Shown: one piece after another, positions 1 to 41,925 of the stretch
Position numbering within the stretch: position 1 is the first letter of the stretch
Layout: each line of letters begins with the position of its first letter
Assembly: GCA_947504705.1 (NCBI GenBank)
Contig: CANNIA010000031.1
Coordinates: forward strand, 1-41,925
Direction: 5' to 3'
DNA: 41,925 nucleotides
Source of the DNA: Paracoccaceae bacterium
Lineage (GTDB): Bacteria > Pseudomonadota > Alphaproteobacteria > Rhodobacterales > Rhodobacteraceae
Program-made: the position numbers and the translations under genes
The notes under the pieces: model-generated
What the model was told of the DNA's origin: nothing
The model's input: only the letters and a program-made list of their open reading frames with translations
The model's database searches: none

Positions 1-79
1 GCTCAGCCACAGGCATGCCGCCTTCAGCCTGACGCAGGATCGCGAGGATCTGGGGAGCGCTGTATCTCGTCATCTTCAT
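1..79 (-). CDS. IS3-family transposase OrfA, N-terminal fragment (window edge)
   Basis: The 26 visible residues begin MKMTRYSAPQILAILRQAEG and continue GGMPVAE. This matches the start of IS3-family OrfA proteins (pattern M-K-x-[ST]-R-[FY]-S-x-x-Q-I-x-x-I-L-[KR]-Q-A-E-x-G-x-P-V-A-E), the first helix of a helix-turn-helix that binds the IS ends. The start is supported by an AGGAGG Shine-Dalgarno 5 bases upstream. A second in-frame ATG two codons later is possible. The remainder of OrfA and OrfB are outside the window. Confidence 0.8.
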   Translation of the reverse strand, partial: MKMTRYSAPQILAILRQAEGGMPVAE

Positions 80-146
80 CCGAACCTCCTCATGCATCTT
101 GCCGAGAAAACTCTACCTCTGAAGCCCCTTACTTTCGGGGGGGATT
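1..146 (-). mobile_element. Partial IS3-family-like insertion sequence, left terminal part
   Basis: The window begins inside an insertion sequence. Seen: a minus-strand OrfA start with a strong AGGAGG ribosome site (about 83-91), then a short leader running toward a neighbouring gene that ends abruptly. The outer boundary is inferred to lie near the C-run at about 134-146, because the upstream gene loses its family-like character there. I could not identify a clear terminal TG dinucleotide or target duplication, so the exact end is uncertain. The rest of the element lies left of the window. Confidence 0.55.
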
Positions 147-586
147 ACCGTGGGACCTGAGTAATCGTTCCCGTCGCCCATCGCGCTGGACGACGAAATG
201 CCGCCGAAACCATAGACCAGGGCATTGCCAACTGACGTGCCGATGCTGAGTTTGGCGTCGTTAAGGTGCGTCAAGCCATAGTCATCAATAAAGCTCTGAG
301 GGGCTGTAGGGTGGCCTTCATCCGTCGCGCCTTGCAAGGCAATTTTTGCGCCTAGAATGATTTTCGTTCGGATTCCGCCGGTAACCAAAAATGCCCCCTT
401 AATCGCGGCGCTGTCGACCACATAGCCCTTGTCCGGGAAATGTTCAGGCTGAAACATCGAAGTGCCCAAGTTTCGGTTGGCCGACAGACCGACGCAAAGA
501 CCGGACCAGTCCTGCGAGGCGACGGCATCGGCGCCTGCAGCAAGCGCGATCATCGACATAAGGCCTAGAGGGATCTTCTTTTCCAT
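113..586 (-). pseudogene. Outer-membrane-protein-like gene truncated by an insertion sequence
   Basis: The 157-residue product starts with a signal peptide (MEKK, hydrophobic core IPLGLMSMIALAAG, probable cleavage near AVAS-QDW). A D-W-S-G-x-x-V-G-L-S-A-N segment follows, resembling the start of Omp25/31-type beta-barrel proteins (D-W-[ST]-G-[FL]-Y-V-G). Alternating hydrophobic strands continue to about residue 145. The last residues (PPESKGLQR) read through sequence that appears to belong to the neighbouring IS. The protein ends without the C-terminal aromatic strand expected of a barrel, so I infer the 3' half was lost to IS insertion. A weak GGATGA ribosome site precedes the ATG. Assignment to the porin superfamily is by motif only. 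Confidence 0.5.
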
Positions 587-753
587 TCATCCAACATTGA
601 ACAGATTTGAATGTGAGCGTGCTAAGCGGCAAGCCGCTGGTCAAGGGCGGCTAGACCTCCAAGCAAGGCCTACGGAAGAATATTTACACCACAGATTCAT
701 TTCGGCCACGCAAGACTGCCAAGGGTCAAATCAGCCCCGGCGACCCTGCTGGC

Positions 754-2181
754 CTATCTTTGGCAGAATCGGCCCGGGGCGCGAGCAATTCGCAGCCCCA
801 TCCCGGCGCAGGCGGCGCGGTCGGGGGCCCCATCCGCCCGGCGTGGCATGGCAGCGACCGGTTGCATCACGCGGGGCACGGCATAGTCGCCCAGCTTTTC
901 GCTGATCGCATGGCGGGCGCTGGCCACGGCTTGCAGCTTATTGGTGCCTTCCTCCAGCACTATGAAGGCGAAAAGCTCGCCGTCGGCCCCGGTTTGGGGT
1001 TCTTGAAGCAGATCGCATCGTGCACGCCAGTGACCGAACGCATCAACTGGTCGACCACGAAGCCGTTGATCTTTGCGCCCATGATATTCATCACATGGTC
1101 GGCCCGGTCGGCGATCCGCAGCCGGCCATCCGTCTCAACCGATACCACGTCGCCGAGATAGAGCCAGCCGTCGCGGAAGGACTCGGCACTGGCGTTTGGG
1201 TCGTTCAGATAGCCTTGGACCATACAGGGGTTGCGCACCCGCACCATCCCGCGTTCGCCGGGCGCGACCGGAGTGCCGTCGACGTCGATCACCTGAATTT
1301 CGCTGTCGCGCATCTTGCCTTTGGCTTCGCGCTGCCAAAGGGTGGAATAGCTTTTGCTGGTTTCGCTGGCACCGTAGGTGTCATCGACGACTTCGAAGCT
1401 GTCGAGAATCGCTACCGCTTCGTGATCGGGCGCGCGCGCCAGCCAGTTCGACTCGCTTGGCGCGCGGGGAAAGGATGGCCACGTTCAGCACCGATTTGAT
1501 CAGCCCGCGCGACCCGGAAACCGTATCGATGCCCGCGCCGTACCTGTCTTGCGGCTGCAGCCCGAAGACGAGGGCCGAGCCGTTCAGCAGCGCCGCCGCT
1601 GCCCGGGCGAGGAAGGGTCGGGAATAGCAATGCGCCAGCAGGACATAGCGGCTTCCGGGGCGGAATTCATCGCTGACGGCGAGTCACCGGCCGACCACAA
1701 TCATCTGGCTCAGCGCGAGGAACTTCGGCAGGCCGGTCGCGCCGGAGGTATGGACCCAAAGCCATGCGGCATCGGGGTCGGGTGAATTGGTGGTGTCAAA
1801 TGCGGGGGAAGTGGCGGGGGACCGGGCTTCATCAATCGCATGCGCCGGGGGCCGGAGGGGCCTTGGCCTTGGGGTCGTAAAGGTAGTGCGTCGGCTGGAG
1901 TGCGGGCGGGGTCGCGTTGTCTCCCGCGAAGGGGAAGAATTCACCCCCGACCCAGGAGGCGCCCAGAAGGACGGCAAGGACCAGAACCGGCTCCAGCGTG
2001 CGCAGTTGCACACGCGAACCCGGCCGATCCCCGCCTCACGCATCCTTGCGGCAAAGGCGAGGCCCAAACGGCGAAGATTATCGTGGGTGAGGGTCTGGTC
2101 AGGGAAGACAACCGCCGGGACCGAAGGATTGGCCGGAGCGCGTTCTGCATAGGCGGCGGCAAAGGCGATGGGGTTGGGCAT
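754..2181 (-). pseudogene. AMP-binding (adenylate-forming) enzyme, degenerate copy A
   Basis: This is the fourth and most damaged of four tandem paralogues. The N-terminus (MPNPIAFAAAYAERAP) is readable, then the frame breaks near residue 52. The ATP-binding loop returns as HTSGATGLPKF. After further breaks the adenylation motif TYGASETSKS, the F-R-D-G-W-L-Y hinge region and the A8-like segment DRADHVMNIMGAKI appear in different frames. The C-terminus ends P-R-R-A-D-G-A-P-D-R, where family members normally carry the catalytic A10 lysine. At least three frame changes are needed to assemble one protein, so it cannot make an intact enzyme. Known: the family activates carboxylic acids as acyl-adenylates. 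Substrate cannot be inferred. Confidence 0.75.
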
Positions 2182-2197
2182 TTGGCTTTCCTTCGGC

Positions 2198-3679
2198 TCA
2201 GCCCTCACCGGGCAAGTCCCGGGCTATACGGGCGCATTCGGCACCGCGCGGCACACCGTCATGGGTCACGGAAATATCGGGCACGACGTAGAAATAGCTG
2301 GGGGCTTTGGTTCCGGTAAGTCTTTGAGTGCAGTGGGCGACGACGGCATCGATAGTCGAGACGATGTCAACCGAAGGCGCAAGCACCAGAAAGGCCATCG
2401 TCCGGGGCGGGGTCTGTTCGCGCGGGTCAAGGAAGACCGCCGCCTGCCGGACACCGCGAACCTGCAGCAGCACAGCCTCGACCTCCAAAGGGTCAATCTT
2501 GATGCCACCAAGGTTGATGATCTGGTCAACCCGCCCGACCACTACCAATGCGCCATTCGCCTCCCGTCGGGCAAGGTCGCCGGGATGGAACCAGCCGTCG
2601 CGGAAGGACCGGGCGGAGGCAGCGGGCGCATCGCGATAGCCGGGGACGAGATAGGAGTTGCGAACACGAAGTTCTCTCACCTCGCCCATGACACAGGGCT
2701 GACATTCGGAATTTCGAACCTCGACCGCGGTATCCTGCGGCAGGCCGGTGCGGGTCATTTTGCCTTCGTGCAGATGTCGGCGGTTGACGAAGGACTTGTT
2801 GCTTTCGCCCGAACCGTAGGCATCGAAGAGCACATCGAACGTCGCCAGCATCTTCAACGCAACCTTGTCGCTGAACGGGGCGCCGCTGACATGAATGATT
2901 GGTAAACGGTCTTTGGGCCGGGTTTCTATAAGCCACTCCAGAACCTTACGCGGGGAACCGGCGAAAAGGTTGGCACCTTCTGCGGCAAGGAGGGTGGGGC
3001 CCTTTGAATCAAGGATCGTAGCACCGTTGACCAAGGCGGCCATGGCGCGAACGAAGAACGGACGGGTCCAGCAGGGGAAGATGGAACAGAACCGGGTTTC
3101 GGCCCCGCGAAAATCCCGGGCGACGGCGATGGAGCGGTCGAAGGCAATTTTCCGGCTAAGGATCAGCGCCTTGGGATCGCCTGTCGTGCCAGAAGTGTGG
3201 ATCGTCCACCAAGGCGCATCGGCGACAATCGCACCGGGAAAGGCCTTGGCCGTATCGGGGCCGGCCACCGTGCTGCAGGGCGACCATTCGGCGGTCATCG
3301 CAACGAGCCGCACCCCGGGGGGCACATCGGTCGGCGGCGATTCCGGGCTGTGCAGCAGCACGAGCGGCCCCGGTTCAACCCCGGTCAGCGCGGTGTGCAC
3401 GACAAGGCGCGCGCCCACCAGCGCTGTGGCCGCCAGCGCTGTGGCCGCCATGACTGCGACCGAGGCGATCATGTCGCGCGATTGCAGTTCGGCTGTCACC
3501 CCCTGCCCGATGCCGTTCACCTGCATGTTCAGCGCAAAGGCCTGCGCCACCTGCCAAAGCTTGACGTGGCTGAGCCGCATATCCGGCGCGACAATCGCCT
3601 CGCGGTCGGGCAATCGGTCTTCGTCAAGCGGCGGATTGGTCAACGATCGCAGGCCGCGTTCGGACAAGCCGAAACCGCC
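2198..3679 (-). pseudogene. AMP-binding (adenylate-forming) enzyme, copy B fused to copy C
   Basis: The best-preserved paralogue. Motifs appear in order: P-loop HTSGTTGDPK, A5-like YGSGESNKSF, hinge SFRDGWFHPGD, and A8-like GRVDQIINLGGIKI. The C-terminal domain then ends S-V-T-H-D-G-V-P-R-G-A-E-C-A-R-I-A. The position that aligns with the catalytic A10 lysine (usual N-G-K) is V-P-R here. No start codon or N-terminal leader of its own is visible. The reading frame instead continues uninterrupted from copy C upstream, giving one open frame of 664 residues. I infer a deletion that removed the end of C and the first residues of B. It could be a functional chimera, but upstream frameshifts in C make that unlikely. 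Confidence 0.7.
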
Positions 3680-4974
3680 GGTCTGGTTGATCCGTGCAAG
3701 AATATCGACGTTCACATTGACCCGGTTGCCCGGATCATCGTAGACGACAAAGGCAATCATCGCGTCCTTGGGGGCCGTAAGCAGGTTGCGGAATGGGACC
3801 GCCTCGCGCGCGCCGGGGACAGTCGAAATCAGCGCATCGACCAGCGCCGCCTGAATCTTGTAGCCGCCGAAATTGATCACGTCATCGGCGCGGCCCAAGA
3901 CAACAAGCTCGCCGTTCTTACCCCAATGCGCCGTGTCGCAGGGATAGAACCAGCCGTCGCGGAAGGCCTTGGCACTGGCTTCCGGTGCGTTCGGATTGCC
4001 CGCCGCCATATAGCCATTGCGCACCCGGACATGCCCGCTTTGGCCAACGGCGCAAGGGGCTCCGGCGTCATCGATGATTTCAACTGTGCTGTCCTGCGGC
4101 GCACCGCGCATGGCGACCGCGCCATCGGGGTCAATGAGCATCTCGTTGGCAAAGCTTTTCGAAGTTTCGCTGGCGCCGTAGACATCCGGCACGCGGTCAA
4201 ACTGTGCAGGAATGTCGCCGCCGACCCCATCGGAAGCCGGGCACCGCTGACCTCAAGCCGGGCGATCCGGCGCGGCAGGTGCGCGTTGGACTGTAGGCGG
4301 AACATCTGGCCAGGCGAGGCCGCGACGAAGTTGACGCCATGCTGCAACCAAAGCGCAGGAGCACTGCCTTCGACCACGGTGCAGGCGTGCAATAGGGCCG
4401 CCAATGCCCGGGCAAAGAAAGGGCGTGAGGTGCAGCCGAAGAAGCTGGCGAAGGTCGTCGCCGCGCGCCTGCGGTCACGCACCATGCGTTGGCTGAGGGC
4501 GATGAACTTCGGCTCGCCCGTGGCGCCCGAGGTGTGCAGATACATCCACGGGGCCTCGGGTTCGACGGGGGCAGGGGCAAGATCTTCGGTCCCCGGCCCT
4601 TCGGAGCGCAGCCATTCCGGCGGCAGCAGGTGGAAATCAACCGCCGAGTGGCCCGACATTTCCGGGGTCCGGTAGAAATGCGTGGGCTTCACTACCTTGG
4701 CCCGGGCCAGGATCGGCCCCGCCACCACGAAGCCCGCGCCAAGCAGCGCGGTGGCCATCAGCGCTGTCAGGACCACGACCGTGTTGCGCGAGTTCAGCGC
4801 CACCAGACTGACCTGCCCGACGCCATCGTCGGCCAAGTGCCGGGCCAGCCCGTTCGCCGCGCGCCAGACCTGGCCATGCGACAGTGCCACGCCATCGCCA
4901 AGCAGGGCGGGAAAATTCCGGTAACTTTGCGCAACCCGGCCATACTGTGCGGCAATGCTTTCAGAGGATTGCAT
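3680..4974 (-). pseudogene. AMP-binding (adenylate-forming) enzyme, copy C, frameshifted and C-terminally truncated
   Basis: The start MQSSESIAAQYGRV is preceded by GGTGAGGTGG. The N-terminal lobe is readable, with P-loop HTSGATGEPKF near residue 147. The frame then shifts around position 4200, just before the A5-like motif YGASETSKSF. The rest (hinge F-R-D-G-W-F-Y, A8-like GRADDVINFGGYKI) is in another frame. The C-terminal lobe stops after about 60 residues at N-V-D-I-L-A-R-I-N and runs directly into copy B, so the last 50 or so residues, including the A10 region, are missing. The preceding copy D ends only a few bases upstream, so the four genes were probably one transcript. Confidence 0.72.
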
Positions 4975-4984
4975 GTTGTCAACC

Positions 4985-6020
4985 ACCTCACCCGGCCTGA
5001 TAGATCGCCCGACACATGACCGCTTGGCCCCGCCATCATGGGCGCGCGGGACCTCGGAAATCTCGATCAGCCGCTCGGGGATCGACTTGCTCCAAAGCTC
5101 GGAACGATCATCTTTCGGAAAGCATCGGCAACCTCTGTCATGGCAACGCCGGGCGTTGGCACGACAAAGGCCAGAAATTCGTTGACCTTGCCCTCGACCA
5201 GGAAGCCAAAGCACATGGCATCGGCGACCCACTGCAGCGCGCGCAAGGCATCGTCCATCGCCAGTGCGCTTACCTTGACGCCACCAATGTTCAGGATGTC
5301 GTCGGTGCGACCAACAACCTGCAACTCGCCCCGAGGGCCAAAGAAAACCACGTCTCCGGTATAGAAACCCCCATCGCGGAAGGACTTGGCAGTCGCCTCG
5401 GGATTGTCGAGGTAGGCTTGGGCCAGATAGTCGTGGTCACACGCACCAGCCCGGTTTCGCCCACTGCAAGGGGTTTGCCGGTGTCGCTTACAATCTCAAC
5501 CCGGCTGTCCAGCGGCAGACCCCGGGTGGCAAGCTTGCCGTCCGTGTCGACGAACTTTACGTTCTTGAAGCTGCGGTTGGTTTCGGTCGAGACGCAAAGG
5601 TCGACCACCTGATCAAAGCTTAGCAACAGGTGCAACGCGACGGCATCCGAAGGCCGCGCGCCCGACACATGGATCAGCGGCAGATTTCTGGGCAGTGTGC
5701 GACCCTCAAGGAACACGCCGATCCGGGCGACCGAGGCGTAGATGGTTAACCCCAGCGGCATACCAAAGCGCGCTGTCGCGGCTTTGCACGACGGTTGCGC
5801 CGATGACGAAAGCGCTGATGAACCGGATGATGAAGGGATAGGCTTCGGCTCCGAAGAGTGTGCAGAAGACGGTCTTCCGGGTCAGGAAGTCGTCCTCGTG
5901 GATAAGGCTCGGAAGTCTTGCACCTCTTGCAAGATCGTCAGGACTTTCGGCGTGCCCGTGACTCCCGGGGCAAGTGCTGAGATCGGCGGTACCGACTCGG
6001 CAACTGGCGGCGGGCTGTTG
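4985..6020 (-). pseudogene. AMP-binding (adenylate-forming) enzyme, copy D, N-terminally truncated and frameshifted
   Basis: The first recognisable segment is the ATP loop P-G-V-T-G-T-P-K at about 5960. The usual 130 or so residues before it are absent or unrecognisable. Other frames then give FCTLFGAEAYPFIIRFI, a HVSGARPSDAVAL stretch, the A5-like STETNRSF, and the A8-like GRTDDILNIGGVKV. The C-terminus reads E-V-P-R-A-H-D-G-G-A-K-R, again without lysine directly after the second glycine. At least three frame changes are required. This is the copy nearest pobA, which is transcribed the other way, and the missing N-terminus points to a deletion in the shared intergenic space. Confidence 0.68.
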
Positions 6021-6190
6021 CCAGAATCAGCCGCCCCGGACTGAACCCTGTCTCTGTGCCGTGAGGTATCATAGCGCCCATTCGGGAACCTGCGACCTCG
6101 ACCGTCACCCCATTTCGGCTGTAGGGTGAACCTTGGCAATTGTGGCCACAAGGGCCTAGGTTGCGGGCAGAGACCTTGCGGGGGTGCGGT

Positions 6191-7372
6191 ATGAAGCAGA
6201 TTTCGACGCAAGTTGTGATAGTTGGGGCCGGGCCTGCAGGCATGATTCTGGCGCTTTTGCTGGAGATGGCTGGCGTTGACTGCGTGGTGCTGGAACGCCG
6301 CGCCCGTGACGATGTTCTGGCGCGCATCCGTGCCGGGGTGCTGGAGCCTTCTGCAGTGGAATTCCTCCGGGAAAGCGGGCTGGTGACCCGGCTTGACCGG
6401 CTTGGGCGCCCGCGGAACGGCAGCCGCATCGCCTGGCAGGACCGGCCCAGCATGATGATCGATGTGAAGCGCTGGACCGGAACCGAGATGATGGCCTATG
6501 GCCAGACTTTCCTTACCGAAGATCTGTACGCTCAAAGCGATGTTCTGGGGACACGACTGTTCGAGGAGGTCGATCACCTGAAGATCGAGGGGATTGATTC
6601 GAGCCGACCTACTTTGGAATTCTGGACACCAAAGGGAAACTTACACATCACCTGTGACTATGTGATTGGCTGCGACGGTTCGCGGGGGCATTGCGTAACC
6701 CTGATCCCCGAGGCAAAGCGCCAAATATTTAAACGAGTCTATCCTTTCGGCTGGCTTGGCATACTGGCAGAAACGCCGCCGGTCGACGATTTCACCTATA
6801 TCTACCACAGTGAGGGCTTCGCTCTTGCCACCCAGCGTGGTCCGAACCTAAGCCGTTATTACGTCCAGACTCCGCTGGATCAGGGGATTGAGGCTTGGCC
6901 GGATGACCGGTTCTGGGAAACCTTCCTGCACCGCGCGCCAAAGGACCTTGCGGAACAGGTGGTCACCGGCCCCTCGATCGAAAAGTCGCTGGCCCCCCTA
7001 CGGTCGCGCGTGGTCGAACCGATGCGCTGGGGCAACCTGTTCCTTGCTGGCGATGCTGCGCATCTGGTGCCGCCCACAGGGGCCAAAGGGCTGAACCTTG
7101 CGATTTCCGACGTCCGGCTGCTGTCGCGCGCGCTTTTGGCGCATTACCAGGACGGGACGGACGAGCTTCTGGACCGCTATTCCGAAGACGCGCTGCGCCG
7201 GGTCTGGACGGCCTCGAACCTGTCATGGCGGCTGACGCGGTTGTTGCATGTCTTTCCGGGCGAACCTGCGATTGATGCTCGCCTGCGGCTTTGCGACTAT
7301 GAAGAGCTTCTGGAAAATGAGGATTTGCAGCGCGTATTGGCCCGAGATTATGCGGGGGTCAGTTCGACCTGA
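6191..7372 (+). CDS. pobA: 4-hydroxybenzoate 3-monooxygenase (PobA family)
   Basis: FAD-dependent aromatic hydroxylase of about 393 residues, the usual PobA length. Known reaction: 4-hydroxybenzoate plus NADPH and O2 to protocatechuate, in the cytoplasm. Seen: N-terminal dinucleotide fold GAGPAGM, the R-I-R-A-G-V-L-E segment, YGQT, a C-D-G-S-R-G segment, YPFGWLGILAE, and the FAD motif GDAAHLVPPTGAKGLNLA. By memory alignment with the Pseudomonas enzyme, the substrate-pocket tyrosines (FTY, RYY, RDYAG) and the arginine of ATQRG are kept. The serine two residues before that arginine appears to be threonine. Start chosen at ATG after GGGGTG. No pca genes or PobR regulator lie next to it. Confidence 0.88.
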   Translation: MKQISTQVVIVGAGPAGMILALLLEMAGVDCVVLERRARDDVLARIRAGVLEPSAVEFLRESGLVTRLDRLGRPRNGSRIAWQDRPSMMIDVKRWTGTEMMAYGQTFLTEDLYAQSDVLGTRLFEEVDHLKIEGIDSSRPTLEFWTPKGNLHITCDYVIGCDGSRGHCVTLIPEAKRQIFKRVYPFGWLGILAETPPVDDFTYIYHSEGFALATQRGPNLSRYYVQTPLDQGIEAWPDDRFWETFLHRAPKDLAEQVVTGPSIEKSLAPLRSRVVEPMRWGNLFLAGDAAHLVPPTGAKGLNLAISDVRLLSRALLAHYQDGTDELLDRYSEDALRRVWTASNLSWRLTRLLHVFPGEPAIDARLRLCDYEELLENEDLQRVLARDYAGVSST

Positions 7373-7418
7373 AAGCGGGTGGCATCGTCACTTCTTCAGG
7401 CGCACACTTGTTGCCAAG

Positions 7419-8060
7419 CTAGCTGGGTTTCGAGAGATAGCTCTTTCGTGCCCGGAATTCCGATACGGAGTTGCCGTTCGGGAATGGTTGATCCGGAACC
7501 GAAACTCCCAGAAACGCGCACAAGGGGCCCCAACCTTCGCGCACATTCATCGCCAGAAGCCTTTTTGGCGGAATTCCCGCGATCACGGCTTTGCGGTGGT
7601 CTTCGAACCGCTGCAGCGCAAAGTCGCGGTCGGTGATCCGGCCCTGGAAGATGCCCTCCAGTGCCACTTTCCGGATCAGGGCCGATCCGGCGCGGCCATT
7701 CGGATCGGGGTCAACCTCTGCACCCAGCGTTGCCGAGGGCACAATGGTTTCCAGCATGCTGTCATACCACTTTGACGGATCGCGCACCGACAGGATCACC
7801 TTGGCTCGCGGGAAATGCGCCGTGATCTCGCGCCAGTAGGCCGAGGCAGGCCAGTCGACCGTGCTGTCGTAGCCGTCGAACACCGTGTCCCAGTCAGCGG
7901 GTCCGCCATCGGCAATAGCCTGCCAGATTGCGGTCAGCCGGGGATCGCGGCGCAGTTCGTACATGTGGTGGCAGGGGCCAAAACCCAGCATCTCGATTGC
8001 CCGTTGCAGCGATTGCGTGCCGGTGCGGCCGAACCCTGCGCCGATGATCTTCAAGCCCAT
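7419..8060 (-). CDS. Sulfotransferase-family P-loop protein
   Basis: About 213 residues. The N-terminus K-I-I-G-A-G-F-G-R-T-G-T-Q-S-L is the phosphosulfate-binding loop of a bacterial sulfotransferase subfamily that begins directly with this motif. V-I-L-S-V-R-D-P-S-K-W-Y follows, a typical 3'-phosphate-binding strand and helix. These proteins move sulfate from PAPS to an acceptor, and some relatives act on other substrates; the acceptor here is unknown. The ATG is chosen because the P-loop starts five residues later and GGACGGG precedes it. A longer form adding 19 basic residues is possible. It converges with pobA. Confidence 0.75.
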   Translation of the reverse strand: MGLKIIGAGFGRTGTQSLQRAIEMLGFGPCHHMYELRRDPRLTAIWQAIADGGPADWDTVFDGYDSTVDWPASAYWREITAHFPRAKVILSVRDPSKWYDSMLETIVPSATLGAEVDPDPNGRAGSALIRKVALEGIFQGRITDRDFALQRFEDHRKAVIAGIPPKRLLAMNVREGWGPLCAFLGVSVPDQPFPNGNSVSEFRARKSYLSKPS

Positions 8061-8171
8061 CCCGTCCCGCTTTCCGCAGCGTTGCGCATTCCCGCGCGGG
8101 CGCTTTTCGCTTGCCACTCTTGCACAGCGACCCTAGTCAACGGGAACCGGGCTGCAAGGCCTTGTGGTCTG

Positions 8172-8690
8172 TTGGATGCCCCCTTGGTCAGCGTTGATCC
8201 CGAAACTCTGCGGCGTGTTGCTCCGGTCAGCCATGCTTTGTTGACGCATGGCGGGCTGATGACGCACCAACTGGTCCGGCTTTTTGGCCCGGTCCATGCG
8301 GTTCAGTCCCAGATGGAACGGGAGGGCAATACCGTCACCCGCTGGTCAACCCTGCATCAGACGGCAACGGGCAAGGCTTTGCTGGAGGCGCGTCTTGTGA
8401 TCGCCGCCCAGAACCTGCCCAACGGGGTTATCGACCAGTTGTTGTCGGGAGACCGGTTGTTCGGCGGGCTTCTGACCGAAGCGGGCGTGGCAGTCCGGAT
8501 GACGGACCGGGTGATCTATCAGGCCGGGCCTGAGGGTAAGGTCGATGCTGTGTTCTGGGGGCGGCGGCAACGCATCCTGCGGGCGCCTGACGGCGTATTT
8601 TTGTGCGATGTCGATGAATGCCTGTCGGGCGAGGCCACCTTGGGCCGCCTGCTGATCGCCCCGCTGGCCGAGCCTAGAGCGACCAAATAG
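8172..8690 (+). CDS. Chorismate lyase-like (UbiC/DUF98-type) protein
   Basis: About 172 residues. Features resembling the chorismate pyruvate-lyase fold: H-G-G-L-M-T-H-Q-L near the N-terminus (family: D-G-S-L-T-x-x-L), a central A-R-L-V-I-A-A-Q-N-L-P-N-G strand (family: A-x-[ST]-x-I-P), then L-L-S-G-D-R-L-F-G-G-L-L. The family makes 4-hydroxybenzoate and pyruvate from chorismate, or shares the fold without that activity. Inference: lying 0.8 kb from pobA and 3 kb from COQ9, it could feed 4-hydroxybenzoate to ubiquinone synthesis. There is no ATG near the N-terminus. I chose a TTG, and the start is uncertain. The only downstream ATG would remove the first 29 residues. Confidence 0.55.
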   Translation: MDAPLVSVDPETLRRVAPVSHALLTHGGLMTHQLVRLFGPVHAVQSQMEREGNTVTRWSTLHQTATGKALLEARLVIAAQNLPNGVIDQLLSGDRLFGGLLTEAGVAVRMTDRVIYQAGPEGKVDAVFWGRRQRILRAPDGVFLCDVDECLSGEATLGRLLIAPLAEPRATK

Positions 8691-8700
8691 CAGCCCAAAC

Positions 8701-8727
8701 GAAAACCCCGGCCACATAAACCGGGGT
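8701..8727 (-). terminator. Rho-independent terminator of trcR
   Basis: A 7-bp stem (ACCCCGG / CCGGGGT) closes a 9-base loop. Read on the minus strand it is followed by TTTTC, and it sits 24 bases beyond the trcR stop codon. The plus-strand gene also ends just before it, but that strand lacks a T-run. Confidence 0.7.
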
Positions 8728-8750
8728 CTATCGGGATTAGGCAGGCGACC

Positions 8751-9518
8751 TTAACGGCGGCGGCCCTTGCCGTCTTCTTCATCTTCGTCATCGTCATGGC
8801 TGCCAGAGGGCAGGTTGAAGAAGCTGTCGGCATCCGAGAAATCGCCAGCCGGGCTGTCGTCTTTCTCGTCATCGCCGTAGACTTCCAGGCCCGAAAGCGA
8901 GGACGGCATCTTCGGTTCCGGTGCCATGCCCAGCGACTGTTCTGTCGACACCAGCTTGCGGCGTTCATCGTCCGACATCACGGTGCCTTCGGCAGCCTTC
9001 TTGCGGGCGGCGGCCTGCACAGCGATATCAAGCTCGGACTGCTTGCACAGGCCTAAAGCCACCGGGTCGATCGGCTGAATACCCGAGATGTTCCAGTGCG
9101 TCCGTTCACGGATCGACAGGATCGTCGGCTTGGTCGTCCCGACCAGCTTGCCGATGGCGCCATCCGAAAGCTCGGGGTGGAACTTCACCAGCCAGTAGAT
9201 CGCTGCCGGACGGTCCTGACGCTTGGACAGCGGGGTATAACGCGGGCCGCGACGCTTTTCTTCGCCCACGGCGGCAGCGTTGAACTTCAGCTTCATCCGG
9301 TACAGCGGGTCGGCTTGGGCGCGATCGATCTCAACGGCGTCAAGCTGGTTGTTGGAAACCGGGTCAAAGCCCTTGACCCCGGTGGCCACGTCGCCATCGG
9401 CGATGCCCTGCACTTCCAGCTCATGCATGCCGCAGAAATCCGCGATCTGCGTGAAGCTGAGCGTCGTGTTATCCACCAGCCAGACGGCAGTGGCCTTGGC
9501 CATAAGCGGTTTCGACAT
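8751..9518 (-). CDS. trcR: Cell-cycle transcriptional regulator TrcR (DUF1013)
   Basis: 255 residues. The N-terminus M-A-K-A-T-A-V-W-L-V-D-N-T-T-L-S-F and the I-A-D-F-C-G-M-H-E-L-E-V-Q-G-I-A-D-G block are the hallmark of the alphaproteobacterial DUF1013/TrcR family, which holds helix-turn-helix DNA-binding segments. A second conserved block, P-A-A-I-Y-W-L-V-K-F-H-P-E-L-S-D, and K-P-T-I-L-S-I-R-E-R-T-H-W are present. The tail from about residue 215 is strongly acidic (D-D-D-E-D-E-E-D) and ends G-R-R-R, which looks disordered. Start chosen at ATG after GGAGAGATCCG. It stands alone, with its own terminator. Confidence 0.9.
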   Translation of the reverse strand: MSKPLMAKATAVWLVDNTTLSFTQIADFCGMHELEVQGIADGDVATGVKGFDPVSNNQLDAVEIDRAQADPLYRMKLKFNAAAVGEEKRRGPRYTPLSKRQDRPAAIYWLVKFHPELSDGAIGKLVGTTKPTILSIRERTHWNISGIQPIDPVALGLCKQSELDIAVQAAARKKAAEGTVMSDDERRKLVSTEQSLGMAPEPKMPSSLSGLEVYGDDEKDDSPAGDFSDADSFFNLPSGSHDDDEDEEDGKGRRR

Positions 9519-9641
9519 CGGATCTCTCCTTTACAAACCTTCCCCGGGCCGGGAAAACGGCGGCGGGCGGACCCGCGAGTTCCACGTTTTCAGGGAATTC
9601 AGCGCTCATATAGGGCGGAATCGCCGGAAGGGAAAGCGAAA

Positions 9642-10280
9642 ATGCGCCAGATCCTGTTGGCCCTTGCGGCTTTGTGCTGGGCAGGGGCAGCGCGTGCCGA
9701 GGGTGAACCTGCCGGGGACTTCGACTATTACGTCATGTCGCTGTCGTGGTCGGCCACCTGGTGCGCCCTGGAGGGAGATGATCGGGGCGATCCACAATGT
9801 GATCCGGGGCGGGGATTGACCTTCGTCTTGCACGGGCTTTGGCCACAGTATGAGGAAGGTTGGCCCTCGTATTGCCGGACCACAGAACGCGATCCCTCTC
9901 CGTCAATGACTGCGGAAATGGCCGACATCATGGGTAGCGCGGGCCTTGCCTTCTATGAATGGAAGAAGCACGGGCGCTGTTCAGGCCTTGCGTCGCAGGA
10001 CTATTTCCAGACCGCGCGGAAGGCTTTCGAGCGGATATCGGTGCCAGAGGTGTTTGCGGGCGTCGACCGTCCGCTGTCCTTGCCCGCGCGCGTGATCGAG
10101 GACGCGTTTCTTGACGCGAACCCCGGCCTTAAGCGCGACCAGATCACGATCACCTGCAAGCAAGGGCTTATTCAGGAGGCGCGAATCTGTCTGACGCCGG
10201 ACCTTGAACCCCGGACCTGCGGCAGCGATGTGATCCAGGATTGCCGTCTTGACGACGCGCTGTTGGAGCCGGTGCGATAG
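9642..10280 (+). CDS. Secreted ribonuclease of the RNase T2 family
   Basis: 212 residues with a signal peptide (MRQILLALAALCWAGAARAE). Both T2 active-site boxes are present: CAS I as F-V-L-H-G-L-W-P-Q-Y and CAS II as F-Y-E-W-K-K-H-G-R-C, each with its catalytic histidine. Several cysteines (W-C-A-L, Y-C-R-T, G-R-C-S, T-C-K-Q, T-C-G-S, D-C-R) could form disulfides, fitting a periplasmic or exported enzyme. T2 enzymes cut RNA through a 2',3'-cyclic phosphate. The ATG follows GGAAGGGAAAG. It is divergent from trcR with about 120 bases between them. Confidence 0.9.
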   Translation: MRQILLALAALCWAGAARAEGEPAGDFDYYVMSLSWSATWCALEGDDRGDPQCDPGRGLTFVLHGLWPQYEEGWPSYCRTTERDPSPSMTAEMADIMGSAGLAFYEWKKHGRCSGLASQDYFQTARKAFERISVPEVFAGVDRPLSLPARVIEDAFLDANPGLKRDQITITCKQGLIQEARICLTPDLEPRTCGSDVIQDCRLDDALLEPVR

Positions 10281-10501
10281 AAAGTGGCGGGACCGGATCG
10301 CAACGCAGCGACTTGGAGGGGGTGTCGGCACTAAGTGCCGGAAAGCCCGGGGCCTGAGCGGTTGGGGAACTGCCTGTAGCCGGAGTCTTGGATCGGATCG
10401 CCGATCCCGCCGACTCACAATTATCAAAACCCTTCCGTGAATGCGCGTGAAGAAACCGTCAATCCGTCCCTTTGGTAAAAAATTAACGATTTAGCTAGGC
10501 G

Positions 10502-11494
10502 CTAAGCCCCTATCTTCAACACGATTTTTCCCACATGGCCCGCAGATTCGATTCGCCAATGCGCTGCCGGGGCTTCGGCCAGCGTGAATTCACTGTCCAT
10601 CACCACTTTCAAAGCCCCGCACTCGACCAGCGGCCAGACCTGAGTTTCGACCGCTTGAGCAATCCGGGTCTTGGCAAGGTCGGACTGCGGACGCAGGGTT
10701 GACCCGGTCAACGTCAGCCGCCGCACCATCACTTCGGCAAGGTTCAAGGCCATCTTGGCCCCTTCCAGAAACGCAATCTGGACCAGCCTTCCATCATTCG
10801 CCAAAGCCTTGAGGTTACGCTCGACGTAAGGTCCGCCGACCATGTCAAGGATCAGGTCCGCCCCGCCGACTGCCAGAAGCGCGGCGACGAAATCCTCGCT
10901 GCGATAGTTCACGGCAACCTCTGCCCCCAAGTCGCGACAGACTTGGCATTTCTCATCCGACCCGGCGGTCGCAAAGACCCGCGCGCCCATCGCCGCCGCC
11001 ATCTGGATTGCCGTCGTGCCAATGCCCGAGGTGCCACCATGAACCAAGAATCGCTCCCCTGCGCGCAACCCGCCGCGCATGAAGACATTTGACCACACCG
11101 TGAAACAGGTCTCGGGCAGGCAGGCGGCTTCCCGCAATGAAAGCCCCTTCGGAATCGGCAGCGCGTGGCTTTCCTGCGTCACCGCATATTCGGCGTAACC
11201 CCCACCCGGCAACAGCGCGCAGACCTGATCGCCGATCTTCCAGCGGCTGACCCCAGGCCCGGATTCGACCACAGTACCTGAACACTCCAGCCCCGGCAGC
11301 GGCGAGGCGTTCGGCGGCGGCGCATAGGCCCCGGAACGTTGCAAAGCGTCGGGCCGGTTCACCCCGGCATAGGCAACGCGAATGACGATCTGGCCATGAC
11401 CCGGCACCGGAACCGGAACCGACACAGGCTGCAGCACATCTGGCCCGCCGGGGGTGGAAATCGCGACGGCAAGCATGCTGTGCGACAGGGCCAT
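10502..11494 (-). CDS. NAD(P)H-quinone oxidoreductase, PIG3/zeta-crystallin type
   Basis: 330 residues, medium-chain dehydrogenase/reductase superfamily without the catalytic zinc cysteines. Seen: Y-A-G-V-N-R-P-D-A-L-Q-R-S-G, P-L-P-G-L-E-C-S-G-T-V, and the nucleotide-binding H-G-G-T-S-G-I-G-T-T-A-I-Q, a PIG3-like arrangement. It probably reduces quinones with NADPH in the cytoplasm. The start is set at the ATG behind AAGGAACACCGATC, since upstream codons do not resemble the family. It lies downstream of COQ9 on the same strand with 102 bases between. A shared link to quinone metabolism is possible but not shown. Confidence 0.82.
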   Translation of the reverse strand: MALSHSMLAVAISTPGGPDVLQPVSVPVPVPGHGQIVIRVAYAGVNRPDALQRSGAYAPPPNASPLPGLECSGTVVESGPGVSRWKIGDQVCALLPGGGYAEYAVTQESHALPIPKGLSLREAACLPETCFTVWSNVFMRGGLRAGERFLVHGGTSGIGTTAIQMAAAMGARVFATAGSDEKCQVCRDLGAEVAVNYRSEDFVAALLAVGGADLILDMVGGPYVERNLKALANDGRLVQIAFLEGAKMALNLAEVMVRRLTLTGSTLRPQSDLAKTRIAQAVETQVWPLVECGALKVVMDSEFTLAEAPAAHWRIESAGHVGKIVLKIGA

Positions 11495-11596
11495 GATCGG
11501 TGTTCCTTGATCAGGGGGAAGGGATCGCATCCTTCCCCGGAATTGATTGATGCCGCGTGAAGGCTTATGCGCCCGTCGCATGCATGGCAACCATGC

Positions 11597-12274
11597 TCAG
11601 CCTTGGGTGTCGGTCGGCTCGGTCTGGGAGGCTGGCGCCCGAATAGCCGAAAGCACACGCCCAGGCCCGGTCATGAACGCTTTGCCAACGGCAGACTCAC
11701 GGAGCCGGGATTTCCACTTTTCAAAGCCCATCACCTGATCGATCCGGCGATCAAGGAAGTCGCGCGTTGCCTGATCTTCGGGACTCGTATCCCCCAGCCA
11801 GTAAAGCACCGTCGCGCCATAGACCGCTGAAAGCGTGGCGCGCTTGCTGTACCAGTTCGCATCGCGGCTTTCGTCGCTCAACGCGGTCCAGATCCGATCC
11901 GCCGTGCGCCAGATCGCTGCGGCTCCTTCGGCGCTGTGCTGCGGCAGCGCGAACAGCGTTGCGCCCCGGCGGACCAGCTCACGATCAGCGCAATCCAGTC
12001 GGAGCCGAACCGCCGTCGCGATGCGGTCGCGGAAACGAAGATTTGACAGGTCGATCGCCGCAAGACGCTCGACCATCTCCTCATCGCCGCTGGCGTGATA
12101 GGCCAGCGCCAGATCGACCCCACCGCGCGGGAAGATTGCACGGGCAATCCCCTCGGCCAGACCCGCATCCTGTGTCGCTGCGCGCAGGGTCACGTCCGAC
12201 CAGCCGTCAAACGGCACATGGGGCAGGGCCGCCGTCAGCAGACGCGCTTGCAGGTCGTTGTCAGTCTTGATCAT
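11597..12274 (-). CDS. COQ9-family ubiquinone biosynthesis protein
   Basis: 225 residues. The start L-L-T-A-A-L-P-H-V-P-F-D-G-W-S is the COQ9 family signature, followed by the TetR-like helical fold and a C-terminal region with W-L-G-D-T-S-P-E-D and a D-R-R-I-D-Q-V-M-G segment. COQ9 binds lipid and supports the hydroxylation steps of ubiquinone synthesis. In alphaproteobacteria the family is often annotated as 'rpsU-divergently transcribed'. Here rpsU is still on the opposite strand but 1 kb away, with an HxlR regulator and a membrane protein in between. The start ATG follows GAGGGCCGGCG. Confidence 0.85.
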   Translation of the reverse strand: MIKTDNDLQARLLTAALPHVPFDGWSDVTLRAATQDAGLAEGIARAIFPRGGVDLALAYHASGDEEMVERLAAIDLSNLRFRDRIATAVRLRLDCADRELVRRGATLFALPQHSAEGAAAIWRTADRIWTALSDESRDANWYSKRATLSAVYGATVLYWLGDTSPEDQATRDFLDRRIDQVMGFEKWKSRLRESAVGKAFMTGPGRVLSAIRAPASQTEPTDTQG

Positions 12275-12340
12275 CGCCGGCCCTCTGCACCAGCCTTCAA
12301 TCTAGTGGCTTTGCCAAGGCTCCGCCATCCCGATGCGGGC

Positions 12341-12688
12341 CTAAGCCCTGGCACCAATCCCCTGCACCATCTGGCCGAACCCCGCCAGGGCCACCAGCAC
12401 GGGCTCGATCCGGCGCCCCCAGTCAGTCAGTGAATATTCGGTCTTGGGTGGGACGCTGGGAATCACCCGGCGGTGGACCAGCCCCCTCTCCTCCAGCATG
12501 CGCAGCCGATCCGCCAAGATGCGCGGGCTGATCCCGGCCAGCGAGGCCTGAAGTTGGCTATAGCGTCGCGTCCCGCCGAAGAGGTCGCGGAAGATCAGCG
12601 TTGTCCACTTGCCCGAAAGAACCTCGCCCGCCGCCGCGATGGGGCAGTCGGGCCTGCAGTCGGCGTCGAGGGGAAGAGCGGGGGGCAT
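12341..12688 (-). CDS. HxlR-family transcriptional regulator
   Basis: 115 residues with a winged helix-turn-helix: C-P-I-A-A-A-G-E-V-L-S-G-K-W-T-T-L-I-F-R-D-L at the front, then G-I-S-P-R-I-L-A-D-R-L-R-M-L-E-E-R-G-L-V as the recognition region and Y-S-L-T-D-W-G closing the wing. Cysteines near the N-terminus (C-R-P-D-C-P) are at the place where redox-sensing HxlR proteins carry theirs. I chose the ATG behind GGAGACTGCC. An ATG four codons upstream has no good ribosome site. It is divergent from a small membrane protein with a palindromic site between, so autoregulation and control of that gene are likely. Confidence 0.85.
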   Translation of the reverse strand: MPPALPLDADCRPDCPIAAAGEVLSGKWTTLIFRDLFGGTRRYSQLQASLAGISPRILADRLRMLEERGLVHRRVIPSVPPKTEYSLTDWGRRIEPVLVALAGFGQMVQGIGARA

Positions 12689-12701
12689 GGCAGTCTCCAT
12701 A

Positions 12702-12736
12702 ACTTCACTTTTGGTAACTACTTCACTTAGTGAAGT
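12702..12736. promoter_or_regulatory. Probable HxlR operator in a divergent promoter
   Basis: A perfect 17-base palindrome ACTTCACT-T-AGTGAAGT lies at 12720-12736, and a further ACTTCAC half-site at 12702-12708. It sits between the divergent HxlR and membrane-protein genes, where an autoregulating HxlR protein would bind. Assignment to that protein is inferred from position. Confidence 0.6.
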
Positions 12737-12780
12737 AAATTTCCTAGTTTGCCCCTGTCACAACCAAGGAGCCCCGACAG

Positions 12781-13185
12781 ATGCCCTTCCTCAGACCCGT
12801 CGCCATTTTCATCGGCCTGTCCCAGATCGTGCTGGCCGCCCTATATTTCGCTGTCCCTGCGGGCTTTGTCGCCTGGCAGGGCCTGACCCCGCCTGCGGCT
12901 GACGCCGGATACCCGCTGGCCATGCTGGCCGCGCGGTTCCTTGTCTATGGTCTTGGCATGTTCCAGATCGCCCGCGATCCGGCAGGTAACCTCTTTTGGG
13001 CACGTGGGATGGTAGCGATCCAGCTTATCGACCTAGCCGCCGGGGCCACCTATCTGGCCATCGGGGCTATCACCCCGGCCACGGCGCTTTTGCCGATGGG
13101 GAATGCCGCGCTGTTCGCCGCCGCTTTGCATCTGGCGCTTGTCCGGGCGCAGCCGACAGGTGCGCTGCAGGGGCGGACGCTCTAG
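12781..13185 (+). CDS. Small four-helix membrane protein, unknown function
   Basis: 134 residues with four hydrophobic segments (about 5-28, 43-63, 74-96, 100-122), no recognised catalytic motif, and a short polar tail. It starts at ATG after AAGGAG at optimal spacing. The divergent HxlR gene and intervening palindrome suggest it is the main target of that regulator. HxlR proteins often control detoxification or electrophile-response genes, but nothing in this sequence identifies a substrate. The overall shape recalls DoxX-like and other short integral membrane proteins. I do not assign a family. Confidence 0.75.
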   Translation: MPFLRPVAIFIGLSQIVLAALYFAVPAGFVAWQGLTPPAADAGYPLAMLAARFLVYGLGMFQIARDPAGNLFWARGMVAIQLIDLAAGATYLAIGAITPATALLPMGNAALFAAALHLALVRAQPTGALQGRTL

Positions 13186-13288
13186 CCACAGCACAGCGCA
13201 ATGGTGGACAAGCCAACCGCCGTCTGCTATGCGCCCCCGGCCTGCACAGATCAGTGCAACTCAAGCTTAGAAAGGTGGTGAAAACCAC

Positions 13289-13495
13289 ATGCAGGTCAGC
13301 GTCCGTGACAATAACGTCGAACAGGCCCTTCGGGCCCTGAAGAAAAAGCTCCAGCGCGAAGGCGTGTTTCGGGAAATGAAGCTCAAGCAGCATTTCGAGA
13401 AACCCTCCGTCAAGAAAGCGCGCGAGCAGGCCGAAGCTGTGCGCCGTGCGCGCAAGCTCGCCCGGAAAAAGCTTCAGCGCGAAGGCGGTATGTAA
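13289..13495 (+). CDS. rpsU: 30S ribosomal protein S21
   Basis: 68 residues, full length. The start [20 protein letters not shown] and the basic [10 protein letters not shown] tail are typical of alphaproteobacterial S21. The protein sits on the small subunit platform and helps pair the anti-Shine-Dalgarno with mRNA. The ATG follows AGAAAGGTGGTG. A strong terminator ends the transcript 50 bases after the stop, so it is a single-gene unit. Confidence 0.95.
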
Positions 13496-13543
13496 GACAT
13501 CCGCGACACTGGGGATCGTCGCAAGACAGTCTCAAATCGAACG

Positions 13544-13573
13544 ACCCCCGTCCGTAAGGCCGGGGGTTTTTCA
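13544..13573 (+). terminator. Rho-independent terminator of rpsU
   Basis: Stem ACCCCCG / CGGGGGT of 7 bp with a 10-base loop, followed directly by a T-run. It lies about 50 bases after the rpsU stop. Confidence 0.85.
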
Positions 13574-13591
13574 TTTCTCGCAGGCTTGAGT

Positions 13592-14500
13592 TCAGCCCAG
13601 GTTGCCGTTCTTCAGCCATGCCGCGCATTCCGGCCCAAGTTCCGCCAAGGCCCGCGCTTCGTAGTCTTCGCTTTCCTTCTGGCTCAGCAAGGCCTGCCAG
13701 CGCCCGTTGGTACCCTTGTTGATGAAGGTCTGTGCGCCGCCTTCCCAAAGTGCCCCGCCCAAGGGCGCACTCATCTCGGCATGGGCCTTCATATAGTCGA
13801 ACGAGCAATGCCTCAGGATGCTGTCCCAGTTCTTCGGCTGGATTTCTAGAAAATCGGCGATGCGGCGAATCTCGCCCTCCATGTCGCACTTCAGATCGGC
13901 GAAGTGCAGCATGGTGACATTGGGCAGATCGCGCAGCGCCCACCAGGAGCGGACGTTTTCCCAGAACGGCCAAAACGGCTGGCCATCCCCGGCCATCCAG
14001 TCGCGATAGTATTGCACCGGGTCGGTGCCGGGACGCTCGATCCGGGGGCCGACAAGGCCGGGGGTGTCATTCAAGGCGCCATACCAATGGTCATTGGCAT
14101 TGGCATGGTGGTTGAACAGGCTCCACGCCACATCGCGGCCATCGCGGCCAATGTAGATGTATTTCGCTTTCGGCGAAAAGACCAAGGCATCAACCGGCAA
14201 ATGGGTCTTGACCGACCGGCGGTGGCTTTGCGCTTCGATCGCGGGCATTTTGACCTCACGCGGGGGGAAGCGCAGATCGACCCAAGGCGAAAGTGCTGGG
14301 ACATCGACGCTGGCATCGCCGTCAAAGATCAGCTGGGCGACGATCTGTTGGGTCCAAGTGGTGCCGGACTTGGCATAGGTCGCCACGATCACGTCGTCAT
14401 CGCGGAACTGAAAGCCGTTCCACATCGTCGAATCAAAATGGTGATTATGCATTTCGCGGGTCTTGGTCGGATAGGCGGGCACGGTGGTCTGGATGTTCAT
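13592..14500 (-). CDS. Cytosolic-type (SULT-like) sulfotransferase
   Basis: 302 residues, the usual length of the Sulfotransfer_1 family. Seen: the 5'-phosphosulfate loop A-T-Y-A-K-S-G-T-T-W-T-Q near residue 42, the catalytic-histidine region R-S-V-K-T-H-L-P-V, the 3'-phosphate motif Y-I-G-R-D-G-R-D-V-A-W-S, and the closing F-I-N-K-G-T-N-G-R-W, equivalent to R-K-G-x-x-G-D-W-K in SULTs. It transfers sulfate from PAPS to a hydroxyl or amine of a small acceptor not identifiable here. It is distinct in sequence type from the other sulfotransferase at 7.4-8.1 kb. Start at ATG before M-N-I-Q-T-T. Confidence 0.85.
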   Translation of the reverse strand: MNIQTTVPAYPTKTREMHNHHFDSTMWNGFQFRDDDVIVATYAKSGTTWTQQIVAQLIFDGDASVDVPALSPWVDLRFPPREVKMPAIEAQSHRRSVKTHLPVDALVFSPKAKYIYIGRDGRDVAWSLFNHHANANDHWYGALNDTPGLVGPRIERPGTDPVQYYRDWMAGDGQPFWPFWENVRSWWALRDLPNVTMLHFADLKCDMEGEIRRIADFLEIQPKNWDSILRHCSFDYMKAHAEMSAPLGGALWEGGAQTFINKGTNGRWQALLSQKESEDYEARALAELGPECAAWLKNGNLG

Positions 14501-14792
14501 AATTCCCTCGTTTGTTAAAGCGTTTCGTTGCCGCCAGACTGCACGGAACGGGGGAACTCGGGCTATGCCCTACTTTGCGGTTCCGATATGCATATTTGCA
14601 TAGCCGTGCGAAGCCCTTCCAATCCGCAAGAGCGCAAGTCGCCGCTTTGCCAAGACGATTTGCTCTGCGTGCCGATGACCGATCCCTTGACTTTCGGGCG
14701 CAAGACAATGATCGCCTGAGGGACAGAACGGCCGCAGCAAGATAGCGACCCGTTCAAGCGTGCTTGAGATCGACCAAGAGAAAGACAAGAAA

Positions 14793-15806
14793 ATGCGGAC
14801 AGTCCTGATCACCGGAACTGCGGGCTTCATCGGGTTTCACCTGGCCCGGGAACTGCTGCAGCAAGGCTTCCGCGTCGTCGGCTATGATGGGATGACGGCC
14901 TATTACGACGTGGCGCTCAAGCATCGTCGCCATCAGATCCTGCTGCAATCGCCCGGCTTTTCCTGCGAAGAGGGGATGCTGGAAGACATGACCCGGCTGG
15001 AAGCGCTGGCCCTGCGGGAAAAGCCCGAAATCATCATCCACCTCGCCGCACAGGCTGGGGTGCGCTATTCGCTGGAAAATCCGCGCTCTTACGTTGAATC
15101 GAACCTTCTGGGCACGTTCAACGTGCTGGAATGCGCCCGAATGCTTGGGGTTGAGCATCTGCTGCTGGCCTCGACCTCGTCGGTCTATGGTGCCAACACC
15201 GAAATGCCTTTTGGCGAAACCCAGCGCACCGATGCGCCGATGACCCTATATGCGGCAACGAAGAAAGCGAACGAGGGGATGGCGCACAGCTATGCCCATC
15301 TGTGGAAGTTGCCGACCACCTGCTTTCGCTTTTTCACCGTCTATGGCCCCTGGGGGCGGCCCGACATGGCGCTTTTCAAGTTCGTCCATGCCGCCCTGAA
15401 GGGCGAGCCGATTGAGGTCTACAACTACGGCAACATGGCGCGCGACTTCACCTATGTGACCGACCTTGTCCACGCGATCCGGCTTTTGGTCGACTGTCCG
15501 CCCGAAGCCCCCGCATCGCCCAAGGCAATTCCCGAAGGCGACAGCCTTAGCCCGGTCGCCCCGTTCCGCACGGTGAACATCGGCAACGGCACCCCGGTGC
15601 AGCTTTTGGAGTTCATCTCCGAAATCGAAGATGCCCTTGGCATGCCGATCAAGAAGAACATGCTGCCGATGCAGATGGGCGACGTGCCCGCGACCTGGGC
15701 CGATGGCGCGCTGTTGCAAAATCTCACCGGCTATCGCCCGCAGACGACCGTGCGCCAAGGGGTGCGGGCCTTTGTCGAATGGTATCGCGACTATTACCAG
15801 GTCTAA
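14793..15806 (+). CDS. NAD-dependent epimerase, probable UDP-glucuronate 4-epimerase
   Basis: 337 residues, extended short-chain dehydrogenase fold. Seen: N-terminal G-T-A-G-F-I-G NAD loop, [11 protein letters not shown], the catalytic S-T-S-S-V-Y and Y-A-A-T-K-K, then [16 protein letters not shown]. The [10 protein letters not shown] and G-P-W-G-R-P-D-M-A strings fit UDP-glucuronate/galacturonate 4-epimerases of the LpsL/Gae type, used for cell-surface polysaccharide. The ATG start places the NAD loop at residue 7. A GTG 33 bases upstream would add a charged leader. No other polysaccharide gene is adjacent. Confidence 0.83.
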
Positions 15807-15809
15807 GCC

Positions 15810-17132
15810 TTAGAAGAACCCGCGCGGGATCAGCCGGTGTTCATAGGCGTCCCGCTCCAGCTCCTCGCGGAAATCGGGGTGGGCGATGGAAGTGAGCAGC
15901 TTCGCTCGTTCCGCGATGGTCCGGCCCTTCAGGTTCACGATGCCGTATTCGGTGACGACATACATGATGTCGCTGCGCGGCGTGGTCACCACGTTTCCGC
16001 GCGTCAAGGCGGTGACAATCCGGCTCCGGCGCTCGCCCTTCTTGTCATAGGTCGAGGCGAGGCACATGAAGCTTTTGCCGCCCCGGCTGGCATAGGCCCC
16101 GCGCATGAACTGCAACTGTCCGCCAGTGCCCGAGATATGCCGGAACCCGTCCGACTCGGACGCCGCCTGCCCCTGCAGGTCCATCTGGGTGGTGTTGTTG
16201 ATCGCCATGACCCGATCGTTCTGCATGATGACATGCGGGGCGTTGGTATAGTCGACGGAATGGAACTCCACCTCGGGGTTCTTGTGGATGAAGTCGTACA
16301 GGTACTGCGCGCCCAAGGCGAAAGTGCAGGCAAGCTTGCCGGGGTTCAGCCGCTTCCGTGCGCCTGTCACACGGCCCGTCCGGTAAAGATCAACGATGCC
16401 GTCGGTCAGCATCTCGGTATGGATGCCAAGGTCCGTGACCGCACTTTCGGCCAGAAGCGAACAGACAGCATTCGGCATGCCCCCAATGCCGATCTGTAGG
16501 CAAGACCCATCCTCGATCTCGCCCGCGATCAACCGGGCGACGGCTTTGTCGACCTCGGTCGCTGCGGTCTTGGGCAGTTCCGCCAAGGGCTGCTCGCTGC
16601 CGGGGATGATATAGTCAACCTCCGAGATATGGACCCCTGTGCCTTCGCCCATGACATAGGGCAGGTTTGGGGTTTCTTCGACAATCACCACCTTGCCGCG
16701 TTCGACCAGTGCCCGCATCCAAAGGGTGTTGGGGCCGAAGTTGAAGAACCCCTTGTCATCCATCGGTGCGGTCCTGAAGACCACAATATCGGGCGGGTCG
16801 ATGAAGCGGCGGTAATAGTCGGGAATCTCGCCCAGGTTCACCGGCAGGTAATGCGCGATGCCCTGATCATGCTTCTTGCGGTCATAACCGCTGAAATGGG
16901 TCGAAAACCAGAAGACATGCTTGCCCTCCGGGTCAGCCTCCAGCACGGCGCGGGGCCGTGTGGTAAGACAGGCACGGATGCGGACATTGCTTAGCGGGCC
17001 GATACGGCGGGCAAGGGCTTCGTCAAATGTGTCAGGCTGGCCCAGCACAGCCCCATAATCCAGCCACATGCCGGGGTCGACCAGAGCCGCCGCTTCTTCC
17101 GCTGAAATCCGTCTGGCCTGTTTCGCCATCAT
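15810..17132 (-). CDS. Acetyl-CoA hydrolase/CoA-transferase family protein
   Basis: 440 residues. Family blocks: V-V-I-V-E-E-T-P-N-L-P-Y-V, G-S-C-L-Q-I-G-I-G-G-M-P-N-A-V, and L-G-I-H-T-E-M-L-T-D-G-I-V-D-L, where the E after H-T is the expected catalytic glutamate that forms the acyl-glutamyl-CoA intermediate. The closest group by pattern is the 4-hydroxybutyrate/butyryl-CoA:acetate CoA-transferases, but simple hydrolase activity cannot be excluded. Start taken at ATG after GAGGGGGCGA. It is last in a tight same-strand series after sseA, tyrB and an EamA transporter. Confidence 0.82.
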   Translation of the reverse strand: MMAKQARRISAEEAAALVDPGMWLDYGAVLGQPDTFDEALARRIGPLSNVRIRACLTTRPRAVLEADPEGKHVFWFSTHFSGYDRKKHDQGIAHYLPVNLGEIPDYYRRFIDPPDIVVFRTAPMDDKGFFNFGPNTLWMRALVERGKVVIVEETPNLPYVMGEGTGVHISEVDYIIPGSEQPLAELPKTAATEVDKAVARLIAGEIEDGSCLQIGIGGMPNAVCSLLAESAVTDLGIHTEMLTDGIVDLYRTGRVTGARKRLNPGKLACTFALGAQYLYDFIHKNPEVEFHSVDYTNAPHVIMQNDRVMAINNTTQMDLQGQAASESDGFRHISGTGGQLQFMRGAYASRGGKSFMCLASTYDKKGERRSRIVTALTRGNVVTTPRSDIMYVVTEYGIVNLKGRTIAERAKLLTSIAHPDFREELERDAYEHRLIPRGFF

Positions 17133-17186
17133 TCGCCCCCTCGACTTTACTTCAATCAACCACGCAAACCGGGCTCTGCCAAGTAT

Positions 17187-18059
17187 TCAGGTCGCAAGGC
17201 TTATCAGCGCCGTCCCAGCGACCGCCAAGGCCGCCCCGACCCAGGCCGCCGGATGTGGCAGGCGGCGATGCAAGGCCCAGACCATCGGCAGGATCAGGAT
17301 CGGCGTGGTCGAGGACATGGTGGTCACGATCCCCACATCGCCCCGCGCCAAGGCCGCCATCAGAAGCGACATGCCGATCACCATGCCGCAGACCGAAGCC
17401 CCGCCGATCCGCTTGATCGACTGGCGGTCGGGCGAAGGCGTGCGCAACGCCGGAATGGCCAGCAGCGCCAGAAAGAACAGCGTCGCCACCCCGGTCCTGA
17501 CCGCAATCGCCGCCACCGGATCGGCCCCGGCCAGCATTGCGGGGCGCGCGAACAAGCTTCCCGTCGCCTGACCCAGCGCGGTCATCAGCCCAAGCATGAT
17601 CCCCAGCCACAGCGGCTTTGGTGGGCGCGGGCCTTCGTCGCCCTTCGGGCCAAGCACGGCCAGCACGATCCCGCAGACGATCAGCACCACGCCGGCACCT
17701 TGCGCCCCATTCACCGTCTCGCCCCGGAAGACATAGCCCAACACCAGCGCGAAGGGCGCTGCCGTGGTGAACAAAAGCGCCGAGATGCGCGGCCCGGTCA
17801 TCTGGATCGTGGCGACAAAGGTCAGCGAGGCAAACATGATCCCCGCCACCGAAGACCCGGTCAGCCAAAGTGCCATCTCCAGATCAATCGACTGCCAGCC
17901 GCCTGTGACCAGCGCAATCGCCCCGGTCATCAAAAACGCCAGCCCCATCTGCCAGCGCGACACCTGCACCGGCCCGACGCGCCCGGTAACGCTGTCGATG
18001 TACAGCGCCGAAGCCGCAAAGGCCGCTGCCGCCGCAAGGGAAAGGGCAACGGCCAGCAT
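17187..18059 (-). CDS. EamA-family (DMT superfamily) membrane transporter
   Basis: 290 residues with about ten hydrophobic helices arranged as two repeats of five. The end of each half shows the usual family pattern (P-F-A-L-V-L-G-Y-V-F-R-G-E in the first, S-S-T-T-P-I-L-I-L-P-M-V-W-A in the second). It is an inner-membrane transporter, probably exporting a small metabolite. Only 5 bases separate it from tyrB, so an amino-acid-related substrate is a reasonable guess but unproven. Confidence 0.82.
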   Translation of the reverse strand: MLAVALSLAAAAAFAASALYIDSVTGRVGPVQVSRWQMGLAFLMTGAIALVTGGWQSIDLEMALWLTGSSVAGIMFASLTFVATIQMTGPRISALLFTTAAPFALVLGYVFRGETVNGAQGAGVVLIVCGIVLAVLGPKGDEGPRPPKPLWLGIMLGLMTALGQATGSLFARPAMLAGADPVAAIAVRTGVATLFFLALLAIPALRTPSPDRQSIKRIGGASVCGMVIGMSLLMAALARGDVGIVTTMSSTTPILILPMVWALHRRLPHPAAWVGAALAVAGTALISLAT

Positions 18060-18064
18060 TTGGG

Positions 18065-19240
18065 TCAGATCACCTGAGCAATCGCAGCGGCCAGAATCGG
18101 CACCGTTTTCGCGTTCAGCCCGGCAATGTTGATCCGGCTGTCACCGACCATGTAGATGCCATGCTCTTCCCGCAGCCGAGCCACCTGCGCTTCGGTCAGG
18201 CCAAGGCGGCTGAACATGCCGCGGTGATGGGCGACAAAGTCGAAGCGGTCGGAATTGGTCGCCCGGCGCAGTTCATCCGCCAGTGCCTTGCGCAGGCCCA
18301 ACATGTTCTGCCGCACTTCCTCAAGTTCCGTCTTCCATTCGGCCTTCAGTGCCCGATCCTCAAGGATCATCGTCACCAACCGCGCGCCGTGGTCGGGCGG
18401 GAAGCTGTAGTTCTGCCGGTTCAGGAACGCGAGGTTGCCCTGCACCACCGCCTTGCGGTCGGGCGAGGTCAAGGCGATCAGCACGCCCGTCCGCTCACGA
18501 TAGATGCCAAAATTCTTGCTGCACGAGGCCGCAATCAGCACTTCCGGGAATGCCGCCGCAACCTTACGGGTGGCCGCTGCATCTTCCTCCAACCCGTCGC
18601 CAAAGCCCTGATAGGCAAGGTCGACAAATGGCACCGCCTGCTTCTTCAGCAGAAGCGCAATCACCTGATCCCACTGGCCGGCATCAAGGTTTGCCCCGGT
18701 CGGGTTGTGGCAGCAGCCATGCAGCAGGACCGCATCACCTGCCACGACACCCTCCAGATCAGCCATCAGCCCCGCGAAATCGATGCCCGAGGTGGCAACA
18801 TCGAAGTACCGATACTCGGCCATCGGCATGCCAAGGTATTTGATGATTGACGGATGGTTCGGCCAGGTCGGGGCCGATAGCCAGATCCTTGCCTTGGGGT
18901 TGGACATCTTGATCAGTTCCAGCGCCTGCCGGATTGCGCCCGTCCCGCCGGGTGTGGCCACCGAGGCCGCACGGCCGGCATAACCCGCCCCAAGGATCAT
19001 CGTGACCATTGCGGCGTTATAGGCGGGCTCACCGGCCAGACCAGTATAGGTCTTGGTCGTCTCGACCTCCCACAGCTTTTTCTCCGCCGCCTTCACCGCC
19101 CGCATCACCGGGGTCAGGCCGGTCGCGTCCTTGTAGACGCCAACGCCAAGGTCGATCTTCGTCGTCCTTGGGTCATCGCGGTACATGGCGATCAGTTGCA
19201 GGATCTTGTCCTGCGGCTGGGGGTTCAGAGTTTCAAGCAT
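18065..19240 (-). CDS. tyrB: Aromatic/aspartate aminotransferase (class I, TyrB/AspC type)
   Basis: 391 residues. The start M-L-E-T-L-N-P-Q-P-Q-D-K-I-L-Q-L-I and I-D-L-G-V-G-V-Y-K-D belong to the AspC/TyrB subgroup. Further motifs: H-G-C-C-H-N-P-T-G for cofactor contact, F-V-D-L-A-Y-Q-G-F-G, and the PLP-lysine box S-C-S-K-N-F-G-I-Y-R-E-R-T-G. It swaps amino groups between aromatic or acidic amino acids and 2-oxoglutarate in the cytoplasm. It lies 15 bases after sseA. The substrate choice between aspartate and aromatic residues cannot be fixed by eye. Confidence 0.9.
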   Translation of the reverse strand: MLETLNPQPQDKILQLIAMYRDDPRTTKIDLGVGVYKDATGLTPVMRAVKAAEKKLWEVETTKTYTGLAGEPAYNAAMVTMILGAGYAGRAASVATPGGTGAIRQALELIKMSNPKARIWLSAPTWPNHPSIIKYLGMPMAEYRYFDVATSGIDFAGLMADLEGVVAGDAVLLHGCCHNPTGANLDAGQWDQVIALLLKKQAVPFVDLAYQGFGDGLEEDAAATRKVAAAFPEVLIAASCSKNFGIYRERTGVLIALTSPDRKAVVQGNLAFLNRQNYSFPPDHGARLVTMILEDRALKAEWKTELEEVRQNMLGLRKALADELRRATNSDRFDFVAHHRGMFSRLGLTEAQVARLREEHGIYMVGDSRINIAGLNAKTVPILAAAIAQVI

Positions 19241-19255
19241 TCTGTCCTCGTGGCC

Positions 19256-20110
19256 TTACGCGCCGGTTGCGACCTTCAGGTCGTCGTACATGCCCCATTC
19301 GGCCCAGGAGCCGTCATAAAGCGCGTGGTTGCGGTGGCCCATCCGTTCCAGCGCCAAGGACAGCACCGCCGCCGTGACGCCTGACCCGCAAGAGGTAATC
19401 GCGGGCTTCTTCAGATTGACCCCCGCCGCCTCGAACACGGCCTTCAGGTCCGCCGGGGATTTCATCGTGCCATCCGCATTCAGCACTTCGCCGATGGGAA
19501 TGTTCTTCGACCCCGGAATATGGCCGGACCGCAGACCGGGACGTGGTTCCGCCGCCTCACCCCGGAACCGCGCGGCAGGGCGGGCATCGATGATCTCGGC
19601 CTCACCCAGCTTTGCCGCGTGGGCGACTTGCGTCACGTCCTTGACCATCTGGTTCTGGCGCGAAACGGTCATGTGGCGGTCGCGGACGATCGGGGCCATA
19701 TCCTCGATCTCGCGGCCCTCGGCCTGCCATTTCGGCAAACCGCCGTCCAGCACGGCCACATCGGTCTTGCCCATCAGCCGAAAGGTCCACCAGACCCGCG
19801 CCGCGCTGAACAGACCCGCGCCGTCATAGACGACCACCTGATGCCCGTCACCCACGCCCATCGCCCGCATACGGGAGATGAATTTCTCGGGCGGGGGGGC
19901 CATGTGCGGCAGGTTAGACCGTTGATCCGAAATCTCGTCAATGTCGAAGAACCGCGCGCCGGGGATATGGGCGGCCTCGTACTCGGCCTTCGCGTCGCGG
20001 GCCATGGCGGGCAGATACCAGCTGGCATCCAGCACCCGCAGATCAGGATCGCGCAGATGCTTGGCCAACCATTCGGTCGAGACCAGCGTCTTGGGGTCAT
20101 CTTCGGCCAT
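19256..20110 (-). CDS. sseA: 3-mercaptopyruvate sulfurtransferase (two-domain rhodanese)
   Basis: 284 residues with two rhodanese domains. The first has R-V-L-D-A-S-W-Y and H-I-P-G-A-R-F-F-D-I-D. The second carries H-I-P-G-S-K-N-I-P and the active-site loop S-C-G-S-G-V-T-A, which is the mercaptopyruvate-type loop (C-G-S-G-V-T) rather than the thiosulfate type (C-R-K-G-V-T). The start is placed at ATG after GGGAGGGATTC. It heads the sseA-tyrB-transporter-CoA-transferase run, and pairing a mercaptopyruvate enzyme with an aminotransferase fits cysteine breakdown through transamination. Confidence 0.9.
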   Translation of the reverse strand: MAEDDPKTLVSTEWLAKHLRDPDLRVLDASWYLPAMARDAKAEYEAAHIPGARFFDIDEISDQRSNLPHMAPPPEKFISRMRAMGVGDGHQVVVYDGAGLFSAARVWWTFRLMGKTDVAVLDGGLPKWQAEGREIEDMAPIVRDRHMTVSRQNQMVKDVTQVAHAAKLGEAEIIDARPAARFRGEAAEPRPGLRSGHIPGSKNIPIGEVLNADGTMKSPADLKAVFEAAGVNLKKPAITSCGSGVTAAVLSLALERMGHRNHALYDGSWAEWGMYDDLKVATGA

Positions 20111-20188
20111 GAATCCCTCCCGTTCTTTGATCTTCACCTAGCCCGCCACCCCCTTGCGCGCAAGAGTGGCAAGGCTAACCTGTGGCCC

Positions 20189-21604
20189 ATGCAGAACACA
20201 TCCCCCCTCTCCGCCCTGATCGACAGCCATGCACCCGACCTGACCGGCATGGCCGACCGGGTCTGGGCCACGCCGGAACTTCTGTATGCCGAATTCGCCA
20301 GTGTGGCCGAACACACTGCGATGCTGCGGCAGAAGGGCCTTCGCGTTACGGAAGACGTGGCAGGCATCCCCACCGCCGTGATGGGCGAGGCGGGTGCGGG
20401 TGGCCCCCTTATCGCGATCCTTGGCGAATATGATGCGCTGCCGGGCCTTTCGCAGGTTGCTGGCATTGCCGAGCCCCGACCCTTGACACCCAATGGCAAC
20501 GGCCACGGCTGTGGTCACAACTTGCTGGGGTCAGGCGCAATGCTTGCCGCCTGCGCCTTGAAGGATTGGCTGGATCAGACCGGCACCCCGGGCCGCGTGC
20601 GTTACTACGGCTGCCCGGCCGAAGAAGGCGGTGCCGCCAAGGCCTTCATGGTCCGCGATGGCGCATTTCAGGGCGTGGATGCCGCCATCACCTGGCACCC
20701 CGACAGCCTGACCCGGGTCGATGACCCGCTTAGCCTTGCCAACACACGCGCCGATTTCACCTTTACCGGCAAGGCCAGCCACGCCGCCGCCTCACCCCAT
20801 CTGGGCCGCTCCGCCCTGGACGCGGTGGAACTGACAAGCGTCGGCGTCAACTACCTGCGCGAACATGTGCCGCAGGATGCCCGCATCCACTACGCCTATC
20901 TCGATGCCGGTGGCCCCGCCCCAAACGTCGTGCAGGCCAGCGCCAAGGTCCGCTATTCGATCCGGGCGCTCAATCTTTCGACCATGCTGGACCTTGTCGA
21001 TCGCGTGCATAACGTCGCCAAAGGTGCCGCGCTGATGACCGACACCAAGGTCGAGATGCGCGTCTTTTCCGCCGTGTCGAACATGCTGGGCAACGAGGTT
21101 CTGGAACACTTGATGCAAGAAGTGCTGGACAACCTTGGCGGCGTCCCCTTCGACGACAACGATGTTGCCTATGCCAGCGCCATTCAAGCAACCCTTACGG
21201 CCGAGGAAATCAGCCAACCCTTCCGCCGCGCCGGGGTTCCAGTGCGCGCCGAGCCGCTTTGCGACTGGATCGTGCCGCGCAAACAGGCGGGTGAGGTGAT
21301 GATCGGGTCAACCGATGTGGCCGATGTATCCTGGGCCGTGCCCTTGGTGCAGCTTCTGACCGCAACGCTAGCCATCGGCACTCCGTTCCACACATGGCAG
21401 GTCACAGCGCAGGGCAAGACCCCAGCGGCGCATAAGGGCATGACCCACGCCGCCCGCGCCATGGCGATCTGCGCCCAGCGCCTGTTCACCGATGCGGGTC
21501 TGCTGAATGCGGCGAAAGCCGAACACGCCGCCCGCCTCAAGGCCGAGCCCTACCGCTGCCCGATCCCATCAGATGTCCAGCCGCCGCTGGTGCCCCGGCC
21601 TTAA
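20189..21604 (+). CDS. M20-family amidohydrolase (AbgB-like)
   Basis: 471 residues. Metal-site motifs of the M20 amidohydrolases: G-E-Y-D-A-L-P-G, G-N-G-H-G-C-G-H-N-L-L-G, C-P-A-E-E-G-G, and a late A-H-K-G-M-T-H-A region. The central lid domain contains K-A-S-H-A-A-A-S-P-H-L-G-R. The arrangement resembles p-aminobenzoyl-glutamate hydrolase subunit B, which cleaves an amide from aromatic-acylated amino acids. No AbgA partner is adjacent. The ATG start gives a sensible N-terminus (MQNTSPLSALIDSH). It is divergent from sseA with only 78 bases between. Confidence 0.85.
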   Translation: MQNTSPLSALIDSHAPDLTGMADRVWATPELLYAEFASVAEHTAMLRQKGLRVTEDVAGIPTAVMGEAGAGGPLIAILGEYDALPGLSQVAGIAEPRPLTPNGNGHGCGHNLLGSGAMLAACALKDWLDQTGTPGRVRYYGCPAEEGGAAKAFMVRDGAFQGVDAAITWHPDSLTRVDDPLSLANTRADFTFTGKASHAAASPHLGRSALDAVELTSVGVNYLREHVPQDARIHYAYLDAGGPAPNVVQASAKVRYSIRALNLSTMLDLVDRVHNVAKGAALMTDTKVEMRVFSAVSNMLGNEVLEHLMQEVLDNLGGVPFDDNDVAYASAIQATLTAEEISQPFRRAGVPVRAEPLCDWIVPRKQAGEVMIGSTDVADVSWAVPLVQLLTATLAIGTPFHTWQVTAQGKTPAAHKGMTHAARAMAICAQRLFTDAGLLNAAKAEHAARLKAEPYRCPIPSDVQPPLVPRP

Positions 21605-21631
21605 AGGCCATGCCCTTGGCCGGGGACGAGT

Positions 21632-21913
21632 TTACTTGACCAGAGCCTTTTTCACCATGCCAAGGATGGCAGTCAGCACAGCGCCACCAGCCCCGCCGGT
21701 TACGACCGACTGGATGATGCCGCCGATATCAAGATTGGCAACGGCGTCCGCTCCAAGCCCCAGCTTGCCGGCCACAAAGCTGCTGACAAGGCCGCCGACG
21801 GCCCCCACAACCGAATTTCCAGCCGTCCCAAGGCTGAGATTCTTCAGACCTGCACCAGCCGCATTACCGCCGACCAGACCTGCAACGATCTGGATGATCA
21901 TGTTCATATCCAT
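21632..21913 (-). CDS. Small glycine-rich membrane protein, unknown
   Basis: 93 residues beginning M-D-M-N-M-I-I-Q-I-V-A-G. It is almost entirely Gly, Ala, Val, Leu and Ile, with two or three hydrophobic segments (about 5-22, 35-49, 64-86) and a lysine pair near the C-terminus. The pattern G-G-N-A-A-G-A-G-L-K-N-L-S-L-G-T-A-G-N-S looks like a conserved small-protein motif in this bacterial group, but I cannot name it. The ATG follows GGAAAGGTAGTTAGT. It converges with the M20 gene. Confidence 0.7.
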   Translation of the reverse strand: MDMNMIIQIVAGLVGGNAAGAGLKNLSLGTAGNSVVGAVGGLVSSFVAGKLGLGADAVANLDIGGIIQSVVTGGAGGAVLTAILGMVKKALVK

Positions 21914-22036
21914 ACTAACTACCTTTCCCACTTGATCGGCTCCCAGTCAGGGCCGACCTTCCCCGAACTTAGTGTCCGGTAGGAGAAACCTTGCCAGATA
22001 TGGTAGAGGGCAGCAAGAAAACTCCGGCCCGGGCCC

Positions 22037-22516
22037 TTAGCCCCGACTGTTCTGCTTCATCAGGCGGGCCTTGTCGCGGTCCCAGTCGCGCTTGGCTGAT
22101 GTCTCGCGCTTGTCGGCCAGCTTCTTGCCCTTCGCGATGCCCAACTTCAGCTTCACGATGCCGCGGTCGTTGAAATACATCTTCATCGGCACGATCGTCA
22201 TGCCTTCGCGGCCCACGGCTGACCATAGACGCGACAGTTCTTTCTTCGACACCAGCAATTTCCGCCGCCGCCGTTCCTCATGCCCGAAGGTCTTGGCCTG
22301 CAGATAGGGCGCGATGTATCCGTTGATCAGCCACAACTCGCCGCCTTCGACGGATGCATAGCTTTCGGCGATGTTCGAACCGCCCTGCCGCAGGCTCTTG
22401 ACCTCCGAGCCGAACAGCATGATCCCAGCCTCAAGATCGCTTTCGATCGCGTAATCGAAACGCGCCCGCCGGTTTTCGGCGATCAGCTTGGAATTGGGAT
22501 CAGACTTAGCAACCAT
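22037..22516 (-). CDS. smpB: SsrA-binding protein SmpB
   Basis: 159 residues. Core motifs: [33 protein letters not shown], and the basic tail [19 protein letters not shown]. The protein binds tmRNA and directs trans-translation of stalled ribosomes. I set the start at the ATG before V-A-K-S-D-P-N because upstream residues are not family-like. The ribosome site is weak. It is divergent from a channel gene with about 50 bases between. Confidence 0.95.
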
Positions 22517-22565
22517 GATCGAGTTGAGATAAGGTCTGCGCGTGGCATAGTCCAGAAGGGTTGCG

Positions 22566-23006
22566 ATGTTCACTCAGATTGCGCTGGGAACCGGGCTGCT
22601 GCTTGTCCACGTCATGATCATGGCTGTTGCGGCCTTCCTGCTTGAGGTGACCTTTCGCAGGCTTCACCATTGGCTGGTAACCCCGCCCCAAAGACCGAAG
22701 CTTCTGCTGATGCTGGTTGCGGTCTGCCTGTGGGTCCTTGCCGTGGTCACCTGCGGAGTTTGGATCTGGGCCCTGTCACTTCTGGAACTTGGCGCCTTTC
22801 CAGATCTTGAATCGGCTGTCTATTTCTCGCTGGTGGCATTTACGACCCTTGGTCTTGGCGACGTGGTGGCCCCGCAAGAGTGGCGCATCCTGTCAGTCAT
22901 GGCCGCCGTCAACGGCTTTCTCAGCTTTGGCCTGCTGACCGCGCTTCTGGTCGAGGCACTGCGGCAAGTTCGCCTCGCGCAGCTTGAAATCCGCCACCGG
23001 CACTGA
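22566..23006 (+). CDS. Small two-pore-helix ion channel protein (potassium channel-like)
   Basis: 146 residues. Hydrophobic segments at about 5-27, 46-70 and 104-124, with a pore-loop motif T-T-L-G-L-G-D-V near residue 93, equivalent to the T-x-G-[YFL]-G-D filter of two-TM potassium channels (Ion_trans_2). An extra N-terminal helix precedes the pore unit. It lacks a regulatory RCK domain. An inner-membrane location is expected. The filter carries leucine where tyrosine or phenylalanine is usual, so selectivity is not certain. Confidence 0.78.
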
Positions 23007-23012
23007 GGGTCA

Positions 23013-24941
23013 TCAGCCCTTAAGCTCATCGGAAATCCGCACCGGCCCCGCCTCGCCCTTCAGCTTGGCGCGGTAGATTACCACCCCTTCGGCCACCCGC
23101 ATCACATAGGTCCGGGTTTCGTCGAACGGGATGCTTTCGACCCAATCCACCACATCCACATCGGGGCTGCGGGGGTCGCCGAACTCGGTGATCCAGCGTT
23201 CCGGCCGTTTCGGCCCTGCGTTGTAGCCTGACGCAATAAGGGCAATCGAAGGCCCGAACGTCTCGGCCATCTCGGCCAGATAGGCAGACCCCATCTGCAC
23301 GTTATAGGCCGGATCGGTCAGCAGCTTGTCGACCTCATGCTTTACCCCCAGCTTGTCGGCCATCAGCTTCGCCGTGCCGGGCAAAAGCTGCATCAACCCA
23401 CGCGCATCTGCTGCCGACCGCGCTGCAGGATCAAATTCGCTTTCCCGTCGCGTGATCGACAATGCAAGCGCCCGGCTGACGGCAAGGTCATCCGGCACGA
23501 AATCCGGCACCGGGTAATAGGCGGCAGGCAGGATCAACCCCCGCTCGGCCGCCGCCTTGGCGACCAGAAGGGCAAGGTGAGGCTCCCCCCAATCCAGCGC
23601 CAAATCGGCCATCTGGGCGAGACCGGTATCGTCCTGGCTTTCTGCCAGATGCAGAAGGAAACGCTTGGCCAGCGTCCTGTCGCCCGCGTCCAGCAAAAGC
23701 CTGACCGCATCAAGCACCGAAGACTTGGTGAAAGCCGCCGATTTCCAGTCAGGCGCAGCCCCGTCGGCCAGAAGCGAGGGGTCCAACGGGAGCCCAAGGC
23801 GTTCCGCCGCCAGCAGGCCGTAGAACGCTGTCTGAAACTGAGCCGCCGCCTTGTAGCTGGCGGTCGGGTCCTGACCCGCAGCCTCTTCTGCGCGGCCCTG
23901 CCAGTATTTTGCCCGTGCCATGCTGATCGGGGTCGAAACCCCGGTTTCCAGATGCTTGAAATGCCGCAGCCCGGTGATCGGATCTCCCAGCTTGCGCAGG
24001 GCAATGAACCCGGCAAGGAACTCCAGGTCGATGAAATCCTGCCCCTCGGTCAGGAAGTGGTTTGCTGCCACCTTGTAGGCCTCATCGCTTCGCCCCTTGC
24101 GCATCAGATAGCGCGCCAGAACCGCCCGCCGGTCAGCCCAGGCTTCGGGATGGCCCAGCGCCTCGGCACTGGTGGACCGCTGCAGGATCATCTCCAGCGC
24201 GTCGTCATAAAGGTCGCGCTTCATGCGCCAGATGAACCGATCATAAGCCAGACCCGCATCCCCGGCCCGCGCTTCTGGCACTGCGTCGATTAGCGCCGTC
24301 ACACCCTTGGCTTCTGCCTGTAGCCCCATCCGGGCCGCAGCCAACGCCTGTAGATCCTCACCCACGCGCGGCAGCATCCGGCGCGCCTCGACAATGCGGC
24401 CATCCCAGAGCGCGGTCTCCAGCCGCAGGTCATCCGCCAAAGCCAAGGCATCCGGCATCAGCGCGATCAGTGCGACCTCATCCTCCTCGGCAAACGGCAG
24501 GCTGGCCCAGGCCCGGATCGCCTCGGTCTCCGCCTCCGCAACACGCCCCGCAGCCATCAACGCGCGAACAAAAGCTACTGTCCCCGCCCCAGTCTGCGGC
24601 AGGTCCGTCTTGAAGAATAGGGTTGCTTGCGACGGGTCATCGACCAAGGCCAGCGCCGCTTCGCCCTTCTCGCGCAGATAGGGCAGACCAGGCCAGTCGG
24701 GATGTTTGGCCAGAAAGGCCCGATACTCCGCAAAGGTCCCCTTGCCACCGCGCAGCTGCTGCCACTGGATGATGTCGTACCCAACGCCGGCCGGAGCCGC
24801 TGCAAGGGCCCCGTCCCAGTCCTTGCCCGCCGCAAGCTCCAGCGCTGCGCGCATCGCCGCGGCCGTGTCAGCATGGGCTGAGGTTGAAGCAAGGCCCAAT
24901 GCCAGAAGCACGGACCGCAGAATGATCTTCATGTCTGTCAT
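23013..24941 (-). CDS. Soluble lytic murein transglycosylase (Slt family)
   Basis: About 642 residues. A signal peptide (M-K-I-I-L-R-S-V-L-L-A-L-G-L-A-S-T-S-A-H-A) is followed by a long helical superhelix with TPR-like repeats, then the C-terminal lysozyme-like domain. Its motifs are R-R-E-S-E-F-D-P (catalytic Glu), A-D-A-R-G-L-M-Q-L-L-P-G-T-A, and S-G-Y-N-A-G-P. It cuts peptidoglycan to 1,6-anhydro products in the periplasm. Two ATGs three codons apart are possible; I chose the upstream one because an AGG lies at better spacing. The open frame extends far upstream opposite dapA, which is not coding. Confidence 0.9.
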   Translation of the reverse strand: MTDMKIILRSVLLALGLASTSAHADTAAAMRAALELAAGKDWDGALAAAPAGVGYDIIQWQQLRGGKGTFAEYRAFLAKHPDWPGLPYLREKGEAALALVDDPSQATLFFKTDLPQTGAGTVAFVRALMAAGRVAEAETEAIRAWASLPFAEEDEVALIALMPDALALADDLRLETALWDGRIVEARRMLPRVGEDLQALAAARMGLQAEAKGVTALIDAVPEARAGDAGLAYDRFIWRMKRDLYDDALEMILQRSTSAEALGHPEAWADRRAVLARYLMRKGRSDEAYKVAANHFLTEGQDFIDLEFLAGFIALRKLGDPITGLRHFKHLETGVSTPISMARAKYWQGRAEEAAGQDPTASYKAAAQFQTAFYGLLAAERLGLPLDPSLLADGAAPDWKSAAFTKSSVLDAVRLLLDAGDRTLAKRFLLHLAESQDDTGLAQMADLALDWGEPHLALLVAKAAAERGLILPAAYYPVPDFVPDDLAVSRALALSITRRESEFDPAARSAADARGLMQLLPGTAKLMADKLGVKHEVDKLLTDPAYNVQMGSAYLAEMAETFGPSIALIASGYNAGPKRPERWITEFGDPRSPDVDVVDWVESIPFDETRTYVMRVAEGVVIYRAKLKGEAGPVRISDELKG

Positions 24942-25076
24942 GCGCCGAATCTGCCTGACCGACCAAGCTCCGGCAACCCACGAACGCGTTAGTGGCAAGA
25001 CTTGGCATTGATCCGCCCAACCGCTATGAGAAGCACGTTTGCAACCGGGCCGATGCCCATACACAGGAGAAGCGTC

Positions 25077-25949
25077 ATGATCAGAGGGTCCCTTCCTGCC
25101 CTGGTGACGCCGTTCAAGAACGGCGAGCTGGATCTGGTGGCGCTGAAGAAACTTGTGGATTGGCATATTGCCGAGGGCTCGCACGGGTTGGTCCCCGTTG
25201 GCACCACCGGCGAAAGCCCGACGCTTTCCCATGCCGAGCATCAGAAAGTGATCGAGGAAGTCGTCGCCGCCGTCGCAGGCCGCATCCCGGTCATCGCGGG
25301 CGCGGGTTCGAACAACACCGTCGAAGGCATCAGCCTGATGCGCCATGCCGAAAAGGTGGGCGCAACGGCGGCGCTGGTCGTGACGCCCTATTACAACAAA
25401 CCGACGCAAGCAGGCCTGATCGCGCATTACACCGCGCTCCACGACTGCTGCAAACTGCCGATCGTGATCTACAACATCCCGGGCCGGTCGGTCGTCGACA
25501 TGTCGCCGGAAACCATGGGCACGCTGGCCAAACTCCCCCGGATCATTGGGGTCAAGGACGCCACCGGCAAGATCGAGCGCGTCTCGATGCAGCGCGCATC
25601 CTGCGGCAAGGACTTCATCCAGCTCTCCGGCGAAGACGCCACCGCGCTGGGCTTCAACGCCCATGGCGGGGTCGGCTGCATCTCGGTCACCGCGAACGTG
25701 GCCCCGAAGCTCTGCGCCGAGTTCCAGGAAGCGACCCTGCGCGGCGACTACGCCAAGGCGCTGGAGTATCAAGACAAGCTGATGCCGCTGCATGAGGCGA
25801 TCTTCATCGAGCCGGGTCTGGTCGGCGCGAAATATGCGCTATCAGTCTTGGGCCTGTGCTCCGATGAGGTCCGCTTGCCGCTGGTCGGCCTGACCGATGG
25901 GACCAAGACCAAGATCAAGGCCGCGATGAAACACGCCGGGCTGATCTGA
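25077..25949 (+). CDS. dapA: 4-hydroxy-tetrahydrodipicolinate synthase
   Basis: 290 residues, full length. Seen: [22 protein letters not shown] near residue 43, P-Y-Y-N-K-P with the catalytic tyrosine, and the Schiff-base lysine in I-I-G-V-K-D-A-T-G. It condenses pyruvate with aspartate semialdehyde in lysine and peptidoglycan-precursor synthesis. The ATG follows AGGAGAAGCGTC. Placement beside a lytic transglycosylase and smpB resembles the order in related genomes. A structured intergenic element begins 4 bases after the stop. Confidence 0.95.
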
Positions 25950-25952
25950 CCA

Positions 25953-26011
25953 AGCGCCAAATTTCTCAAGCAAGAAATTTGACAAATCCTTTCCTTAAAG
26001 GATTTGGCGCT
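25953..26011. repeat. Perfect three-way-junction palindromic element after dapA
   Basis: An outer stem AGCGCC / GGCGCT encloses two perfect hairpins. The first is AAATTTCT / AGAAATTT with a 6-base loop, the second AAATCCTTT / AAAGGATTT with a 4-base loop, only 3 bases apart. The whole 59 bases can fold as a clover-like three-arm junction. It is AT-rich inside a GC-rich neighbourhood. It lacks a terminal T-run, so it is not a standard terminator, although it could stop transcription or protect the dapA mRNA 3' end. A dispersed REP-like repeat is the other possibility. No second copy was noticed in this window. Confidence 0.75.
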
Positions 26012-26115
26012 ACCAAGGTTGCGCGGTGGTTGCCATTCCGGCCGGCACCGCGCAGGTTGCCCCGCGAAGGGGGCCGCTCGGCCCTCAGACTCCCCCAAGC
26101 CGCAGACCCCGCAGC

Positions 26116-26973
26116 ATGAACCTATCCGACAATCACAAAGGCGCGGTCTTCATGGTCGCCTCGATGGCGGGCTTTGCAGTTGAGGATGTCTTCGTCAAAG
26201 CCGCCGCGAAAAGCCTGCCGCTGGGCCAGGTCCTGTTGACCATCGGACTTGCCGGGATGCTGGCCTTTTCCCTGATGGCCCTGCGCAAGGGCGAAGCCCT
26301 TCTGCCCTCCGCCTTCCTGTCGCCGGCCATGCTGGTCCGCTCCGCGTTCGAGATCACGGGCCGCCTTTTCTATGGCCTTGCGATCACGCTGACCGCTCTC
26401 TCGACCACCTCGGCGATCCTGCAAGCCACGCCTTTGGTCGTCGTCGCGGGCGCGGCGCTGGTCTTTGGCGAAAGGGTCGGCTGGCAGCGCTGGCTTGCTG
26501 TCCTGACCGGGTTCCTTGGCGTCATGGTCATCCTGCGACCAGGGTCCGATTTTTCGACCCTGTCGCTTCTGGCGGTGGTCGGTCTCCTTGGCTTTGCCGG
26601 ACGCGACCTTGCCACCCGGGCGGCCCCCAAGGGCCTGTCGAACCGCCAGTTGGGAGCCCTTGGCTTTGCGATGCTGGCGATTGCCGGAACGATCCTGCTG
26701 GCGATCAACGGCGGTGCCGCGCTGCCCGATGCGCGAACCCTCGGCCTTCTTGCCGGGGGCGCGGTCTTTGGCGTGCTGGGCTATCACGCCCTGACCTTCG
26801 CCATGCGCACGGGTCAGGTCAGCGCAGTCACCCCGCTCCGCTATACCCGCCTGATCTTTGCGATGGTTCTGGCCATGGCGCTCTTCGACGAGGTGCCGGA
26901 TCACACCACCTGGATCGGCGCGGCACTGGTTGTTGGATCGGGGATCTTTGCCCTCACCCGCCGGGCGGGCTGA
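26116..26973 (+). CDS. EamA-family (DMT superfamily) membrane transporter
   Basis: 285 residues with about ten hydrophobic helices in two EamA halves. The end of the first half shows T-T-S-A-I-L-Q-A-T-P-L-V-V-V and F-G-E-R-V-G-W, the second half T-P-L-R-Y-T-R-L-I-F-A and A-L-F-D-E-V-P-D. The F-G-E pattern marks the conserved glutamate region of the family. It is probably an exporter in the inner membrane. It is different in sequence from the EamA protein at 17-18 kb. It converges with a LysR gene, so it may not share regulation with it. Confidence 0.82.
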   Translation: MNLSDNHKGAVFMVASMAGFAVEDVFVKAAAKSLPLGQVLLTIGLAGMLAFSLMALRKGEALLPSAFLSPAMLVRSAFEITGRLFYGLAITLTALSTTSAILQATPLVVVAGAALVFGERVGWQRWLAVLTGFLGVMVILRPGSDFSTLSLLAVVGLLGFAGRDLATRAAPKGLSNRQLGALGFAMLAIAGTILLAINGGAALPDARTLGLLAGGAVFGVLGYHALTFAMRTGQVSAVTPLRYTRLIFAMVLAMALFDEVPDHTTWIGAALVVGSGIFALTRRAG

Positions 26974-26982
26974 ACGCTCGGC

Positions 26983-27867
26983 CTAACGGCAAAGCTTCCA
27001 GTCCTTGGCCGATTCTTTCAGATGCGAGACAAACGCCTGAACCTTGCGCGTGCGGTGCAAATCGACGTGAGTTACCAGCCGCAAGGGCGATTCCCAGTCG
27101 TCCCGTGGCGGCAAGATCTGGACCAGATTCGGGGTCCCCTCGGCGCGGAATGCCGGGATAAAGCCAATCCCTGCCCCCGCGATAACTGCCTGCTCCAGTG
27201 CTGCAGGTTCTGTCGCGGAATAGGCAATCTGATCTGGCTGGACCGCAGTACGCAGCCAGCGGTGAAAGGGTGCGCGGGTCGTTGTAAGATCGGCGGAAAC
27301 AAAGCGGTGACCGTCGAAATCAGCTTCCGAGGCAGGCAAGCCAAACCGCTCGACATAGCTACGCGCAGCATAAAGCCCGGTCCGGATCCTTACCAGCGGC
27401 TGCACGACATTGTCTTGCTCTTCCTGAGCATCCCCGGCCCGGATCGCGACATGCGCCTCGCCATAATCCAGCCGAAAGATCCGCATGTCGGTCAGAAGCC
27501 GCACCCGCACGTCCGGCCATTTTTCCTGAAAGCTGAGCATTACCGGCGTTAGCAGATCAGAGATCCCGGCGATGGACGTGACGATCAACTCGCCCGAAAC
27601 GCTTTCGCCCCGGCCCTTGATCCGCCCGGCCAGCTGGATGAACTGGTCATCCGTCGCTTGCGCCACCGACAATAGGTCATGCCCCGCTTCGGTCGCGGTG
27701 TATCCCCGGGAGTGACGTTGGAAAAGTTTGGTTCCAAGTCGCTTTTCCAAGGCATCGATGTGGCGGATCACTGTCGCGTGGTGGACCCCCAACACATCGG
27801 CCGCCCCCGAGACCGTGCCAACGCGCGCCACTTGATAGGCCGTGCGAATTTCGTCCCAGTTGTCCAT
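26983..27867 (-). CDS. LysR-family transcriptional regulator
   Basis: 294 residues. The N-terminal helix-turn-helix reads W-D-E-I-R-T-A-Y-Q-V-A-R-V-G-T-V-S-G-A-A-D-V-L-G-V-H-H-A-T-V-I-R-H-I-D-A-L-E. The linker helix is R-L-G-T-K-L-F-Q-R, and a periplasmic-binding-protein-like effector domain follows from about residue 90. The recognition helix has H-H-A-T-V-I-R-H where many LysR proteins have Q-S-A-V-S, and this variant type is common in proteobacteria. Effector and targets are unknown. It is divergent from a hypothetical gene at 28.0 kb. Start at ATG before D-N-W-D-E. Confidence 0.85.
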   Translation of the reverse strand: MDNWDEIRTAYQVARVGTVSGAADVLGVHHATVIRHIDALEKRLGTKLFQRHSRGYTATEAGHDLLSVAQATDDQFIQLAGRIKGRGESVSGELIVTSIAGISDLLTPVMLSFQEKWPDVRVRLLTDMRIFRLDYGEAHVAIRAGDAQEEQDNVVQPLVRIRTGLYAARSYVERFGLPASEADFDGHRFVSADLTTTRAPFHRWLRTAVQPDQIAYSATEPAALEQAVIAGAGIGFIPAFRAEGTPNLVQILPPRDDWESPLRLVTHVDLHRTRKVQAFVSHLKESAKDWKLCR

Positions 27868-28000
27868 GTGACCCTCAGCCCGTGCAATAACGCACAGAAT
27901 CGCAGTTTCGCACCGCCCGCAAGGCCGGGATTCGCGGATTGACGCCGGAAAGGGCGCACCGCAGTCTCTCGCCAACACAAGAAGGGCTGGAAGCATCCGG

Positions 28001-28525
28001 ATGAGGGTTCTTGAAAACACTGCCGAGCGGTTGAAGCTGCGCGAGATTCCCTTTGGGGCGGCGGCCCTTCTTGGCGGCATCACGCTGATGTTCTTCCTGT
28101 GGGGGGCTGCGCTGGTCAATGCCGGGCAGGCTGCTGGTGGGCTTGTCCTTTGCGGGATCGGAGCGATCTTCTTTGTCGGCTGTTTCAGCGTCTTCGTGAA
28201 GGTGCTGACAGTCACGCTGGACCGGGGCCTTGATCTGGCAGAGGTAGTCGAAGGCGGGGTCTTCGGCAAAAAGCGCAAGACCTTCAAGCTTGCCGAAATC
28301 CAGGGGGCGACGCTGCAATCAATAGTGATCAAGCGCAAGCCGGGTGACTTGGCCAAAAAGGGCCGCGTAACCCACGAACTGACCCCCGAACCCCGGGTCT
28401 GGCGCGTGGCCTTTGCCCGCACCAACAACACACCCCTGCCGCTGACCGACGCCTACGGCAGCGAAAAGACCGCCCAAGCCATCGGCGGCGCGATCAATGG
28501 CTGGTTTGGCAAGCCGCAACGGTAA
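28001..28525 (+). CDS. Two-helix membrane protein of unknown function
   Basis: 174 residues. Two hydrophobic helices (about 18-38 and 44-68) form a hairpin, followed by a soluble C-terminal part of about 100 residues rich in beta-type alternation (V-L-T-V-T-L-D-R, V-W-R-V-A-F-A-R) and lysines. That layout resembles small proteins with a membrane hairpin and a PH-like domain, but no defining motif is visible and I do not assign a family. The ATG is preceded by GAAGGGCTGGAAGC. It converges with the phosphatase gene. Confidence 0.65.
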   Translation: MRVLENTAERLKLREIPFGAAALLGGITLMFFLWGAALVNAGQAAGGLVLCGIGAIFFVGCFSVFVKVLTVTLDRGLDLAEVVEGGVFGKKRKTFKLAEIQGATLQSIVIKRKPGDLAKKGRVTHELTPEPRVWRVAFARTNNTPLPLTDAYGSEKTAQAIGGAINGWFGKPQR

Positions 28526-28533
28526 GGGGTCGT

Positions 28534-29016
28534 TCAGGCCCTGCCGCTGGCCCAGCCATACTGCTCGGGCGTTTCCACCGCGCAAGGCCGCACCGCGCGC
28601 AGCCGGGTCAGGGCGCCGGCGGGGTCTTCGCCCGCCTCGACCATCAGCCGCAGCGTGGCCATGCCCGACCGACCGCAGCCGCCCATGCAATGGACTAGCA
28701 CTTTGCCGCCTTGCGCCAGCACCTCTTGTGCCCGGGCCGAGGCTTCGCGCCACAGCCCCGCCGTCACCGCATCCGGTGCACCGAAATCGGCGATGGGCAG
28801 GTGGAGCCAGCCGATACCCTGGGCGGCAAGGTCATAGGGCAGGGTCGCTGCCCCCTTCGAGGCCAGTTCCTCGCCCGTCGTCATGGTCAGAACCAGCTCC
28901 GGACCGAAACCCAACAGGTCGCGCAGGTCGGCCTGATAGGCTCCGCCTCGCCCCGGCATCGGGCTGATCGCCAGAACCCCGCCGCCCAAGGCCAGTTCAG
29001 CAATCGTCAGTGCCAT
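28534..29016 (-). CDS. Protein-tyrosine/dual-specificity phosphatase-like protein
   Basis: 160 residues. The signature loop V-H-C-M-G-G-C-G-R-S-G-M contains the C-x5-R active site, with the nucleophilic cysteine and phosphate-binding arginine. A W-L-H-L-P-I-A-D-F segment upstream supplies the usual general-acid aspartate. This compact form resembles bacterial cyclin-dependent-kinase-inhibitor-3-like and dual-specificity phosphatases. The substrate is unknown and could be a protein or small phosphate. It is the last gene of the run dciA-dsbA-caiB-phosphatase, 12 bases after the CoA-transferase. Confidence 0.8.
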   Translation of the reverse strand: MALTIAELALGGGVLAISPMPGRGGAYQADLRDLLGFGPELVLTMTTGEELASKGAATLPYDLAAQGIGWLHLPIADFGAPDAVTAGLWREASARAQEVLAQGGKVLVHCMGGCGRSGMATLRLMVEAGEDPAGALTRLRAVRPCAVETPEQYGWASGRA

Positions 29017-29028
29017 GCGACGACCCGG

Positions 29029-30165
29029 TCAACCAAGGTCACGCAGCACCTCGTCCTGATGTTGGCCCAGCCGTGGCGCGGGGCGATCCAGCGCAAGCTC
29101 CGCCCCCGAGAAGGTCATCGGGCTGCGCAACCCCGGCAGACCTTCCGGCGCGATCTTCAACTTGCGGGCAATCACCTGCGGATCGGCAAAGACCTCATCG
29201 AGTGAATTGATCGGACCGGCAGGCACGCCGTCTGCTTCACAGGCCGCCAGAAGATCGGCCTTCGACCAAGCCTTCGTCGCCTCGGTGATCCGCCGGGTCA
29301 TCTCCTCGCGGTTTGCGATCCGGTCGGCGTTGGTCAGATAGTCCGCCGCCGTGGCCATATCCTCAAGCCCAAGGATCTTGCACAGGCGCTGGTATTGCCC
29401 GTCATTCCCGGTGGCAAGGATCAGCCAGCCATCCGCGCAGTCAAAGACCGCATACGGCGCAAGGTTCGGATGCGCGTTGCCCATCATCCCGGGCACCTTT
29501 CCCGACGCGAGATAATTCATCGCCTGATTGGCCATGATGCTGGTCGCCACGTCCAGAAGCGCCATGTCAACCTGCTGGCCCTCACCCGTCCGGCCCCGCT
29601 GGATCAGCGCTGCAAGGATACCCGTGGAGGCATAGACGCCGGTGAAAATGTCGGTAACGGCGACGCCAACCTTCTGCGGCTGACCCTCAGGCGCGCCGGT
29701 AACGCTCATCAAACCCGACATGCCCTGAATGATGAAGTCATAGCCCGCCCGATGCGCATAGGGCCCATCCTGCCCGAAGCCGGTGATCGAGCAATAGATC
29801 AGCCGGGGGTTCACCTTGCGCAAGCTTTCCCAGTCCAGCCCGTATTTCGCAAGCCCGCCGACCTTGAAATTCTCGATCACCACATCGGCGTCACGGACCA
29901 GCCGACGCACCAGCTCCTGCCCCTCCGCCGTGCGGAAATCGCAGGTGATCCCGCGCTTGCCCCGGTTGGCGGAATGGAAATAGGCGGCGGTCTTCTCGCC
30001 CCCGTTTTCAATGAACGGAGGCCCCCAGCGGCGGGTGTCATCGCCTTCCGGGGCCTCGACCTTGATCACATCAGCGCCCAGATCGGCCAAGGTCTGCCCG
30101 GCCCATGGGCCAGCCAGAATCCGCGCCAGTTCGATGACGCGGATGCCCTCGAGTGGTGCCGTCAT
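29029..30165 (-). CDS. CaiB/BaiF family (class III) CoA-transferase
   Basis: 378 residues. Seen: N-terminal G-I-R-V-I-E-L-A-R-I-L-A-G-P-W-A-G-Q, D-L-G-A-D-V-I-K-V-E, N-R-G-K-R-G-I, and the catalytic-aspartate region R-A-G-Y-D-F-I-I-Q-G-M-S-G. Class III enzymes move CoA between two organic acids without a free acid intermediate. The pair of acids is unknown here. The start overlaps the stop of the DsbA gene by 4 bases, indicating translational coupling in one transcript. Confidence 0.88.
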   Translation of the reverse strand: MTAPLEGIRVIELARILAGPWAGQTLADLGADVIKVEAPEGDDTRRWGPPFIENGGEKTAAYFHSANRGKRGITCDFRTAEGQELVRRLVRDADVVIENFKVGGLAKYGLDWESLRKVNPRLIYCSITGFGQDGPYAHRAGYDFIIQGMSGLMSVTGAPEGQPQKVGVAVTDIFTGVYASTGILAALIQRGRTGEGQQVDMALLDVATSIMANQAMNYLASGKVPGMMGNAHPNLAPYAVFDCADGWLILATGNDGQYQRLCKILGLEDMATAADYLTNADRIANREEMTRRITEATKAWSKADLLAACEADGVPAGPINSLDEVFADPQVIARKLKIAPEGLPGLRSPMTFSGAELALDRPAPRLGQHQDEVLRDLG

Positions 30166-30809
30166 CCTGAATTGCCAAGGCGGTATCGATTGCCCAGGGC
30201 GGCGTCGATTGCCGCCGACAGGTCCTCATAGGACGGATTGCCGACCTTCTCGCCGTTGACGAACAGCGTCGGAGTGCCTTCGACACCGTCAGCTTCCATG
30301 TTGGTCTCGAACTGCTTGACCAGCGCTTCGGCCATCGCCTGATCGTTCAGGCAGGTGTCGATTGCTGCGGCATCCATCCCCGCCGAAACGCCAATGGCCT
30401 TCAGCGCATCGATTATCGCCACCGGGTCCTGCGAGGCCATCCATTCCTGCTGCTTCGCAAACAGGATGTCATGGATGCCGAAATAGCGCATGTCGCCGCC
30501 ACAGCGCGCCATCATCGCCGCCCAAAGGCCGACGCGATCAAAGTAGACCTCGCGCAGGGTGAAATGCACTTTGCCAGTGTCGATGTAGTTCTTCTTCAGG
30601 TCAGCCCAGACCGTTTCATGGAAGTGCGCGCAATGCGGGCAGGTGAAGCTGGCGTATTCGACGATCTTCACGGGCGCATCGGGCGAGCCGATCGAGAAAT
30701 CGCCGGGGGGCGGCACTTCTGCGGGCGCATCCTCGGCGAAGACAGGGGTCATCGCGGCCGAGGCGGCGGCGGCAAGGGCAATCATGGCCCGACGGTTCAG
30801 TTTCAGCAT
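30162..30809 (-). CDS. DsbA-family thiol:disulfide oxidoreductase
   Basis: 215 residues with a signal peptide (M-L-K-L-N-R-R-A-M-I-A-L-A-A-A-A-S, Ala-rich core). The active site F-T-C-P-H-C-A-H-F is the DsbA C-P-H-C motif, in a thioredoxin fold with a helical insert. Y-F-G-I-H-D-I-L-F-A-K-Q and the cis-proline loop G-V-E-G-T-P-T-L-F-V-N-G also fit. It catalyses disulfide formation in periplasmic proteins. The start is at the ATG behind AAGGACGCCCCCAAG. It is expressed between DciA and a CoA-transferase. No DsbB partner is visible nearby. Confidence 0.88.
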   Translation of the reverse strand: MLKLNRRAMIALAAAASAAMTPVFAEDAPAEVPPPGDFSIGSPDAPVKIVEYASFTCPHCAHFHETVWADLKKNYIDTGKVHFTLREVYFDRVGLWAAMMARCGGDMRYFGIHDILFAKQQEWMASQDPVAIIDALKAIGVSAGMDAAAIDTCLNDQAMAEALVKQFETNMEADGVEGTPTLFVNGEKVGNPSYEDLSAAIDAALGNRYRLGNSG

Positions 30810-30835
30810 CTTGGGGGCGTCCTTTTTCAGGCAAT

Positions 30836-31360
30836 TCACGTTCGGGGGCGAGTTAAGATGTTTTGGGCCAGCTGTTCAAGCGCCGACCGCAAGCCGGGGT
30901 CAGCAACCTCTTTCGCCTGCTCTCTGGCGCGGGTTTGCAGCGCCGGGTCGGGGCGGGGGGCCGGTTTCGCAGCCGGGGCAAATTCGGCTTGGCCCTCGGC
31001 AAAGCCGGTAGCCGCCGTCTGGGTCAGATGGATATGCGCCACGGCAGCATAGCCATAGACCGCATTCACCCGGTCTTTCAGCTGTGGGAGCTGCATCTGC
31101 ACGATGGGCGCCTCAGTGGCCTTGACCAAAAGCGTCAGAATCGCGCCCAGACCTTCACGGCCAAAGCCGACCTTCACCGGGCGGGTCTTGGCGGCAAGCT
31201 CTGGCCCCGCAACTTCGGCCCAATGAGTCAGCAGCCGGGTCACGGCAAAACCGCGTTTTTCGCCCGCCTGACGCACAGGGTCCTTCATCAGCCCGAACGC
31301 GGGTTCAAAACCGCGACGGCGATGCTCGGCACTGGGTTCTGGCAGGGGTTTGCGGGCCAT
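30836..31360 (-). CDS. DciA-like protein (DUF721)
   Basis: 174 residues. The N-terminal half resembles the DUF721 domain: K-R-G-F-A-V-T-R-L-L-T-H-W-A-E-V-A-G-P-E-L-A, then K-V-G-F-G-R-E-G-L-G-A-I-L-T-L. DciA loads the replicative helicase in bacteria without DnaC. The C-terminal part is a proline- and alanine-rich linker and a helix. Start at ATG after AAGGACGAC. It is the first gene of a four-gene run and is divergent from mutY, with about 315 bases of mostly non-coding sequence between. Confidence 0.75.
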   Translation of the reverse strand: MARKPLPEPSAEHRRRGFEPAFGLMKDPVRQAGEKRGFAVTRLLTHWAEVAGPELAAKTRPVKVGFGREGLGAILTLLVKATEAPIVQMQLPQLKDRVNAVYGYAAVAHIHLTQTAATGFAEGQAEFAPAAKPAPRPDPALQTRAREQAKEVADPGLRSALEQLAQNILTRPRT

Positions 31361-31556
31361 GTCGTCCTTTTGCTTGCCCCATTCTACCGCAAGCGCCCCC
31401 ACCCGCCAGTGCCAAGCGCCAGACGCCCACATAAAGATTACGTGACGATGAGGTGATCAACCGCTGCACCCGGTTCGGGCGGTTTTCGCATGGAGCGGCG
31501 TGCCGCCGCACGCTTTTTCCCTGCGTCGCGGGTCTTCGCCCGCTCCTTGGTGGTTG

Positions 31557-31586
31557 GGGGGCGCTGCCCCCGTCTCCTGCGGAGAC
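31557..31586. repeat. Adjacent GC-rich hairpins in the dciA-mutY intergenic space
   Basis: Two perfect hairpins abut: GGGGGC-GCT-GCCCCC and GTCTCC-TGC-GGAGAC, followed by CTCCCCCGGGATATTTGG. The 315-base gap between dciA and mutY otherwise shows no gene. The sequence resembles a short GC-rich palindromic element that I recall recurring in Rhodobacteraceae genomes, though that is from memory and untested here. It may be a REP-like repeat or a transcription stop. Confidence 0.6.
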
Positions 31587-31676
31587 TCCCCCGGGATATT
31601 TGGGAACAGGTGAATGGCGACGGCTGGCTTTGCGCTTTTGGGGCATAGATCTCTGGCCCTTGGCTTGCTAACCGCT

Positions 31677-32741
31677 ATGGTCAAGACTGCCCTAAACCCG
31701 GTTTTCCCCTTGCCCGATCCGCTGAGCAGCCTGCTTCTTGACTGGTATGACAGGAATGCGCGGGTGATGCCCTGGCGCATCGGTCCCGCTGAACGGGCGC
31801 GGGGTCACCGCCCCGACCCCTATCGCGTCTGGTTGTCCGAGGTGATGCTGCAGCAGACGACGGTGGCAGCCGTGACCGCCTATTTCCGGCGCTTCACTGC
31901 CCGCTGGCCCGATGTGGCGGCACTGGCGGCAGCGCGGGACGAGGAGGTGATGGGCGAATGGGCAGGCCTTGGCTATTACGCCCGCGCCCGGAACCTTCTG
32001 AAATGCGCGCGGGCTGTGGTCGCGGATCATGGGGGACGCTTTCCTGAAACCCGCGCGGGGCTTTTGACCCTTCCCGGCATCGGCCCCTATACTGCCGCCG
32101 CAATAGCCGCGATTGCCTTTGACGAACCGGCGACGGTTGTCGATGGCAATGTCGAACGGGTCATGGCCCGGATGTTCCAGGTGGAAACCCCGCTTCCCGC
32201 CGCCAAGCCACAGCTCGTTGCACTTGCCGAAACCCTGACTCCGGCCCAGCGCCCCGGCGATTATGCCCAAGCCGTGATGGACCTTGGCGCAACGGTCTGC
32301 TCTCCACGCAATCCGGCCTGCGGGATCTGCCCCTGGGTCTCGCGTTGCAAGGCCCGCATTGCCGGGATTGCCGCCACCTTGCCGCGCAAGTCGCCCAAGC
32401 CCGACAAGCCCATCCGACATGGCCAGGTCTGGATCGGTCACCGCGACACCGCGCTTTTGCTGGAGCGCCGTCCCGACAAGGGCCTGCTTGGCGGGATGCT
32501 CGGCTTTCCCGGCGATGGCTGGGATGGCACGGTAGGCGACGCCCCAGCCCATGCCCCCTGGCGGGACATCGGCGAGATCCGGCACACCTTCACCCATTTC
32601 CACCTGACCCTTCGCGTCCATGTCGCCCGCATCGACACCAACCCCCAGCGCGGCGAATGGGTCAGCCTTCCTCGCCCCTCCGACCTCCCCACCGTCATGC
32701 GCAAGGCCTGGGACCTTGCCCGCGACCATATCGCCGGTTGA
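31677..32741 (+). CDS. mutY: A/G-specific adenine glycosylase
   Basis: 354 residues. Motifs of MutY: M-P-W-R near residue 30, S-E-V-M-L-Q-Q-T-T-V, the helix-hairpin-helix L-P-G-I-G-P-Y-T-A, catalytic aspartate in V-V-D-G-N-V-E-R-V, and the 4Fe-4S ligands C-x6-C-x2-C-x5-C (C-S-P-R-N-P-A-C-G-I-C-P-W-V-S-R-C). A C-terminal Nudix-like 8-oxoG recognition domain follows, with F-T-H-F-H-L-T-L. It removes adenine mispaired with 8-oxoguanine. The start at M-V-K-T-A-L-N is chosen because upstream codons resemble non-coding sequence. Confidence 0.93.
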   Translation: MVKTALNPVFPLPDPLSSLLLDWYDRNARVMPWRIGPAERARGHRPDPYRVWLSEVMLQQTTVAAVTAYFRRFTARWPDVAALAAARDEEVMGEWAGLGYYARARNLLKCARAVVADHGGRFPETRAGLLTLPGIGPYTAAAIAAIAFDEPATVVDGNVERVMARMFQVETPLPAAKPQLVALAETLTPAQRPGDYAQAVMDLGATVCSPRNPACGICPWVSRCKARIAGIAATLPRKSPKPDKPIRHGQVWIGHRDTALLLERRPDKGLLGGMLGFPGDGWDGTVGDAPAHAPWRDIGEIRHTFTHFHLTLRVHVARIDTNPQRGEWVSLPRPSDLPTVMRKAWDLARDHIAG

Positions 32742-32771
32742 GCCCATCCCGCTTTCCGCTAGACTGGCGCA

Positions 32772-33887
32772 ATGAGCCCGCTTCCCAATGCCCTGCCGTT
32801 CTGGCTGTCGTTTTGCCTGCCTGTGATCGCCGTCACAGGCATGATCTTTGGCGGTTGGACCGTTCTTTTGGTCGCCCCCAGTGCCTGGTTCCTTTTCACG
32901 CTGCTGGACGCGCTGACCGGCCACAACACCGCGAACCCCGACCCACAGACGCCAGACGACCAACTCACCTGGTACCGCGCCGTTACCCTGATCTGGCTCC
33001 CCGTCCAGTTCACCCTGCTCTGCACTATGCTCTGGTTTGTCCCCCGCGCCGCCCATCTGGGCACCGCCGAAGCCATCGGGCTTTTCTTCGGCATGGGCGT
33101 CATCTCGGGCACCATTGGGATCAACTATGCCCACGAACTGATGCACCAGAAGTCGCGCCTTGAACGCGGCCTCGCTGACCTTCTGCTCGCCACGGTCCTC
33201 TATTCCCACTTCCGGTCCGAACACCTGCGCGTCCACCACATCCACGTCGGCACGCCCCGCGACCCGGTGACCGCGCGCTATAACGAGGGCTTTCATCGGT
33301 TTTTCCCCCGCGTCCTCTGCCAATCCCCGCACTCCGCTTGGAAGGCCGAAGCCGCGATGCTGGCCCGCAAGGGCCTGCCACCGCTCCACCGATCAAACCC
33401 GTTCTGGCGCTATGCGATCATGCAAGGGGCGATGCTGGCACTGGCCTTCACTTTGGGTGGCTGGATGGGCCTTTGCCTGTTCCTGCTGCAAGCCTTCACC
33501 GCGATCTGGCAGCTGGAGCTGACCAACTACATCGAGCATTACGGCCTGACCCGTCGCCACCTGGGCGAAGGCAAGTATGAACACGTCCTGCCCCGCCACA
33601 GCTGGAACGCAGATTTCCGGGCGACGAACTGGCTTTTGATCAACCTTCAGCGCCATTCCGATCACCATTATAAGCCCGACCGCCGCTTTCCCCTGCTGCA
33701 AACCTATGGCCCGGACGAGGCGCCGCTTTTGCCCTTTGGCTATCCCCTGATGACCATGGCCGCGATGGTGCCGCCGGTCTGGAAACGGGTGATGAACCGC
33801 CGCGTGAAAGCCTGGCGCAAGCAGTTCTACCCCGACATCACCGACTGGCACGCCTATAACAAAGGGCTGAACCCGGTGGCGGGGTAG
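32772..33887 (+). CDS. AlkB-like integral-membrane alkane/aromatic hydroxylase
   Basis: 371 residues. The three histidine boxes of non-haem di-iron membrane hydroxylases are present: H-E-L-M-H, H-L-R-V-H-H and Q-R-H-S-D-H-H, plus the fourth N-Y-I-E-H-Y-G motif typical of AlkB/XylM. Hydrophobic segments at the N-terminus and before each box indicate six or so membrane helices. It probably inserts oxygen into a terminal methyl group using rubredoxin- or ferredoxin-delivered electrons. No rubredoxin gene is adjacent. It lies 30 bases after mutY and may be co-transcribed. Confidence 0.88.
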   Translation: MSPLPNALPFWLSFCLPVIAVTGMIFGGWTVLLVAPSAWFLFTLLDALTGHNTANPDPQTPDDQLTWYRAVTLIWLPVQFTLLCTMLWFVPRAAHLGTAEAIGLFFGMGVISGTIGINYAHELMHQKSRLERGLADLLLATVLYSHFRSEHLRVHHIHVGTPRDPVTARYNEGFHRFFPRVLCQSPHSAWKAEAAMLARKGLPPLHRSNPFWRYAIMQGAMLALAFTLGGWMGLCLFLLQAFTAIWQLELTNYIEHYGLTRRHLGEGKYEHVLPRHSWNADFRATNWLLINLQRHSDHHYKPDRRFPLLQTYGPDEAPLLPFGYPLMTMAAMVPPVWKRVMNRRVKAWRKQFYPDITDWHAYNKGLNPVAG

Positions 33888-33961
33888 GTGGCGGCACGAC
33901 ACCCGCGAATGGCAGCATTGCGGACGAAGCGCACGTCAGTGCAATCCTGCTATTGAAACCG

Positions 33962-35140
33962 CTAAAGCCAGCTGTATCGGTCTGCATCTTGGGACTTGAG
34001 CGTCGCTATCATACGAGCCCGTTCTTCTCTCGACGCAGCGTCGCGGATCGATCGGAGTTCTCGATCAACCGAGTCTCGAGTCGCGCCCCGGGCTTCCGCT
34101 TTCGCATACCAGTTGGCACCTGCTGCGTAGTCCCCAAGTTGCATGCTGACCGCTCCAAGCAACGTGCAGGGGCGGAAGTCGCCTGGTGTCAGCCGATGAG
34201 CCTCGAGACCCCACTGCTTTGCTTCATCGTAACGCTTGAGGTCGCGCAGCGCGCCACCGCGTGTCGTGAGTGCGGCCGAGCGTGGCTTTTGATCAGCGAC
34301 CAGAACGAGCGCCTCCTCCACGACTCTTAGCCCTTCATCCGCGCGTTCTGCCTTCCGCCATTCAGCACAGGCATTAACGGCCTGCCAAACATCACCCGTC
34401 CGATTCCATTCCTCGGTGAGGGCTGTCGCCCGGTTGGTGTGGTGCGCTTTTCGCAATTCTTTGGTCCAGTAGTTTAAGCCTGAAGATTTCAGCCAGCGAA
34501 GGTCATCGTCCTGGATCGGTTTACCATCTGCGACCGAACGCAAGATTTGCATAACCCTGCCGGAGTTCTCATCCTCGATATGGACTTGACCGACCTGTTC
34601 GCGAAGCCGCCTCCCTTCGAGCAGCTTCTCGCGCTCCTCAAAGGGAGCCGCATTCTTTCGCTCCGTCGCCTCATAGTTGAAGTGCGGCACTGCGGGTCGT
34701 CTCGGCTCGTCGACAACCTTAGACTTGATACGGATCTCCTGCTCCACGCGAGAACTCTTGCGGAAACTATCCGCGTCCAGTTCGCCAATAGCGAGCTGAA
34801 GCATTGCGTGGTGCCCGCGCTCGCGCAAGAATGCCTGTTGGATGACCGACAAGGGGCGGCGAGCTTCGACCGTCTGAATGATGGCGTGGAGACGACTTGC
34901 TGGTATCCTAGCTCCTGGGACATCATCCAAGAAATAGGCGGCGGCAAGATCGGCAGTAGAAGAATTCAAGGCGCTCAGTCTCCGGGAGCTTTCGCGATCA
35001 CAATGCGCGAGCCAGTCCACCGATAGCAAGTCGACATTTCTGCTGGTCGACGGTGTGTCCATGTCTGCAAAGGGCTCGAAGCTGCCAACGCGACCGATCC
35101 GACCCGCTGCACCGTGAACCTCTGTCGTTGCGCTTGGCAC
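33962..35140 (-). CDS. TPR-like protein of unknown function, possibly frameshifted at the N-terminus
   Basis: 392 residues. The C-terminal third shows TPR-like helical repeats (A-L-T-T-R-G-G-A-L-R-D-L-K-R-Y-D-E-A-K-Q-W, then T-P-G-D-F-R-P-C-T-L-L-G-A-V-S-M-Q-L-G-D-Y-A). The middle is charged and helix-rich. Base use is less GC-biased than the neighbours. I chose a GTG start, but an ATG 78 bases later is also possible. The upstream frame reads a protein-like stretch (V-I-Y-C-F-L-R-R-A-K-G-A-N-T-L and R-E-P-K-L-I-E-V-E-C-Q-A-Q-R-Q-R-F-T-V-Q) that would join if one base shifted near 35090. Function unknown. Confidence 0.55.
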   Translation of the reverse strand: MPSATTEVHGAAGRIGRVGSFEPFADMDTPSTSRNVDLLSVDWLAHCDRESSRRLSALNSSTADLAAAYFLDDVPGARIPASRLHAIIQTVEARRPLSVIQQAFLRERGHHAMLQLAIGELDADSFRKSSRVEQEIRIKSKVVDEPRRPAVPHFNYEATERKNAAPFEEREKLLEGRRLREQVGQVHIEDENSGRVMQILRSVADGKPIQDDDLRWLKSSGLNYWTKELRKAHHTNRATALTEEWNRTGDVWQAVNACAEWRKAERADEGLRVVEEALVLVADQKPRSAALTTRGGALRDLKRYDEAKQWGLEAHRLTPGDFRPCTLLGAVSMQLGDYAAGANWYAKAEARGATRDSVDRELRSIRDAASREERARMIATLKSQDADRYSWL

Positions 35141-35337
35141 TCCACCTCAATCAACTTCGGCTCTCGCTGCCCCATCACCTCGTTATGCTCCTTATTGGCG
35201 AAGGGCAGAACGGCGATGACACGCGCTTGGCCAAGTGTATTTGCCCCCTTTGCACGTCTTAAAAAACAGTAAATGACCACCCGCACCTTATTGAAGTCAA
35301 AAGAATTTCCGAAAACGCCCACCGTGGACAGAAGATG

Positions 35338-35367
35338 AAAAAACCCCGCCGTGACGTCACGGCGGGG
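35338..35367 (-). terminator. Rho-independent terminator of ccrM
   Basis: A perfect palindrome CCCCGCCGTGAC / GTCACGGCGGGG of 24 bases, with TTTTTT directly after it on the minus strand. It lies 47 bases beyond the ccrM stop. The stem is unusually long, so it may fold partly with a small loop. Confidence 0.85.
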
Positions 35368-35413
35368 CAAGGTGTCCCCAGGTGATCCCGGGGACTGGCG
35401 TGTTCGATGAATT

Positions 35414-36623
<1,210 letters not shown>

Positions 36624-36625
<2 letters not shown>

Positions 36626-37256
36626 AAGAACTTACAGAATTCTCTTGATACAATATGTTGTGGACAGGTCGGAACGAACGCCTATGATATGGGGTCACAC
36701 CTAAAATCAGCAGGGCCACCAGATGCAGTTTGGTCGGGTATCCGGCGTTCTCGGCCCAGCCATAGCCGGGGTAGTGTTGCGCCAAATCCACCATGATCCG
36801 GTCGCGCGTCACCTTGGCGACGATCGACGCCGCCGCAATCGACAGGCATTTCGCGTCGCCCTTGATGATCGCGGTGGCCGGAATGACCAAGCCGCGCGGG
36901 ATCAGGTTGCCGTCGATGAGGACGTAATCGGCCGTCAGGCCTGCAATGGCGCGCTCCATCGCGAGGTGGCTGGCGCGCAGGATGTTCAGGGTGTCGATCT
37001 CTTCGACGGTGGCATGGGCGATGCTGACCTCGGCTGAGGCCATGATTTCGGGAAACAGTGCCTCGCGCCGGGCGGCGGTTAGCTGCTTTGAATCGCGGAG
37101 GCCTGCGGGGATCCGCGCCGGGTCAAGCCGCACGGCTGCTGCGGTCACCGGACCGGCAAGCGGGCCACGTCCGACCTCATCAACGCCCACTACGCGTTGG
37201 GCGCCTTGGGACAGGGCAAGAGTTTCATGGCTGAAGTCAGGAATGTCGCGGGGCAT
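36624..37256 (-). CDS. rnhB: Ribonuclease HII
   Basis: 210 residues. Motifs: [13 protein letters not shown] with the first catalytic acids, [13 protein letters not shown], and [21 protein letters not shown]. It cuts RNA in RNA-DNA hybrids, including misplaced ribonucleotides. The stop codon overlaps the fourth GANTC site of the downstream ccrM leader. The ATG lies just after a GC-rich gap; start supported by M-P-R-D-I-P-D. Confidence 0.95.
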
Positions 37257-37285
37257 CGTGCAGTGCTATCCCGGAAACCGGACAT

Positions 37286-37325
37286 GAAAAAGGGGGTGGG
37301 AGCTGCTCACCCTCCCACCCCCCTT
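37286..37325 (-). terminator. Rho-independent terminator of the 37.4-37.8 kb gene
   Basis: Arms AAGGGGGTGGGAG and CTCCCACCCCCCTT (one bulged base) with a roughly 9-base loop; on the minus strand TTTTTC follows. It lies about 40 bases after the stop codon of the upstream hypothetical gene and before rnhB. Confidence 0.75.
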
Positions 37326-37363
37326 GCGACTGCGGAAGGGAATCCGCGTCGCATTGGGCCATA

Positions 37364-37828
37364 TCAGTAGCCCAAAACCCTGTAGCCTGCCTTGCGGAGG
37401 CATTTGGCGCTGTAGACTTTGTCGCGTTCGCCGAAGATCGTGGCCCGGCTGGCGCAGGTGCGCGGCAAAGAACGCTTGAAGCCTTCGCTGCGCAGGCAGT
37501 TTTCGGAATAGAGGGTCAGCGCCTGCCCATCGCCGTCGATCGAAATAGCACAAGCCGTGGGCAGCCTTTCCTTGCGGGTGGGCTTGTCGGTACCCGCGTC
37601 TTGGTCGGTCAGTTCCTGGGCAATTGCCCCGATGACCAAGGCCGCGATAAGGGCGCGGGCAAGGTCGTCTTTCTGATCTGCATACGACGGGCTTACCGTA
37701 GCAAGGACCAGCGCCATGACCGTAGCCCAGGCTGCGAGGGCGGCGGCAACGCTGCGAACGGTCCAAGCAGGGTTGGCAAGCCGGCGCAGCCCTGGGCTTG
37801 TGGTGCGGGGTCTGAGGATGACGGACAT
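37364..37828 (-). CDS. Secreted or membrane-anchored cysteine-containing protein, unknown
   Basis: 154 residues. A basic N-terminus (M-S-V-I-L-R-P-R) leads to a hydrophobic helix (about 24-49, ending near S-Y-A-D-Q) that could be a long signal peptide or anchor. A second short hydrophobic stretch (59-71) follows, then a polar domain with four cysteines (A-C-A-I, E-N-C-L, R-T-C-A, A-K-C-L) and the end Y-R-V-L-G-Y. Even cysteine number suggests disulfides in the periplasm. No family recognised. Start at ATG after GAGGCCACC. It has its own terminator and is divergent from the secreted-protein operon. Confidence 0.65.
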   Translation of the reverse strand: MSVILRPRTTSPGLRRLANPAWTVRSVAAALAAWATVMALVLATVSPSYADQKDDLARALIAALVIGAIAQELTDQDAGTDKPTRKERLPTACAISIDGDGQALTLYSENCLRSEGFKRSLPRTCASRATIFGERDKVYSAKCLRKAGYRVLGY

Positions 37829-37972
37829 GGTGGCCTCGACTGGTTGAAGGACTGAACAGGTGGTGTGGCGATCTTGCGGTGCCACGATCCGGATGGGCCA
37901 GACTGGTGCGGCTGCGAAAAGGTAAGCAATATCGCAGGGGTGTTAGGCGATAACCTGGGTCAGTCGGGGGTC

Positions 37973-38020
37973 TGATATCTGATATCATTAGGCCAATTCG
38001 ACGGGTGATATTGAATATCA
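37973..38020. promoter_or_regulatory. Twin 15-base palindromes upstream of the secreted-protein operon
   Basis: Two perfect 7-1-7 palindromes: TGATATC-T-GATATCA at 37973-37987 and TGATATT-G-AATATCA at 38006-38020. Their centres are 33 bases apart, about three helical turns, on the same DNA face. They lie 60 bases before the start of the next gene, in an otherwise gene-free 250-base gap between divergent genes. The pattern TGATATY-N-RATATCA fits binding of one dimeric regulator at two sites. The regulator is unknown. Confidence 0.7.
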
Positions 38021-38079
38021 AGCGCCCCACGCGCATTGTCTGCAGTCAAGGAGCAGCCGCTCTTCCCGGAGTCGGAAAA

Positions 38080-38370
38080 ATGAAAAGACTAACTCTTGTT
38101 GCCGCCGTGATGCTGGCATTTGCCGGGCCTGTCGCTGCGGAGTGCTATGCCGACTATAAGGCAAAGCGTGACGAACCGCTGAATCTGGCGTACGGTGTGG
38201 CTCAGGTGTCGGACGCGAACTGTTCGCCCAGTGCCGCCGAAGGTGAACTGGCGCCCCGGTTGGCCAGCGATGGCTGGACGCTTCTGAACGTCCTGTCCAC
38301 ATTCGGGCCTGAGGGGCTTGAAGAAAGAAAAGCGAGTGCCAGTGCCGCCGACCACTTCCTCCGTTACTGA
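38080..38370 (+). CDS. Small secreted protein, unknown
   Basis: 96 residues. A clear signal peptide (M-K-R-L-T-L-V-A-A-V-M-L-A-F-A-G-P-V-A-A) precedes E-C-Y-A-D-Y-K-A-K-R-D-E-P-L-N-L-A-Y-G-V, with a second cysteine in A-N-C-S, then G-W-T-L-L-N-V-L-S-T-F-G and the end H-F-L-R-Y. The two cysteines could pair in the periplasm. The overall pattern looks like a conserved small protein of this bacterial group. The ATG follows a GGAG at 9-12 bases. Its last 53 bases overlap the next gene, so they are translated together. Confidence 0.75.
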   Translation: MKRLTLVAAVMLAFAGPVAAECYADYKAKRDEPLNLAYGVAQVSDANCSPSAAEGELAPRLASDGWTLLNVLSTFGPEGLEERKASASAADHFLRY

Positions 38371-39046
38371 CAGTCTGAAGGCGGGTAACCGCGTTGTAGC
38401 CTATGGAATTGGCGCTATCGTCGTGATCCTGCTGGGCGCGGCGTTTCTGTTGTTCCTGAACCTGCCGGATGCAAACGCGTTCAACGCGCGGGTCGAGCAG
38501 ATCTTTGTCGAGAACAACGATTTGACCACCGAGTCAGAGATCAAGCTGCTGGAGATTCTGGCGCAGTCGGGAACATCGTTTTCCGAGGTGCTGATCAGCT
38601 ATCGGTCGGTGATCTTTGTGCTGCTGGTCTTTTCGACCGCGCTTCTGATCGCGGCACTGGTGTTTCTAGTGATGATCATCGCACTGAACCGCCGAATCTC
38701 GGCCATTCAGCGGTCGGGCATTCAGGTGGCCAGCCTGATGATCAGCCGCGAGTCGCGGGCGGTCTATATCAACGATCTGGAATTTCAGCTGACTGAAGCC
38801 GCGCTGGAAACGCTGTCGGTTCTGGCCGAAGCGCGGATGGACGACGAGGTTCTGACCGGGGTTCAGATCGAATCGGTGATCTCGGGACGGGCCGAGGCGG
38901 ATTGCGACGAAGCCGCCGGGGCGACGCGGGTGAAACGGTTGCGCGATGCCTTGGGTAACCAGCTTGTCAGCGAGCTTTTGGTCAAGACCATCGCCCGGCG
39001 CGGCTATGTGCTGGCGGTGGGCAAGGACACCATCCGGATGATCTGA
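38318..39046 (+). CDS. Membrane-anchored winged-helix (OmpR-type) protein
   Basis: 242 residues. Two hydrophobic helices (about 27-49 and 97-123) enclose a roughly 45-residue loop, placing both ends in the cytoplasm. The C-terminal 90 residues look like an OmpR-type winged helix: F-Q-L-T-E-A-A-L-E-T-L-S-V-L-A, V-K-R-L-R-D-A-L-G, then L-V-K-T-I-A-R-R-G-Y-V-L-A-V, the terminal wing pattern. This is a ToxR-like membrane regulator with the DNA-binding part at the opposite end. I chose a TTG start behind GAGGGG, inside the upstream gene. It may read the state of its secreted neighbour. Confidence 0.7.
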   Translation: MKKEKRVPVPPTTSSVTDSLKAGNRVVAYGIGAIVVILLGAAFLLFLNLPDANAFNARVEQIFVENNDLTTESEIKLLEILAQSGTSFSEVLISYRSVIFVLLVFSTALLIAALVFLVMIIALNRRISAIQRSGIQVASLMISRESRAVYINDLEFQLTEAALETLSVLAEARMDDEVLTGVQIESVISGRAEADCDEAAGATRVKRLRDALGNQLVSELLVKTIARRGYVLAVGKDTIRMI

Positions 39047-39053
39047 AAACGCA

Positions 39054-39083
39054 AAAGACCCGGGCCTTGCGGGCCGAGTCTTT
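39054..39083 (+). terminator. Terminator after the membrane winged-helix gene
   Basis: Arms AAAGACCCGGGCC and GGGCCGAGTCTTT with a TTGC loop, 11 of 13 pairs matched, starting 8 bases after the stop codon. Only three Ts end the arm. It could also serve the tRNA-Lys gene remnant on the other strand. Confidence 0.65.
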
Positions 39084-39091
39084 GCTGTGGG

Positions 39092-39138
39092 TGGTGAGCC
39101 GGACAGGATTCGAACCTGTGACCCGCTGATTAAAAGTC
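39092..39138 (-). other. Attachment site: 3' part of tRNA-Lys(UUU)
   Basis: Read on the minus strand this holds the anticodon loop CTTTTAA (anticodon UUU), the variable region, the T-arm ACAGG-TTCGAAT-CCTGT and the acceptor strand ending CCGGCTCACCA. That is the last 47 bases of a tRNA-Lys. The 5' half is not present next to it: upstream bases do not form the acceptor GAGCCGG or the full anticodon stem. An integrase gene starts 75 bases away. So this is the left attachment core left by island insertion. The intact tRNA should be at the far end of the island. Confidence 0.8.
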
Positions 39139-39212
39139 TTCGGTAGCATGTTTTATACCAATAGGTTACAAGGTAGTTTATACATCGCCTTTATAACTAA
39201 CGGGGTGGAATC

Positions 39213-40415
39213 ATGGCCCAAACACCTTCAGCGATTAAGCTCTACAAAGGCCTTTCCATCTACCGGGTAGCCAATTCTTCGCTCTGGTATGTCCGAGTGT
39301 GGGACAGACGGACCAAGAAATACATTGTGAAATCAACGGGGATGGACACGTCGATCAAAGCTCGGGACGTGGCTCAGGAACTCGCTCTAAGCCTTCTCAA
39401 GGCCGAGAAGGTCGTTGAACGGGAATTCACGTTTAGGCATTTCGCTCTCAAACTGCTGCACAAATCCAGACTTCTGTCGGCGGCAGGGGAACGAAGCAGC
39501 GGCTACACACGAGCCATCCACTGGGCTGTGCAGAACGAGGACTGGGGTCTGTTACGTTGGTTCGGCGACAAGGATATTCGGCAGATCAAGACCGTCTCTT
39601 ACCAAGAGTACATCGCAGACCTCACCAAGAAGCGCCCTGACATCACTGCATCTACGAAAAACACGCTCATGGCTGCCTTTCGGAACGTGTTGAAGATAGC
39701 AAGGGATGAGGGTGTTATTGATGTGGTCCCGGCCACACCTCGCACAAAGGCCAAGGACAATCCCCGACCGTTCTTCCGCTTCCATCCGCTGGTATCGAAG
39801 GACAATGACGCCTACCAGAAGCTCTTGAAGACAGCCAAGAAGATGGCAGAATCCTCAGTGGAGGTTCGAGGACACAAGATCACCGACGAACTCTACGACG
39901 TGATCCTCTTCTTGACCCACTCCTTCGTCAGACCCATCACAACTGAACTCTATGCGATCCGTCACAGCGACATAACCATCGCAAATGATCCAAGACGGCT
40001 GATCGTCACAGTGAGAGACGGCAAAACTGGATACAGGGCCGCCAATACCATGGAAGCTGCTGTGTCGGTTTACGAGCGCATCAAGAAGCGCAACCCAAGT
40101 GCTTTACCGGAAGACTTCATCTTCCTACCCGGCTACCAAAACCGAATGACCGCTTCGAAGATCATTCAACGGCAGTTCCATGCACTCATGGAGGAAGCAG
40201 ACCTTCAGGTCGACCGCAACACAGGGAACGCCCACACCCTGTACTCCCTGCGCCATACAGCCATCTGTATGAGGATCATCAACAGCGAAGGGAAAGTGAA
40301 CATCTTCAACCTTGCCAAGAACGCTGGGACATCAGTCGACCAGATTGAACGCTTCTATGCGCGGTTCCTTCCCCTATCACCGGAGATGGCCAGGAACCTT
40401 CAGACCTTCGCTTAG
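39213..40415 (+). CDS. Tyrosine recombinase (island integrase)
   Basis: 400 residues. An N-terminal arm-binding part is followed by a core-binding helical domain (about 80-185) and the catalytic domain. Catalytic residues appear as F-V-R-P-I-T-T-E-L-Y-A-I-R (box I Arg), Y-S-L-R-H-T-A-I (box II Arg and His) and I-E-R-F-Y-A-R-F, with the nucleophilic Tyr near residue 385. It cuts and rejoins att sites, here at tRNA-Lys directly behind it. The start ATG follows GGGTGG. Base use is less GC-rich than the core genes, consistent with transfer. Confidence 0.9.
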   Translation: MAQTPSAIKLYKGLSIYRVANSSLWYVRVWDRRTKKYIVKSTGMDTSIKARDVAQELALSLLKAEKVVEREFTFRHFALKLLHKSRLLSAAGERSSGYTRAIHWAVQNEDWGLLRWFGDKDIRQIKTVSYQEYIADLTKKRPDITASTKNTLMAAFRNVLKIARDEGVIDVVPATPRTKAKDNPRPFFRFHPLVSKDNDAYQKLLKTAKKMAESSVEVRGHKITDELYDVILFLTHSFVRPITTELYAIRHSDITIANDPRRLIVTVRDGKTGYRAANTMEAAVSVYERIKKRNPSALPEDFIFLPGYQNRMTASKIIQRQFHALMEEADLQVDRNTGNAHTLYSLRHTAICMRIINSEGKVNIFNLAKNAGTSVDQIERFYARFLPLSPEMARNLQTFA

Positions 40416-40519
40416 GTGACTTTTGTGTTGCCTCTTCGGAACGACCGAGAGCAACCCAGCTATCGCTGAAAACCGCGGAGCCGTTGCCGTCCCCTTCAGT
40501 ATCTTCACCCAAGCCTCCC

Positions 40520-40569
40520 AAAATAGTAAATGTTGTATATGGGTGTGAGAGGCGAACATTTACTATTTT
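40520..40569. terminator. Large perfect inverted repeat between integrase and DUF3768 gene
   Basis: Arms of 15 bases, AAAATAGTAAATGTT and AACATTTACTATTTT, are perfect and separated by 20 bases. Both ends finish in T- or A-runs, so it can act as a terminator from either side, between two convergent genes. It could also be a binding site of an island regulator. The flanking 200-base gap holds no gene I can support. Confidence 0.6.
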
Positions 40570-40625
40570 TCGGTCTGTTTTCAATTATTTGCAAGGAATG
40601 AGGACGAGGTCAAGCCGTGTCGCCA

Positions 40626-40967
40626 CTAGTACTCCCACGCCAACATGAGTGTCAGCACACGGACGGTCACCTCGGGATCGGCTGGGTTCTCTGACCCTGA
40701 CGTAAGTGAACGGTCGTAGTAGTCGAACTTCCAGAAAATGGTTTCTCCCTTGTGCAGGAGTGTTCCAAAGTCGTGTTCGCCGTGCGGGTCGTTGTCTTCC
40801 GTGAACGTGTCGAAGGTTGCCACTTTGTGCAGGATCGCAGCGATGTCATTCAGCGCCTGGATCCCTTGCGTGACCATGACACGGCATCCAAGCAAGGTTG
40901 ATCGCGCCCTGTCGTTCAGCTCCCGGATGCTAGTATGATCCTCCATCCAGCCCTCTACATCCGACAT
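40626..40967 (-). CDS. DUF3768-family protein
   Basis: 113 residues. Motifs: I-R-E-L-N-D-R-A-R near the start, G-C-R-V-M-V-T-Q-G-I-Q-A-L, F-T-E-D-N-D-P-H-G-E-H-D-F-G, F-W-K-F-D-Y-Y-D, then G-S-E-N-P-A-D-P and V-L-T-L-M-L-A-W-E-Y at the end. This is the pattern of DUF3768, a family frequent on alphaproteobacterial plasmids and islands with unknown function. Start at ATG before S-D-V-E-G-W, overlapping a possible upstream small gene. Its presence fits mobile DNA rather than the host core. Confidence 0.8.
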   Translation of the reverse strand: MSDVEGWMEDHTSIRELNDRARSTLLGCRVMVTQGIQALNDIAAILHKVATFDTFTEDNDPHGEHDFGTLLHKGETIFWKFDYYDRSLTSGSENPADPEVTVRVLTLMLAWEY

Positions 40968-41106
40968 CAAAGATGTTCCTGATCCTGAACAAACCTCGTT
41001 CGTTCAACAGGATACGGAGCGGGAGGTCGCAGTCCGTCAAGGTGTGGCCATCCCCGCATCTGTTGCAAAAGTCAACACGCACGGGCGACCAAGACGGATT
41101 GACCAT
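40930..41106 (-). CDS. Possible small cysteine-containing protein
   Basis: 58 residues from an ATG before V-N-P-S-W-S-P. The segment F-C-N-R-C-G-D-G-H-T-L-T-D-C-D-L-P-L-R-I-L has C-x2-C and a third cysteine, like a small zinc-finger. It overlaps the start of the DUF3768 gene by about 40 bases, as in translationally coupled pairs, and is divergent from dndC. An ATG 75 bases upstream would run into the dndC start. Evidence is weak beyond the motif; it may be a chance frame. Confidence 0.35.
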   Translation of the reverse strand: MVNPSWSPVRVDFCNRCGDGHTLTDCDLPLRILLNERGLFRIRNIFDVGCRGLDGGSY

Positions 41107-41160
41107 CTGACCACGAGTTGACACAGTAGCGAACAAAAACAGAAACGAGCGCCGCCACCC

Positions 41161-41777
41161 ATGGACGACCTCAGACTTCACGACTTCTCCGACGTTTCGC
41201 TCGAAGATGCGATTGACATCATCCAGTCCGAAATTCGAGACGAGTACCTACAACCCCACTCATATCCGTGGATCATCGGCTACTCGGGTGGGAAAGACAG
41301 CACCCTTGTAACGCATCTCGTTTTCAACGTGCTGCTTTCGCTACCAAGAAGCCAGAGAAAACGAGAAGTGCACATTGTATCGAACGATACACTTGTAGAG
41401 AGTCCTTTAGTTATCAAACACATAGTGGATAGCTTAGAACAAATCCGCGAGGCTGCGGATACACTGCGCCTTCCGGTTAGAACAGAGATCACTCGACCTG
41501 CACTCTCACAAACTTTCTGGGTGAACCTGATCGGACGAGGCTATCCTTCCCCGAACCGTACATTCCGCTGGTGCACGGATCGAATGAAGATCCTCCCCAC
41601 TAGCGCATACATCAAAGCGCGAACAGACGAAGCCGAAAGGGTTATCCTTTTGCTGGGTGTTCGTCGAAGTGAGTCAGCCACCCGCGCTGCGTCGGTTAAG
41701 CGTTACGACAATGGTGAGAGGCTAAACAGGCATAACGATCTCGCCGGGTGCTTGGTCTTTCGACCTATCGTTGAACT
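41161..41777 (+). pseudogene. dndC: DNA phosphorothioation protein DndC, truncated by an insertion sequence
   Basis: About 205 residues are readable, less than half the usual length. Seen: I-I-G-Y-S-G-G-K-D-S-T near residue 42, the ATP pyrophosphatase loop of the PAPS-reductase-like DndC, V-S-N-D-T-L-V-E-S-P, N-R-T-F-R-W-C-T-D-R-M-K-I, L-L-G-V-R-R-S-E-S, and C-L-V-F-R-P-I-V-E-L, where similarity stops. Known: DndC joins DndA/IscS, DndD and DndE to replace a backbone oxygen by sulfur. The frame then runs into foreign DNA starting TGTCCGTCG. No dndB precedes it. The ribosome site is weak. Function is probably lost. Confidence 0.85.
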
Positions 41778-41925
41778 TGTCCGTCGTCGAATGATTTGGA
41801 ACAGGCGGCCTAATTCTGGAGCGGATCGTTCGGGCTCATCGGGTTCAGGTTATGCTGCTTGACGCTGATGGTTCAAGCGGCGGTTTTGGATGGTTTCCAG
41901 TTTGATGCGTCTCCTTTCGGCCAGA
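41778..41925 (-). mobile_element. Partial insertion sequence inserted into dndC (right terminal part)
   Basis: The sequence from TGTCCGTCGTCGAATG onward is unrelated to DndC and begins at the exact point where DndC similarity ends. It starts with TG, as many IS ends do. About 75 bases in, a minus-strand reading frame ends, as expected for the 3' end of a transposase gene near an IS terminus. The family was not recognised. The other end, and any target duplication, lie right of the window. Confidence 0.6.
41850..41925 (-). CDS. C-terminal fragment of a probable transposase (window edge)
   Basis: The last 24 residues before a TAA read L-A-E-R-R-R-I-K-L-E-T-I-Q-N-R-R-L-N-H-Q-R-Q-A-A. The basic, helical end is plausible for a transposase, and the position, reading toward the IS end inside dndC, supports it. 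The fragment is too short to name a family, and a longer view is needed to tell it from a passenger gene. Confidence 0.4.
   Translation of the reverse strand, partial: LAERRRIKLETIQNRRLNHQRQAA

Follow-up and report, generated by a model that had tools for sequence, protein, structure and literature searches.

A tRNA-Lys genomic island with a dndC gene interrupted by an insertion sequence in a Paracoccaceae bacterium

The window analysed here, a stretch of 41,925 nucleotides of a Paracoccaceae bacterium (GenBank assembly GCA_947504705.1, contig CANNIA010000031.1), ends on the right with a piece of a tRNA-Lys gene, an integrase gene, the start of the phosphorothioation gene dndC and one end of an insertion sequence (IS). 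Does this locus hold a complete dnd system silenced by the IS, or an island whose module has been lost? The second reading, a dead island at tRNA-Lys in which dndC was cut by the IS and the rest of the dnd module is gone, is favoured over a silenced complete system, with a probability of roughly 0.86. The features of the region are the following.

38318..39046, plus strand: chromosomal gene flanking the island on the left, 242-aa ORF with TTG start, neighbour of tRNA-Lys in relatives
39091..39138, minus strand: left attachment repeat (attL), 48 bp, 3' portion of the tRNA-Lys(TTT) gene, reaching from the anticodon loop to the gene's 3' end
39213..40415, plus strand: tyrosine recombinase (integrase), 400 aa; PHROGs phrog_1 'integrase', E=1.1e-18
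40626..40970, minus strand: DUF3768 ORF, 114 aa; PF12599, E=4.7e-33
41161..41777, plus strand: 5' part of dndC, 205 codons plus 2 nt; TIGR03183, PADLOC DndC
41778..41925, minus strand: one end of an IS with an rve-type, IS3-like transposase, 148 bp; same end at 12 contig ends
41850..41924, minus strand: last 24 codons of the IS transposase gene plus its stop codon; resembles transposase tails at three other loci (L010, L054, L055)

The left end of the island is marked by an exact 48-bp direct repeat, present in the window at 39091-39138 and at positions 783-830 of another contig, C7. No complete tRNA was found by ARAGORN in the window, and an intact tRNA-Lys(ttt), adjoined by dapF, was found at C7:784-859. 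An earlier note on this DNA had claimed a tRNA-Lys 3' fragment, which the repeat bears out, and had proposed to look for an intact tRNA-Lys at the other end of the island; it resides on C7, which thereby holds the right end of the island. The span 39092..41925 assigned there covers a real feature, and starts one base inside the repeat. The gene to the left, which has weak response-regulator-like NCBIfam matches only, was identified in 24/24 same-genus relatives searched, at 77-88% DNA identity. This gene, tRNA-Lys and dapF adjoin in 15 of the 19 same-genus loci fetched, which thus correspond to the empty site, with a gene-to-tRNA spacer of 2-235 bp; three of the remaining four have other DNA in between, and one is divided over two contigs. 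An insert between the left gene and tRNA-Lys at loci L196-L202 was considered as the same island and rejected, as the integrase and dnd proteins are unmatched and a second tRNA piece is missing. GC content is 52% in the island part of the window, versus 62% in the chromosomal part. With tRNA-derived terminal repeats, an empty site in relatives and an adjacent integrase, the element is a tRNA-integrated genomic island. The tRNA site, integrase, terminal direct repeats and atypical GC are shared with the dnd islands at tRNA genes described in PMC2663466, from which this island differs in the tRNA used (tRNA-Lys), in the integrase family and in having a broken cluster.

The integrase has no NCBIfam match, and a single Pfam match below cut-off. 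Residues R240, K271, R347, H348 and Y382 are invariant in 16 aligned rows, corresponding to 15 of the 22 genome matches (own included) and locus L066. The PHROGs match and these residues confirm that the gene next to the tRNA fragment encodes a tyrosine recombinase, as had been noted from the sequence. In the five closest homologues the gene begins some 100 bp away from a displaced tRNA 3' piece, and the family targets the anticodon loops of several tRNAs, with other defence cargo. Type I restriction-modification (R-M) is the cargo of two sister elements carrying the same integrase family, so that this family is tied to different defence cargoes, dnd here and Type I R-M there. Some members look like pipolins. 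These elements (PMC7385651) have in common with the island a tyrosine recombinase, att-like direct repeats and a tRNA site. An element with the same integrase family (L227 in genome G291) encodes PolB as well as Type I R-M; its polymerase has no match among PDB sequences (phmmer, E<=0.01). PF03175 was positive in 6 of 18 integrase-bearing genomes (18 of the 22 were searched), and gave 0 matches, hence no piPolB gene, in the own genome. Because of this the island is not classed as a pipolin, though att-like repeats at a tRNA gene are present.

The dndC stub matches positions 3-188 of the TIGR03183 profile, which has 447, at E=2.5e-66; the score of 224 bits is below the full-length cut-off of 290 because the gene is truncated. 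PADLOC DndC is matched with E=3.2e-72. Residues 1-207 are 86% identical to DndC of Paracoccus ravus; homologues were matched in Paracoccus and Rhodobacter. These data agree with the earlier assignment of a dndC start next to the integrase. Still present in the stub are the PP-loop motif and two conserved cysteines, of which one is invariant and the other nearly so. Four cysteine columns, invariant in 74/74 full-length relatives (74 out of 80 loci kept for the comparison), fall past the break and are missing from the stub. dndC can be followed up to base 41777, and TG at 41778 opens the IS; the dndC frame continues for 28 codons past the break, the first of them shared, up to a stop at 41862.

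This IS terminus borders 14 different flanking sequences, one in the window and 13 elsewhere. Twelve contig ends carry the IS end found in the window, identical over 115-148 bp and in five cases over the full 148, and the opposite end is present at 8 contig ends. The dndC sequence had been reported to give way to foreign DNA beginning TGTCCG, and the junction indeed falls exactly on the terminus of a multi-copy IS. The transposase is oriented against dndC. A related copy is about 1,509 bp long, and the IS of the window may measure about 1.5 kb, judging from L056. The rve domain was detected in a related full-length transposase (E=4.4e-20), not in the tail present in the window. Matches to the IS were found in Thioclava and Paracoccus plasmids. 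The element, taken to be of the IS3 family, is called IS3-like on the basis of Pfam domains and one plasmid annotation. As in IS3-type elements, there is a DDE transposase with rve, the termini read TGTCC.. and ..AGACA, and multiple identical copies of the IS mark the genome, its two ends occurring 12 and 8 times. A difference lies in the target-site repeats, which measure 7 and 9 bp at the two pairable copies (C47/C45 and C7/C52, respectively). The other IS end, proposed as a check, was thus found at 8 contig ends, none of which pairs with the end in the window. Two 3-bp flank matches to the latter are taken as chance. As no target-site repeat was matched at dndC, a simple insertion and a deletion are not distinguishable at this junction.

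The gene order in the four closest relatives is dndC, a 66-aa ORF, dndD and then a fusion gene that joins dndE with a HerA-type ATPase; the part missing here measures 4.4 kb in P. ravus. An intact cluster of this order is present in P. ravus and in Rhodobacter viridis. In the nearest relative DndD scores above the TIGR03185 cut-off and the DndE domain is PF08870. Compared with known dnd modules (DndC/DndD/DndE), the locus is alike in having a dndC, by TIGR03183 and PADLOC, and differs as only the first 205 codons remain; the clusters of relatives differ in the DndE-HerA fusion and in the lack of a DndA match beside dndC at L064-L095. PADLOC identified no DndF, DndG or DndH in 10 further ORFs downstream in the four closest relatives, two of which have other defence or methyltransferase genes there. 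This suggests a weaker case for the loss of a restriction partner, which had been proposed. Two ORFs were scanned between integrase and dndC, the DUF3768 gene on the minus strand and one without match, and neither is a dndB, as observed before. The absence is no anomaly, because a DndB-like DGQHR gene is located downstream, not upstream, in 6/38 loci compared (one of the six was confirmed as TIGR04172); an integrase without adjacent dndB is the norm of the clade.

The assembly measures 3.72 Mb, is 99.9% complete, and its smallest contig is 3,114 bp long. TIGR03183 matches the window piece only, so neither a complete DndC sulfurtransferase nor a second dndC part was found in the assembly. TIGR03185 gave 4 weak matches in the own genome (best 17 bits, positions 3-48); such matches occur also in 14/14 control genomes, and DndD of P. 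ravus scores 262 bits. Searched with the 4.4-kb dnd region of P. ravus, the assembly gave window positions 41723-41777 and otherwise no match better than E=0.3. P. ravus DndD retrieved nothing from the assembly at E<=1 by tblastn, in a search without positive control of its own. At a strict E<=1e-30, DndE-HerA was detected in 6/295 family genomes, not including the own genome. Local tblastn for the rest of the module, run on contigs C50-C87 (all 38 in full) and on sections of 7 larger contigs, gave a best E=0.085. Seven contigs (C68, C78, C79, C80, C81, C83, C85) were tried as inner parts of the island and rejected, their matches to dnd or second-recombinase proteins being at most 25% identical; GC in the five measured is 0.60-0.63. 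Searches by profile, DNA and protein therefore found in the assembly none of the remaining dndC, dndD and dndE sequences that were expected to the right if the system was otherwise intact.

Could the IS have simply inserted, the rest of dndC, dndD and dndE lying intact past it on contigs outside the assembly? Ends with the transposase 3' side outnumber the others by four, which indicates that partner contigs are missing, and the 31/11/125 differences from P. ravus dndC by codon position are distributed as in a gene that was functional until recently. With 12 ends of one type versus 8 of the other, and no contig below 3,114 bp, some IS-flanked contigs are absent, and a dnd piece shorter than about 3 kb could hide there. 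The missing part is however larger (4.4 kb in P. ravus) than the shortest contig, so that one more break has to be assumed, the assembly is nearly complete, and no dnd gene was found elsewhere in it. Simple insertion is accordingly held improbable, and by the size argument an intact dnd operon in the strain is very unlikely.

Two other explanations have a very small chance. If the junction were an assembly chimera, dndC would be intact in the cell; the contig does terminate in a multi-copy repeat, a usual spot for assembly trouble, but the junction lies exactly at an IS terminus known with 13 other flanks, 148 bp are assembled past it, and the downstream half of dndC was not found in the assembly. 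Equally hard to credit is an element that acquired a mere dndC fragment and never held the full module. The lack of other dnd genes in the genome would suit it, but from the start codon at residue 1 up to the IS, frame and homology continue without interruption, and relatives have the whole cluster, which at L066 (perhaps the same genome as G328) is preceded by a homologous integrase with 31-33% identity.

The favoured reading, an IS-cut island that lost the rest of its dnd module, agrees with the sequence and with the relatives, as does the IS-broken dnd island at tRNA-Lys originally proposed. A small integrative element entered the tRNA-Lys(TTT) gene at the anticodon loop by site-specific recombination, as attL, the repeat and intact tRNA on C7 and the empty site show. 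Its cargo was probably a compact module for phosphorothioation; dndC is the part still visible, and the original order, going by the relatives, may have been dndC, 66-aa ORF, dndD, dndE/HerA fusion. A multi-copy IS with an IS3-type transposase inserted in dndC after codon 205, where the junction is read. The rest of the module may have been lost by IS-mediated deletion or broken again; either event fits its absence. Since the stub is without the four invariant cysteines and DndD and DndE were not found, phosphorothioation is predicted to be absent in this cell. The island appears to be a dead relic of an ordinary, known kind. It is a clear example of IS insertion leading to the loss of a phosphorothioation island, and fits the sporadic distribution of dnd discussed in PMC8569181.

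A more speculative and rather doubtful view is that the island is a pipolin-related defence carrier targeting tRNA anticodon loops, with a compact, nuclease-less Dnd cargo that combines DndE, the subunit for site recognition, and a HerA/FtsK translocase in one fusion protein and has a TusA-type sulphur carrier, encoded nearby, in place of DndA. If true, this would be a modification-plus-translocase defence without DndFGH, seen here as a freshly IS-killed copy. The intact cluster of a relative, with the DndE-HerA fusion and a neighbouring TusA, is worth testing.

The window is contig C31 of an assembly of 3.72 Mb (87 contigs, 99.9% complete); other C numbers denote contigs of the same genome. 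The features relevant to the island are:

Window 39091-39138, minus strand: 3' part of tRNA-Lys(TTT), a 48-bp direct repeat in common with C7
Window 39213-40415: integrase, 400 aa (PHROGs integrase, E=1.1e-18)
Window from 41161, 617 bases: 5' part of dndC, strong match to DndC models
C7:784-859: intact tRNA-Lys, with dapF next to it (TIGR00652, 251 bits)

The anticodon-side tRNA pattern, allowing at most 1 mismatch, occurs at two places genome-wide, the window copy and C7:807-831. The left flank of the island matches 40 of the 41 genomes searched (own counted, E<=0.001), and in this search the left-hand gene was matched in all 24 same-genus relatives. This gene, tRNA-Lys and dapF adjoin in 15 of 19 same-genus loci compared, the gap between gene and tRNA measuring 2-235 bp; other DNA lies between them in 3 of the remaining loci, and 1 locus is split across two contigs. 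The 48-bp repeat, the intact tRNA-Lys of C7 and the adjoining order in relatives show that an insertion occupies tRNA-Lys: it comprises the DNA from window 39139 onwards and that up to C7:782. The window contains the left end of this insertion, and the start of C7 the right end. The earlier note had placed an island at tRNA-Lys, and the intact tRNA-Lys sought on its account was found with the same repeat. GC content is 52% in the island part of the window vs 62% in the chromosomal part. The right end of the island (C7 1-121) is itself cut by a second repeat, which we take to be the start of an IS5-type transposase; the same 121 bp recur close to contig ends in C62 and C81. A 390-aa ORF on the minus strand (window 35414-36586) scores 631 bits (E=5e-190) against NF050803, a model for the CcrM adenine methyltransferase, under the model's cut-off of 830.

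Homology to dndC ends at an IS terminus, at 41778, where a transposase tail is encoded on the minus strand. In all, 12 contig ends (C31, C68 twice, C4, C7, C38, C47, C49, C56, C58, C59, C80) carry this IS end, without a difference over 115-148 bp, and two further copies (86-87%) are in C11 and C18. Exact copies of the opposite end stand at 8 contig ends, and a 94% copy lies inside C22. A related element of another genome measures ~1,509 bp and encodes a transposase with an rve domain. C68, a 7.9-kb contig, carries the same IS end at both sides in opposite orientation (1-148 and 7727-7874).

The truncated dndC is 86% identical in protein to Paracoccus ravus DndC over residues 1-207. At the DNA level identity over the 617 bases is 73%. 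The differences by codon position (31, 11, 125), like the 111 codons of 205 that differ synonymously and the 28 that differ non-synonymously (dN 0.099), resemble those of a gene on which selection was still acting until recently. Six DndC columns hold cysteine in 90% or more of 74 full-length relatives, taken from the 80 best loci, and five of the six do so in 74/74. The stub retains two and has lost four invariant ones. These cysteines are probably iron-sulphur ligands.

DndC relatives are encoded in 254 of 383 stretches in named genomes, and the best 80 of the 254 were compared. The four nearest loci (P. ravus, Rb. viridis and two MAGs; L064 to L067) have, after dndC, a 66-aa ORF, dndD (691-693 aa; 262 bits with TIGR03185 in P. 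ravus) and a 514-aa protein, which in P. ravus joins DndE (PF08870) and HerA-like (PF01935) domains in one chain. Features beyond dndD are:

L064:13443-14987: DndE-HerA protein, 514 aa (domains seen in L064 and in locus L079)
L064:14992-15264, L065:14991-15218, L066:14982-15203, L067:14999-15241, convergent: TusA-like sulphur-carrier ORF

Among the 80 best loci, many of them cut by contig ends, a DndD match was found in 72, a match spanning both DndE and HerA parts in 49, the 66-aa ORF in 47 and the full cluster order in 38. In same-genus genome G001 the match covers DndE-HerA residues 187-512 only. A DndA match adjoins dndC on the same strand in 9/80 loci, all more distant (L102 onward); it is reversed in one further locus, and partial and elsewhere in another. 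No DndA match was found there in the nearest four loci, which all carry the TusA-like ORF, 8-18 bp beyond the end of the dndE/HerA match (PF01206, E=1e-20 in L064); this ORF is a possible candidate sulphur donor. A DGQHR protein (381-415 aa) lies downstream in 6 of 38 loci compared, as confirmed by TIGR04172 in the one locus scanned. In the nearest four loci PADLOC recognized no DndF, DndG or DndH among 10 ORFs lying further downstream; it marked PD-T7-1-like and methyltransferase genes a few kb past the cluster in L065 (17890-19302, 19413-20468) and L067 (16622-19403).

The earlier note had raised the possibility of intact dndD and dndE after dndC; profile, DNA and protein searches of the assembly did not find them. 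TIGR03183 gave no DndC match in the genome beyond the window piece, and TIGR03185 four matches, the best of 17 bits at positions 3-48. P. ravus dnd DNA (4.4 kb) matched window 41723-41777, the rest scoring no better than E=0.3. No DndD was found in a protein search at E<=1, run without positive control; DndE-HerA (E<=1e-30) marked 6 of 295 family-level genomes, own not among them; local tblastn for dnd, over all 38 contigs from C50 to C87 and parts of seven larger ones, gave E=0.085 at best. The remainder might instead be hidden from the assembly: the 12-to-8 imbalance of IS ends implies that some contigs are missing, and none of the 8 opposite ends is a partner with a target repeat matching the dndC insertion. 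An intact operon so hidden would need a further break, because the expected remainder measures 4.4 kb vs 3,114 bp for the shortest contig. Phosphorothioation should not occur in this cell, because invariant DndC cysteines are lost and DndD and DndE were not found; losing the modification would harm only alongside a nuclease depending on it.

It is well documented that dnd clusters reside on integrase-bearing islands linked to tRNA genes, and transposases have been noted in the variable parts of these islands (PMC4373003, PMC2663466); a [4Fe-4S] cluster is proposed for DndC (PMC2663466), and sporadic spread of dnd is treated in PMC8569181. PMC10853773 argues that DndABCDE frequently occurs uncoupled from DndFGH and that a HerA/FtsK domain is present in DndH; the wording 'DndE fused' is absent from the excerpted text of PMC10853773, and no novelty is claimed for the DndE-HerA fusion. 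This island is not the only case of IS-broken dnd: in Xanthomonas phaseoli a Mutator-type transposase ORF interrupts dndD (locus L136, 12541-13767). In Tabrizicola thermarum (locus L080, 11317-11472) dndC is followed by a match to DndD residues 1-52 only.

The integrase ORF has no NCBIfam match and a sub-threshold Pfam match only. Relatives (E<=1e-10) reside in 22 of the 295 genomes, own counted. R240, K271, R347, H348 and Y382, presumably the tyrosine-recombinase residue set, are invariant across 16 aligned rows (15 of the 22 genome matches plus L066). Each of the five closest integrases (60-76%) begins ~100 bp away from the displaced 3' piece of a tRNA severed within its anticodon loop; four of these pieces resemble tRNA-Asn and one tRNA-Thr. 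Intact tRNA-Asn(gtt) and tRNA-Thr(tgt) were located for two of the elements, and these two close on their repeats, of 45 bp in genome G291 (~16.5 kb; locus L227, G291:C31 1745-18258) and 46 bp in G066 (~4.6 kb). The former carries HsdM, HsdS and HsdR (Type I R-M), a 900-aa PF03175 polymerase and a second recombinase; G100 carries HsdM-like and HsdR proteins. A second small recombinase is common to G100, G291 and G066 (59-80% identity), the L066 version being 30-38% identical. The family (L226, L227, L228, window integrase) targets the anticodon loops of tRNA-Lys, -Asn and -Thr, and its cargo varies. A PF03175 search of 18 of the 22 genomes gave 6 positives, own genome not matching, and one of 14 control genomes gave a match, below cut-off. 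The polymerase lies 3-7 kb from the integrase on the same contig in three genomes (G291, G254, G306). With its polymerase, second recombinase and Type I R-M genes the G291 element looks like a pipolin, and the integrase family looks like a carrier family overlapping with pipolins.
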